From positions 1 through 64,000 of the forward strand of contig CACGNN010000005.1 of the NCBI GenBank assembly GCA_902574355.1: a stretch of DNA of 64,000 nucleotides, read 5' to 3'. Of the stretch, positions 1 through 64,000 are shown piece after piece; position 1 is the first letter of the stretch, and the number at the start of each line of letters is the position of its first letter. The notes under the pieces were generated by a model. That model did not search any database and was not told where the DNA came from. It was given only the letters and a program-made list of their open reading frames with translations. Made by a program: the position numbers and the translations under genes. Source of the DNA: an uncultured SAR86 cluster bacterium. Lineage in GTDB: Bacteria; Pseudomonadota; Gammaproteobacteria; Magnimaribacterales; Magnimaribacteraceae.

Positions 1-2808
1 GTTTGTAAGGCATATAACGCAGACTTTGATGGAGACCAGATGGCTGTTCATGTTCCTTTAACATTGGAGGCACAACTAGAATGTAGAGCTTTGATGATGG
101 CTACAAACAATATACTCTCACCGTCAAATGGAAAGCCCATTATCGATCCTTCACAAGATGTAGTTCTAGGCCTTTATTATATGTCTAGAGAAAAGATCAA
201 TGATCTAGGTGAGGGAAGGATCATGTCTTCACCAGATGAGGTAAATAGAGCTTATTATTCTGGAACCGTGGGTCTTCAGGCTAAGATAAAGGTTAGATTA
301 AAACCTAATAAACTAGATGATGAACCTTCTCAGATAGTAGAAACAACTACTGGAAGAACTCTTCTCTATGAACTTCTACCTGAAGGAATGTCCTTTGATC
401 TTGTAAACAAAACATTGGATAGCAAACAGATCTCTTCACTAATCGATTTTGTATATAGAAAAGCTGGTTTAAAAAGTACAGTTATTTTCGCCGATAGACT
501 CATGTATATGGGCTATGAATTTTCAACTAAATCAGGTTCTTCTATTGGAATAGATGATTTCGTTATTCCTGACGACAAACAAAAAATAGTTAGTGAAGCC
601 GAACAGGAAGTTAAGGATATTGAGTCACAGTTTGCTTCGGGACTTGTCACAAAAGGCGAAAAATATAATAAAGCAATTGATATATGGACAAGAGCAAATG
701 AAATGATTGCTAAGTCTATGATGGACAATATTTCTCAAGAGGAAGTTCAAGATTCAGAGGGTCAGAAAATTCTTTCTGATTCATTTAACTCAGTCTTTAT
801 GTATGCAGATTCTGGATCTAGAGGATCACCAGCACAAATAAGACAATTAGCTGGCATGAGAGGTTTACTTGCTAAACCTGATGGATCGATAATTGAGACT
901 CCTGTCACCTCTAACTTCAGAGAAGGCCTGACTGCTCAGGAATATTTTATTTCAACCCATGGTGCTAGAAAAGGTCTTGCAGATACGGCTCTCAAAACAG
1001 CTAACTCTGGATATTTAACTAGACGCTTAGTCGATGTTGCTCAAGATATGGTTGTGAGTGAAGAAGACTGTGGAACTGAGAATGGTATATTAATGAGGCC
1101 TATAATCGACGGAGGTCAAGTTCTTGTTCCTCTTGGGGACAGAGTACTAGGAAGAACTGTTGCTATAGATGTTATGTCACAAGATGGTAATGAAGTTCTT
1201 CTAGAGAAAGGAACTTTAATTGATGAAGATATCGTTGATAGTTTAGATGAAAAAAATATCTATGAAATTAAGGTAAGATCTGCAATTCACTGTGAAACAA
1301 TTCATGGTATATGTGCAAAATGTTACGGCCGAGATCTCGGAAGAGGTCATAAAGTAGATATAGGCGAGTCAGTTGGAATTGTTGCAGCGCAATCAATTGG
1401 AGAGCCAGGTACTCAGCTAACTATGAGAACATTTCATATTGGAGGAGCAGCCTCAGGAACTTCAGCTGAAGACAATGTTGAAACTAATTTTCCTGGAAAA
1501 GTTGTGTACAGTACTAGAACTGTTAAGAAGAAGGATGGAACTTTCATTACTCTAGCTCAGTCTTCCCAAATAAATGTTATTGATGACAGAGGAATGGTAG
1601 TGGAAAGTCATAAAGTTCCCTACGGTACAGTTCTAAATTATTCTTCTGACAGTAAAGTCGAGGCCGGGGATGTATTAGCAAAATGGGATCCGCTTACAAG
1701 ACCTGTTGTAGCAGAAGTCGCTGGTAAGGCAAAATTTGTTGACATCGAAGATGGTATAACTGCTAGAGTTAAACAAGATGATGTAACTGGATTAAGTAAT
1801 ATTGAAATCATAGATGTTACGGAAAGACCTAAAGGAGAAGCCCAGGATAAACGTCCAGCTATCCATATAGTTGATGGTAGAGGTAAAGAAAAGACTCTCC
1901 CCGATTCTGAAGCTCCTGCTGTTTATACTTTACCTGGAAATGCATTTTTACAACTTACAGATGGTCAAGACATTGAAGTTGGTGGAGTTATAGCAAGAAT
2001 ATCTCAGGCATCCACTAAAACAAAAGATATCACAGGTGGTCTTCCTAGAGTTGCAGATCTGTTTGAAGCTAGAAAGCCTAAAGAACAGGCAATTTTAGCT
2101 CAGGAGTCCGGAATTGTATCTTGGGGTAAACCAACCAAAGGTAAAGAAAGATTAATCATTACTGATGAAGATGGAAACGAAAATGCTACTCTTATACCTA
2201 AAACAAGGCATATAAATGTATTTGAAGGTGAAAGAGTTCAAAAAGGAGATATAGTTTCTGACGGAGCAATGAGCCCACATGATATTCTAGCCTTAAGAGG
2301 ACTTGAAGAGCTTACTGAATACATAGTAGACGGTATTCAAGAAGTTTACAGACTTCAGGGTGTCAGTATCAACGATAAACATATTGAAGTGATCTTAAAT
2401 CAAATGCTTAGAAAAGTTGTGATAACTGATCCTGGCGATTCTGAATTAATCCTCGGAGAGCAAGCAGAATTTTCTAAAGTAAGCGAAATTAACTTATCGT
2501 TGCGAGAAGCAAAAAAAGCTGAAATAAAATTTGATAGAATCCTTCTTGGAATTACAAAAGCTTCACTTGCTACTGAATCATTTATTTCTGCTGCATCTTT
2601 CCAAGAGACCACAAGAGTACTTACAGAAGCAGCCACTACAGGAAGAGTAGATCATTTAAGAGGCTTAAAAGAGAATGTTGTTGTAGGCAGGTTAATTCCT
2701 GCTGGTTCTGGTCTAGCAAAGCTGAACTCTGAAGTTGAAAATGTTGAAGAGGAATTCGAGATAGATCTTGAAAAGGCACTAAGCGATGCGCTTAATGAAG
2801 CTGAGTAA
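1..2808 (+). CDS. rpoC: DNA-directed RNA polymerase subunit beta' (5' truncated by window edge)
   Basis: Reading frame is open from base 1 ([17 protein letters not shown], the catalytic NADFDGD motif) and continues into the 40..2808 ORF; followed by rpsL as in other proteobacteria. Confidence 0.98.
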
Positions 2809-2812
2809 TACG

Positions 2813-2841
2813 TTGACGTGGAACATGCCTCTCTTTACAAT
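2813..2841 (+). promoter_or_regulatory. sigma-70-type promoter for rpsL/str operon
   Basis: TTGACG (2813-2818), 17-nt spacer, TACAAT (2836-2841), in the only gap between rpoC and rpsL. Confidence 0.7.
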
Positions 2842-2864
2842 TCGCGACCTTTAGAAAAATAATT

Positions 2865-3236
2865 ATGGCAACAGTTAATCAATTAGTAAGAAAACCCCGT
2901 AAGAGAAAAGTCTCTAAAACAGACGTGCCTGCATTGAAGGGCTCTCCTCAGAGGAGAGGTGTCTGCACTAGGGTTTACACAACAACCCCGAAAAAACCTA
3001 ATTCTGCTTTGAGAAAAGTTTGCAAAGTAAGATTAACGTCAGGATTTGAAGTCATCTCTTACATAGGCGGCGAAGGACATAACCTTCAAGAACACTCTGT
3101 TGTGCTGATTAGAGGAGGGAGAGTTAAAGACCTTCCAGGAGTTCGATACCACACAGTTAGAGGGACTTTAGATACTGCTGGTGTAGATGATAGAAAACAA
3201 CGCCGTTCTAAGTATGGCGCAAAGAAGCCTAAGTAG
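2865..3236 (+). CDS. rpsL: 30S ribosomal protein S12
   Basis: [15 protein letters not shown]...[21 protein letters not shown]; canonical S12. Confidence 0.99.
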
Positions 3237-3238
3237 AT

Positions 3239-3709
3239 ATGTCTAGAAGAAAAGCAGCACCAAAAAGAAAAATTCTACCTGATCCTAAGTTTGGTAATCT
3301 GAAAGTTGCCAAGTTTATGAATCAAATTATGACGGACGGAAAAAAGTCTGTTGCAGAAAAAATTATCTACGGAGCATTTGACGAGATATCGAAGAAATCA
3401 GATAAAGAGCCTGTAGAGGTTTTTGAGAAAGCTTTAGAGGAAGTTGGTCCTATGGTCGAAGTAAAAGCTAGAAGAGTCGGCGGTGCCACTTACCAAATAC
3501 CTATGGAAGTTCGACCTGCAAGAAGAAGCGCATTAGCTATGCGTTGGATAGCAACATATGCCAGATCTAGATCAGAAAAGAATATGACGCTTAGGTTAGC
3601 CAATGAGCTCTTAGATGCTTGCGAAGGTAGAGGTGAAGCAGTCAAGAAGAAAGAAGATACACATAGAATGGCAGAGGCAAATAGAGCTTTTTCCCATTTT
3701 AGATTTTAA
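3239..3709 (+). CDS. rpsG: 30S ribosomal protein S7
   Basis: [20 protein letters not shown]...; operon position. Confidence 0.99.
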
Positions 3710-3730
3710 TAATTACTTTTTAAAAAAATT

Positions 3731-5839
3731 ATGGCCAGAACTACTCCGCTAGAACTGTATAGAAATATTGGTATTTGCGCGCACGTTGATGCAGGTAAAA
3801 CTACTACAACAGAAAGAGTTCTCTTTTATACAGGCATATCTCACAAAATAGGTGAAGTTCATGATGGCGCTGCTGTTATGGATTGGATGGAACAAGAACA
3901 AGAGAGAGGTATTACTATTACGTCTGCTGCAACGACTTGTTTTTGGGAAGGCACAGCTAAACAGTTTAAGCAGCATAGATTTAACATAATCGACACACCT
4001 GGTCACGTTGATTTTACTATTGAAGTTGAACGTTCTCTCAGAGTTTTAGATGGTGCAGTAGTAGTTTTTTGCGGTAGCTCAGGGGTTGAGCCTCAATCTG
4101 AAACTGTTTGGAGACAGGCTAATAGATATGAGGTTCCAAGAATCGCATTTATCAATAAGATGGATAGAGCTGGAGCAGATTTCTTAAAAGTTATTGATCA
4201 AATGCAAACTAGATTAGGAGCTAACGCAGTTCCCATACAACTAGCTATAGGTGCTGAAGATGATTTTAAGGGTGTTGTCGATCTAATTAAAATGAAGGCC
4301 ATTTACTGGAATGGTGATGATATGGGCACTACGTTCACGGAGGAAGACATACCGGATGAACTCAAATCTCTAGCTGAAGAATGGCGTGAAAAGATGGTTG
4401 AGTCAGCTGCTGAAGCTAACGAAGAGCTAATGGACAAGTATCTTGAGGAAGGTGATTTATCGCCGGAAAATATAAAAACTGGTCTCAGAATCAGAACCTT
4501 AGAAAATGAAATCGTACCTTGTCTATGCGGTTCAGCCTTTAAAAATAAGGGAGTTCAAACAATGCTTGATGCAGTCGTAGATTTTCTCCCAGCCCCAAAT
4601 GAAGTAAAAGCTGTTACAGGTGTTTTAGATAATGAAGAAGAAGGCAGTAGAGATTCTGATGACGAAGCTCCTTTTGCTGGCATAGCTTTCAAAATTGCTA
4701 CTGATCCTTTTGTTGGTTCCCTTACTTTTGTAAGGGTCTACTCAGGTGTTCTAAATACTGGAGATTCAGTATATCTTCCAATTAAGGGTAAGAAAGAGAG
4801 AATTGGTCGAATGCTTCAAATGCATTCAAACAAAAGAGATGAAATCTCTGAAGCAAGAGCTGGAGATATCTGTGCAGTAATAGGCTTAAAAGAAGCAATT
4901 ACGGGTGAAACTTTATGTGATGAAAAGAACAAAATCACGCTTGAATCTATGAATTTTCCAGAACCTGTTATTTCTGTAGCAGTTGAACCCAAAACTAAAG
5001 AGGATCAAGAAAAAATGGGCGTTGCCTTAGGTAGATTAGCTCAAGAAGATCCATCTTTCAGACTAAGAACCGATGAAGAATCTGGACAAACAATTATGTC
5101 GGGAATGGGAGAACTTCACCTAGATGTTTTAGTGGATAGAATGAGAAGAGAATTTGGGGTAGAGGCAAATGTTGGAAAGCCTCAAGTGGCTTATAGAGAA
5201 TCTATAAGGAAGTATGTAGAAGAAGAAGCTAAATTTGTCCGTCAATCAGGCGGAAGAGGGCAATATGGTCACGTATACATCAAGATGGAGCCCTTAGAAG
5301 AACAAGATGATGATAAAGATGAAAACTATCAATTCGTAAATGAGATAGTTGGAGGAGCTATACCTCGGGAGTTCATAGGAGCAGTTGATAAAGGCTGTCG
5401 TGAACAAATGGAAGCAGGTGTTATTGCCGGGTATCCTCTTGTGAAGGTAAAAGTCACACTATATGACGGTTCTTATCATGATGTTGATTCTAGTGAAGTT
5501 GCTTTTAAAGTAGCAGGTTCAATGGCCTTCAAAGGCGGTGCACAAAAAGCAGATCCTGTATTGCTTGAACCTATTATGAGTATTGAAATAGTCACTCCCG
5601 AAGAATATATGGGAGATGTAGTCGGCGACTTAAGTAGAAGAAGAGGAGTAGTTCACGGAATGGAGGAAGGGCCCTCTGGAAAGATAGTTTCAGGGGAAGT
5701 TCCCCTTGCTGAAATGTTTGGATATGCAACAGATATAAGGTCTGCATCTCAAGGTAGAGCAACCTTTACAATGGAACCTTTGAAGTATTCAGAAGTTCCT
5801 TCAAATGTTGCTGAAGCGATAATAAATAAAAACGATTAG
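3731..5839 (+). CDS. fusA: Elongation factor G
   Basis: [35 protein letters not shown]; 702 aa. Confidence 0.99.
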
Positions 5840-5860
5840 TATTTCTTGTTATAAAGTTAG

Positions 5861-5887
5861 TAAAACCCCTTTTAATATAGGTTTTTT
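5861..5887 (+). terminator. Candidate intrinsic terminator after fusA
   Basis: Perfect 7-bp inverted repeat AAAACCC (5861-5867) / GGGTTTT (5879-5885), T-run to 5887, about 20 nt past the fusA stop. Confidence 0.5.
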
Positions 5888-5899
5888 CTACTTTTTTAG

Positions 5900-5928
5900 T
5901 TGACACAAAGGGGTCACAAAACTAGAAT
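5900..5928 (+). promoter_or_regulatory. sigma-70-type promoter for S10 operon
   Basis: TTGACA (5900-5905), 17-nt spacer, TAGAAT (5923-5928). Confidence 0.75.
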
Positions 5929-5950
5929 CACCGCTCGTTTAGTTGGAGGG

Positions 5951-6045
5951 GCCTTACACTCGGAATGTTCTGGGGTTAAGGCGAATTAATTTAATAAATC
6001 AACCTACACTGTAGGGGGGTTTTTTTACGCTCTGTATTTTAGAGC
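5951..6045 (+). promoter_or_regulatory. Structured S10-operon 5' leader with attenuator-like hairpin
   Basis: Hairpin GCCTTA-c-ACTC / GGGT-TAAGGC (5951-5982); terminator-like CCTAC-act-GTAGG followed by GGGG and T7 (6003-6026); hairpin GCTCT/AGAGC (6029-6045); directly upstream of rpsJ. Confidence 0.55.
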
Positions 6046-6059
6046 TTGAAAGGAAAAAC

Positions 6060-6380
6060 ATGCAAAATCAAAGCATTAGAATTAGGCTAAAAGCTTTTGA
6101 CCATAAGCTTATTGACCGTTCTGCTAAAGAGATAGTGGAAACGGTTAAACGTACTGGAGCAAAGGTCAAAGGCCCTATACCAATGCCAGTAAAGAAACAT
6201 AAGACTACCATCCTAATATCTCCTCACAAAGACAAAGACGCCAGAGACCAGTACGAAATCAGAACTCACAAAAGAACGCTAGATATCCTAGAACCCTCAG
6301 AAAAAACACTTGATGCTTTAACAAAATTAGAACTATCTGCTGGAGTGGTTGTGCAAATTAGTTTAGACGAGAACAAATAA
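6060..6380 (+). CDS. rpsJ: 30S ribosomal protein S10
   Basis: [43 protein letters not shown]. Confidence 0.99.
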
Positions 6381-6381
6381 A

Positions 6382-7017
6382 ATGAGCATAGGATTGATAG
6401 GAAAAAAACAAGGCATGACGAGGCTTTTCACACCTGAAGGTGACGCTTTTGCAGTTAGTGTTGTAAGTGTCAATCCAAATATTATTACTCAAATAAAGTC
6501 TGAAGAAGTTGATGGTTATTCTTCCGTGCAAGTGACAACAGGTCAAAAGAAAGACAAACATCTCTCTAAACCTCTATCGGGTCATTACAAAAAAGGGTCA
6601 GTAAATCCTGGAGATGGACTCTGGGAATTTAGAGTAAATGTTGAAGATCTCGAGGACTTAAAAATTGGAAGTCAGTTGAACATTGATATGTTTGAAGAAG
6701 GCCAAAAGATAGATGTTCAGGGCAAGTCTAAAGGAAAAGGTTTTGCTGGAACTGTTAAAAGATGGAATTTCAAAATGCAAGATGCTACTCACGGAAATTC
6801 AATTTCCCATAGGGCACCTGGTTCAATAGGACAGTGCCAAACTCCAGGTAAAGTCTGGAAAGGAAAGAAAATGTCTGGCCACATGGGTGATGAGAAAAAG
6901 ACAATACAAAATCTCAAAATTGCTTCTGTCGATATGGAGAACAACTTATTACTTATCAAAGGAGCTATACCAGGTCCCACAGGTTCTAATGTAATCCTTA
7001 AACCTGCAGTAAAATAA
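6382..7017 (+). CDS. rplC: 50S ribosomal protein L3
   Basis: [16 protein letters not shown]...; order. Confidence 0.99.
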
Positions 7018-7018
7018 T

Positions 7019-7642
7019 ATGGAACTAGAAGTACTAAATCAGAATGGTTCCGGAGACTCGAAAGTTTCTCTGGCTGATAGTGTATTCAATCAAGAATTTA
7101 ATCAAGATCTGGTTCATCAGCTAGTCAATACTTATATCCATAATAGTCACCAGAGAACTAAAGGACAAAAGAATAGATCGGCTGTTAGAGGAGGAGGTAA
7201 AAAGCCTTGGAAGCAAAAAGGTACTGGAAGGGCAAGAGCTGGAACGATAAGGTCTCCAATTTGGAGAGGTGGCGGTATGACATTTGCCCACACCTACAGT
7301 GATATCAAACCTAAAAAGATCAACAAAAAGATGTATAGATCTGCTATGAGATCAATTTGGTCTAAGCTAGCTGAAGAGAATAGGCTTGTAGCGGTTAATG
7401 ATCTAAAAATAGATGAGCCAGTTAAATCTTCTCAAGTAAAAACTATACTTTCAGATTTAGGTCTCAATACGGCTCTAATTGTTCTATCCAGTAGTAATGA
7501 TAATTTGAATAAAGCTACAAAAAATCTGACTCAATGCAAAGTTCAAACTATCAGTTCAATAGATCCATCAGCTCTGATTCAAGCTGAAAAGGTGGTTGTA
7601 ACATCAGCAACATTAGAAAAATTAACAGAGGTGCTTTCATAA
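7019..7642 (+). CDS. rplD: 50S ribosomal protein L4
   Basis: L4 motif GGGKKPWKQKGTGRARAGTIRSPIWRGGG. Confidence 0.99.
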   Translation: MELEVLNQNGSGDSKVSLADSVFNQEFNQDLVHQLVNTYIHNSHQRTKGQKNRSAVRGGGKKPWKQKGTGRARAGTIRSPIWRGGGMTFAHTYSDIKPKKINKKMYRSAMRSIWSKLAEENRLVAVNDLKIDEPVKSSQVKTILSDLGLNTALIVLSSSNDNLNKATKNLTQCKVQTISSIDPSALIQAEKVVVTSATLEKLTEVLS

Positions 7643-7932
7643 TGGAAACTGAACTTTATTCAGTCATTAAGTCACCTTACTTAACAGAAAAGGTATCTTC
7701 TCTAATGGGTGAGTCAAATCAATATGCTTTTAAAGTGGATATAAACGCTACCAAACTTCAAGTAAAAAAGGCTGTAGAAGGTTATTTTTCTGTCAATGTT
7801 GAAGATGTGAATATAATTAGAGTTAAAGGAAAAACCAAAAGGTCTAGATACAGAATCAGGAAGAAATCCGACTGGAAAAAAGCTTACGTCAGATTAGCTG
7901 ACGGTCAATCTATAGAGGTTACTTCAGAATAA
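7642..7932 (+). CDS. rplW: 50S ribosomal protein L23
   Basis: [15 protein letters not shown]...; 1-nt overlap with rplD. Confidence 0.98.
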
Positions 7933-8762
7933 TGGCTACTCAAATAAAAAAATCAAAACCTACTTCTGCTGGAAGGAGATTTAGATCTTGGGTTTCAAGA
8001 GATGAACTTCATAAAGGAGATCCTTATGCTCCTCTTTTAGAGGCAAAAAAACAGAAATCTGGCCGAAATAATCAAGGCCGAATAACCACAAGACATCGCG
8101 GGGGCGGGCATAAAAAACATTACAGAATTATTGATTTCAAAAGATTAAAAGACGGTATACCAGCCAAAGTTGAAACAGTTGAATACGATCCTAATAGATC
8201 TGCAAATATTGCATTATTATTGTACGCAGATGGAGAAAGAACTTACATAATCTCTCCTGAAGGACTAAATGTCGGTGATACGCTCCTATCCGGTAAAGAT
8301 TCTCCAATTTCACCAGGAAATTGCATGTCACTTAAAGATATGCCTCTTGGAACTGTTGTTCATGCTATTGAATTATTCCCAGGAAAAGGGGCGCAGATGG
8401 CAAGAAGTGCAGGCACATCTGCACAAATATTAGCAATAGAAGGTAGATATGTAACTTTAAGGCTTAGAAGCGGAGAAGTAAGAAGAGTTTTATCTGAATG
8501 TAGAGCCACTATAGGTAGCGTATCTAATTCTGAACACTCCCTTCGTTCCATAGGTAAAGCCGGCGCAAAAAGGTGGTTAGGAATTCGTCCTACAGTCAGG
8601 GGTGTTGCTATGAACCCCGTTGATCACCCACATGGTGGTGGAGAAGGTAAAACTTCGGGCGGAAGACATCCAGTTACTCCATGGGGTGTTCCCACAAAAG
8701 GATACAAAACTCGTAAGAAAAATAAATCCAGCAATCGAATGATTGTAAGAAGAAGAAACTAG
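7932..8762 (+). CDS. rplB: 50S ribosomal protein L2
   Basis: [29 protein letters not shown]. Confidence 0.99.
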
Positions 8763-8766
8763 AATT

Positions 8767-9033
8767 ATGCCAAGATCGTTGAAGAAAGGACCATTTGTTG
8801 ATTTACATCTACTTAAAAAGGTAGATCACGCTGTGGCGACTAATGATAAAAAGCCCATTAAAACTTGGTCCCGTAGATCAATGATAACTCCTGACATGGT
8901 TGGCCTGAATATTGCTGTGCATAACGGCAGACAACATGTTCCTATTTTCATACAAGAGGATATGGTGGGCCATAAACTTGGTGAATTTGTTTTAACAAGA
9001 ACATTCAAAATGCACTCTGGAGATAGAAAGTAA
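8767..9033 (+). CDS. rpsS: 30S ribosomal protein S19
   Basis: [19 protein letters not shown]. Confidence 0.99.
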
Positions 9034-9035
9034 TA

Positions 9036-9377
9036 ATGAGTCAAGTATCAGCAAAACTTAGAAGTGCGCGAGTCTCTAGCCAAAAAGCTAGACTGGTAGC
9101 TAATCAAATTAGAGGAAAACATATTGAAGAAGCTCTTGGTATTCTCTCGTTTGCTCCTCAAAAATCTGCTCATATTATTAAAAAAATTCTTGAATCAGCA
9201 ATCGCTAATGCCGAGCATAATCAAGGACTAGATATTGACTCATTATTTGTTTCAACTATTGCTGTAGATGAGAGCTTTACCATGAAAAGGGTAAGAGCCA
9301 GAGCAAGGGGACGCGCTGATCGATTTTTTAAAAGAAGCTGCAATATAGCGCTTACATTAGAGGAAAAAGGTAAATAA
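9036..9377 (+). CDS. rplV: 50S ribosomal protein L22
   Basis: L22 motif [28 protein letters not shown]. Confidence 0.98.
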
Positions 9378-10027
9378 TGGGACAGAAGGTACATCCAATA
9401 GGTTTTAGGTTAGGAATAACTACTCAACATACTTCTAATTGGTATGCAGAGAAATCTCAATATACTGAAAACCTACTTAAAGATATTGAAGTGAGAGAGC
9501 ACTTAACTAAAAAACTTTCTCATGCTTCCGTGAGCAGAATAGATATAGAGAGAACAGCTGATAATGCAAGAGTTCTTATTCATACTGCAAGACCAGGCAT
9601 AGTGATAGGAAAAAAAGGCGAAGATATAGATAAAATGAGAGAAGATATAACCAACAGGATGGGTATACCTGTAACTCTCAGTATTCAAGAAATTAGAAAA
9701 CCAGATCTAGACGCTAAACTTTTGGCTGAGAGTGTCGCACAGCAACTTGAAAGACGAGTAATGTTTAGAAGGGCAATGAAAAGAGCAGTCCAAAATGCAA
9801 TGAGACAAGGTGCAGAGGGTGTCAAGATAAGAGTTGCGGGAAGACTTGGTGGCGCTGAAATAGCTAGGGCAGAGATTCAGAAAGAAGGAAGAGTGCCTCT
9901 TCATACATTAAGAGCTGACGTAGATTATGGTCTAGCAGAAGCAAATACTACATATGGTGTCATTGGTGTTAAAGCATGGGTTTTCAGAGGAGAGGTACTA
10001 GATACCTCTAATAAAGATTCTGACTAA
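9377..10027 (+). CDS. rpsC: 30S ribosomal protein S3
   Basis: [16 protein letters not shown]-domain [11 protein letters not shown]. Confidence 0.99.
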
Positions 10028-10039
10028 AAGGTAAAAATA

Positions 10040-10447
10040 ATGTTTCAACCTAAAAGAACAAAATATAGAAAACAGCAAAAAGGAAGAAATACTGGGAATG
10101 CTCAGAGAGGAGCTACTCTAAGTTTCGGCACCTTTGGTTTAAAAGCAACTCAAAGAGGACAATTAACCTCAAGACAAATAGAGGCTGCCAGGAGGGCAAT
10201 GACTCGTCATGTTAAAAGAGGTGCAAAAATTTGGATAAGAGTTTTTCCTGATAAACCAATAACTAAAAAACCTTTGGAAGTTAGACAAGGTAAAGGCAAA
10301 GGAAATGTTGAATACTGGGTATGTCCAATAAAACCAGGAAAAATTCTATATGAAATGGAAGGTGTAGATGAAGAGCTAGCTAAAGAAGCATTTGCCTTAG
10401 CTTCAGCAAAAATGCCAATTTCAACAACTTTTATCAGGAGAGTCTAA
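10040..10447 (+). CDS. rplP: 50S ribosomal protein L16
   Basis: [17 protein letters not shown]... Confidence 0.99.
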
Positions 10448-10662
10448 TGGCAAAAGAGAGCTTATTAGATAGATTAAGAAGTAAATCAACTGATGTGCTT
10501 GATGAAGAAGGAAAGCTTAGAAAAGAATTGCTAGAACTTAAAATTAAACATGCATCAGGACAACTGAAAGAAACTCATAAAATTAGAGAGATAAGAAGAT
10601 CAATTGCACAACTTAAGACTCTAAATAAAGAACAAGAAGCACAAGAAAATAATGACGGATAA
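10447..10662 (+). CDS. rpmC: 50S ribosomal protein L29
   Basis: [35 protein letters not shown]; order. Confidence 0.95.
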
Positions 10663-10912
10663 AAGAACAAGAACAGAAACAGGCAGAGTGATAAGTTCCT
10701 CTCGAGACAAGAGCATTACTGTTCTTGTTGAAAGAAAGGTTAAGCACCCTTTGTATAAAAAGATTATGCGTAGGTCCTCGAAGTTACAGGCACACGATCA
10801 AGATAACATCTGTAATGCTGGGGACCTTGTCACAATTCAAGAGTGTAGGCCTATATCCAAGACAAAATCTTGGAATTTATTGAAAGTAGAAGAGAAATCT
10901 CAAGAGATATAA
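10652..10912 (+). CDS. rpsQ: 30S ribosomal protein S17
   Basis: [39 protein letters not shown]; overlaps rpmC by 11 nt. Confidence 0.97.
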
Positions 10913-10919
10913 TTTAAAG

Positions 10920-11288
10920 ATGATACAAGAGCAAAGCTATTTAGAAGTCGCAGATAACAGTGGTGCCAGGAAGCTCATGTGCATAAGAGTCCTTGGTGGA
11001 TCAAAGAAGAAATTTGCTAAGGTTGGTGATGTAATAAAAGTTACCATTAAAGAAGCAATACCTACTGGTAGAGTAAAAAAAGGTGAAGTTGTTGATGCTG
11101 TAATTGTAAGAACAAAAAACAAACTTCGTAGGTCCGATGGATCTGCAATTAGATTTGATGATAACGCAGCGGTATTAATTAATGCTCAAAAACAACCAAT
11201 AGGAACTAGGGTTTTTGGACCTGTATCAAGAGAACTCCGTAGTGAAGAGTTCATGAGAATAGTTTCACTAGCTCCTGAGGTTTTATAG
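10920..11288 (+). CDS. rplN: 50S ribosomal protein L14
   Basis: [28 protein letters not shown]. Confidence 0.99.
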
Positions 11289-11290
11289 TT

Positions 11291-11602
11291 ATGAATAAGA
11301 TAAAGACAGGCGATCAAGTTATTGTCATAGCAGGTAAGGACAAAGGCAAACAAGGCTCAGTGACCAAGATACTTACAAACGGAAGATGCTTTGTTTCTGG
11401 AGTTCAAATGGTCAAAAGACATACTAAGCCAAATCCCAATGCAGGTATTGCCGGTGGTGTTGTTGAAAAGGAGGCCTCAATAGACATGTCAAATATATCT
11501 ATTTTCAATCCATCAACAAAAAAAGCTGACAAGGTACTTATTCAATCTCAAGAAGATGGTTCAAGAAAAAGAGTCTATAAATCTTCAGGTAAGGAGATAT
11601 AA
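11291..11602 (+). CDS. rplX: 50S ribosomal protein L24
   Basis: [22 protein letters not shown] (KOW). Confidence 0.98.
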
Positions 11603-11604
11603 CT

Positions 11605-12144
11605 ATGATGCCATTAAAAGAACATTATAAAACAAATGTGGTTTCTGAACTCAAAGGTAAGTTGGGGCTTGAATCAATAATGGCTGTTCCAAAAGTTACA
11701 AAAGTAACTCTCAATATGGGTGTCGGGGAGGCTATGAATGACAAAAAACTTTTAGAACGGGCAGTTGAAGACATGACCCTAATCGCTGGTCAGAAACCAT
11801 TAGTAACGAAAGCTAGAAAATCAGTAGCTAATTTCAAAATTAGAGACGGGATGCCTATCGGTTGCAAGGTAACTTTAAGGGGTGACAGAATGTATGAATT
11901 TTTGGACAGACTTATAGGAATCGCAATTCCTAGAGAAAGAGACTTCAGAGGCCTAGAGACAAAATCTTTCGATGGAAGAGGAAATTATTCTATGGGAATC
12001 AAAGAACACATAATCTTCCCAGAGATAGATTATGACAAGGTAGACAAAATTAGAGGAATGGATATATGTATATCTACCTCAGCAATAGATGATGAGTCGG
12101 GTGAGGCTCTTCTAAGGGCAATGAAGTTCCCTTTTAAAAGTTAA
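11605..12144 (+). CDS. rplE: 50S ribosomal protein L5
   Basis: [11 protein letters not shown]...[30 protein letters not shown]. Confidence 0.99.
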
Positions 12145-12154
12145 AGGATAAGTT

Positions 12155-12460
12155 ATGGCTAAAGCATCAATGAAAGCAAGAGAAGAAAGAAGAAGAAAAA
12201 CAGTTCTAAGGTATGCTGCAAAAAGAGCAGAGTTGAAAGAAATTATTCGTAGTCCAAAGTTCTCTCAAGAAGAGAAAGATGTAGCACAGATAAAACTACA
12301 AAAACTGCCTAGAGACGCGAGCCCTGTAAGAATGCAAAGAAGATGTGCTATTACAGGGAGACCACATGCTGTGTATAGAAAATTTGGCCTTGCACGTAAT
12401 AAATTAAGAGAACTGGCTATGAAAGGAGATATTCCAGGATTAGTTAAATCAAGTTGGTAA
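12155..12460 (+). CDS. rpsN: 30S ribosomal protein S14 (non-zinc type)
   Basis: [17 protein letters not shown]...[40 protein letters not shown]. Confidence 0.99.
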
Positions 12461-12467
12461 AAATAAT

Positions 12468-12860
12468 ATGAGTATACAAGATCCAATCGCAAACCTATTC
12501 TCAAGCATAAATAATGCTCAAGCTAGGAAAAAGGAGTTTGTGAAAGTCCCTTCCTCTTCTAAGAAGATGGCACTTTTATCTATGCTTAAGCAAGAAGGGT
12601 ATATACATTCTTACTCTTCTTCTGAAGGATCTAAACCAGAAATAGAGATTAGACTTAAATACTTTGAAGGCGCTCCCGTTATAAAGCAGTTGAAAAGGAT
12701 TAGTAAACCGGGATTAAGAAGATATTCTAACTACAAAGAACTGCCTGAGATAAATGGCGGCCTCGGAATAGCAATCGTTTCAACAAATAAAGGATTAATG
12801 ACTGATCAACAAGCCAGAGAAGAAAAGGTTGGTGGGGAATTAATTTGTTCAGTTTTTTAA
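12468..12860 (+). CDS. rpsH: 30S ribosomal protein S8
   Basis: MSIQDPIANLFSSINNAQ...; order. Confidence 0.98.
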   Translation: MSIQDPIANLFSSINNAQARKKEFVKVPSSSKKMALLSMLKQEGYIHSYSSSEGSKPEIEIRLKYFEGAPVIKQLKRISKPGLRRYSNYKELPEINGGLGIAIVSTNKGLMTDQQAREEKVGGELICSVF

Positions 12861-12873
12861 AAATTATAAAATT

Positions 12874-13407
12874 ATGGCAAGAACATCCTTAAAAGCTCTA
12901 GATATACCTGAAGGAGTTACTCTTGAAAATAATCAAGGTGTAATTACTTTTACAGGAAAATTAGGAAATTTATCTTTAGAAGTTCATGAAGATGTGGATA
13001 TTAATAAAGATGAAGGCACTATTAGTTTTAGCCCCAATAAGGATACAAAAGAATCTCTGGCTATCACCGGAACCATGAGGGCCTTAACTGCTAATTGTAT
13101 GCAAGGAGTGGCAAAAGGGTTTGAAAAAAAATTAGAAATTAATGGAGTAGGTTACAGAGCTGCTCTTGAAGGTAATTCTATAAATTTGAGCTTGGGTTTC
13201 TCTCACCCAATAAAACATGACTTGCCAGAAGGAGTGACTGCAGAACTGCCAAGTAATACAGAAATTATTCTCAAATCTATGGATAAGCAACTTGTTGGAC
13301 AGGTTGCTGCAGAGATTAGGGATTACAGACCACCTGAACCCTATAAAGGTAAAGGCGTTAAGTATTCCGATGAGAGAATAATAAGAAAAGAATCTAAGAA
13401 AGCATAA
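12874..13407 (+). CDS. rplF: 50S ribosomal protein L6
   Basis: GVGYRAAL...LGFSHPI...YKGKGVKY. Confidence 0.98.
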   Translation: MARTSLKALDIPEGVTLENNQGVITFTGKLGNLSLEVHEDVDINKDEGTISFSPNKDTKESLAITGTMRALTANCMQGVAKGFEKKLEINGVGYRAALEGNSINLSLGFSHPIKHDLPEGVTAELPSNTEIILKSMDKQLVGQVAAEIRDYRPPEPYKGKGVKYSDERIIRKESKKA

Positions 13408-13413
13408 TAAAAG

Positions 13414-13764
13414 ATGGCTATAAAAAATATAAAAAGACTGAAAAGAGCTAAAAAAAGTAGATCTAAGATTGAACTCTCTGAAAATAACAGACTTACTGTT
13501 TTTAGATCTAATACGCATATTTATGCACAAATCTTAAATTTTGATGGATCAAAGGTAATTGCCAGCGCTTCTACAACTGAAGCTTCTTTGAAAGCTGGAA
13601 ACAACGGGAATATAGAAGCTGCCACTAAAGTAGGTAAATTAATCGCAGAAAGAGCAATAGAAAAAGGTGTAAACAAAGTAGCTTTTGATAGATCAGGTTA
13701 TAAATTTCATGGTCGTGTTAAAGCTCTAGCTGAATCGGCTCGCGAAGCTGGTCTCTCATTTTAG
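13414..13764 (+). CDS. rplR: 50S ribosomal protein L18
   Basis: L18 C-terminal motif [28 protein letters not shown]. Confidence 0.98.
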
Positions 13765-13772
13765 GAAAGAAT

Positions 13773-14267
13773 ATGGAAAATACTGCTGTAACAGATAATC
13801 TCGGATCAGAAGTTTTAGAAGAAAAATTAGTCCAAGTAAATAGAGTGGCTAAGGTTGTCAAAGGAGGCCGAATTTTCGGATTTACTGCTGTAACAGTTGT
13901 TGGTGATGGAAACGGAAAAATTGGTTTTGGGAGAGGAAAGGCAAGAGAAGTACCTATAGCTATACAAAAAGCCTTAGATCATGCCAGAAGAAATATGGTT
14001 AGTATTGAATTGAAAGGTGACACTATTCAGTATCCGATAAAAACTAAATTTGGTGCCTCCATTGTTTATATGAAGCCTGCTGCTCCTGGAACGGGAATTA
14101 TAGCTGGTGGTGCAATGAGAGCTGTTCTTGAATTAGCAGGTGTAAAAGATGTCCTGGCAAAGTGTTATGGCTCTACTACTCCAGTTAACGTTGTTAGGGC
14201 AACACTAAAGGCTCTAAGGGAGATGGAATCTCCGGCAAGAGTTGCAAAAAGATTAGGCAGAGGTTAG
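13773..14267 (+). CDS. rpsE: 30S ribosomal protein S5
   Basis: [36 protein letters not shown]. Confidence 0.99.
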
Positions 14268-14269
14268 AA

Positions 14270-14449
14270 ATGGCTGATAAAGATATTACAGTAAAACTTA
14301 AAAAGAGCCTAATTGGTTCTAAAGATTATCAGAAACAATCTGTAAGAGGATTAGGCTTGTCTAAGTTAGGGCAAGTTGTGTCAGTCCAAGATACTCCTGA
14401 AAATAGAGGAATGATCAATAAAGCTATTCATTTACTAGAAGTTAACTAA
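14270..14449 (+). CDS. rpmD: 50S ribosomal protein L30 (not in ORF track)
   Basis: Translated by hand: MADKDITVKLKKSLIGSKDYQKQSVRGLGLSKLGQVVSVQDTPENRGMINKAIHLLEVN*; between rpsE and rplO as in the spc operon. Confidence 0.95.
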   Translation: MADKDITVKLKKSLIGSKDYQKQSVRGLGLSKLGQVVSVQDTPENRGMINKAIHLLEVN

Positions 14450-14459
14450 AGGTACAGAA

Positions 14460-14894
14460 ATGAAACTCAATGAATTAAAACCAAATCCGAAAAGAGTAAA
14501 GGATAGTAAACGTATCGGTAGAGGTCTAGGAAGTGGTTTTGGTAAAACAAGTGGTAAAGGTCACAAAGGTCTTAAATCTCGTTCAGGTGGAAGAGTAAGA
14601 ATTGGCTTTGAAGGTGGTCAAATGCCGCTGCAAAAAAGGGTTCCTAAGTTTGGTTTTACGTCTAGAAAGAACAGAAATACCGAGCAACTTCGTTTAAGCA
14701 CTTTAGTTTCTTCTGGCATATTGGAAGTAAGTATAGAAACTTTAATCAAGGCCGACTTAATAAAAAATTCAACCAAAAAAGTAAAAGTATTTTTGGATAC
14801 CGATTCGTCTACAAAGATGAATCTTAAGGGTATACATACAACAGCTTCAGTTAAGAAATTAATTGAAGAAGCAGGAGGCTCTGTAGAGGTCTAA
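14460..14894 (+). CDS. rplO: 50S ribosomal protein L15
   Basis: [37 protein letters not shown]. Confidence 0.99.
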
Positions 14895-14896
14895 AT

Positions 14897-16231
14897 ATGT
14901 CAGTCAATCCTTCAGCTATAGCACAAAATAAAGGTCTTTCCGAGTTGTGGAAAAGACTTCGTTTTGTTTTTATGGCTGTAATCATTTACAGAATAGGAAC
15001 ACATATCCCTATCCCTGGTATAGATCCTGATAAGTTAGCTAATATCTTCCAGCAAAATCAAGGAACTCTATTAGATCTATTCAATATGTTCTCAGGAGGT
15101 GCTTTAGAAAGAATGAGCATCATGGCATTAAATATAATGCCTTATATAACTGCTTCTATAATCATGAGTTTACTTGAAGGTACGACACCTTCATTGAAAA
15201 AAAGATTCAGAGAAGAAGGCGAAGAAGGTAGGCGATTAAGAACATCCTATGTTAGATATGGAACTGTTTTCTTGGCATTAATACAAGCAAGTGGTCTAGC
15301 ACTAGGTTTACAGAATCAAGGGTTGGCATTAGAGCCAGGCTTAATGTTCCAAATCATTGCAGTGACATCTTTAGTTTCAGGGACTGTATTTTTAATGTGG
15401 CTTGGTGAACTAGTAACTGAAAAAGGAATCGGTAATGGAATTTCTATCATAATATTTTCAAGTATTGTTGCAGGTCTCCCAAGAGCTGTTGGACAAGCAT
15501 TTGAAGGTGCAAGACAAGGTGATATAAATTTAATTATGCTTCTTTCAATTGCTCTAGTTGCTATTGCTGCTATTGCCTTTATTGTCTGGATAGAAAGAGG
15601 ACAAAGAAGGATTACTGTCAATTATGCCAAGCGACAGCAAGGAAGGAAAATGGTTCAAGGGCAAGCATCTTATTTGCCTATGAAAATTAATCAGGCAGGG
15701 GTTATACCTGCTATTTTTGCCAGCAGTTTGCTACTCTTTCCTGCATCTGCTTCTACTTGGTTTGGTCAAGGGGAAGGGTTTGAGTGGCTGCAAGAAATCG
15801 CACTTGCTCTGGGTCCTGGACAACCCTTATATGTCATTCTATTTTCAGTTTTGATTGCTTTCTTTTGTTTCTTTTACACTGCTCTCCAGTTTGATCCAAA
15901 AGAAATTTCAGAGAACTTAAGGCGCTCCGGAGCTTATATGCCTGGAATAAGACCAGGAGATCAAACAGCCGATTATATTGATGGTGTCATGACTCGTCTT
16001 ACGGTCTGGGGCTCAGGCTACTTAATTTTGGTATGTCTTATGCCTCAGTTCTTAATAGTTTCTGCAAATGTACCTTTTTATTTAGGAGGTACATCACTGC
16101 TAATCGCTGTAGTCGTTGTAATGGATTTTATGGCTCAAGTTCAATCGCATCTTATGTCGCATCAATATGAATCACTTCTCAAGAAAGCAAATTTAAAAGG
16201 ATATGGTGGAAACCCCTTAGGTGGTAGATAA
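14897..16231 (+). CDS. secY: Protein translocase subunit SecY
   Basis: 444 aa multi-[15 protein letters not shown]...; [29 protein letters not shown]. Confidence 0.99.
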
Positions 16232-16235
16232 AAAA

Positions 16236-16352
16236 ATGAAAGTAAGAGCTTCGGTTAAAAAAATATGCAGAGATTGCAAAATTGTGAAAAGAAAAGGAAC
16301 ACTTTTTGTTATTTGTTCAACAGAACCTAGACATAAACAAAGGCAAGGTTAA
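16236..16352 (+). CDS. rpmJ: 50S ribosomal protein L36 (not in ORF track)
   Basis: Translated by hand: [38 protein letters not shown]; zinc-type C..C..C..H pattern; between secY and rpsM. Confidence 0.97.
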
Positions 16353-16363
16353 AGGAGAAAGTA

Positions 16364-16720
16364 ATGGCTCGTGTAGCAGGTGTAAATATACCAGATAATA
16401 AACATGCAGAGATTTCATTAACTTATGTATATGGGATAGGTAAGACTAGGGCAAAGGATATTTGTGGTGTTATTGGTATAGATCCATCAACGAAGATCTC
16501 AGATTTATCTGAAGACCAATTAGAGCTTATAAGAGCTGAAGTTGGAAAATTTCTTGTTGAAGGGGATCTCAGAAGAGAAGTAGCAACTAATATAAAACGA
16601 TTACAAGATTTAGGTACAAATAGAGGTATCAGACACAGAAGACATCTTCCTGTAAGAGGTCAAAAAACAAAAAATAATGCAAGGACAAGAAAAGGGCCTA
16701 AACGTCCAATAAGAAGATAA
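16364..16720 (+). CDS. rpsM: 30S ribosomal protein S13
   Basis: [30 protein letters not shown]. Confidence 0.99.
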
Positions 16721-16724
16721 AAAT

Positions 16725-17099
16725 ATGGTAACAAAAAAGACAACTAAAAAAAGAGTAAGTGAAGGTATTGCACACATTCATGCTTCTTTTAACAATACTC
16801 TAATCAGTATTACAGATAAACAAGGTAATGCAATTGCCCAGTCCAGTGCAGGCGCTCAAGGGTTTAGAGGTTCTAGAAAAAGTACTCCTTTTGCAGCTCA
16901 ACGAGCCGCAGAAGCAGTTGGAGATAAAGTAAAAATGGTTGGCATCGAGAGCTTGGAAATTCAAGTTAGAGGCCCTGGTTCAGGCAGAGAGTCTGCTATA
17001 CGAGGTTTAAATTCAAAAGGATTTAAGATAACCAAAATAACTGATGTTACTCCCATACCACACAATGGTTGCAGACCACCTAAAAGGAGGCGAGTCTAA
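16725..17099 (+). CDS. rpsK: 30S ribosomal protein S11
   Basis: [20 protein letters not shown]...[15 protein letters not shown]. Confidence 0.99.
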
Positions 17100-17722
17100 T
17101 GGCAAGATATATAGGACCTAAATGTAAATTATCCAGAAGAGAAGGGAGAGATCTCCTTTTGAAGAGCGGTATAAGATCTCATGATTCAAAATGTAAATCT
17201 GAGACCGTACCTGGTCAGCATGGAAGAACCAGACGCCCAAGAATTTCAGACTACGGTGTTCAACTTCGAGAGAAACAGAAAGTTCGAAGAATATACGGTG
17301 TAATGGAAAAACAGTTCAAGACTTATTATAAACATGCAGCTAGAATGAAAGGAGTTACAGGTGATAATTTACTCCAAATCCTTGAAAGCAGACTCGATAA
17401 TGTAGTCTATCGTATGGGCTTCGCCTCTACCAGATCTGAGGCAAGACAACTCGTAAGCCACAAAGCAATCTTGGTCAATGATAAAAAGGTAAACATACCT
17501 AGCTATATGATTTCGCCGGGCGATGTTATTTCACTTACAGAGCGAGCAAAAGGTCAAAACAGAGTCCAACAGGCCATAGAAATTGCCAAAAATAGAGAAG
17601 ATTGTGATTGGGTAGATGTAAATACATCTAATTATTCAGGGACATACAAAAATATTCCTGAAAGATCTTCACTTGATACCGACATAAATGAAAATTTAAT
17701 TGTAGAGCTTTATTCAAAATAA
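17099..17722 (+). CDS. rpsD: 30S ribosomal protein S4
   Basis: [24 protein letters not shown]...; 1-nt overlap with rpsK. Confidence 0.99.
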
Positions 17723-17735
17723 AAGAGGAAAAGAA

Positions 17736-18716
17736 ATGACAGATAATTACGATATTATTAAAGATTTTTTAACACCAACTGAAATAGTAGTTGAAGAATC
17801 AGGTCCTACAAGATCAAAGATAGTACTTGAACCTCTTGAACAAGGTTTCGGACATACCTTAGGGAATGCTCTTAGGAGAATTATATTATCTTCTATGCCT
17901 GGTACAGCTGTATCAGAGGTTAAAATTGATGGTGTACTTCACGAATATAGCACTATAGAGGGTGTGCAAGAAGATGTGATCGATATCTTATTAAACTTAA
18001 AAGACCTTTCAGTGAGACTAACTGAAGTGGAAGATGCTGAATTAACTCTTTCAAAATCTGGAAGTGGAGTTGTCACTGCAGCCGATATAGAACTATCAAC
18101 AGGAGTTGAAGTTATCAATCCAGATCATCATATTGCTACTTTAAATGAAGAAGGCTCTATAAATATGACAATGAAAGTAACACGAGGCAGAGGCTTTGTA
18201 CCTGTTAGACCTCTTGACGAAGACGAAGGCCAAGAAACCGGACTTCTAAGATTAGATGCAACTTACTCACCTATTAAAAGAGTGACATACCAGGTAGATA
18301 ATGCCAGGGTTGAGCAAAGAACTAATTTAGATAGGCTTACAGTAGATATTGATACAGATGGAACTTTAGAAGCTGAAGAGATTTTAAGAATATCGGCAAC
18401 CATTCTCCAGCATCAATTATCCGCTTTTGCTGAACTTGGAAGATTAGAGGAGGTTATTGAGGAAAAAGAGGAAGCGAAGATAGATCCAATAATGTTAAGA
18501 CCTGTAGACGAACTAGAACTCACAGTAAGGTCTGCAAATTGCTTGAAAGCTGAGAATATACATTACATAGGTGATTTAGTTACAAGAATGGAATCAGATC
18601 TTTTGAGAACTCCAAACTTAGGAAAGAAATCCTTAAATGAAATTAAGGAAGTTCTTTTGTCTAGAGGCCTTTCGTTAGGTTTAATTCTCGATAACTGGCC
18701 ACCAGAAAATAATTAA
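17736..18716 (+). CDS. rpoA: DNA-directed RNA polymerase subunit alpha
   Basis: [23 protein letters not shown]; alpha-CTD present ([21 protein letters not shown]). Confidence 0.99.
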
Positions 18717-18725
18717 GAGAAAAAA

Positions 18726-19130
18726 ATGAGACACAGGAAATCTGGAAGAAAGCTAAATAGAAATAGCCCTCAAAGAGCTTCCCTGAAGAAAGGGTTGGCC
18801 ATTTCTATTATCGAACATGAGTCTGTTAAGACTACTTTAGCAAAAGCCAAAGAAATAAGAGGTTTTCTAGAACCGTTGGTCACTCTTGCTAAAAAGAACA
18901 CAGTTGCTAATCAAAGGCTTGCTTTTTCGAGATTGCAATCTAAAGAAGCAGTAGCAAAGCTGTTTGATGAACTTGGTCCGCGTTATAAAGATCGACCGGG
19001 AGGTTATCTAAGAGTCATAAAAAGAGGTTTCAGACCAGGAGATAAAGCCCCAGCTGCTCAAATCGAATTTGTACGAGAAGATGTTACAGATTCTGAGGAA
19101 ATTGAGTCTTTAACTGAGGAAACAGTTTAA
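18726..19130 (+). CDS. rplQ: 50S ribosomal protein L17
   Basis: [24 protein letters not shown]. Confidence 0.99.
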
Positions 19131-21961
19131 GATAAAAGTTCTTTTTTAAGGTGCTTTCCAGTGTGAGAGGCTTTTATTTTCATTATCTCCTCAGGAGAAC
19201 CCGCGGTAATAATTTCTCCTCCGTTTGAGCCTCCTTCTGGACCAAGATCTATAACCCAGTCACTTGTTTTTATAACATCCATATTGTGTTCTATTACAAC
19301 CACTGTATTTCCATTATCCCTGAGTCTTTTAAGAACTTTTAATAGAAGTTGGACATCATGCATATGAAGCCCTGTAGTAGGTTCATCAAGTATGTACAGG
19401 GTATGATTGAGCGCGCTTTTTGAGAGTTCTTTTGCAAGCTTAACTCTCTGTGCCTCACCTCCAGATAGCGTCGTTGCTTGTTGACCTAATTTTACGTAGC
19501 CCAATCCAACATCCATTAATGTTTCTAATTTTCTTTTGATAGCTGGGATAGAATCAAAGAACTCTAGAGAATCCTCAACAGTCATATCTAAGACTTCATA
19601 GATATTTTTCCCTTTATACTTAATATCTAAAGTTTCTCTATTGTATCTTTGTCCATTACACACATCACACTTAACATAGACATCTGGTAGGAAATGCATC
19701 TCTACTTTTATGACACCATCTCCCTGACAAGCTTCACATCTACCGCCTTTAACATTAAAACTAAATCGTCCTATTTTATAACCTCTAGATCTTGCTTCTT
19801 GAGTTCCTGCAAAAAGCTCTCTCAAAGGAGTAAAAAGACCTGTATATGTGGCCGGATTTGATCTAGGTGTTCGACCTATGGGGCTTTGGCTTATCTCTAT
19901 TATTTTATCTATGTCATTTATTCCTGAAAGCTTTTTAAATGGTTTAGTATCCTTTTTTTCAGCCTTTGATATTTCATTTGAAATAGCTGGTAGCAAAGTT
20001 TGATTTATCAGAGTGGATTTTCCAGAACCTGAGACTCCCGTAATGCAAACGAATAAATCCAAAGGAAGATCTAAGTTAACCGATTTGAGATTATGACCAT
20101 CTGCACCTGATAGTTTTACAATTCGCTTAGGATTAGGTTTCTTTCTTTTCTTTGGTATTTCAATTTTTCTAGTTCCGGATAAAAACTGACCCGTAATAGA
20201 ATCTTTTGACTTAGAAATTTCTAGAGCGGTACCCTCAGCACATATTCTTCCCCCATGAACACCTGCACCCGGACCTATATCAACCACATGGTCAGAGGCG
20301 TACATGGTTTCATTATCATGCTCTACAACTATGACAGTGTTTCCGAGGTCCCTTAGTTTTTTTAGTGTCTTTAAAAGTTTTTCGTTATCTCTCTGATGAA
20401 GACCAATAGACGGTTCGTCTAAGATATATGTTACTCCGACTAAACCTGCGCCTATTTGGCTTGCAAGTCTTATCCTTTGTGCTTCTCCTCCGCTCAAACT
20501 CTCAGCACTTCTATCTAGAGTTAAGTAATTTAGACCAACATCAATCAAGAACTCCAATCTTTCGTTAACCTCTTTGATTATCCTATCTGCGATTTCCTTT
20601 TTTGAACCCTTTAAACTTAACTCTGAAAAGAATTTAAACGCTTGATCAATAGTATATGAAGTAATTTGAGGAAGGTTTACTTCTTCAACAAAAACATTTC
20701 TAGCCTCTTTTCTTAATCTTGTACCATCACAACTTTTACAAGTTGAAAGAGATATAAGTTTTGATAAATTATCTCTACTCCAGCTAGACTCGGTTTCTTT
20801 GTAACGCCTTTCAATATTATTAAGTATTCCTTCAAAAGGAAAAATCCTCTCAACAAGACTACCTCTCTTATTTCTCCAGCTGAAATTTACGGGATTTCCT
20901 TGACTTCCGTTAAGGAGAAGATCTTGTATATCACTTCCAAGATCTTGATAAGGAGTTTCTAATGAAAAATCATACTCTTTGGATAAACATTTTATCAAGT
21001 GATAATGATATCTATGGCTGACATCCCAACCAACTATTGCTCCTTCACTTAAACTAGCAGTCGGTTCATGAATTACTTTCGAAACATCAACATATTGTTT
21101 TACACCTAATCCTTCACAATCTGGGCACGCACCTGCGGGATTATTGAAAGTAAAAAGTCTAGGTTCTAATTCAGGAATGCTATAGCCACAGACTGGGCAG
21201 GCCATTTTTGAACTATAAGTAATGTCTTCATTTGAATCCATCAAATAAATAATTAGATTTCCATCACCTAAATTAAGAGCATTTTCTACTGATTCAGCGA
21301 GCCTCAACTGAAAGTTTTCATCATTCTCTTTCGGTAGAACTAATCTATCAATAACTGCTTCTATAGAATGTTTTTTATTTTTATTTAATTTGGGATTATC
21401 TTCTACATCAATAGTAATGCCATTTACTCTCATTCTTACGTAACCTTGCATTTTGAGTTCTTCAAAAATATGTAAGTGTTCGCCTTTCTGTTCTTTGATA
21501 AGAGGAGCCAATATCATAAGTTTAGTATCTTTTGGTAGTTCTAAGATCTTGTCGCAGATTTGATTAGAAGTTTGACCTTCTAACGAGACATTATGGTCAG
21601 GACACATTGGCGTACCTGCTCTGGCAAATAGCAACCTCAAATAATCATAAATTTCTGTAACGGTTCCAACCGTCGATCTAGGATTATGAGAAGTAGTCTT
21701 TTGCTCAATTGAAATAGCAGGAGATAAACCTTCTATATGGTCTACATCTGGTTTTTCCATCATGGATAGAAATTGTCTCGCATATGCAGACAAAGATTCT
21801 ACGTACCTTCTTTGTCCCTCTGCGTAAAGAGTATCAAATGCTAAACTAGATTTCCCTGATCCTGATAATCCAGTAATGACAACAAGTTTATCTCTGGGTA
21901 TGTCTATATCTATATTCTTTAGATTATGCTGTCTTGCACCCCTTACTTTGATGTCTTTCAT
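19127..21961 (-). CDS. uvrA: Excinuclease ABC subunit A
   Basis: 944 aa; [65 protein letters not shown]; two ABC cassettes, zinc-finger Cys pairs. Confidence 0.99.
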
Positions 21962-22002
21962 TAAAAAAAAATAATGTTTTGGAACTTAGGTTTAGAAAAG
22001 TT

Positions 22003-22010
22003 ATTATAAT
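22003..22010. promoter_or_regulatory. Candidate shared palindromic -10 element for divergent uvrA/ssb
   Basis: ATTATAAT is self-complementary and contains TATAAT on both strands; lies in the 86-bp uvrA-ssb gap. No good -35 on either strand. Confidence 0.3.
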
Positions 22011-22047
22011 CGGAGTTGGTAATATTAACTAAAATTAAAATACATAT

Positions 22048-22488
22048 ATGGCTAGAAGTGGAATCAATAAAGTTATTTTAGTGGGGAACTTAGGACAAGA
22101 TCCTGAAGTAAAGTACACAGCTGGAGGGGCTGCCGTCACGACATTAAGTTTGGCTACATCAGAATCTTGGAAAGATAAAGATACAGGTTCAGACCAGGAA
22201 AAAACCGAATGGCATAGAGTGGTGCTTTGGAGAAGACTGGCAGAGATCGCTGGAGAATATCTAAAAAAAGGATCTAAGGTTTACATAGAAGGGCAACTTC
22301 AAACTAGAAAATGGGAGCAGGATGGACAAACTAGATATACTACTGAAGTCGTAGGCAGGGACATGCAGTTTTTGGATAGTAGGGGCAGTTCTTCGTCAGA
22401 TAGTTCTTCTTATGATGATACCAATCAAGATATGAGTTCTCAAAATTTGCCTGATAGTGGAATTACGGATGATGACATTCCTTTCTAA
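22048..22488 (+). CDS. ssb: Single-stranded DNA-binding protein
   Basis: [24 protein letters not shown]...; acidic DDDIPF C-terminal tip. Confidence 0.99.
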
Positions 22489-23699
22489 ATTTTTTCGAAT
22501 ATTAGACTTGCATTAGTTCCACCAAAACCAAAGCTATTGCTCAAAAAACTTTGTAATTCTGTAGAGACATTCTCTCTTACTATTGGAAAAGGTTCAGCAC
22601 CTTCGTCAAGGTTTTCAATATTTGCAGAACCAGCAATAAAACCTTCATCCATCATAATTAAGCCATAAATAGCTTCTTGAACACCTGCAGCACCTAATGA
22701 GTGACCTGAAAGAGACTTTGTAGAACTTATCCAGGGTACCTTATCTCCAAAAACATTTTTAATTGCATTTAATTCTGTTATATCTCCCGCGGGAGTACTT
22801 GTGCCATGTGCATTGATATAGTCAATATTTTTATTGCCACTCATTTCCCAGGCAATTTGCATACATCTCTCTCCACCCTCTCCAGAAGGACTAACCATAT
22901 CTACTCCATCTGATGTAGCAGCATAACCAGTTAGTTGGGCATATATTTTTGCTCCTCTTTCAATTGCATGTTGCTTTTCTTCTAGGATCATCGATCCTGA
23001 TCCTCCGGCGATTACAAATCCATCTCTATCTTTATCATAAGCTCTAGAGGCCTTTTCAGGTTCCTCATTGTACTTAGTAGATAATGCTCCCATTGCATCA
23101 AATAAACTTGTCATACCCCAATGTTCAGCTTCACCACCTCCAGCAATTACAATATCTTGTTTTCCTAATTGAATTTGCTCCATTCCTGAACCGATGCAGT
23201 GAGCACTGGTAGCGCAAGCAGATGAAATCGAATAATTTATACCTTTGATACCGAAGGAGGTTGCAAGACAAGCTGAAACAGTACTACCCATAGCTTTGGT
23301 AACTCTGTATGGACCTATTCTTTTTAAACCTTTTGATCTTAGAATATCAGCAGAATCTATTTGATCCTCTGAAGAAGCTCCTCCGGAGCCCATAATTAAA
23401 CCAGTCTTTTGATTAGATAACTCAGAATCGTTTAAAGATGCATCCTTTATGGCTTCTTCTGTGCTCAAGTATGCATATGCTGCAGCGTCCCCCATGAATC
23501 TATATAGTTTCCTATCTATTAGTTCTTTTGGTTCTAAGTTTCGAATAGACCCTGATACATGGCTTCTTAGACCAAGCTCCTTATTTATAATATTTTCTGA
23601 GATACCTGATTTTAAACTTCTCAGAGAATTTGTTACTTCAGAAATATTATTTCCTAAGCTAGATATAATACCTATTCCTGTTATTACTACTTCACGCAT
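22485..23699 (-). CDS. fabB: Beta-ketoacyl-ACP synthase I
   Basis: [22 protein letters not shown]...[13 protein letters not shown] active-site Cys; paired with fabA. Confidence 0.97.
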
Positions 23700-24221
23700 T
23701 TAAAAACTAGAAGTATCTTGGAAAAGACCAACTTTTAGACCCTTGGCACTATAAATCTCTCTGCCATCTACAAGCATAGACCCTTCACCGATTCCTACTG
23801 TTAAATCAAGATTAAGAATTCTTTTCATATCAATTTTAAGGGTTACAAGTTTGGCTGAGGGAAGAACTTGCCCAAAAAATTTAACTTCAGAAGCGCCTAA
23901 TGCTCTGCCTCTACCTGGATTATCCATCCAACATAAATAAAATCCAACCAGTTGCCACATTGCATCTAATCCTAAACAACCAGGCATGACTGGATCACCT
24001 TTGAAATGACAATCAAAAAACCACAAATCTGGATGTATATCTAGCTCAGCAATGATTTGGCCTTTTGAAAATTTACCTCCGTCAACATTAATCTCAGTAA
24101 TACGATCAAACATGAGCATATTTGGGGTAGGTAGGCGACCATTTTCCTCTCCAAATAAGTTGCCTTGTGCGCAATCAAGTATTTCTTCCTTGTTATAACT
24201 ATTTTTAGGTGAAAAAGACAT
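23700..24221 (-). CDS. fabA: 3-hydroxydecanoyl-ACP dehydratase/isomerase
   Basis: [30 protein letters not shown]; fabA-fabB operon. Confidence 0.98.
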
Positions 24222-24271
24222 TTATCTTCCAAGTAATAGATTAATGATACATTAAAATTGATAACAAAAAA

Positions 24272-25237
24272 TTAAGTTAATCTAGAGCCAAGATTTCTAA
24301 CTATATTTTCAAGCGCATCTCTGTATTTATTATGAGGTAATTTTTCTAACTCATTTATGCATTCGTTAGAATAATGAGTGAAAATAGTTTGAAGCTGCTC
24401 AGTAGTCTTTTCACTCTCCATTAGGGCTAGTATTTCAGCAAAGTCTTCAATTTTTCTGGTTTTAAAGAGTGATAATAATCTAGTTTTATTTGTTTGATTC
24501 ATAGTCTTGAGGGACAAAATAATAGGTAAAGTGAATTTTCCTTCTTCAAAATCTTTTCCGACTTTTTTCCCAGTCAGATTTTCTTGCCCAAAATAATCCA
24601 GAATATCATCTTGTATTTGAAAGGCTATTCCCAACGAAGTAGCAAAATTATTTAGACTATCAAGCTCTGATTTTGCACATTTACATAAAATACCTGCAGT
24701 CACTGCAGATACCTTAAAAAGTTCGGCCGTCTTTCTGTCAATAATATTGAAATAATCTTCTTCTGAAAGATTGGATTGCTTTCTCATCGATAGTTGTAAA
24801 ACTTCACCTTCCGAGATTCTGTTAGTAGCATTAGCCAATTCTCGGATAATTTTGGGATTATCAAAACTGGCCATCAATTGAAAAGCTTTGGAATATACAA
24901 AGTCTCCAACTAATACTCCGTGAGCATCATCCCATTTAGCCTGAATACTCTCTTTACCTCTTCTTATAAGGCTTTCATCGACCACATCATCATGTATTAG
25001 AGTGGCCGTGTGAAGAAGTTCAATGGAGCTTGCAAGCCGAATTAGATCCGACTCAGAATATCCTAACGTTTTGGCAACTAAAATACATATCGCAGGTCTT
25101 ATTCTTTTTCCTCCAGAGTTAACAATATGACCAGAAACCTCTGTGGCTAATTCAATATCAGAGTTTATAGATTCACTTAGAGTAATTTCTAGTTTCTCTA
25201 ATTCCTCAAATATTATCTTTTTATACAACAATTCCAT
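24272..25237 (-). CDS. ispB: Polyprenyl (octaprenyl) diphosphate synthase
   Basis: GGKRIRPA, LLHTATLIHDDVVDES, FQIQDDILDYFG; divergent from rplU-rpmA as in other gammaproteobacteria. Confidence 0.92.
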   Translation of the reverse strand: MELLYKKIIFEELEKLEITLSESINSDIELATEVSGHIVNSGGKRIRPAICILVAKTLGYSESDLIRLASSIELLHTATLIHDDVVDESLIRRGKESIQAKWDDAHGVLVGDFVYSKAFQLMASFDNPKIIRELANATNRISEGEVLQLSMRKQSNLSEEDYFNIIDRKTAELFKVSAVTAGILCKCAKSELDSLNNFATSLGIAFQIQDDILDYFGQENLTGKKVGKDFEEGKFTLPIILSLKTMNQTNKTRLLSLFKTRKIEDFAEILALMESEKTTEQLQTIFTHYSNECINELEKLPHNKYRDALENIVRNLGSRLT

Positions 25238-25282
25238 TAGTCTGCTTATTTTAAATTAAGTAAGGTTATTCGAGGAATTATA

Positions 25283-25311
25283 TTGCGAATACTTCATCTT
25301 TTTCGTATAGT
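25283..25311 (+). promoter_or_regulatory. sigma-70-type promoter for rplU-rpmA
   Basis: TTGCGA (25283-25288), 17-nt spacer, TATAGT (25306-25311). Confidence 0.6.
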
Positions 25312-25343
25312 GCACATCCTTTAATTCCTCTTAGGAGATACAT

Positions 25344-25655
25344 ATGTTTGCCGTAATAGAATGCGGAGGAAAGCAACACACAGTTTCAGAGGGCGAAAGC
25401 CTTAAGGTAGAACTTTTATCTGCTGAAGAAGGTTCGACTATTGAATTTGATAAAGTCCTCATGATATCTGATGGAAGTGAATCTAAGATTGGTAATCCTT
25501 ATGTTGATAATGCGAAAGTAACTGCTAAATTAGTCTCCAACGGTAAACATGACAAAATTCGTGTTTTTAAGATGAAGAGAAGACAAAACTATAGAAGAAC
25601 CTATGGTCATAGACAAAATTTTAGTGAAATTCATATAGAGTCTATTAGTTCATAA
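25344..25655 (+). CDS. rplU: 50S ribosomal protein L21
   Basis: MFAVIECGGKQHTVSEGESLKVELL. Confidence 0.99.
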   Translation: MFAVIECGGKQHTVSEGESLKVELLSAEEGSTIEFDKVLMISDGSESKIGNPYVDNAKVTAKLVSNGKHDKIRVFKMKRRQNYRRTYGHRQNFSEIHIESISS

Positions 25656-25668
25656 TTAAGAGAGTAAG

Positions 25669-28082
<2,414 letters not shown>

Positions 28083-28086
<4 letters not shown>

Positions 28087-28343
28087 AGGGCTTTAACTTT
28101 TTTTGATAATCTAGATTTTGTTCTAGAAGCTTTGTTCTTTGTGATCACTTTTTTACCAGCCATAGAATCAAGTGTCTTTTCTGCTCCAGCCAATGCACTT
28201 TTTGCCGCTTCTTTGTCATTTTCTTCTATAGCGTTTAGAACAGACTTCACTGCTGTTCTGGTAGATGCTCTTTGAGAGCTTTTAAGAGCATTTCTTTTTA
28301 CATTTTGCCTTGCTCTTTTTATTGCTGATTTAATATTTGCCAT
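28083..28343 (-). CDS. rpsT: 30S ribosomal protein S20
   Basis: MANIKSAIKRARQNVKRNALKSSQRASTRTAVKSV. Confidence 0.98.
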
Positions 28344-28371
28344 AAATCTTGTATATCACTGAGAGGCGCGC

Positions 28372-28400
28372 ATAATGCATTCTGAAGAGCAAAGTGTCAA
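28372..28400 (-). promoter_or_regulatory. sigma-70-type promoter for rpsT
   Basis: Minus strand TTGACA (28400-28395), 17-nt spacer, CATTAT (28377-28372). Confidence 0.6.
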
Positions 28401-28415
28401 GTAACAATATCTGAT

Positions 28416-29411
28416 ATGTCTAATAAGTATTTAATTGTAATACTACGATTTCATGGCGATGTTCTGCTTACTAAGCCCATGATTGATAACATCAAGCTCA
28501 ATGATCCTGATGGCGAAATAGATCTTCTTGTATATAAGGGTACTGCCTCTATTTTAGAGCAAGAAAGAAATATTGCGGAAATTATAGAAATAGATAATGC
28601 CTCTAAAGAAAATTTCTTTTCTAGGATAAAGAAAGAGATCAAGCTGTGGGCTAAAGTTAGATCAAAAAAATACAAATATGCTTTCTTTTTAACTACGCAA
28701 TGGAGAGTGGTTCCTATTAGTTGGGCTGTAGGTAAAGCTATGAAAGCAGCGGTAGATGATAAAAAAAGAAGAAAAAAACTATGGACCAAATCTTTTTCAA
28801 CAATTTTTCCTGAAGCTTTAGAGAATCATATTGTTCAAAGAAATCTCTTAGCTTTGGAGAGTTTAGGATTACAGGTCTTTAAAGAGGATTTAGTTCTAGA
28901 TCCAACTCATTTAGAAATAGAATATAAAGCGCTGTCCGACAGTTTTCCGTATCTTAATCAAGACAACTTTTATTGTGTTATTCATCCTACGTCAAGACGA
29001 GAAAAAAAATTGTGGGATAAAGAAAAATTTGCAGAGCTAATTAATCTATTAGTTAAAAAAAACTTTTCAGTTGTTATAACTTCTGGCCCGGATCAAGAAG
29101 AGATGAATTATGTGAGCGAAATATTAGAGAGTACTGATAAGGTTGAGAAGAAAGTATTTAATCTTGCTGGCAAAACAAGCCTCTTAGGTTTAGCTGCTCT
29201 CATTAAAGGCGCTAAATTTTTTATTGGCTTAGATTCTGTGGCATCTCACATAGCTGCTTCAGTGAATAAAGAGTCTATTACTTTATTTGGACCAAGTAAT
29301 CCAATTAATTGGAAGCCTTGGTCTGATAAAGCTAAGATTATCGTACGAGATGATATGAAGAGCATCGAAGTTGAAGATGTGAAGAGTCTTGTAGAGGAAA
29401 TATACCCTTAA
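28416..29411 (+). CDS. Glycosyltransferase family 9 (heptosyltransferase, WaaQ/RfaQ-like)
   Basis: YLIVILRFHGDVLLTKPMIDNIK N-terminus and GLDSVASHIAASVNKESITLFGPSNPINWKPW C-terminal GT9 pattern. Confidence 0.85.
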   Translation: MSNKYLIVILRFHGDVLLTKPMIDNIKLNDPDGEIDLLVYKGTASILEQERNIAEIIEIDNASKENFFSRIKKEIKLWAKVRSKKYKYAFFLTTQWRVVPISWAVGKAMKAAVDDKKRRKKLWTKSFSTIFPEALENHIVQRNLLALESLGLQVFKEDLVLDPTHLEIEYKALSDSFPYLNQDNFYCVIHPTSRREKKLWDKEKFAELINLLVKKNFSVVITSGPDQEEMNYVSEILESTDKVEKKVFNLAGKTSLLGLAALIKGAKFFIGLDSVASHIAASVNKESITLFGPSNPINWKPWSDKAKIIVRDDMKSIEVEDVKSLVEEIYP

Positions 29412-29426
29412 TCAGAGGAGAGAAGG

Positions 29427-30299
29427 ATGAAAAGAGAACTGAAAACATTAATGGATGGCCTGACCTTCGGTGAAGGTCCAAGGTGGTATGCCAACAAATT
29501 TTATTTCTCTGATTTTTATAGTCACAAGGTCTATTCTTTAGATCTAAAAGGAAATTATGAAGTAATAGTTGAAGTTCCTAATCAACCTTCAGGACTGGGC
29601 TGGATGCCAGATGGCACAATGCTAATTGTTTCAATGAGAGACAGGAAGTTACTTAGTTTCAAAGATGACAGCTTAAAAGAGGAAGCTGACCTATCTGAAT
29701 TTGCAGGTTTTCATTGCAATGACATGGTTGTGGATCATTCTGGCAATGCATATATCGGAAATTTCGGATTTAATACTTACGCAGGAGAAGAAATAAAGCC
29801 TACGAATTTGATACTTGTGAAACCGGGTGAAGATCCAGTTATAGCGGCAGATGACTTACTTTTTCCAAATGGTACGGTCATTACTTCTGATAATAAAACT
29901 CTGATAGTAGGTGAGACTTACGCGGCCAGATTAACTGCTTTCGACAAGGCAGATGATGGTAGCCTAACTAATCGCAGAATTTGGGCAGATCTAAAGGAAA
30001 ATGCAGAAGAGGGGTTAGTGCCATTACCCGATGGAATGTGTTTAGATGAGGAGGGAGCAATATGGGTAGCCTCCCCATCGACTGCAGAAGTCATTAGAGT
30101 ACACGAGGGAGGTATGATCTCTGAAAGAATTCCTGTTGAAACCAATGCATTTGCTTGCATGCTTGGAGGAGAGGATGGAAAAACGTTGTTCATTTGCACC
30201 TCAAATGGTTCAGGTGTAGATCCCGATGCTGCACTTAGAGAAAAATCTGGAAAGATAGAAATTGTAAAGGTAGATGTGCCTGGAGTAGGAAGACCTTAA
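29427..30299 (+). CDS. SMP-30/gluconolactonase/LRE-like beta-propeller protein
   Basis: LTFGEGPRWYANKFYFSDFYSHKVYSLD; PDGMCLDEEGAIWVASP. Confidence 0.85.
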   Translation: MKRELKTLMDGLTFGEGPRWYANKFYFSDFYSHKVYSLDLKGNYEVIVEVPNQPSGLGWMPDGTMLIVSMRDRKLLSFKDDSLKEEADLSEFAGFHCNDMVVDHSGNAYIGNFGFNTYAGEEIKPTNLILVKPGEDPVIAADDLLFPNGTVITSDNKTLIVGETYAARLTAFDKADDGSLTNRRIWADLKENAEEGLVPLPDGMCLDEEGAIWVASPSTAEVIRVHEGGMISERIPVETNAFACMLGGEDGKTLFICTSNGSGVDPDAALREKSGKIEIVKVDVPGVGRP

Positions 30300-31378
30300 A
30301 GCAGCCCTAATTTCACATAAGAATTACCAGTATCTTTCAGTGTATCTTCAATGGAATAAGTCGATAGACCTAAGTCTTTTATAGCTTTTGTACAATAAGA
30401 TCTAGGTGAATCATAGGTATCCTTCATCGGTTTGCCATTATTCATTTTTTCACCACCAATATGTTCAATATCAGGAAATAATTCTTTTAGTTTTGCTTGT
30501 AGTTGCCAGGTAAACTTTTCACCTGATCTGTCTGTTGCTGATAGTATGTATCTAGATCCATTTTTGGCAATATTACTTTCAGCGGCCAGTCTATGTGCTT
30601 TGGCAACATCTCTTACATCTACCATGTTCCATAGCATTCTATCTCCACGTACTTGCTTGCCATCCCAAAGTCCAAAATTATTTCCTTTTAATAATTGCCA
30701 AATAAAAAATTGCCAACTAAAGAACTGGTTATGATTTTCCGTCATTAATGGCCCTATGACATGTAAGGGATTAATGGATATGGCCTCAAAATTTCCATCA
30801 TCTTCAGCCATTTTATATATCATCTTCTCTGTATTAGCTTTAGCCATTGCATAGGCGATATCTCTATTTTTAGATATATTTTCTTCAGTCCAAGCACCTT
30901 TATAGGCCTCAACATTATCTCCGCACCAATCCTCTTCTGCAAATACATAACCCTCAGGTCTAGGATGGGCTACAGCAGCAAAAGAACTTGTAAATACAAA
31001 ACGCTTAACACTGCCAGCTTTTTTAACTGATTCAACTAGATGTTCATTTTCTGTGAAGCAACCGTCGTACACTTCTTGAGGTGTTTCTCTATTAAAGCCT
31101 ACTGTTGCACCTGCATGAATAACTGAAATACAGCCTGAAAAAGCATCATCATAACTTCCTTTCTCAAAGAGGTCTCCTTCAAACAATTGAACACCACAAT
31201 TATGGGCATCATTGCCTAACTTAATTAAATGATCTACCTTTTTACCATTATTAGAGTCTCTCACGCAGGCATGCACTTCATAACCTTGACCTAATAAGTC
31301 TTCTACTATCCTGGACCCGATGTAACCGCTAGCACCTGTAACTGCTACAGGACCATTTTTTTTATCAATTTCAGACAT
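30296..31378 (-). CDS. NAD(P)-dependent epimerase/dehydratase (extended SDR, dihydroflavonol-4-reductase-like)
   Basis: VTGASGYIGSRIVEDLL Rossmann motif; catalytic-type YAMAK; INPLHVIGP. Confidence 0.85.
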   Translation of the reverse strand: MSEIDKKNGPVAVTGASGYIGSRIVEDLLGQGYEVHACVRDSNNGKKVDHLIKLGNDAHNCGVQLFEGDLFEKGSYDDAFSGCISVIHAGATVGFNRETPQEVYDGCFTENEHLVESVKKAGSVKRFVFTSSFAAVAHPRPEGYVFAEEDWCGDNVEAYKGAWTEENISKNRDIAYAMAKANTEKMIYKMAEDDGNFEAISINPLHVIGPLMTENHNQFFSWQFFIWQLLKGNNFGLWDGKQVRGDRMLWNMVDVRDVAKAHRLAAESNIAKNGSRYILSATDRSGEKFTWQLQAKLKELFPDIEHIGGEKMNNGKPMKDTYDSPRSYCTKAIKDLGLSTYSIEDTLKDTGNSYVKLGLL

Positions 31379-31411
31379 TCAACACCTCTATGGATAGATG
31401 GTATCACTTTT

Positions 31412-31766
31412 TGGTGGAGGCGGCGGGAATTGAACCCGCGTCCACTAGTACTCTGCCACAAGATCTACATGTTTAGTTTTATCTATTAATTTAATCTTTA
31501 GACACCCGATAAACAGGGATTAAAAGACGATCTCAATTTATTCTTAAGAAATTACTAATGAGAAGAGCAACTTCAGCATCTCGTGAAATCGTCTGTCTCT
31601 GGAGGCGCACGAGCACGTTACCAAGGACAGCTAGCCAATTAAGCGGCTAGAGCGTAGTCTGCGTTTTCGCCAACTAACAAGTTTGAAATAATTTTTTAAC
31701 GAGAATTATTTCCTTCTCGACATGCACTTGAGGTTTTATATCTACTGTCGAAGCCAGTTCGCCCCC
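31412..31766 (-). ncRNA. ssrA: Transfer-messenger RNA (tmRNA)
   Basis: Minus strand 5' GGGGGCGAACTGGCTTCGACAG ... 3' GACGCGGGTTCAATTCCCGCCGCCTCCACCA; 7-bp acceptor stem GGGGGCG/CGCCTCC, T-arm GGTTCAATTCC, encoded CCA; adjacent to smpB on the same strand. Confidence 0.97.
31639..31671 (-). other. tmRNA proteolysis-tag reading frame (GENADYALAA*)
   Basis: Minus strand GGC GAA AAC GCA GAC TAC GCT CTA GCC GCT TAA, preceded by TTAGTT; ends in the usual YALAA-stop. Confidence 0.85.
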
Positions 31767-31780
31767 AAAAAAGCTGCGTG

Positions 31781-31786
31781 ATTATA
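31781..31786 (-). promoter_or_regulatory. Candidate -10 box of ssrA promoter
   Basis: Minus strand TATAAT 14 nt before the mature tmRNA 5' end; no strong -35. Confidence 0.45.
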
Positions 31787-31806
31787 CCTTTCCTGAAGAA
31801 ACTTAA

Positions 31807-32280
31807 CTAATTTTTGTTTCTTTCTCTTAATTCTTGAGCTTTTTGACGTTCCCAATCTCTCGATTTAATAGTATTTCTTTTATCCTGGGATTTCTTACCT
31901 ATTGCAAGTGCAATTTCACATTTTATGAGACCATTTTTCCAATATAGTTTGGTTGGTATACAAGTATTTCCTTTCTGAGAGGTAGATTTGATGATTTCAT
32001 TTAATTCCTTTCTATTCAGAAGAAGTTTTCGTGATCTAGTCGGATCCATCTCCTGATTACTATTCTTTAAAGGATCAATATAACTTCCTATTAAATAAGC
32101 TTCGCTATCCTTAAGAAGAGTGTAAGCTTCTGCAATTTGAGCATTATTCTCTCTTATACTTTTTGTTTCCCAGCCTAAGAGAGATAAGCCAGCTTCAAAC
32201 TTTTTAGAAATCTCAAAGTCAAATCTTGCTTTTCTATTTTCAGAAATTGTATTTCCACTTTTTTTATTTTTTTTTGCCAC
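31807..32280 (-). CDS. smpB: SsrA-binding protein
   Basis: RKARFDFEISKKFEAGLSLLGWETKSIRENNAQIAEAY. Confidence 0.98.
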   Translation of the reverse strand: MAKKNKKSGNTISENRKARFDFEISKKFEAGLSLLGWETKSIRENNAQIAEAYTLLKDSEAYLIGSYIDPLKNSNQEMDPTRSRKLLLNRKELNEIIKSTSQKGNTCIPTKLYWKNGLIKCEIALAIGKKSQDKRNTIKSRDWERQKAQELRERNKN

Positions 32281-32318
32281 AGTCCGAATCTCAACTTTGT
32301 TATAAAATTGTATCAGAC

Positions 32319-32807
32319 ATGAAAGATCATGATGTTTTATTTAGGTCAATCCAAGGAATTGCATATATTTCTGTTGGGCCACTAATATTGCTAACTGCTT
32401 CTCTATGGTTTACTGAAGACGAAAGTGCATACATTTTAGCTCATTTAGCTCAAATCTATTTTTCTGTTCTTATGTTCTTTCTTTGTGGAAGTATATGGTC
32501 ATTTCGTGACTATGATAATAATCACTATAAGAGCAGGATTATTATTATTTCTTTGATACCTTTAGCTGTAGCAGTCATAGGAGCTTTTTTTTCAATTTTT
32601 ATGAATCCTGCATGGGGAATTCTTTTGATACTAGTCTCTACTTTTACTACAAGACATTTAAAAATTATAAATTCGATGATCTCTTTATTTGATGATTCTT
32701 ATAACAATTTATTCGATAAAATAAGCATTATCTTGTGTATTTGTCTTGTGTTAATCTTTACCTACTGGGTTAATCCTTATACTTATCCGCTGGAAATCTA
32801 TAATTAA
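32319..32807 (+). CDS. Small multi-TM membrane protein, possibly DUF3429-like
   Basis: ORF with about five hydrophobic segments; start re-assigned to ATG 32319 (MKDHDVLFRSIQ) to avoid overlap with smpB. Family assignment is weak. Confidence 0.6.
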   Translation: MKDHDVLFRSIQGIAYISVGPLILLTASLWFTEDESAYILAHLAQIYFSVLMFFLCGSIWSFRDYDNNHYKSRIIIISLIPLAVAVIGAFFSIFMNPAWGILLILVSTFTTRHLKIINSMISLFDDSYNNLFDKISIILCICLVLIFTYWVNPYTYPLEIYN

Positions 32808-32808
32808 T

Positions 32809-34152
32809 ATGTCACAAGAAAGAAAGTCTATCCATGGAACATGGTCTAGCCGTTGGACATTCATATTAGCCGCAACAGGTTCAGCAGTTGGTTTAGGAAA
32901 TATCTGGAAATTTCCTTACATGGCAGGAGATAATGGGGGAGGCGCTTTTGTATTGGTATATTTGGCCTGTATAGCAATTATTGGGCTACCGATAATGTTA
33001 GGTGAGATTATGATTGGTAGGAGAGGGAGAAGTAGTCCTGCTAATACAATGAAAGCTTTAGCTTTGGAGGCAAATACCAACAGTGCATGGACTTTACTAG
33101 GTGCAACTGGTGCTTTAGCAGGATTATTAATTTTATCGTTTTACAGTGTTGCCGCAGGCTGGGCACTTTCTTATGTTTTTAATGGATTTCAAAACGTAAC
33201 TCCTGAGAGTTCTTCGCAAAGTTTCAATACATTACTCGCCAGCCCCACTTCTTTAATTTTTTGGCATACACTCTTTTTATCAGTAACGGTATTTGTTGTT
33301 GCAAGAGGGATCTTAGATGGTCTCGAAAAATGGATAAATACTCTGATGCCTATGTTGTTCGTATTAGTTATACTTTTATGTCTATATGCAACCCAATCTG
33401 GAGCTTTTTTAGAGGGTTTAATTTACTTATTTCAGCCTGACTTTAGTAAAATTACTCCTGAAGTTATGCTTGAGGCATTGGGACAGGCTTTCTTTACTCT
33501 GAGTTTAGGTATGGGAGCTATTATGGCCTACGGAGCCTATATGCCGGCTAGTCAAAATATCGGTAAAACGGCAATATCTGTAGCTGCACTAGATACAGGA
33601 GTGGCCTTGTTGGCGGGTATAGCGATATTTCCAATTGTTTTTGCAAATGGTTTAGCCGCATCTGAGGGTCCAGGTCTCGTTTTTGTCACGTTACCCATAG
33701 CATTTAGTTCCATGCCCTTAGGAGTGTTCTTTGGCACCTTATTCTTTGTTTTATTAAGCATAGCCGCGTTAAGTTCATCAATCTCTCTGATTGAACCCGG
33801 TGTAGCTTGGTTGATTGAATCTCTTCAAATTAAAAGAATCACAGCGACTCTTTTGTTAGGATTTATAGCATGGTTTATAGGATTATTTAGCGCCTTATCT
33901 TTCAATTTACTCTCCGAATTTACTATTTTCGGAAAAAACTTTTTTGATGCCACAGACTTTTTAACTAATCAGATCATGCTCCCTTTAGGTGGAATATTCA
34001 TAGCTATTTTTGTTGGCTGGGTTATGAAAAAAGAGAATGTACTAGAAGAGCTTGATGTTGAAGAAAATTTAATTTTTAAATTTTGGTATTTCAGTATTCG
34101 CTATATTTCACCTGTGATGGTGGGTTGTGTCTTTCTTTACTTTTTTGTTTAA
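32809..34152 (+). CDS. Sodium-dependent transporter, NSS/SNF family
   Basis: WSSRWTFILAATGSAVGLGNIWKFPYMAGDNGGGAFVLVY signature. Confidence 0.95.
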   Translation: MSQERKSIHGTWSSRWTFILAATGSAVGLGNIWKFPYMAGDNGGGAFVLVYLACIAIIGLPIMLGEIMIGRRGRSSPANTMKALALEANTNSAWTLLGATGALAGLLILSFYSVAAGWALSYVFNGFQNVTPESSSQSFNTLLASPTSLIFWHTLFLSVTVFVVARGILDGLEKWINTLMPMLFVLVILLCLYATQSGAFLEGLIYLFQPDFSKITPEVMLEALGQAFFTLSLGMGAIMAYGAYMPASQNIGKTAISVAALDTGVALLAGIAIFPIVFANGLAASEGPGLVFVTLPIAFSSMPLGVFFGTLFFVLLSIAALSSSISLIEPGVAWLIESLQIKRITATLLLGFIAWFIGLFSALSFNLLSEFTIFGKNFFDATDFLTNQIMLPLGGIFIAIFVGWVMKKENVLEELDVEENLIFKFWYFSIRYISPVMVGCVFLYFFV

Positions 34153-34153
34153 T

Positions 34154-34483
34154 TTATTCGGGAATATCAATTTCCCCTTCCCATCTTAACAACTTATTAT
34201 CTTCGAAGAATAAAGTGATTTTTTGGTTGGTATATGTATTCTCACCTTGGGTTACTGATGTGAAGTAATCCCATCTATTAGGATAAAAAGTGTCGGATAT
34301 TAAAGGAGTACCCATAACGAATTTAACTTGAGATTCTGTCATTCCTATCTCTAGTTTATCTAACATTTCTTGATCAACTAAGTTGCCTTGGCTCACCACA
34401 ACTTGAAAAATTCTAGGTATGCTGCAATTTGTAAGAAAAACAGCAATTAGCAATAAAGTGATTACTTTCAATTTTGTGTTCAT
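34154..34483 (-). CDS. bamE: Outer-membrane assembly lipoprotein BamE (OmlA/SmpA)
   Basis: Lipobox LTNC; VSQGNLVDQEMLDKLEIGMTESQVKFVMGTPLISDTF; divergent from fur. Confidence 0.95.
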   Translation of the reverse strand: MNTKLKVITLLLIAVFLTNCSIPRIFQVVVSQGNLVDQEMLDKLEIGMTESQVKFVMGTPLISDTFYPNRWDYFTSVTQGENTYTNQKITLFFEDNKLLRWEGEIDIPE

Positions 34484-34558
34484 TAATTTTCTATAATGGG
34501 TTCTAGACCATTATAATGTTAACTATTAATTATTCTTAATTATTTAAAGGTACTCAAA

Positions 34559-34963
34559 TTGACAGATGATGCGGAATTAAAAAAAGCTGGTTTAAAAGTT
34601 ACTCTTCCGAGGTTGAGGATACTTGAGCTTCTAGAAGAAGATAAAGCACACCTAAGTGCAGAAGACATTTACAGAAAGCTTATTGATGCAGGTGAAGAAG
34701 TAGGCCTAGCAACCGTTTATAGAGTTCTAACTCAATTTGAGCAAGCCGGAATATGCATAAGACATAACTTTGAAGAAGGCCATGCAGTTTATGAACTAAC
34801 CCCGTCTGATCATCATGATCACATGGTTTGCCTCGATACCGGAGATGTAATTGAGTTCACAGATGATCTTATAGAAGAGAGGCAAAAGATACTAGCTACA
34901 GAGCATGGTTACGAAATCATAGATCATAGTATGGTTTTATATGTAAAACCTATCAAAAGATAA
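34559..34963 (+). CDS. fur: Ferric uptake regulator
   Basis: TTG start; LKVTLPRLRILELLEE...HHDHMVCLDTGDVIEF; Pseudomonas-like form lacking the second Cys of the CxxC. Confidence 0.95.
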   Translation: MTDDAELKKAGLKVTLPRLRILELLEEDKAHLSAEDIYRKLIDAGEEVGLATVYRVLTQFEQAGICIRHNFEEGHAVYELTPSDHHDHMVCLDTGDVIEFTDDLIEERQKILATEHGYEIIDHSMVLYVKPIKR

Positions 34964-34969
34964 AAATAC

Positions 34970-34998
34970 TTGAATAGGCTGCTTTAAACCCCATATAG
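34970..34998 (+). promoter_or_regulatory. sigma-32 (heat-shock) promoter upstream of grpE
   Basis: CTTGAAT (34970-34976), 13-nt spacer, CCCCATATA (34990-34998). Confidence 0.8.
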
Positions 34999-35005
34999 GG
35001 TTTGA

Positions 35006-35584
35006 ATGGAGAAAACATTGAACAAAGATACTAAAGAACAAAATCAAGAAAAAGAAGAAAAAATTACTGTAGAAGAAGATGTTTCTCTAGATATTGAAGA
35101 AAATGACTCAATTGAGGTGCCAGAAGAGATTTCTCAAGAAGAAATAATAAAAGATCTAGAAGATCAGCTTCTACGAGCAAAGGCAGAAGTTCAAAATGTG
35201 AGAAGAATAGCTGCACAGGAAGTAACGAAAGCAAGGTTATTTGGGGTAGAGTCATTAGCTAAAGATTTCTTATCTGTTGCAGATAATTTAGAACGAGCGA
35301 TAGAATCATGTGGCGAAGAAGAACAATTCCTGTCTATAAAAGAAGGTCTTGAATTGACACTTAAGAGTCTAGAAGGCTCTTTAAATTCATCAAGTATTGA
35401 GGTTATTGATACAAGCAGCAAAAATTTTGATCCTGAAAAACATGAAGCAATTTCATTAATAGAAGACGATTCCCTCGATACAAATACGATTATTGATGTT
35501 GTGCAAAAGGGCTACACAATAATGGATAGAACACTCAGGCCCGCAAAAGTTGTAGTTTCAAAGAAATCTCAAGAAAAATCATAA
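35006..35584 (+). CDS. grpE: Nucleotide exchange factor GrpE
   Basis: Acidic N-terminus; LLRAKAEVQNVRRIAAQEVTKA; followed by dnaK-dnaJ. Confidence 0.97.
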   Translation: MEKTLNKDTKEQNQEKEEKITVEEDVSLDIEENDSIEVPEEISQEEIIKDLEDQLLRAKAEVQNVRRIAAQEVTKARLFGVESLAKDFLSVADNLERAIESCGEEEQFLSIKEGLELTLKSLEGSLNSSSIEVIDTSSKNFDPEKHEAISLIEDDSLDTNTIIDVVQKGYTIMDRTLRPAKVVVSKKSQEKS

Positions 35585-35589
35585 AAAAA

Positions 35590-35618
35590 CTTGAAATAGT
35601 ATGCATAAGCCCCAACTT
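35590..35618 (+). promoter_or_regulatory. sigma-32 (heat-shock) promoter upstream of dnaK
   Basis: CTTGAAA (35590-35596), 13-nt spacer, CCCCAACTT (35610-35618). Confidence 0.85.
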
Positions 35619-35648
35619 ATGTAATAGAACTTAATTGGAGCGAAAAAA

Positions 35649-37568
35649 ATGGCTAAAGTAATTGGTATAGACTTAGGAACAACAAATTCATGTGTTTCGG
35701 TCATGGAAGGGGATCAAGCTAAGGTAATAGAAAATTCTGAAGGTAAAAGAACTACTCCTTCTGTAGTTGCCTATGGGGATGAAATAAAGGTTGGCGATTC
35801 AGCTAAAAACCAGGCTGTCACTAATGCAGAAAATACTTTATATGCCATAAAGCGTCTTATCGGTAGAAAACACGATGATGACGTTGTAAAAAAAGACAGT
35901 GATATGGTGCCATACAAAATTCTTGCTGCAGATAATGGAGATGCTTGGGTTGAGGCCGAAGGAAAAAAATTAGCCCCACAACAAGTTTCTGCTGAGATCT
36001 TAAAGAAAATGAAAAAGACTGCTGAGGATTATCTTGGGCAAGAAATTAAGGAGGCAGTTATAACAGTACCCGCTTACTTTAATGACTCACAAAGACAAGC
36101 AACGAAAGATGCTGGAAAAATAGCTGGATTAGAAGTTAAAAGGATTATAAACGAACCAACAGCAGCTGCTCTGGCTTATGGATTGGATAAAGGTAAAGGA
36201 GATCAAAAGATTGCTGTGTATGACTTAGGTGGCGGAACATTTGATGTTTCTATCATAGAAATCGCAGAAATTGATGGAGAACATCAATTCGAAGTTCTAT
36301 CAACCAATGGTGATACTTTTCTTGGAGGTGAAGATTTTGATATTACCCTAATCGAATACCTCGCAGAAGAATTTAAGAAGGAGTCTGGTTTAGACTTACA
36401 CAATGATTCGGCTGCCCTACAGAGGCTAAAAGAGGCTGCTGAGAAAGCTAAAATTGAGCTTTCAAGCAATCAACAGTCTGAAATTAACCTCCCTTACATA
36501 ACAGCTGATTCATCAGGTGCTAAGCATTTTGTGCATAAATTAACTAGAGCAAAATTAGAATCCCTAGTAGAAGGCTTAGTCGATAGAACCATACAACCTA
36601 CTGAGATAGCTCTTAAAGATGCTGGCCTAAAAGCTTCTGAAGTTGATGAAGTTATATTGGTCGGTGGACAAACAAGAATGCCTCTTGTACAAGAAAAAGT
36701 TAAAGCTTTCTTTGGAAAAGAAGCTAGAAAAGATGTTAACCCAGACGAAGCAGTATCTGTTGGTGCCGCTATTCAAGGTGCTGTCTTAGCTGGAGATGTT
36801 ACTGATGTACTGTTATTGGATGTAACTCCTCTGACTTTAGGAATTGAGACTATGGGAGGTGTAATGACACCTTTGATAGATAAAAATACGACGATCCCTA
36901 CAAATAAGTCACAGGTCTTTTCAACGGCTGAAGATAACCAAACTGCAGTCACTGTGCATGTGTTGCAAGGAGAAAGGAAGCAAGCCACTGAAAATAAAAC
37001 ACTCGGCCAATTTAATCTAACAGATATACCCGCATCTCCAAGAGGAATGCCTCAAATAGAAGTATCCTTTGATCTAGATGCCAACGGAATACTCAATGTA
37101 TCAGCTAAAGACAAAGCTACTGGAAAAGAACAGTCTATAGAGATTAAAGCTTCAAGTGGCTTATCAGATGAAGAAATAGAGCAAATGGTGAAAGATGCAG
37201 AAGCACACGCTGAAGATGACAAAAAGTTTGAAGAGTTAGTTCAAGCTAAGAATTTAGGCGAAAATCTTGTTCATAGTTGCAAGAAAACTTTAGATGAGGC
37301 CAAAGATAAAGTTGAAGATAGTGAAAAGGAAGCTATTGAAAATGGAATTCAAGAACTCGAAGAGGCTCTAAAGGGTGAAGATAAAGAAGAAATAGACAAT
37401 AAAGTAAAAGCCCTTTCTGAAGCTTCTGCTCCTCTCGCACAAAGAATGTACGAAGAGGAAGCTAAGAGTAAAGAATCTCCGGAACAGGAAGTTCAAGATA
37501 CTGATTCAGATGTCGTAGATGCTGACTTTGAGGAAGTAACCGAAGAAAAAGAAAGTCAAAATTCTTAA
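35649..37568 (+). CDS. dnaK: Molecular chaperone DnaK
   Basis: [32 protein letters not shown]. Confidence 0.99.
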
Positions 37569-37598
37569 GCATTCCTCCAATTAGGCTGCACTAAACAG

Positions 37599-38720
37599 AT
37601 GTCTAAAAAGGATTATTATGACGTCTTAGGTGTTCAAAGAGGAGCATCCGACGATGATTTGAAAAAAGCTTATCGTAAGCTTGCAATGAAGTATCATCCT
37701 GACAGGAATTCTGATGATCCCTCAGCTGCTGAGAAATTTAAAGAAGCTTCAGAGGCCTATGAGGTTTTATCAGATGGATCAAAGAGAAATGCATATGATC
37801 AGTTTGGTCATGATGGTGTTGATCCCTCTAGCTTCGGAGGCGGCGGCTCTCAAGGCTTCAATGATATTTTTGGCGATATCTTCGGAGATATATTTGGCGG
37901 CGGGGATCCTTTTGGACGTAGACAGCGATCAAATAAAGGTTCAGATCTACAATACTCCATGACAATATCTCTTGAGGACGCAGTTAGGGGCGTGACAGAA
38001 AAGATCGCTATAACTTGCCTCGATACTTGTTCTTCTTGTGGAGGAACAGGTGCAGAAGAGCATAGTAAGCTAATGACTTGTGATGCATGTGGAGGAACTG
38101 GCCAGGTAAGAATGCAACAAGGTTTTTTTTCAGTTGCACAGACTTGCAGAAAATGTGGTGGGTCAGGCCAAATTATCAGTCATCCTTGCAAGACGTGTGG
38201 GGGTCAAGGTAGGGTAGAAAAACGCAAAACTCTATCTGTAAAAATACCCGCAGGGGTCGATACAGGAGACAGAATTAGGCTTTCCGGAGAAGGTGAGGCT
38301 GGAATAAATGGGGGTCCTCCAGGCGATTTATTTGTTCAAATTAAAGTTTTACCTCATGATGTATTTGAACGCGACGGTAAACATCTTTATTGCGAAGCTC
38401 CTATAAGCTTTATAGATGCAACCCTGGGAGGAGAAATTCAAATACCCACTTTGGACGGTAAAGTAAAAATAAAAATACCTGAGGGTACACAAACCGGAAA
38501 ACTATTCAGACTAAGGGGTAAAGGCATAAGTCCAATCAGAGGAGGCTCTACTGGTGATCTTCTATGCAGGGCCGTGATAGAAACACCACAAAACCTTTCA
38601 AAAGATCAAAAACAACTTCTTAAAGAATTTCAAGCTTCAATCTCTGATGATTCTCGGCAAAATCCATTAAGAGATGAATGGTTTTCTAAGGTAAAATCAT
38701 TCTTTGATACAAGCAATTAA
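37599..38720 (+). CDS. dnaJ: Chaperone DnaJ
   Basis: J domain with HPD, G/F region, four CxxCxGxG repeats. Confidence 0.99.
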
Positions 38721-38725
38721 GAATT

Positions 38726-39466
38726 TTGAAGAATCTATTCATTTCAGGAATAACAGGTAAAGTTGGCAAGCTTTTATCTTCTTATGCTTTAGAAAGTAAC
38801 CATTTCAAGTTAGTTGGCGGGAGTTGCTCACCTGATAATAATTTTTTTGAAAAAGATGTTGGAACATTGCTTGAAATAGACGAAACAGGGATCCAAATAT
38901 CAGAGAAAATGCCTGAAGATCTTAGTGTAGATATCATCATCGACTTCTCTTCCCCAAAAAGCTCAAAGCAAATTTTACAGCTTGCCAAGAGAAACCAAAT
39001 TCCAATTCTTATAGGAACCACTGGCTTTAGTGAAGATGATTTCAAAGAAATAGAGATCGTTAGCACTCAGATCCCTGTTTTATTTGCTCCTAATACAAGC
39101 TCAGGTATAGCGATATTAAAGAATATTCTAAACAAATCAAAAAATCTATTTTCTGAAGACCATGAATTCTCTATAAGAGAAACCCATCATATCGAGAAAA
39201 AAGACTCACCTTCAGGAACAGCATTAGACTTAGAAAGAGCAATTACTTCTGTTTATCCAGAAGCTAAAGTGGAGATAAAAAGTTATAGAGAAGGTAATAA
39301 TCCAGGGGAACATACAGTAAGTATTGCTCTAGATAATGAGATAATAGAATTTACTCATAGGGCAGTAGACAGATCAATATTTGCTTTGGGAGCCCTAAAA
39401 GGAGCGGTATGGTTAACTCAAAGGCCTGCAGGACTCTATTCTATGGGCGATATTTATTCTTCTTGA
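38726..39466 (+). CDS. dapB: 4-hydroxy-tetrahydrodipicolinate reductase
   Basis: TTG start; ISGITGKVGKLL; ETHHIEKKDSPSGTA. Confidence 0.97.
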   Translation: MKNLFISGITGKVGKLLSSYALESNHFKLVGGSCSPDNNFFEKDVGTLLEIDETGIQISEKMPEDLSVDIIIDFSSPKSSKQILQLAKRNQIPILIGTTGFSEDDFKEIEIVSTQIPVLFAPNTSSGIAILKNILNKSKNLFSEDHEFSIRETHHIEKKDSPSGTALDLERAITSVYPEAKVEIKSYREGNNPGEHTVSIALDNEIIEFTHRAVDRSIFALGALKGAVWLTQRPAGLYSMGDIYSS

Positions 39467-39547
39467 TTTAGTATAAATATGATATAAAGCTTTCTTTAAG
39501 GCAAATGCCTATAACGAAACACATGAAACTGTTTCAGATCTAAGGTG

Positions 39548-39618
39548 CTAAAGATTGCTCATCTTTAGTAAGTTCTGTAGGTTCATGGAAGTATAACCTG
39601 AAGAATGTAATGTTCTTC
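39548..39618 (+). promoter_or_regulatory. Structured rpsB-tsf leader
   Basis: Three consecutive hairpins: CTAAAGAT-tgctc-ATCTTTAG (39548-39568), AGGTT/AACCT (39579-39599), GAAGAA-tgtaatg-TTCTTC (39600-39618), just before the rpsB SD. Confidence 0.5.
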
Positions 39619-39636
39619 ATAAATTGAGGAGAGCTA

Positions 39637-40548
39637 ATGGCTGAAATATCGCTAGAACAAATGCTACAAGCGGGTGTCCACTTCGGGCATCAAACCAAAT
39701 ATTGGAACCCAAAAATGGATCAATACATTTTTGGTGTCAGAAATAAGATTCACATCATCAACCTAGAGCATACGGTAGAAATGATTAAACCAGCCTTAAA
39801 GTTTATTGAGGGGGTCGCTGCTAAAAATAACAAAATTCTTTTCGTGGGGACGAAAAGAACAGCAACAGATATAATCAAAAACGAAGCAATTAGATGTTCC
39901 ATGCCATATGTAAATGAAAGATGGTTAGGGGGTATGCTTACTAACTATAAAACCATAAGATCTTCTATCACTAGGCTAGAAAACCTTTTAAGACAAAAGG
40001 AAGATGGAACATTCAGCAAACTAACTAAAAAAGAAGGTTTAAAGATACAACGCGACATCGACAGGTTAGAAAAATCTATTGGAGGAGTGACTGAAATGGG
40101 CGGCTTACCGGACGCTTTATTCATAATTGATGTTAAAAGAGAGTCTATTGCAGTAACTGAGGCAAGTAAAATGGGTATCCCTATTGTGGGTATCGTGGAC
40201 TCAAATAGTAATCCTGAAGGTATTGATTATGTTGTACCAGGTAATGATGATTCTATAAGATCAATTGCTCTTTTCACAGAAGCTGTTGCAGATGCTTGCT
40301 TGAAAGGCTCTGAAGCGGCCACTGGACTTAAGCAGGATGAACCTCAATCGGGACCTGCAATTGTTCGTAAAGTTGACAATAATGAAACTAGAGAAGAATC
40401 ACCACAGAAAGATACCGAAGTGTCTGACTCAATGTCTAATGAAGAAGATGCTGACGAATCCCAAGAAAAACAAGAACCCTCAGATGATACAACAGCAAAA
40501 TTAGACACTTCTGAAGAAGATAATAAAGAAGTAAAGGATGAGGAGTAA
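39637..40548 (+). CDS. rpsB: 30S ribosomal protein S2 with long acidic C-terminal extension
   Basis: [27 protein letters not shown]...; 303 aa. Confidence 0.99.
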
Positions 40549-40550
40549 TT

Positions 40551-41408
40551 ATGAGTGCTATTTCAGCTTCACAAGTTAAAGAATTAAGAGAAAAAACGGG
40601 TCTAGGTCTAATGGACTGTAAAAAAGCTTTGGAAGAAGCAAATGGAGATATAGATTTAGCAATAGAAGAGTTAAGAAAAACTAGTGGCATAAAAGCAAGT
40701 AAAAAGTCTGGTAGGTCAGCTGCAGATGGTTTAATTGGTATTACTAAGAAAGATAAAGAGTTTTTTATGATCGAAGTGAATTGCGAAACTGATTTTGTTG
40801 CAAGAGATGACTCATATATAAATTTCACAAAAGAAACTCTTGATACTTATTCTAACAATCCCTCACACTCATTAGAGCAACTTTTAGAAAGTGGCGTAGA
40901 AGATAATAGAGAAAAATTAGTTCAGAAATTAGGTGAGAATATCGTAGTTAGAAGACTGGCTAAAAGCGATGCATCATCTATTAGCGGTTCCTACTTACAT
41001 AGTAATCATAAAATTGGATGTATTGTCTCTTTAGAGGGTGGAGATGAAGCCCTTGCAAATGATATAGCTATGCACGCTGCTGCAACTGATCCTATGGCAG
41101 TTTCTCCTTTGGATATCCCACAAGAGACAGTAGATAAAGAAAGAGAAATATTTAAAGCTCAATCAGAAGAGTCTGGTAAACCTCCAGAAATTATCGAAAA
41201 AATGATTGAAGGTAAAATATCAAAATTCTTAGCTGAAGTTAGCTTAACCGAGCAAGATTTTGTCAAAGACCCCAATGTCAAAATAAGTAAACTATTGGCT
41301 GATAATAATGCTAGTATTTTAAGCTTTACAAGATACGAAGTTGGAGAGGGTATTGAGGTGGAAAAAGTAGATTTTGCTAGTGAAGTAATGTCTCAGATCG
41401 AAGGCTAA
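40551..41408 (+). CDS. tsf: Elongation factor Ts
   Basis: VKELREKTGLGLMDCKKALEEANGDID. Confidence 0.99.
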   Translation: MSAISASQVKELREKTGLGLMDCKKALEEANGDIDLAIEELRKTSGIKASKKSGRSAADGLIGITKKDKEFFMIEVNCETDFVARDDSYINFTKETLDTYSNNPSHSLEQLLESGVEDNREKLVQKLGENIVVRRLAKSDASSISGSYLHSNHKIGCIVSLEGGDEALANDIAMHAAATDPMAVSPLDIPQETVDKEREIFKAQSEESGKPPEIIEKMIEGKISKFLAEVSLTEQDFVKDPNVKISKLLADNNASILSFTRYEVGEGIEVEKVDFASEVMSQIEG

Positions 41409-41966
41409 ATGTTAAACGAAATTGTAGAAGATGCCGAGTTGGGCATGGAAAAGAGTTTGAATGCTTTAGACGCAGCATTCAAAAAGATCCGAACTGGAAG
41501 AGCAGCGCCATCTTTACTCGATAGTATCAAGGTAGATTATTACGATAAGCTTACTCCTCTAGCGCAGGTGGCTAGCATAAGCATAGAAGATGCAAAAACT
41601 CTGGCTATAGTTCCATGGGAGAAGGGTGTTGTGCAGCAGATAGAAAAAGCAATCTCTGAATCTGATCTCGGTTTAAATCCGGCCACATCAGGAGATACCA
41701 TTCGGGTAATTTTGCCCGATCTTACAGAAGAAACCAGAAGGGATTTCATAAAAAAAGCCAAGGCTGAAGCAGAGAATGCAAAAGTATCAATTAGAAATGT
41801 AAGAAGAGAGGGTAATTCTCAATTAAAAGAATTCTTAAAAGAGAAGGAGATATCTCAAGATGAAGAAAGACAGGGAGAAGAATTAATCCAGAAATTAACA
41901 GATACTTTCGTTGAAAAAGTAGATTTAGCATTGAACTCTAAAGAAAAGGATCTCTTAGACTTCTAA
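41409..41966 (+). CDS. frr: Ribosome-recycling factor
   Basis: FKKIRTGRAAPSLLDSIKVDYYDKLTPLAQVASI. Confidence 0.99.
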   Translation: MLNEIVEDAELGMEKSLNALDAAFKKIRTGRAAPSLLDSIKVDYYDKLTPLAQVASISIEDAKTLAIVPWEKGVVQQIEKAISESDLGLNPATSGDTIRVILPDLTEETRRDFIKKAKAEAENAKVSIRNVRREGNSQLKEFLKEKEISQDEERQGEELIQKLTDTFVEKVDLALNSKEKDLLDF

Positions 41967-41975
41967 TTTTTAAAA

Positions 41976-42701
41976 ATGGAAGGTAGTCAAACTGAAACCT
42001 TACCTAAACATGTTGCCATAATAATGGATGGCAATAACCGATGGGCATCAGAAAAAAATCTCCCCGGGGTTGCAGGACATAAAAAAGGTGTTGAAAGGGC
42101 AAGAGAGTCAGTTGAATATGCTGTCCAAAGAGGTCTATCTACACTCACGTTATTTGCTTTTAGTAGCGAGAACTGGGGCAGATCATCTGAAGAAGTTAAC
42201 CTGCTGATGCAGCTATTAAATAGTGCTCTTCAAGAAGAGGTACCTAATCTAATTAAAAATTCAGTCCAGCTGAGCTTTATAGGTGATTTGTCTCAATTTG
42301 ATCAGGAGCTTATAAAGCAGATGAAAGAATCAGAAAAATTAACTTATTGCGATACCGAAATAAAAAAATTGGATTTAGTTGTTGCTGCAAGTTATGGAGG
42401 AAGATGGGATATTGTCAATGCAATAAATAAACATCTAAATTCAGGATCAAATAAAGAACTTACTGAGGAAAGTTTTGACGAATTTCTATCAACATCAAAA
42501 TTTACTGATCCTGATTTATGCATTAGAACTGGCAATGAAGTTAGGGTAAGTAATTTTTTGTTATGGCAATTAGCTTATTCAGAATTATATTTCCCTGATG
42601 TGCTTTGGCCAGACTTTGATGATCAACACTTCGATAACGCACTCAAAGAATATTCAAAAAGATCAAGGCGTTTCGGAGATAAATCTAATTTTCAGTTATA
42701 A
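41976..42701 (+). CDS. uppS: (2E,6E)-farnesyl-diphosphate-specific undecaprenyl diphosphate synthase
   Basis: PKHVAIIMDGNNRWA...; LTLFAFSSENWGR. Confidence 0.98.
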   Translation: MEGSQTETLPKHVAIIMDGNNRWASEKNLPGVAGHKKGVERARESVEYAVQRGLSTLTLFAFSSENWGRSSEEVNLLMQLLNSALQEEVPNLIKNSVQLSFIGDLSQFDQELIKQMKESEKLTYCDTEIKKLDLVVAASYGGRWDIVNAINKHLNSGSNKELTEESFDEFLSTSKFTDPDLCIRTGNEVRVSNFLLWQLAYSELYFPDVLWPDFDDQHFDNALKEYSKRSRRFGDKSNFQL

Positions 42702-42703
42702 AG

Positions 42704-43519
42704 ATGCTAAAACAAAGGTTACTTAGTGCTTTTATAATAATAGTTGGAATCAGCCTTCTTATACTTTTATTAAATAACCAATACTTAACATATCTTGTTG
42801 CCTTAATCTCATCCATCTCTCTTTGGGAATTCTTGAAGGTTAGGTTAACAAATGCCGTTTCTCTCTTAGGAATATCCCTTTTCCTAATTTTGATGTTTGT
42901 TTCTTTTTCACCTTTCTTTAGTTATTTATTTATCACTCTGAGTGTAATTACGTACTTTTTATCCTCAATTCTTATCTTAAGTTTTCCTTTGAATAAGACT
43001 TTCCTAAAACGATCTATGGTTTGGAGTTTATTTGGATTTGTTATCCATCTTGGATTCTTTGCATCCTTAGTTCAGATTATTTCTAACAATAATCTACAAT
43101 CAACATTTCTTGAAATAGAAAGTGGAAAATTTTTAATATTTTATATTGTTTTAGTTGCCATTCTCATGGACTCTATTGCATTTTTTGCTGGTAAAAGTTT
43201 TGGTAAAAGACCTTTTATAACAAATGTTAGCCCAAATAAGACTCTTGAGGGTTTTATGGCTGCAATTATTGCTACACCTCTTCTTTTATCGACCATATCT
43301 TTCAAGATTTTCAATTTACCATTCGTTTTGGGCTTATGTATATTGGTGATAGTTTCTTTATATTCTGTTTTAGGAGATGCTTTTGCTAGCATGATGAAGC
43401 GGGTAGTGGAAGTGAAGGATTATTCTAATTTGATTCCAGGACATGGTGGCCTTTTCGATCGCTTAGACAGCCATATTGCAGTTTTTCCTTGTTTTGTTTT
43501 TTTATTGAATATAGTTTAA
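42704..43519 (+). CDS. cdsA: Phosphatidate cytidylyltransferase
   Basis: Multi-TM; SPNKTLEGF and GDAFASMMKRVVEVKDYSNLIPGHGGLFDRLDS signature. Confidence 0.97.
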   Translation: MLKQRLLSAFIIIVGISLLILLLNNQYLTYLVALISSISLWEFLKVRLTNAVSLLGISLFLILMFVSFSPFFSYLFITLSVITYFLSSILILSFPLNKTFLKRSMVWSLFGFVIHLGFFASLVQIISNNNLQSTFLEIESGKFLIFYIVLVAILMDSIAFFAGKSFGKRPFITNVSPNKTLEGFMAAIIATPLLLSTISFKIFNLPFVLGLCILVIVSLYSVLGDAFASMMKRVVEVKDYSNLIPGHGGLFDRLDSHIAVFPCFVFLLNIV

Positions 43520-43521
43520 AA

Positions 43522-44679
43522 ATGAAAAGTTTAGCTATTTTAGGTTCTACTGGCTCTGTTGGAAAATCAACTTTAGATGTCATAAGAGAAAATAAGGACG
43601 AATTTAAAATAGAATTACTCACAGCTAGAAATAATTTCCTCCTTATGGCAGAACAGTGTAAAGAATTTACTCCAAAATTCGTCTATCTAGAAAATAAAGA
43701 AGCCCAAAAATCCTTCCTGGATCAACTAGGAACCAATACTTCTCAACCGACTTTACTATCTGATGAGAAGGAATTAAATCAAATTATTGCCTCACAAGAT
43801 TTAGAAATAGTTGTTGCTGCTATGGTTGGAATAGTCGGATTAAAGCCTGTATTTCATGCAATAAAGCACGGAAAGCATATTTTATTAGCAAACAAGGAGT
43901 CTTATGTTGTAGCCGGAGAAATTTTAAATAAATTATCTAAAAAAACCGGCGCTACAATTTTTCCAATAGACAGCGAGCATAGTGCAATTCATCAATGCTT
44001 AATGGGAGTTAAAAATGAAGAATCAATATCACGGCTAATATTAACAGGATCGGGTGGTCCTTTTCTCAATAGAGACATTAACGACTTTAAGAATATAACT
44101 CCTAAAGAAGCAACTGCGCATCCTATTTGGAATATGGGTGATAAGATCTCGGTAGATTCATCAACTATGATGAATAAATGCTTAGAAATTATAGAAGCTA
44201 AATGGTTATTTGGATTTGACGATATAGATGTTCTTATCCATCCTGAAGGTATTATTCATTCCTTGGTTGAGTTTAAAGATAAATCTCTGATAGCCCAGCT
44301 CTCTATTCCAGATATGAAAATTCCAATAGCTTACGGTTTGGGTTTCCCTGAAAGAATCAATTCTGGTTGTGATTCACTTGATTTTGAAAAGATCAGCAAC
44401 CTTTCTTTTTTAAAGCCAGATTCAAAAAAATTTCCTTCATTAGTTCTTGCAAAGGATTGTATTAATTCTGGTGGAACAAGCTTTTCTACTTTAAATGCTG
44501 CAAATGAAGAGTGTGTAGCTTCCTTTTTAGAAGGTAGAATAGGCTACTTAGATATACATAAAATTATTTCAGAAGTTTTGGATAAATCAGATATAAAGAT
44601 GGTCGAAGAAATAGAAGATATTTTCGAAGCTGATATGCAATCTAGAGAGATGACTAAAGAACTTATAAATATAAATTAA
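43522..44679 (+). CDS. dxr: 1-deoxy-D-xylulose 5-phosphate reductoisomerase
   Basis: MKSLAILGSTGSVGKSTLDVI; start re-assigned from 43489 to 43522 to avoid a long cdsA overlap. Confidence 0.97.
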   Translation: MKSLAILGSTGSVGKSTLDVIRENKDEFKIELLTARNNFLLMAEQCKEFTPKFVYLENKEAQKSFLDQLGTNTSQPTLLSDEKELNQIIASQDLEIVVAAMVGIVGLKPVFHAIKHGKHILLANKESYVVAGEILNKLSKKTGATIFPIDSEHSAIHQCLMGVKNEESISRLILTGSGGPFLNRDINDFKNITPKEATAHPIWNMGDKISVDSSTMMNKCLEIIEAKWLFGFDDIDVLIHPEGIIHSLVEFKDKSLIAQLSIPDMKIPIAYGLGFPERINSGCDSLDFEKISNLSFLKPDSKKFPSLVLAKDCINSGGTSFSTLNAANEECVASFLEGRIGYLDIHKIISEVLDKSDIKMVEEIEDIFEADMQSREMTKELININ

Positions 44680-46040
44680 TGGATATATTATTCACCATAT
44701 TTTCCTTTATTTTTCTTATAAGCATCATTGTGGGTATTCATGAGCTTGGCCATTTTTTAACTGCAAGATTTTGTAATATTCATGTTCTGAAGTTTAAGAT
44801 AGGCTTCGGTAAAGAATTATTTTCCTATAAAGATAATAAAGATTGTACATATTCATTCGGGATATTACCTTTAGGTGGTTATGTACAAATGTTAGGTGAA
44901 AATAATCCTGTTCAAGAGGGATCTGAAGGATCTTTTGTAAATAAAAAATCTTATCTTCAGGCTTCTCTAGGAGAGAGAGCTGCAGTAACAGTAGCAGGTC
45001 CAGTTGCTAATTTTATCCTTGCTGCCTTTGTCTATTTTTATTTAGCACTAGTTGGCACTACCCAACTTTCGTCTTTAATCGGTGAGGTTATTCCTGATAG
45101 TCTCTCTAAAGAATACGGCATTTCAGTTAGTGACAAGATAGTTCAGATAGATAACGAAACTGTCACGGTATTTAATGATATAAACTTTATACTTTCAAAG
45201 AGGGTAGGAGATACTGGAGTTATTAATATTAAATATATTAGAGAAGGCCAGGAAAGAACAGCTTTGTTACCAATAGACAATTGGTTATCAGATAATGATC
45301 AAATTGCTCCAAGTCAAGCCTTAGGACTTCAGCCGTTTCTTCCTGCGATAGTCGGTAAACTCCAAGAAGATGGCCCTGCACTTAAGTACGGTATAAAAGA
45401 AGGAGACTTGATACAAGCCATAAATGGTAAAGATGTTTCAACTTGGCAAGAATTATCGAGAATTCTTAGCCTTTTGCCTAATCAGCTTATTGAGATTAAA
45501 GTACTGAGAGGTCAAGAATCGAAAATACTGATGCTTGAGAGTTCAAGTTTTATCGATAAGACAGGAGTTCAAAAGGGCAGGATAGGTATACTTGCTTCTA
45601 ATAATTTTAATGATTGGCCTTCAGATTTTGTGGTTGAAAAAAAAGAAAACTTCTTTCCAGCCTTATTAGTTGGTGTTGAGGACACCTATAGATATACGAT
45701 TTTGATTATTACTTCAATAGGCAAGATGTTAAGCGGATCAATATCAGCTGATAACCTTGGAGGTCCAATACAGATTTCAGTGCTTGCGGGATCTGCTGCC
45801 AAGGCAGGATATGTTACTTTTTTGTCAATGGTGGCATTATTGAGTATCAATCTCGGACTATTGAATCTTTTGCCAATACCTATCTTAGATGGCGGGCAAT
45901 TGCTAATGATTGCTATAGAAAAAGTTAAAGGGTCTCCCGTTTCAGATATTGCAATTGAATATTCTATGCGAATTGGATTAGTTCTCGTAGTAAGTTTAAT
46001 GATATTTGCCTTTGCAAACGATATTGCAAGGTTGATCTAG
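44679..46040 (+). CDS. rseP: RIP metalloprotease RseP
   Basis: VGIHELGHFLTARFC zinc motif; PDZ domains; LLPIPILDGGQL. Confidence 0.97.
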   Translation: MDILFTIFSFIFLISIIVGIHELGHFLTARFCNIHVLKFKIGFGKELFSYKDNKDCTYSFGILPLGGYVQMLGENNPVQEGSEGSFVNKKSYLQASLGERAAVTVAGPVANFILAAFVYFYLALVGTTQLSSLIGEVIPDSLSKEYGISVSDKIVQIDNETVTVFNDINFILSKRVGDTGVINIKYIREGQERTALLPIDNWLSDNDQIAPSQALGLQPFLPAIVGKLQEDGPALKYGIKEGDLIQAINGKDVSTWQELSRILSLLPNQLIEIKVLRGQESKILMLESSSFIDKTGVQKGRIGILASNNFNDWPSDFVVEKKENFFPALLVGVEDTYRYTILIITSIGKMLSGSISADNLGGPIQISVLAGSAAKAGYVTFLSMVALLSINLGLLNLLPIPILDGGQLLMIAIEKVKGSPVSDIAIEYSMRIGLVLVVSLMIFAFANDIARLI

Positions 46041-46042
46041 TT

Positions 46043-48451
46043 ATGAAAATACACATTAAAGTATTTTTTATCTTATTATTGGCAGGTCTTTTTCAAGCCC
46101 AAACTATCAGTTCCGAAGAAGAGTGGGTTGTTAGTGATATTAGAATCAGCGGTTTGCAGAGAGTTTCAGCAGGAAGTGTATTTAACGTTATGCCAATTGC
46201 TGTTGGTGATACTGTCAATGTTTATGACCTCCAAACTACTGCAAAGACGATATTTAAGACAGGCCAATTTGATGATATTCAACTCGGCCGCGAAGCAAAT
46301 ACTTTAATAATAAGTTTAGTAGAAAGACCTTCAATAGCATCCATAGATCTTGATGGAAACAAGGCTTTGAAAACTGAAGATCTGCTAAAAGGATTAGATG
46401 ATGCAGGACTTTCAGAAGGCCAGGTTTTTAAAAGGTCGATTGTAAATAGTTTGGCATTAGAAATTCAAAGGCAATATGTTTCTCAAGGTCGTTATGGCGC
46501 AAAGGTTGAAGTTACAAGTGAGGATGAGCCTAGAAACAGGGTATCTTTGAATATTGAAATAGATGAGGGAGAAGTAGCTGAGATAAAAAATATCAATGTG
46601 ATAGGTAATCTATCCTTTTCTGATGAAGATATTTTACAAGATTTTGAGCTAACCACCGGTGGATGGTTCTCTTTTTTTACAAATGACAATCGATATTCAA
46701 GAGAGAAATTAAAGGGTGATATTGAATCTCTCGAGTCATTTTACAAAAATAGAGGTTATGTTGAATTTAGTTTAGAAAGTTCTCAAGTAAGCGTTTCGCC
46801 CGATAAATCTGGCGTTTTTATTACACTTAATATTTCCGAAGGAACAACTTATGATGTTAATGAAATCAAGATAGTTGGAGACCTACCTATTGAAGAAGAA
46901 GTTCTTAAATCGCTTATTTTGATTAGAAAAGGAGAGCGTTTTAATCAGTATTTAGTTACAGAAACAGAAGAGATTTTTAAAAATATACTAGGTAATGAAG
47001 GGTATAGTTTCGCTGAAGTGCGCGGTGTCCCTGATGTAAATGAAGATTCAGGAAATGTAGATTTAACATTTTATGTAGATTCTCAACAAAGAACATACGT
47101 TAGACGCATTATCTTTAAAGGAAATAAGAGAACACATGACGTAGTGCTAAGAAGAGAAATGAGACAAATGGAGGGGGCCTGGGCATCCAATAATCTCATA
47201 GAAAATTCAAAGTTAAGACTCGAGAGGTTAGGATTCTTTAAAGAAGTTGAATCAGAGACTATACCTGTTCCTGGAGTTAACGATCAGATCGATGTTGAGT
47301 TCACAGTTGAAGAGGAATTTTCAGGATCAATCGGAGGTAGTTTAGGATATGGAGCTTATGGCTTAGTTCTAGGTCTCAATTACAATGAAAATAATGCTTT
47401 TGGAACAGGGCGAGCAATTGGCATAGGTATTAATGATAGCACCTGGCAACGTAGCTACTCTTTTAGCTATGGGGAGCCATATTTCAATATAGATGGAGTG
47501 AGCAGAGGTTATAGTGCTTATTTTAGAGAGTCTGACTATGGTCAATTTAATATTGCAAGTTATACATCTGATTCTTTTGGAGCAGGCATACAATTTGGTC
47601 TGCCAATAAGTGATATTGAGAGAATAGGGCTCAACTTAAATTACGATAATACAAGTATAGATACTGGTTCTACACCTGCATCGCAGATTCTAGCTTTCAC
47701 CCAATCTGAAGGTACTAAATTTGAAGTATTCAAGACCCAATTCATCTGGTCAAGAGTTACCTTGAATAGGGGTCTATTTCCTACTGCAGGCCAATCTCAA
47801 TCTTTCGCCCTCCAAGTTGCTGTTCCAGGGAGTTCCTTGACATACTCTAAACTCACCTATAGACATAAATATTTCCGACCAATTTTTGATGGAAGATTTG
47901 TACTAGGATTTAGAGGTGAGCTTGGAGTATTAGAGGCTTATGGAGATACAGAAGTAGCTCCTTTCTTTGAGCATTATTATTCTGGTGGAATTAGTTCAGT
48001 TAGAGGCTTTAAGCAAAATACCCTTGGTCCCAGGGCTATACCCTCACAGTTTTACCTAGATAATGAAGGTAATCCTATAATTGGCGAAGATGGCAATCCG
48101 GTTGCAAATCCTTATTCATATTATAGAGATGATAGGTCAATAGGAGGAGCTTACTTAGTAGAAGGTGGTTTCGATTTTATATTTAAGCTACCTTTCATTG
48201 AGGACCAAAGATCAATGCGTAGCTCTTTCTTTGTGGATGTCGGAAATGTATTTTCTAAGGACTGTGGATTCGATCAATCTAACGTAAATTGCAGCGAACT
48301 CGACTTAGGGGAGTTGAGGTATTCTTATGGAGTTGGAGTGACTTGGATAACTCAGTTGGGCCCAATGTCTCTTGCTATTGCAGCTCCTTCAAATGAAGGC
48401 CCTTTAGATGAAACAGAAAATTTTCAATTTGAAATCGGGACGCAATTTTAA
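46043..48451 (+). CDS. bamA: Outer-membrane protein assembly factor BamA
   Basis: 802 aa; POTRA repeats; C-terminal barrel ending FQFEIGTQF. Confidence 0.98.
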   Translation: MKIHIKVFFILLLAGLFQAQTISSEEEWVVSDIRISGLQRVSAGSVFNVMPIAVGDTVNVYDLQTTAKTIFKTGQFDDIQLGREANTLIISLVERPSIASIDLDGNKALKTEDLLKGLDDAGLSEGQVFKRSIVNSLALEIQRQYVSQGRYGAKVEVTSEDEPRNRVSLNIEIDEGEVAEIKNINVIGNLSFSDEDILQDFELTTGGWFSFFTNDNRYSREKLKGDIESLESFYKNRGYVEFSLESSQVSVSPDKSGVFITLNISEGTTYDVNEIKIVGDLPIEEEVLKSLILIRKGERFNQYLVTETEEIFKNILGNEGYSFAEVRGVPDVNEDSGNVDLTFYVDSQQRTYVRRIIFKGNKRTHDVVLRREMRQMEGAWASNNLIENSKLRLERLGFFKEVESETIPVPGVNDQIDVEFTVEEEFSGSIGGSLGYGAYGLVLGLNYNENNAFGTGRAIGIGINDSTWQRSYSFSYGEPYFNIDGVSRGYSAYFRESDYGQFNIASYTSDSFGAGIQFGLPISDIERIGLNLNYDNTSIDTGSTPASQILAFTQSEGTKFEVFKTQFIWSRVTLNRGLFPTAGQSQSFALQVAVPGSSLTYSKLTYRHKYFRPIFDGRFVLGFRGELGVLEAYGDTEVAPFFEHYYSGGISSVRGFKQNTLGPRAIPSQFYLDNEGNPIIGEDGNPVANPYSYYRDDRSIGGAYLVEGGFDFIFKLPFIEDQRSMRSSFFVDVGNVFSKDCGFDQSNVNCSELDLGELRYSYGVGVTWITQLGPMSLAIAAPSNEGPLDETENFQFEIGTQF

Positions 48452-48511
48452 ATTCTCTTAATGCTACTAAATTAGCTTACAAAACTGTAGAATTCGACGA
48501 CAGGTTACTTA

Positions 48512-49054
48512 ATGGGAAAAACTATGAAATTTTTTAAAACTTTATTTGCCGTGCTTACGGCATCCTTTTTTACTTTTACTCTTCAGTCGGCTGATTTAAA
48601 TATAGCCACTCTAGATCCTCAAGCAGCTTTATTTAGTACTAATGTTGCAAAAAAAGAGCTTGAAGAATTGGAAAATTCAGACGAATGGAAAGAAGTTGTT
48701 GAAGAGCTTCAAGCGAAAGCAACTGAGGCTAGAGAGATCCAAGAAAGAACCCAAAAAGATGGTCCAACAATGTCTGATGAAGAAAAACAAGAGGCAGCAC
48801 AGAAATTTCAGTCTCTCCAGCAAGATATTAATTTTTTAAGAGAAAAAACTAATCAATTCAGGAATCAAACTCTTCAATTGCTTTCACAAGAACAGGCAGA
48901 AAAATTTCAAGTCATCGTCACTGAATTAATTAGAGCAAAAGGAATAACACTCTTAATAAACAGTGGAGCACAACAGCAAATACTTCTTCATGCAGATCAA
49001 AGCTACGATATTACTCAAGAAGTAATCGATGCTATGAATGAAAAAGAAGATTAA
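48512..49054 (+). CDS. skp: Periplasmic chaperone Skp/OmpH-like
   Basis: Signal peptide, coiled-coil OmpH-like body, position between bamA and lpxD. Confidence 0.9.
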   Translation: MGKTMKFFKTLFAVLTASFFTFTLQSADLNIATLDPQAALFSTNVAKKELEELENSDEWKEVVEELQAKATEAREIQERTQKDGPTMSDEEKQEAAQKFQSLQQDINFLREKTNQFRNQTLQLLSQEQAEKFQVIVTELIRAKGITLLINSGAQQQILLHADQSYDITQEVIDAMNEKED

Positions 49055-49060
49055 TTTTTC

Positions 49061-50059
49061 GTGTCTTCCCTAAAAAGCTTTAAGTTATCTCAACTTGCTG
49101 AAATCCTTGGAGCAGAACTTGAAGGTGATCCGTCTAAAGAAATAAATGGAATAAATACTCTTGAAAATTCATTAGACCAAGAAGTTTCCTTTATTGCTAG
49201 AGAGTCATATTTAACAAAATTATCTACTACTAAGGCCGGTGCAGTTATTTGCAATACAGATTACTCGGAATTATTCACTGGTAACAAATTGATATGTGAA
49301 AATCCTTATTTAACTTACGCTAGATGTACTGAACTCTTCAAAGAAAAACCTGCTATCAAAACTGGAATTTCTAGTTTAGCAGCCATTGAAGATACGGCTA
49401 TAATTTCTGATACTGCATCAATAGGAAATTTTGTAACAGTATCAGCAAATGCTGTGATAGAAGACGAGGTTGTATTAATGCCAGGAGTTTTTATTGGCGA
49501 AGGCAGCAGAATTGGGAAGGGCTCAATAATATATGCTAATGTATCAATATATGATTCCGTAAATATTGGCGAAGAATGTATTCTACATTCGGGAGTAGTG
49601 ATTGGCTCAGATGGCTTAGGCTTTGCCAAAGATAATGGCTCGTGGACAAAGATTGAACACTTAGGAGAAGTGATAATTGGAGCTAACGTTGAAATTGGTT
49701 CAAATAGTACTATTGACAGAGGATCCATCGGCAATACTTTGATCGGAGAAAATGTGAAAATAGATAATCAAGTTCATGTAGCACATAATGTAGTGATTGG
49801 TTCTGGTACTGCTATTGCAGGTAACAGTGCAATAGCAGGGAGCACAAAAATTGGAAAGAATTGTACGCTTGCAGGGTGTTCTGCCATTGTTGATAACATC
49901 GAGATTTCAGATGAGGTGCACATTACAGCAATGTCATTGATTACAAAATCTATAAAAGAGAGCGGTTATTATTCGTCAGGCACACCATTTATGAAAAACT
50001 CTGAGTGGAAAAAAAATGCAGTTGCCTTTAAAAGACTTCATGGATTAATTAAAAAGTAA
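49061..50059 (+). CDS. lpxD: UDP-3-O-(3-hydroxyacyl)glucosamine N-acyltransferase
   Basis: GTG start; hexapeptide repeats; position. Confidence 0.97.
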
Positions 50060-50063
50060 AATT

Positions 50064-50510
50064 ATGGAAGTAGAAATAAATATAGAAGAGATTCAAGAGT
50101 TTTTGCCTCACAGATATCCCATGCTTCTCGTTGATAGAGTTACGCATATGGTTCTTGGTGAATCTATAACAGCTTATAAAAATATTACTACTAATGAGCC
50201 TTTTTTTACGGGGCATTTTCCTGGAAAACAGGTTATGCCCGGTGTTTTGATTGTAGAAGCCATGGCTCAAGCTTCGGGTATCCTGGGTTTTAAAACAATG
50301 GATAAAAGGCCTGAGGATGGGTCAATATACTACTTTGTAGGAGCTGACGATCTAAGATTTAAAAGACCTGCAATTCCTGGTGATAAACTCATTTTGAATT
50401 CAAAGGTAATAACCAATAAAAAAGGGATTTGGAAGTTTGACTGTTCAGCAACCGTAGACAGTGAGCTTGTAGCAAAGGCAATGATACTTTGCGCTGATAG
50501 GCCAAAATAA
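50064..50510 (+). CDS. fabZ: 3-hydroxyacyl-ACP dehydratase FabZ
   Basis: [14 protein letters not shown]...[22 protein letters not shown]. Confidence 0.99.
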
Positions 50511-50512
50511 TT

Positions 50513-51283
50513 ATGATTCACCCCTCTTCAATAGTTGACGATTCTGCCAAAATTGATGATTCAGTAGAAATTGGTCCTTTTTGTCTTATCGGTCCAGAAG
50601 TGGAAATAAAAGAAGGGACAAAAATAGAGTCTCATGTTATTTTAAAAGGACCTGCGAAGATAGGGAAAAGAAATCACATATTTCAGTTTTCTACTTTAGG
50701 TGATGGAAGTCCGGACAAGAAATATAACAATGAGCCTACTACCCTAGTTATTGGAGATGACAATATCATAAGGGAGGGTGTAACAATTCACAGAGGCACT
50801 ATTCAGGATCGTGGAGAAACTCTTATCGGCAATGGAAATCTTATTATGGCTTATTCTCATATAGCGCATGATTGTGTATTGGGAAATGATATTGTTTTAA
50901 CTAATCAGGCTGCACTAGCTGGTTCTGTTCATGTTGGAGATGGCGCAATACTTGGAGGCTATGCCATTGTTCATCAATTTTGCTCTATTGGAAGTTATAG
51001 TTTTTGTGCAATGGGCAGCGCTGTAAATAAAGACATACCTGCATATGTAAAAGTCAGAGGTAATCCAGCTAAACCTTTTGGAGTAAACGTAACAGGGATA
51101 AAAAGGATCGGATATTCTAAGGAAACTATAGAAGCTTTAAGATCTGCTTATAGATCAATTTATAGAAAGAAGCTTACGGTCGATGAGGCTGTGAAGGATC
51201 TTGATTCTTTAAGAAAGGATTTTAAAGAAGTAGATATATTCTTAAGTTCAATTGAAGACTCTAAGAGAGGCATATCTCGTTGA
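50513..51283 (+). CDS. lpxA: UDP-N-acetylglucosamine acyltransferase
   Basis: MIHPSSIVDDSAKIDDSVEIGPFCLIGPEVEI; hexapeptide repeats. Confidence 0.98.
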   Translation: MIHPSSIVDDSAKIDDSVEIGPFCLIGPEVEIKEGTKIESHVILKGPAKIGKRNHIFQFSTLGDGSPDKKYNNEPTTLVIGDDNIIREGVTIHRGTIQDRGETLIGNGNLIMAYSHIAHDCVLGNDIVLTNQAALAGSVHVGDGAILGGYAIVHQFCSIGSYSFCAMGSAVNKDIPAYVKVRGNPAKPFGVNVTGIKRIGYSKETIEALRSAYRSIYRKKLTVDEAVKDLDSLRKDFKEVDIFLSSIEDSKRGISR

Positions 51284-52401
51284 TAGGGAACACCCTTGAA
51301 AATACTCCTTTAAAGATCGCAATAGTGGCAGGTGAAAGGTCAGGAGACGAATTAGGCGCACCTTTGATGAAATCCTTGAAATTGATCAATCCTTCAATTG
51401 AATTTGTAGGTGTCGGGGGCTCGAAGATGACTTCTGAGGGGCTTGAATCTTACTTTGATATGAGTGAGATATCAGTAATGGGTATTATTGAACCCTTATT
51501 AAATTTAAGAAAATTATTAAAACTTAGAAAGGGTTTAAAAAAATATTTACACCATCAGAAGCCCGATATTTTTATAGGTATTGACTCACCTGACTTCAAT
51601 CTTCCCATTGCAAATTTTTTAAAAAAGAATCTTCAAATCAAGACAATACAATACGTTAGTCCTTCAGTTTGGGCATGGCGTCAAGGTCGCATAAAATCTA
51701 TGGAGAGATCAATAGATTCTGTTTTAACCCTTTTTCCTTTTGAAGAGACTGCTTATTCCAATTCGAAGATTAAGACATGTTATGTAGGACACCCTTTGTC
51801 TTACAAAATTGATATTAATAATATGGAAATAGAATCCAAAGTTCAAAATAGTATTGCGTTATTACCAGGAAGCAGGAAGTCAGAGATCTTACTAATGGGC
51901 GATTTGATGATTAAGGCGGCAAAGAAACTGAAGCTAATGAATCCAAACTACCAATTTTTTATGCCATTATCAGATTCATCTCATCTAGACCTTTTTAATG
52001 AAGTTATAGAAGATTTCATTCATATTTCATATGAAAATTCTAAAGATATTTTAAAGAAATCTTCTATGGCAATTATTACATCTGGAACTGCAACCTTAGA
52101 GGCTGCCTTATCATTCACTCCTTGTATCGCTGTATATAAGACTAATTGGTTGTCTTATTTATTAATTAAACCTTTACTAAATATTGACTCTTTTTCGTTA
52201 CCAAATTTAATTTTAGGTAAGAAAATTTTACCTGAGCTATTGCAGTCTGAAGCAACTATAGAAAAGATAATCTCTTCAGTAAATCTTCTAGAGGACAGAG
52301 GCTTAGAATTCTATAGAAATGAGTTTACTTTTATTAAAGAAACGCTAAAGGCTGGGGGGGCAGATAAGGCGTCTGTTGAGGTTTTAAAGTTATTAAATTG
52401 A
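51280..52401 (+). CDS. lpxB: Lipid-A-disaccharide synthase
   Basis: TTG start; IAIVAGERSGDELGA...YVSPSVWAWRQGR. Confidence 0.97.
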   Translation: MIGNTLENTPLKIAIVAGERSGDELGAPLMKSLKLINPSIEFVGVGGSKMTSEGLESYFDMSEISVMGIIEPLLNLRKLLKLRKGLKKYLHHQKPDIFIGIDSPDFNLPIANFLKKNLQIKTIQYVSPSVWAWRQGRIKSMERSIDSVLTLFPFEETAYSNSKIKTCYVGHPLSYKIDINNMEIESKVQNSIALLPGSRKSEILLMGDLMIKAAKKLKLMNPNYQFFMPLSDSSHLDLFNEVIEDFIHISYENSKDILKKSSMAIITSGTATLEAALSFTPCIAVYKTNWLSYLLIKPLLNIDSFSLPNLILGKKILPELLQSEATIEKIISSVNLLEDRGLEFYRNEFTFIKETLKAGGADKASVEVLKLLN

Positions 52402-52967
52402 TTGAAGCTGGAGTTGATGAAGCAGGAAGAGGCCCCATAGCAGGTCCAGTGTTTGCTGCAGCAGTTATATTAGGAAAGAAACATTCAATATCTAATCTAA
52501 ATGACTCAAAAAAGATTTCTGAGAAAAGAAGGGAACTGATAGCAGAAGAAATAAAAGTTAATGCTATTTCATGGTCTATAGGAATCAGTACAGCTAAAGA
52601 GATCGATGATATTAATATTCTTAGAGCATCTTTGTTAGCCATGAGGAGAGCCATAGATGGTTTGGATGTGAGACCCGAACTTATATCTGTAGATGGTCAG
52701 TTTTCACCTGAAACGGATTTGAAAGTTCGGACTATAATTAAAGGAGACCAGTCAAATGAGAATATTATGGCGGCTTCAATCCTTGCTAAAGTTTATAGAG
52801 ATAATTATATGAAAGAATTAGATAAGTCCGTTCCAGAATATGGCTTTAAACAACACAAAGGTTATCCTACAAAGATGCACCTAGAAGCATTAGAATCATA
52901 TGGTATAACTTTAGAACATAGGTTAAGTTTTAAACCTGTTAGAAATATTAATGAGTCAACTAGATAA
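52398..52967 (+). CDS. rnhB: Ribonuclease HII
   Basis: EAGVDEAGRGPIAGPVFAAAVIL; TTG start. Confidence 0.98.
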   Translation: MIEAGVDEAGRGPIAGPVFAAAVILGKKHSISNLNDSKKISEKRRELIAEEIKVNAISWSIGISTAKEIDDINILRASLLAMRRAIDGLDVRPELISVDGQFSPETDLKVRTIIKGDQSNENIMAASILAKVYRDNYMKELDKSVPEYGFKQHKGYPTKMHLEALESYGITLEHRLSFKPVRNINESTR

Positions 52968-55900
52968 TTTAGATTTTGTTCATCTTCATGTCCATTCGGA
53001 ATACTCTTTAGTTGATGGAATCATAAGAGTTGAAGAATTACTAGATCGTTCTATTGGTCTTGGATATCACTCTGTTGCTTTGACGGATTTAACTAATCTC
53101 TTTGGATTAATTGAATTCTATAGATCTGCAAGAAGTAGGGGCATTAAACCTATTGTAGGTTCGGAGATTAATGTAGCAAAAGATAAAGATTCAATCTCAG
53201 CACCTATTGTGCTTTTAGCTGCGAATAAACAAGGCTATATAAATTTAACAAAGTTAGTTTCTAAAGCTTATGTTGAAGGTCAAGTAAATGGGGATCCTAT
53301 TGTTCTTTTTAATTGGCTTGAAGAATTTTCAGAAGGAATAATAGCTTTATCGGGAGGCATGGAAGGACATATTGGGAATTCAATTTTGGCAGGAAATAAG
53401 CAATTATCGGAGTCTCGTATAGACTTCTTCAAAAAGATTTATAAGGATAATTTTTTTATTGAAGTTCAAAGAACAGGTAAGCCTAATGAAAAAGAATACA
53501 ACGAAGCAGTATTGCAGTTTGCTTCAAGAATGGAGATTCCTGTTGTTGCAACCAATAATGTAAGGTTTTTAGAAGCGGTTGATCCTGATATTTCTCCTTC
53601 TGATTTTGAAGCCCATGAAGCGAGAGTTTGTATTCAAAGAGGTGATATTCTGGATGATCCAAGAAGACCAAAAAATTATACAGAAGAGCAATTTTTTAGA
53701 AGTAAAGAGGAGATGTTTGAGTTATTTTCTGATATACCTGAAGCGTTGATTAATACCGTAAAAATCGCCGAAAAATGTAACATCGATTTGGAGTTAGGAA
53801 AATTTTATCTCCCTGATTTTGAAGTTCCAAATGACTATTCTAGAGAAGAATTCTTAAGAAAAATTTCAAATGAAGGCCTACTCAAAAGAATAAATGACCT
53901 TAAAAGCTCAGCCGATTCTTATGAACTGGATGAACCTACTTATGTAAAGAGACTAGAATACGAATTAGATATGATCTGTAAGCTAGATTTCGCAGGTTAT
54001 TTTTTAATCGTAGCTGATTTTGTGAATTGGGCTCAAAAGAATGATATCCCTGTTGGTCCTGGCAGAGGTTCTGGCGCTGGATCTATAGTCGCCTATGCCT
54101 TAGGTATTACAGCTATTGATCCTATCAAATATGATCTTTTATTTGAGAGATTTCTTAATCCAGAGCGAGTTAGTAATCCTGATTTCGATATAGATTTTTG
54201 TATTGAGGGTAGAGACAAGGTTTTAGAATATGTCACAAACAAATACGGTAAAGATTCAGTAGCACAGATAAGTACTAGAGGAACAATGGCAGCGAGGGCT
54301 GTATTACGTGATGTAGTTCGAGTATTAGGCAAGCCTTATGGATTTGGCGATAGACTTGCAAAAGCAATACCAGATGTCTTAGGAATAAGTCTTGAAGAGG
54401 CATATAAGGATAAGCAATTCAAAGAGATTATCGATGAGTCAGATGAATCAAAAGAAGTTTTTGATATGGCACTTAAATTAGAAGGTTTATCAAGGAGCGT
54501 TGGAACTCATGCAGCTGGAGTAGTAATAGCTCCAACTGCTTTGACAGATTTTACACCTCTTTTTTTAGATTCTGATAAAGGAACGGTAGCATCACAATTT
54601 GATATGGGCGATGTTGAGTCTGCAGGTTTAGTTAAATTTGATTTTCTTGGTCTGAAAACTCTTACGATAATAGATCAATCTGTAAGACGAATTAATTCAA
54701 AGGCAAAAAATGAGCGAGATCACATAAATATTGATAATTTATCATTGAAAGATTCTGAAACTTTCGAACTACTGCAAAGAGGTGAAACTACGGGTATATT
54801 TCAACTTGAATCAAGAGGTATGAGGGACTACTTAAAACAATTAGTCCCTAATGATTTTGAAGACATCGTCAGCATGAACGCTTTATACCGTCCAGGCGCC
54901 TTGGGTATGAACATGGTAGATTCTTACATAAATAGAAAGCATGGTAGGGAAGAAGTTACCTATGGTCATGAATCAGTAAAAAAAATACTTAGCACTACCT
55001 ATGGAGTAATAGTTTATCAAGAGCAGGTGATGCAGATAGCTCAGGAACTTTCGGGTTTCTCTCTCGGCCAGGCAGATATCTTGCGCAGGGCTATGGGAAA
55101 AAAGAAGAAAGAAGAAATGGAAAGTCTGCGGTCCACATTTGTAGACGGAGCAGTTAAGAAAGATGTAAACGAGAGATATGCTGCAAATCTATTTGACCAA
55201 ATAGAGCAATTTGCAGGTTACGGTTTCAATAGATCTCATTCCGTAGGTTATGCACTTATTGCCTATCAAACCGCATGGCTTAAAACTCATTTTCCTGCTG
55301 AATTTATGGCCTCAGTCTTATCATGTGATTTAGGAAATACAGATAATATTCAATTATTTGTAGATGATTGTAGAAACATAGGATTATCAGTTGAGAAACC
55401 CGATATAAACAGAAGTTCATATAGATTTGAAGATTTAGACTCAAGAACAATCCTATATGGTTTGGGTGCAATCAAAGGTATAGGTGAATCCTTAGTAGAA
55501 CAAATAGTTTCTCAACGTAATATTGAACAATTCAAAGATATGCATGATTTCTGCACGAGAATTGGATCAAATAGAATTAATAGAAGAATTTTAACTACAT
55601 TAATTGGGTCTGGTGCCATGGACTCTTTCGGAAAGAGGGAAGATCTTTTTAGAAGAATTGATTCTTATCTCAAGAATGCAGAACAGGCTTCTGAGAGAAA
55701 TAAGAGTAATATTCAAGATCTTTTTGGGGAAGAAATTATTTCTCCTGAAGAGGATGTCGTTAACGATGACATAGAATTTGATGAAGTATCATCTGAATGG
55801 AGTGCTTTAGGTTTTTATTTAGATTCTCATCCTCTGGAAAGTAAAAAGAGAGAGGTGAGGAATATGTGTGGTTTCTTTATTTCTGAACTTCAATCCGAAG

Positions 55901-56430
55901 AACACACGCAAAGAATAGCGGGATGTTTAATGCAGTTTAACGTAAGACAGGGCAAAAGAGGTAGATTTGCTTTCGCAACTTTAGATGACGGTTCGTCAAA
56001 AATAGAAGTCTCGATCTGGGCAGATGTGTTTGAAAAATATAGGAGTTTGCTCAAAAAAGGACAGGTTTTAGTTGTAGAGGGTATTATCGAGAAGGATGAA
56101 TATTCTAACTTTGCGAAACATAAAATGATTGCTGATAAGATCTTAACTTTTGATCAAGCTCGTCATGAGTATGTAAAGAACATTAAAATCGATATCGAAA
56201 ATAATGATATCAGCTCAGAAGAGTTGGTTAATTCTTTAAAATTAATTGCAAATAGTAGCGAAGGTAATCAAGTTTTAATATCTTACAAGGGAGAGTCAGC
56301 GGCAGCAGATATTGTTCTGCCAAGTGATTGCTCAGTGAGACTTGATGATTCTTCAATAAAGGCCTTGGGCAAACGTTTTGGACCAGAAAATGTTAAGTTC
56401 GTTTATCATAGCCAATATCACATAAATTAA
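52951..56430 (+). CDS. dnaE: DNA polymerase III subunit alpha
   Basis: FVHLHVHSEYSLVDG PHP domain; VGPGRGSGAGSIVAYALGITAIDPIKYDLLFERFLNPER; 1159 aa. Confidence 0.99.
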   Translation: MSQLDNLDFVHLHVHSEYSLVDGIIRVEELLDRSIGLGYHSVALTDLTNLFGLIEFYRSARSRGIKPIVGSEINVAKDKDSISAPIVLLAANKQGYINLTKLVSKAYVEGQVNGDPIVLFNWLEEFSEGIIALSGGMEGHIGNSILAGNKQLSESRIDFFKKIYKDNFFIEVQRTGKPNEKEYNEAVLQFASRMEIPVVATNNVRFLEAVDPDISPSDFEAHEARVCIQRGDILDDPRRPKNYTEEQFFRSKEEMFELFSDIPEALINTVKIAEKCNIDLELGKFYLPDFEVPNDYSREEFLRKISNEGLLKRINDLKSSADSYELDEPTYVKRLEYELDMICKLDFAGYFLIVADFVNWAQKNDIPVGPGRGSGAGSIVAYALGITAIDPIKYDLLFERFLNPERVSNPDFDIDFCIEGRDKVLEYVTNKYGKDSVAQISTRGTMAARAVLRDVVRVLGKPYGFGDRLAKAIPDVLGISLEEAYKDKQFKEIIDESDESKEVFDMALKLEGLSRSVGTHAAGVVIAPTALTDFTPLFLDSDKGTVASQFDMGDVESAGLVKFDFLGLKTLTIIDQSVRRINSKAKNERDHINIDNLSLKDSETFELLQRGETTGIFQLESRGMRDYLKQLVPNDFEDIVSMNALYRPGALGMNMVDSYINRKHGREEVTYGHESVKKILSTTYGVIVYQEQVMQIAQELSGFSLGQADILRRAMGKKKKEEMESLRSTFVDGAVKKDVNERYAANLFDQIEQFAGYGFNRSHSVGYALIAYQTAWLKTHFPAEFMASVLSCDLGNTDNIQLFVDDCRNIGLSVEKPDINRSSYRFEDLDSRTILYGLGAIKGIGESLVEQIVSQRNIEQFKDMHDFCTRIGSNRINRRILTTLIGSGAMDSFGKREDLFRRIDSYLKNAEQASERNKSNIQDLFGEEIISPEEDVVNDDIEFDEVSSEWSALGFYLDSHPLESKKREVRNMCGFFISELQSEEHTQRIAGCLMQFNVRQGKRGRFAFATLDDGSSKIEVSIWADVFEKYRSLLKKGQVLVVEGIIEKDEYSNFAKHKMIADKILTFDQARHEYVKNIKIDIENNDISSEELVNSLKLIANSSEGNQVLISYKGESAAADIVLPSDCSVRLDDSSIKALGKRFGPENVKFVYHSQYHIN

Positions 56431-56439
56431 TAATCCTTA

Positions 56440-57387
56440 ATGCTAAAAAGTTATCTAGATTTCGAACAACCTATTGCTGATCTTGAGCAACAAGTTATAG
56501 ATCTAAAAGATTCAGATTTAGATGATGAGTCAATAAAGACAGAAGTTATTCGACTTAATGAGTCTATCCTCAAGACTACTGAAAAAATTTATTCTAATTT
56601 AACTCCCTGGCAAAATGTTCAAGTTGCTAGACATCCTGAAAGGCCTCATTTCTTAGATTATATCGAAAGAATTTCTGATGAATTTGATGAACTTCATGGT
56701 GATAGGCATTTCTCAGATGATAGAGCTGTTATAGGTGGGATTGGTTCTATCGGTGAATATAAAGTTATGTTTATAGGACATGAGAAGGGCAGGTCTACTG
56801 AAGAAAAGATTTTACATAATTTTGGAATGTCTCAACCAGAAGGTTACCGAAAAGCTTGCAGGTTAATGGAGTTAGCAGAGCGCTTCTCACTTCCAATAGT
56901 TACCCTTGTCGATACACCTGGAGCCTATCCTGGTATTGATAGTGAAGAAAGAGGTCAAAGCGAGGCAATAGCTCATAATTTAAGAGTTATGTCTTCTTTA
57001 AAAACTCCAATTATTGTTAATGTTGTAGGAGAGGGTGGATCTGGTGGGGCTCTCGCTTTAGGTGTAGGGGATCATATAACTATGCTTGAGCATTCTACTT
57101 ATTCAGTTGCATCACCTGAGGCTTGCGCAAGCATTGTCTGGAGAGACTCTACTAAAGCAGATCTTGCCGCAGAGGCAATGAAATTAAATGCTGACAGTGT
57201 TCTTGATTTAGGTTTAATAGACGAAGTTATTCCAGAACCTTTGGGCGGTGCACATAGAAGTTTTGACCAAGCATCATCAAATTTATCTAAGGTTTTAATC
57301 AAAAACTTAGATGAGTTAACTAGTATGTCTATCGATTATCTCCTTGATAGGAGATACAAAAGGTTAATGAGCTATGGGTCAATCTAA
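56440..57387 (+). CDS. accA: Acetyl-CoA carboxylase carboxyltransferase subunit alpha
   Basis: YLDFEQPIADLEQQV...LVDTPGAYPGIDSEERGQSEAIA. Confidence 0.99.
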   Translation: MLKSYLDFEQPIADLEQQVIDLKDSDLDDESIKTEVIRLNESILKTTEKIYSNLTPWQNVQVARHPERPHFLDYIERISDEFDELHGDRHFSDDRAVIGGIGSIGEYKVMFIGHEKGRSTEEKILHNFGMSQPEGYRKACRLMELAERFSLPIVTLVDTPGAYPGIDSEERGQSEAIAHNLRVMSSLKTPIIVNVVGEGGSGGALALGVGDHITMLEHSTYSVASPEACASIVWRDSTKADLAAEAMKLNADSVLDLGLIDEVIPEPLGGAHRSFDQASSNLSKVLIKNLDELTSMSIDYLLDRRYKRLMSYGSI

Positions 57388-58709
57388 TGGCACATTTAAC
57401 TTTAAACAATAAAATTCTCAATGACTTTGACAAATTAGGTATTGCTTTTTCAGGAGGACTGGACTCATCTGTTCTTCTTAACCTTATTTCAGATCAAGTT
57501 ATACCTAAAGATAGGATTACAGCCCTTCATATAAATCATGGTATCAATAATGATTCAGATAAATGGGAAGAATTTTGTGCTCAAATTGCAGATGGATTAG
57601 GAGTTGATTTTAAATCTTGGAAACTCAAAGATTTAGAAAAAATCTCAGAAGACATTTTAAGAAATAAACGACATGAAGTGTTTAAGAGCTGGGCAGATCA
57701 TAATGATTTAATTATCACTGGACATCATTTAGATGATCACATTGAGACAGTTTTATTTAGACTTTTTAGAGGAACGGGCATTAAAGGTTTAGAAGGAATT
57801 AGAGAAATATCTAAAGTTCGTGACATAAACTTCTATAGACCCTTTTTGAAAAATAAAAAAAAAGAAATACTTAAATATGCAAAAGAAAATAATCTCAGCT
57901 GGGTTGAAGATGACTCTAACAGAGAATCTAAATTTTCTAGAAATATGATTAGAAATGATTTAATGCCAAAAATTATTTCTCGATGGCCTTCTATCGGAAA
58001 ATCAATAGGTAAGCTTTCAGAAGAGGCCAAATGGAATCAGAAGATACTTACAGATATAGCCAGAGAGGATTTAGCTTATATAGATGCCAGGAAAGATAAG
58101 ATAAATATGCAAAGATTAAAATCTTTATCTAATGAGAGGCAGAAAAATGCGATAGTTTTTTGGTTAAATAACGAAAATGATATTTATGTTCCTTCAAAAT
58201 TAATATTTCAGATTTTATCATCTGTGGCAGAGCCCTCTCCAGAATCAAGGAGTTTTATTATTCATTCAGACTCACTAAATACTGATATAAGAATTATTGT
58301 ATCTTCAAAAGAAATAATAATGGTAGATCAAGGTTCTTTAAGGCCTTTGCCAGAAAATTTAAGAGTTAATTGGGATTTAAAAAAATCCATAAAAATTCCT
58401 TCTGGAGAACTTTCAACTCAAGAATCCTATGGAAAAGGATTGGATAAAAAATATCTCAAAGATGATGTAATTATCAAGGCTAGAGTTGGAGGAGAGAGAT
58501 GTAAACCTTTTGGCAGAGATAAGAGTCAAAAAATAAAAAATCTATTTCAAGAATTTGAGATACCAGACTGGAAGAGGAATTCTATTCCGCTAATCTACAT
58601 AAATGATCGGATAGCTGCAGTTGGAGATCTATGGGTTTGTGATGAATTTCATACTAACTTAGATGAGAGTGGTATTTCTATAGTATGGAATGATAATGTA
58701 AATAAATAA
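57387..58709 (+). CDS. tilS: tRNA(Ile)-lysidine synthase
   Basis: GIAFSGGLDSSVLL PP-loop; GHHLDDHIETVLFRLFRGTGIKGLEGI. Confidence 0.97.
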   Translation: MAHLTLNNKILNDFDKLGIAFSGGLDSSVLLNLISDQVIPKDRITALHINHGINNDSDKWEEFCAQIADGLGVDFKSWKLKDLEKISEDILRNKRHEVFKSWADHNDLIITGHHLDDHIETVLFRLFRGTGIKGLEGIREISKVRDINFYRPFLKNKKKEILKYAKENNLSWVEDDSNRESKFSRNMIRNDLMPKIISRWPSIGKSIGKLSEEAKWNQKILTDIAREDLAYIDARKDKINMQRLKSLSNERQKNAIVFWLNNENDIYVPSKLIFQILSSVAEPSPESRSFIIHSDSLNTDIRIIVSSKEIIMVDQGSLRPLPENLRVNWDLKKSIKIPSGELSTQESYGKGLDKKYLKDDVIIKARVGGERCKPFGRDKSQKIKNLFQEFEIPDWKRNSIPLIYINDRIAAVGDLWVCDEFHTNLDESGISIVWNDNVNK

Positions 58710-58718
58710 GGAGTAATT

Positions 58719-59492
58719 ATGAATTTAGAGACAGTAATTTATGAAAAAAGAGGAGCAGTTGCTTTGATTAAGTTTAATCGGCCTGACGTAAGGAATGCAT
58801 TTAATGCCAAAATGACTGAAGATATTCTTGAAGCATTGATAGAGGCAAAAGGGGATAGTGATGTCCGAGCTATAGTTTTGACTGGTGAAGGACTAAGTTT
58901 TTCAGCTGGCGCAGATCTTTCTGCAAGAGATAATAAGTGGTTAGATACCGAAGCTGCTTTAGTTGAAGGGTACTTACCAAGTCTAGAGGAGATAATGGCA
59001 ATGCCTAAACCTGTCATATCTGCAGTAAATGGTGCTGCAGCGGGCATAGGAAGTGCTTACGCAATGGCTTGCGACTTAACCATCATGTCTGAAGAAGCTT
59101 ATATACTTCAAGCATTCAGTAATATTGGGCTAATTCCTGATGGAGGAGCTAATTGGTTTTTAACCAATACAGTTGGTTATAAACTTGCTTATCAAATTGC
59201 GATAGAGGGCGAAAGAATAGACTCTAGAAGATGTTTAGAATTAGGGTTAATAAATAAAGTAGTTCCTGGTGAAGCTTTACTAGATGAGGCATTATCATGG
59301 GCAGATAGATTGAGTTCACGGTCTTCTCAATCTTTAAAACTTACAAAACAGATAATGAGAAAGGCTTTAGACAGCACTTATGGCGATATCTATAACCTAG
59401 AGGCTAAAACCCAAAACACACTTACAGGTTCAGAAGATAATATTGAGGGAGTTACAGCTTTTATGGAAAAGAGACAACCTAACTTTAAATAA
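58719..59492 (+). CDS. Enoyl-CoA hydratase/isomerase family protein
   Basis: Crotonase fold: FSAGADLSARD, PKPVISAVNGAAAGIGSAYAMACDL, NIGLIPDGGANWFL. Confidence 0.93.
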   Translation: MNLETVIYEKRGAVALIKFNRPDVRNAFNAKMTEDILEALIEAKGDSDVRAIVLTGEGLSFSAGADLSARDNKWLDTEAALVEGYLPSLEEIMAMPKPVISAVNGAAAGIGSAYAMACDLTIMSEEAYILQAFSNIGLIPDGGANWFLTNTVGYKLAYQIAIEGERIDSRRCLELGLINKVVPGEALLDEALSWADRLSSRSSQSLKLTKQIMRKALDSTYGDIYNLEAKTQNTLTGSEDNIEGVTAFMEKRQPNFK

Positions 59493-59495
59493 AAT

Positions 59496-60923
59496 TTATT
59501 TGTTCTGACTTTCAAGTTCCATCCTAAGCTCTTTGTGTTTTTGCTTAGTAAGAGGGTAGTACCAAGTTAGAAGTAAAGCAGGCAGGAAAAATACGGCACA
59601 ACCTAGGCAATAATAAATTCTTAAAGCTAGCATCGCATCGTCTGAATTTATTATTCCCGGTACAAATCCAGAGAAGTCTACCAATATAGCCGCAGCCCAA
59701 ACGGCTATCATTGCGGATACTTTCGCTATCATTCCATTCAATGCAAAGAATGTTCCAGCACGTCTCCCTCCAGTTTTTAAAGAATCTAGGTCCACAACAT
59801 CTGCCAACATGGAGGCAGGTAGGAATTGAAGGCCACCAAAACAGAATCCTTTGAGAAGAAACAGGATATGAAACTCAGTAAAATCGCCTCTTTCAAGAAA
59901 AAAACATAAAAAACTTACTGTTCCGGTGCCTACAAGAGTTATACAAAAAGCTTTATGCTTACCTAAAGTTTTACCTAGCCAAAGCCAGAACGGAATTCCT
60001 ATTAGTCCCGCAATAAAGTATCTTGCATAAGAAGCACCCACAGTCTCAATTCCAATGACATCTCTTACAAACCAGAGAGATAAAGTATTTCTAAATGACT
60101 CTCCTGCAATCACCAAGAAAATGATTAATAAAATTCTTACTAGTAAAGGATTTTCGGCAGCATATTTTAGTCCTTCAAGTAAAGGAATCTTTTTTTCAAC
60201 CTTTGGCATAGGATCTGGCACTTTCCAAATTGCCCACGCGGCAAAGATGGGTAGCAACAGAACAATACCAATCCCCATACTCGCTAAAATATCCGACATT
60301 TTTCCCGAAGTAGAAAAATCTTGAAAAATAAAAATCGCTGCAAGCATCCTCTTTATTGATTCCAGGACTCCTATTCCCTGTCCTGAGACTTCAATGGCAA
60401 GAGGTATAAGTGCAGAAATCAACAAACCAATTAAAGTCCATCCTTCTCTCCCGCTGACAACTCTTGATCTCTGATGATAATCTGATGATATCTCAGCACC
60501 CCATGCACCATAAGGAATATTAATTATGGTTGAACCTAAATACATAAGCATCATCCAAATCACAAAGTACGCAATTGAGACTTCTGAACCAGGGATGAAT
60601 AACTTATAAATAGCCAACATCATCAAAGGGATGCCTAATATAATCCAAGGCTTTCTTCTTCCAATAGAAGTCCTAGTAGAATCACCTAACTGACCAAGAA
60701 TTGGATCAGTAATTACATCTGTGAACCTTGCAATTAAAAGGAGATTGGCAATGATATAAAGAGGAATGCCTACAACCTCAGAATAAAAGGGAATTAGCCA
60801 GATTGCTATTGGATAGCCAATCATTGCTAAAGGAGTTGCAAGCCCTCCATAAGCAAAAATTGTATTACGCTGAACTGTCGTAGTACTCATAACTCCCCTA
60901 GAAATGATAAATTCCAAGGTCAT
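59496..60923 (-). CDS. MFS transporter, GPH/MelB-like
   Basis: About 12 TM; RFTDVITDPILGQLGDSTRTSIGRRKPWI. A better start may be ATG at 60890 (MSTTTVQRN). Confidence 0.88.
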   Translation of the reverse strand: MTLEFIISRGVMSTTTVQRNTIFAYGGLATPLAMIGYPIAIWLIPFYSEVVGIPLYIIANLLLIARFTDVITDPILGQLGDSTRTSIGRRKPWIILGIPLMMLAIYKLFIPGSEVSIAYFVIWMMLMYLGSTIINIPYGAWGAEISSDYHQRSRVVSGREGWTLIGLLISALIPLAIEVSGQGIGVLESIKRMLAAIFIFQDFSTSGKMSDILASMGIGIVLLLPIFAAWAIWKVPDPMPKVEKKIPLLEGLKYAAENPLLVRILLIIFLVIAGESFRNTLSLWFVRDVIGIETVGASYARYFIAGLIGIPFWLWLGKTLGKHKAFCITLVGTGTVSFLCFFLERGDFTEFHILFLLKGFCFGGLQFLPASMLADVVDLDSLKTGGRRAGTFFALNGMIAKVSAMIAVWAAAILVDFSGFVPGIINSDDAMLALRIYYCLGCAVFFLPALLLTWYYPLTKQKHKELRMELESQNK

Positions 60924-60937
60924 ATTATAGTTTTGAG

Positions 60938-62659
<1,722 letters not shown>

Positions 62660-62687
62660 TTAAAGCAGAAGTTATGCCCGGTTAACT

Positions 62688-62750
62688 CTAAAAAAAAGAG
62701 ACCGGGATAGTCAGTCGTAGCTGAATATTTTTTTTAGCGACTAAAATCAT
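62688..62750 (-). promoter_or_regulatory. Candidate leuA leader peptide and attenuator region (MILVAKKNIQLRLTIPVSFF*)
   Basis: 21-codon minus-strand ORF upstream of leuA with 8/20 Ile/Leu/Val; overlaps mutually exclusive hairpins and a T8 tract. Confidence 0.4.
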
Positions 62751-62759
62751 CGGCGCTAG

Positions 62760-62786
62760 CTTATATTTGCAAGCAATTAAGGTCAA
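62760..62786 (-). promoter_or_regulatory. Candidate leuA promoter
   Basis: Minus strand TTGACC (62786-62781), 15-nt spacer, TATAAG (62765-62760). Confidence 0.4.
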
Positions 62787-62823
62787 GTTGAGTCTTTTTT
62801 TTCAAATAGTAAAATTGCAAAAT

Positions 62824-63225
62824 ATGGTTTTATCAAAATATCAAAAACTCCAAGAGCTAGGTATAGATATATGGAAAAAAAGATCTGATCAGGAGACTAT
62901 TTTTTTTCAAGATGAAGTCTATTCAATCGACAGAAATTGTATTCTGTGTCTTGGAAAAAAAGACGAGAAAGTTTCAGAAGAGGATAAAATAATTTTTTTA
63001 AAGACACTTGCTAAGTCAATTGGAAAAAATAATTTCCTGAAAATAAATAAACTAGAAAATCCCGAATTAATAAATAACATCATAGTTTTAGGAACAGATA
63101 TTCCACAATATTCAGAGCAATATGCAAATTCTGAAATATCATCTTATGATTCCATGACAGAAATATGTTCATCAAAAGAGTCTAAACAGCTTTTTTTGGA
63201 TCAGTTAAAAGCTTTAAATTTATAA
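62824..63225 (+). CDS. holD: Probable divergent DNA polymerase III psi subunit (HolD-like)
   Basis: N-terminus YQKLQELGIDIWKKR resembles HolD LQQLGITQWSLRR; central LGTD; directly upstream of rimI as in E. coli holD-rimI. Start re-assigned to ATG 62824. Confidence 0.5.
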   Translation: MVLSKYQKLQELGIDIWKKRSDQETIFFQDEVYSIDRNCILCLGKKDEKVSEEDKIIFLKTLAKSIGKNNFLKINKLENPELINNIIVLGTDIPQYSEQYANSEISSYDSMTEICSSKESKQLFLDQLKALNL

Positions 63226-63234
63226 AAATATTTC

Positions 63235-63711
63235 ATGGACTACTCTTATTTAGATTTTAGCCACTTAGATTCAGTTCTCGAAATAGAGAGAGAATCTAAC
63301 CCTTTCCCTTGGACAGAAAGAAACTTCACTGACTGTTTAGAGAAAGGTTATTACTCTTTGGCTCTAGAGGACAATGAACGGTTGGTAGGTTTCGCTATTA
63401 TGGCAATTTCATCTGAAGAGTCACATCTTCTGAATATAGGTGTAAATAAAGATTTTAGGGGTTCAGGGTACGGAGAGAGAATATTAAAAAAAATGATAAT
63501 TGCTGCTGAAGTTATGGGAAGCAAGAAAATACTTCTTGAAGTAAGAGTCTCAAATAAAATTGCTTATAGACTTTATGAGAAACTTGGATTTCATGAAATT
63601 GGTGAAAGAAAAAAATATTATAGACTCCCTGAAGGCAGAGAAGATGCTTATGTTATGTCCAAAACCCTCAAAAAAGGTTTTGTAAGTAATTTATTTTTTT
63701 CTAAGAGTTAA
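63235..63711 (+). CDS. rimI: Ribosomal protein S18-alanine N-acetyltransferase
   Basis: GNAT: LLNIGVNKDFRGSGYGERILKKMI...EVRVSNKIAYRLYEKLGFHEIGERKKYY. Confidence 0.93.
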   Translation: MDYSYLDFSHLDSVLEIERESNPFPWTERNFTDCLEKGYYSLALEDNERLVGFAIMAISSEESHLLNIGVNKDFRGSGYGERILKKMIIAAEVMGSKKILLEVRVSNKIAYRLYEKLGFHEIGERKKYYRLPEGREDAYVMSKTLKKGFVSNLFFSKS

Positions 63712-64000
63712 TTAACTTTTCAATATCAGTCTGGATCTGCTCAGGAGTTGTTGAAGATCCGTATCTATTGACAGGTTCACCATCTTTACTAATAAGGAAT
63801 TTGGTGAAATTCCATTTAATTTTTTCCGTTCCAAGAAGCCCTTTTTTTTCCTTAGTTAAAAATTTAAATAAAGGATGAGCATTGTCTCCATTTACATCAA
63901 TTTTACTAAAGATTGGAAAAGTACTTCCATAATTTAAGCTGCAAAATTCAACAATTTGTTCATTAGACCCGGGCTCTTGACCGCCAAATTGATTACAAGG
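63701..64000 (-). CDS. Glutathione peroxidase, C-terminal part (5' end beyond window; not in ORF track)
   Basis: Minus strand from 64000: PCNQFGGQEPGSNEQIVEFCSLNYGSTFPIFSKIDVNGDNAHPLFKFLTKEKKGLLGTEKIKWNFTKFLISKDGEPVNRYGSSTTPEQIQTDIEKLINS*; CNQFGGQEPG and KWNFTKFL motifs. Confidence 0.95.
   Translation of the reverse strand, partial: PCNQFGGQEPGSNEQIVEFCSLNYGSTFPIFSKIDVNGDNAHPLFKFLTKEKKGLLGTEKIKWNFTKFLISKDGEPVNRYGSSTTPEQIQTDIEKLINS

Follow-up and report, generated by a model that had tools for sequence, protein, structure and literature searches.

A conserved leader reading frame and bulged hairpin upstream of leuA in SAR86 bacteria: a candidate leucine-responsive attenuator

The leuA locus

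The window analyzed here is a stretch of 64,000 nucleotides from an uncultured SAR86 cluster bacterium (contig CACGNN010000005.1), whose genome of 1.44 Mb belongs to the SAR86 order. Its minus strand carries leuA, encoding a type-2 2-isopropylmalate synthase, preceded by the features listed in Table 1. Catalytic, post-catalytic and LeuA_dimer domains were found in the product, which shares 58-60% identity with LeuA of Actinobacteria and of many Proteobacteria. A divergent ORF on the plus strand (62767-63711) represents an unknown family, the main part of which has no Pfam hit, and is followed by a GNAT acetyltransferase (rimI-like); its position suggests a fast-evolving holD as a candidate.

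The leuA search covered 35 genomes of the window's family; upstream regions were collected from this set and, in addition, from 80 genomes belonging to two other families of the order. The sequences are MAGs of related genomes, and the counts given below do not represent independent events. In genus g9 (G042-G049) the LeuA matches show one in-frame TAG or TAA within the aligned span; a natural stop that has shifted close to the C-terminus may explain it.

Table 1. Features of the leuA leader region in the window (all on the minus strand)
Feature	Position	Strand	Remarks
-35 element TTGACC of the leader promoter	62781..62786	-	Same TTGACC in each of the 31 element-bearing relatives of the family
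-10 element TAAGCT, 17-nt spacer	62758..62763	-	TAAGCT, TATGCT, TATCCT or TATACT in relatives
Putative leaderless leader ORF MILVAKKNIQLRLTIPVSFF*	62688..62750	-	Frame open in 30/30; exact 44-nt ATG-hairpin spacing
5' segment A (ATTTTAGTCG)	62738..62747	-	9-10 bp of complementarity with the leuA start and, in part, with the Leu-codon segment; confined to the window's genus plus two sister genera; suggestive
Candidate sensing codons CTA CGA CTG (Leu11-Arg12-Leu13)	62712..62720	-	Codon conservation; other Proteobacteria share Leu-Arg-Leu
Conserved hairpin CCCGGT-CTCT-loop-AGAG-(3-nt bulge TTA)-ACCGGG	62677..62706	-	Covariation; leader stop codon in loop/stem
Shine-Dalgarno GGAGA of leuA	62627..62631	-	Seen in the sequence
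leuA, type-2 2-isopropylmalate synthase, 560 aa, TTG start	60938..62620	-	Domains HMGL-like, IPMS_D2, LeuA_dimer

Promoter and leader reading frame

The initial annotation had proposed that a near-leaderless leader peptide precedes leuA. The 20-aa ORF starting at 62750 is present as described, with 8 of 20 residues branched-chain, and the sequence indeed has no Shine-Dalgarno (SD) motif ahead of it. The TATAAG that had been named as the -10 box can also be read in the sequence, but in the alignment the -10 element is TAAGCT (62763-62758), combined with TTGACC at 62786-62781. TAAGCT ends 7 nt ahead of the leader ATG in the window, and the aligned upstream regions of all 31 element-bearing relatives have the same order: TTGACC, a spacer of 16-17 nt, TAnnnT, 6-8 nt, and then ATG. 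The predicted transcription start lies at, or about 1-2 nt from, the leader AUG in 31/31. Since the promoter ends 6-8 nt before the ATG and no SD is present, the ORF is probably translated as a leaderless message. The start codon is ATA in one leader (L105) and ATG in the others, with all else conserved; the ATA may be a sequencing error, a start loss or a non-standard start.

Comparison with related leuA upstream regions, the check that had been suggested, showed the leader ORF to be conserved in close relatives. The frame is open in all 30 distinct leaders, with stops in frames +1 and +2 in 30 and 22 of them; if codons 5-11 are shuffled, an in-frame stop is expected in about 15 of the 30 leaders, against none in the real frame. 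Codon 13 is Leu in 30/30 (CTG, CTT or CTA, i.e., with synonymous changes) and codon 11 is Leu in 24/30, through five different codons. CGA stands between the two in 29/30, and codons 5-10 vary freely. This conservation points to a translated ORF with regulatory Leu codons. SAR86 leaders have no run of consecutive Leu codons; usually two of the three codons are Leu, as Leu-Arg-Leu. One relative (L111) reads LLLLT at the Leu11-13 site and is the only SAR86 leader with LLLL. The distance from the ATG to the first base of the hairpin is exactly 44 nt in 31/31 SAR86 leaders (re-read by eye in three members of genus g2).

The conserved hairpin

The pairing CCCGGT/ACCGGG (62706-62701 with 62682-62677) had been noted earlier as a third hairpin that sequesters a terminator arm. 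The pairing is present; instead of a side structure, it is the conserved covarying element, and no U-tract follows it. The consensus of the element in SAR86 is CCCGGTCTCT/AGAG-NNN-ACCGGG. Bases are paired in 98.9% of cells, with eight both-side changes over four pairs, a level reached in 0 of 500 shuffles, and a further pair closing the loop is changed on both sides in nine sequences. The loop varies in sequence and length, while the 3-nt asymmetric bulge is kept; variable loop length together with an asymmetric bulge suits an RNA element, not a DNA operator. The 3' flank of the hairpin has 3.7 T in 8 bases in SAR86 leaders, compared with 2.7 expected from composition, which does not amount to a canonical U-tract, and strong intrinsic termination at this site is unlikely.

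Several other structures were sought around the hairpin. A helix that would enclose the hairpin, pairing the Leu-codon segment with a segment downstream of it, was significant only in L224. Full-leader folds gave no consistent change in the accessibility of the leuA SD between the free and the stalled state. The genome has no second copy of the element, the next match (E = 0.4) lying inside other genes, and no similar leaders were seen before its ilvB, hisG or trpE. Upstream of ilvB (G000:C1, L201/L206), a CCTCC-n8-GGAGG hairpin lies shortly before the start and could hide an SD-like sequence; a leader peptide of the leuA type is absent there.

Two mutually exclusive hairpins had been put forward initially as the attenuation mechanism, i.e., classical transcription attenuation with an AGTCG/CGACT antiterminator (62742-62738 with 62717-62713) and a GACTG/CGGTC terminator followed by TCTTTTTTTT. 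Both pairings exist in the window, and U8 follows GACTG/CGGTC. The first pairing is present in the window's genus; in other genera it is broken, and its covariation does not exceed the shuffled level. GACTG/CGGTC also shows no covariation and breaks in relatives without compensation, leaving a mutually exclusive antiterminator helix unsupported. The U8 run behind it forms the loop of the conserved hairpin, a variable stretch where relatives have other bases, and the GACTG/CGGTC stem has to compete with that far stronger hairpin. Moreover, terminator-like sites occur in this genome at chance level (10 found in 19 kb, 10.6 expected in shuffles). We consider classical attenuation by these hairpins very improbable, and both were discarded for their lack of covariation and chance-level frequency.

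Distribution in SAR86 and other Proteobacteria

Of the family genomes, 32 have a leuA upstream region that can be read, and the element was found in 31 of them. In the exception (G034; G034:C10:147687, L113) a TATAAT lies about 11-12 nt before the leuA ATG, and leuA itself may be near-leaderless. The element is absent from the 80 genomes of families f2 and f3 of the order (L115-L194), in many of which the space before leuA is too short for a long 5' leader. Rfam release 15 gave no match at E<=1 in this region of the window, and none at the leaders of nine relatives. The full-length SAR86 model (R1) matched only the window's own genome among 369 gammaproteobacterial genomes. A short DNA-pattern search of 399 genomes gave matches in five, with one true leuA leader besides that of the window.

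A cross-phylum set of cousins was then assembled by reading leuA upstream regions. Leu-rich leaders were found before type-2 leuA in Actinobacteria and in Alpha-, Beta-, and Gammaproteobacteria. The cousins proper, in which a putatively leaderless Met...Leu-Arg-Leu... peptide is followed by a GC hairpin with a stop codon often in its loop, precede type-2 leuA in other Gamma- and Alphaproteobacteria; similar, looser arrangements occur in Betaproteobacteria. Close cousins include Alkalilimnicola (peptide MRNTRFEKLLRLSNPAS, hairpin CTACTACGACTGAGCAACCCGGCCTCC-TAA-GGAGCGTCGGG), an alphaproteobacterial MAG (peptide MTYANRLLGLLRLTGPAL), G273 (peptide MPIRTCALLRLSSPAS*), and L215, L219, L222, L223, L231 and others. 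All cells of their outer stem (100%) are paired, and three of its five pairs show both-side changes (C-G/G-C, C-G/U-A and G-C/A-U exchanges). The ATG-hairpin distance shifts by whole codons (38, 41, and 44 in L069, L025, and L027), as expected for a translated ORF, and the apical loop contains a stop codon in L025, L215, L219, L222, L224, and L231. A canonical U-tract follows few of these hairpins (at least 5 T in 8 bases in 3/15), and the cousins have no Rfam match. A strict scan requiring a promoter, a leaderless ATG, Leu-x-Leu and a GC hairpin recovered 25/31 SAR86 leaders and returned 15 of 104 non-SAR86 type-2 leuA upstream regions, as compared with 0.01 in shuffles; these hits are in Gamma-, Alpha-, and Betaproteobacteria, some being Betaproteobacteria that resemble the SAR86 leader less closely.

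Many gammaproteobacteria have a second Leu leader nearer to leuA, and SAR86 has the first only. This tandem leader, which reads ...LRLRxGRRA* or similar and carries a stop codon in the loop of its large GC hairpin, was seen between the first element and leuA in L025, L224, L223, L228, L231, and L218.

These comparisons bear on two other readings of the locus. One is that a chance ORF lies in a conserved promoter or DNA operator region. In favor of it, the region is short and close to the divergent gene; against it, the frame and its codons are conserved, an asymmetric bulge and a variable loop length are unfit for a DNA dimer site, and the same architecture occurs in other classes, which together make a chance ORF extremely improbable. 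The other is that the hairpin serves as the site of an RNA-binding protein or as a processing or stability element, the ORF being a by-product or encoding a functional small peptide. It would account for the strength of the hairpin and its conserved 3-nt bulge as well as the conserved C-terminal peptide LRLTxPVS, and a protein-binding role has been proposed for the actinobacterial LEU element (PMC1262725). Yet the stop position and the C-terminus vary, the L223 and L228 peptides ending directly after Leu-Arg-Leu or Pro-Arg-Leu, and the C-terminal residues are set by the hairpin sequence; the exact whole-codon spacing between ATG and hairpin points to a ribosome that reads the ORF. We regard this explanation as improbable.

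Proposed mechanism

At the level of sequence, the comparisons establish the ORF with its frame and Leu13, the hairpin at a fixed distance, and where the promoter lies; that the start is leaderless, that the ribosome stalls and in which direction control acts are what we infer. Taken together they suggest, with somewhat better than even confidence, that the leader is a leucine-responsive attenuator of leuA that operates by ribosome stalling. The gene is specific to the leucine pathway, which favors this reading. The idea that the Leu codons are placed for ribosome stalling dates from the initial annotation and has, like that of a near-leaderless peptide before leuA, gained from the retention of start, frame, Leu13 and spacing in the 31 relatives and from the cousins in other Proteobacteria; its second half, that stalling blocks a 5-bp terminator with U8, was lost with that terminator, which is not conserved and occurs at chance level.

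Transcription would begin at, or about 1-2 nt from, the AUG of the short ORF, which a 70S ribosome would translate as a leaderless message. A shortage of leucyl-tRNA would stall this ribosome at Leu11 or Leu13. The leading edge of a bacterial ribosome lies about 15 nt beyond the P site. If Leu13 occupies the A site, codon 12 (nt 34-36) would be in the P site and the ribosome would reach nt 48-49, thereby covering CCCGG (nt 45-49) in the 5' arm of the hairpin; the hairpin could not form, and leuA would be expressed. The strict 44-nt spacing in SAR86 fits such a reach over CCCGG. When leucine is plentiful, the ribosome would run to the stop in or near the hairpin and leave, the hairpin would fold, and leuA expression would fall. 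Low expression with the hairpin folded would be a sensible polarity for leuA.

Candidates for the output step are Rho, pausing, weak termination, and masking of the leuA start by the RNA's own 5' end. We favor premature termination or pausing of a non-canonical kind (Rho-assisted or weak-U), because no U-tract terminator exists. Several points count against an attenuator: SAR86 leaders have neither a Leu run nor a U-tract after the hairpin, L105 has ATA in place of the start codon, the stop codon lies past the hairpin loop in many SAR86 leaders, so that the leucine-replete state would not be uniform, and the results of mutating actinobacterial leuA leaders were at odds with classical attenuation (PMC1262725).

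Masking of this kind is the basis of a translational switch, in which the 5' end of the RNA (segment A, leader codons 2-5) would pair with the leuA start (TTGACTAAAAT) and hide it. A ribosome on the leaderless AUG, above all one queued behind a Leu11-13 stall (9-11 codons away), would keep the 5' end and free leuA. In the window's genus, the complementarity of 9-10 bp is worth -9.5 to -11.6 kcal/mol; the pairing appears in full-leader folds, and the TTG start of leuA is weak. Among 16 representatives tested, drawn from the three genera, 11 offer segment A no better site than the leuA start within about 1 kb of mRNA, and a fraction of only 0.0003-0.011 of shuffled A segments matches the real pairing in five genomes. 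However, the pairing is absent from sister genera g2, g3, and g5, where ORF and hairpin are kept, genus g4 has better-pairing sites elsewhere, synonymous shuffles of the leuA start pair equally well, and the pattern may reflect one evolutionary event. A switch of this kind is unlikely to be the explanation as a whole; the pairing is suggestive of a lineage-limited option for the output step.

Relation to known leaders

E. coli leuL (Rfam Leu_leader), the classical leu attenuator, combines a leucine-pathway gene, a leader peptide with Leu codons and a hairpin just downstream. The SAR86 leader resembles it in these three respects and differs in having no SD, no Leu run, no U-tract terminator and no Rfam match. 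The actinobacterial LEU element comprises terminator-less leuA leaders, the mechanism of which was left unresolved (PMC1262725). It and the leaderless leuL genes of Actinobacteria likewise stand before type-2 leuA and encode a short Leu-containing peptide (PMC1262725; PMC8079986). They have no typical Rho-independent terminator. LeuL1 of S. lividans is transcribed leaderless, and other leader peptides are leaderless as well (PMC8079986). The actinobacterial peptides have a run of 3-5 Leu, which SAR86 lacks. In the LEU element, the Leu codons form a base stem with the SD of leuA, and a pseudoknot was proposed (PMC1262725). In SAR86, by contrast, pairing between the Leu-codon segment and the leuA start is poor in most genera (mostly 0 to -5 kcal/mol, at best -6.3 in g2), full-leader folds show no consistent Leu-codon/SD pairing, and what is conserved is one hairpin with a bulge. 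The SAR86 leader would operate in the manner of the known leaderless and terminator-less leaders, but the absence of a U-tract terminator, a Leu run and a base stem sets it apart from both the classical attenuator and the LEU element.

In the trpL leader of S. meliloti the ATG is the 5' end of the RNA (PMC7298713), and this system shares with the proposed one a ribosome-dependent attenuation of a biosynthetic gene; unlike it, trpL uses Trp codons and a transcription terminator that gives the sRNA rnTrpL (PMC7298713). Leaders of mycobacterial cys operons also encode a peptide without an intrinsic terminator, but contain cysteine runs and no conserved hairpin; for terminator-less mycobacterial leaders Rho-dependent termination has been suggested (PMC1262725). 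No paper linking SAR86 to leader peptides, attenuation or leaderless messages was found in the open-access literature.

A broader, rather speculative reading, to which we give little weight, is that of a widespread, uncatalogued proteobacterial class of leucine attenuators, in which the leader AUG would be the start of the message, the stop would lie in or beside a non-terminator hairpin and control would be by ribosome occupancy, with the SAR86 5' end sequestering the leuA start until a 70S ribosome queued on the AUG behind a Leu11-13 stall frees it.

The findings point to a family of putatively leaderless, U-tract-free leuA leaders that spans several proteobacterial classes and is missing from Rfam. 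They also bear on the actinobacterial leuA puzzle of a Leu leader that works without a terminator. The family takes in culturable gammaproteobacteria such as Alkalilimnicola, where it is testable, and an abundant, uncultured, genome-reduced ocean lineage would gain a concrete amino-acid-sensing RNA.
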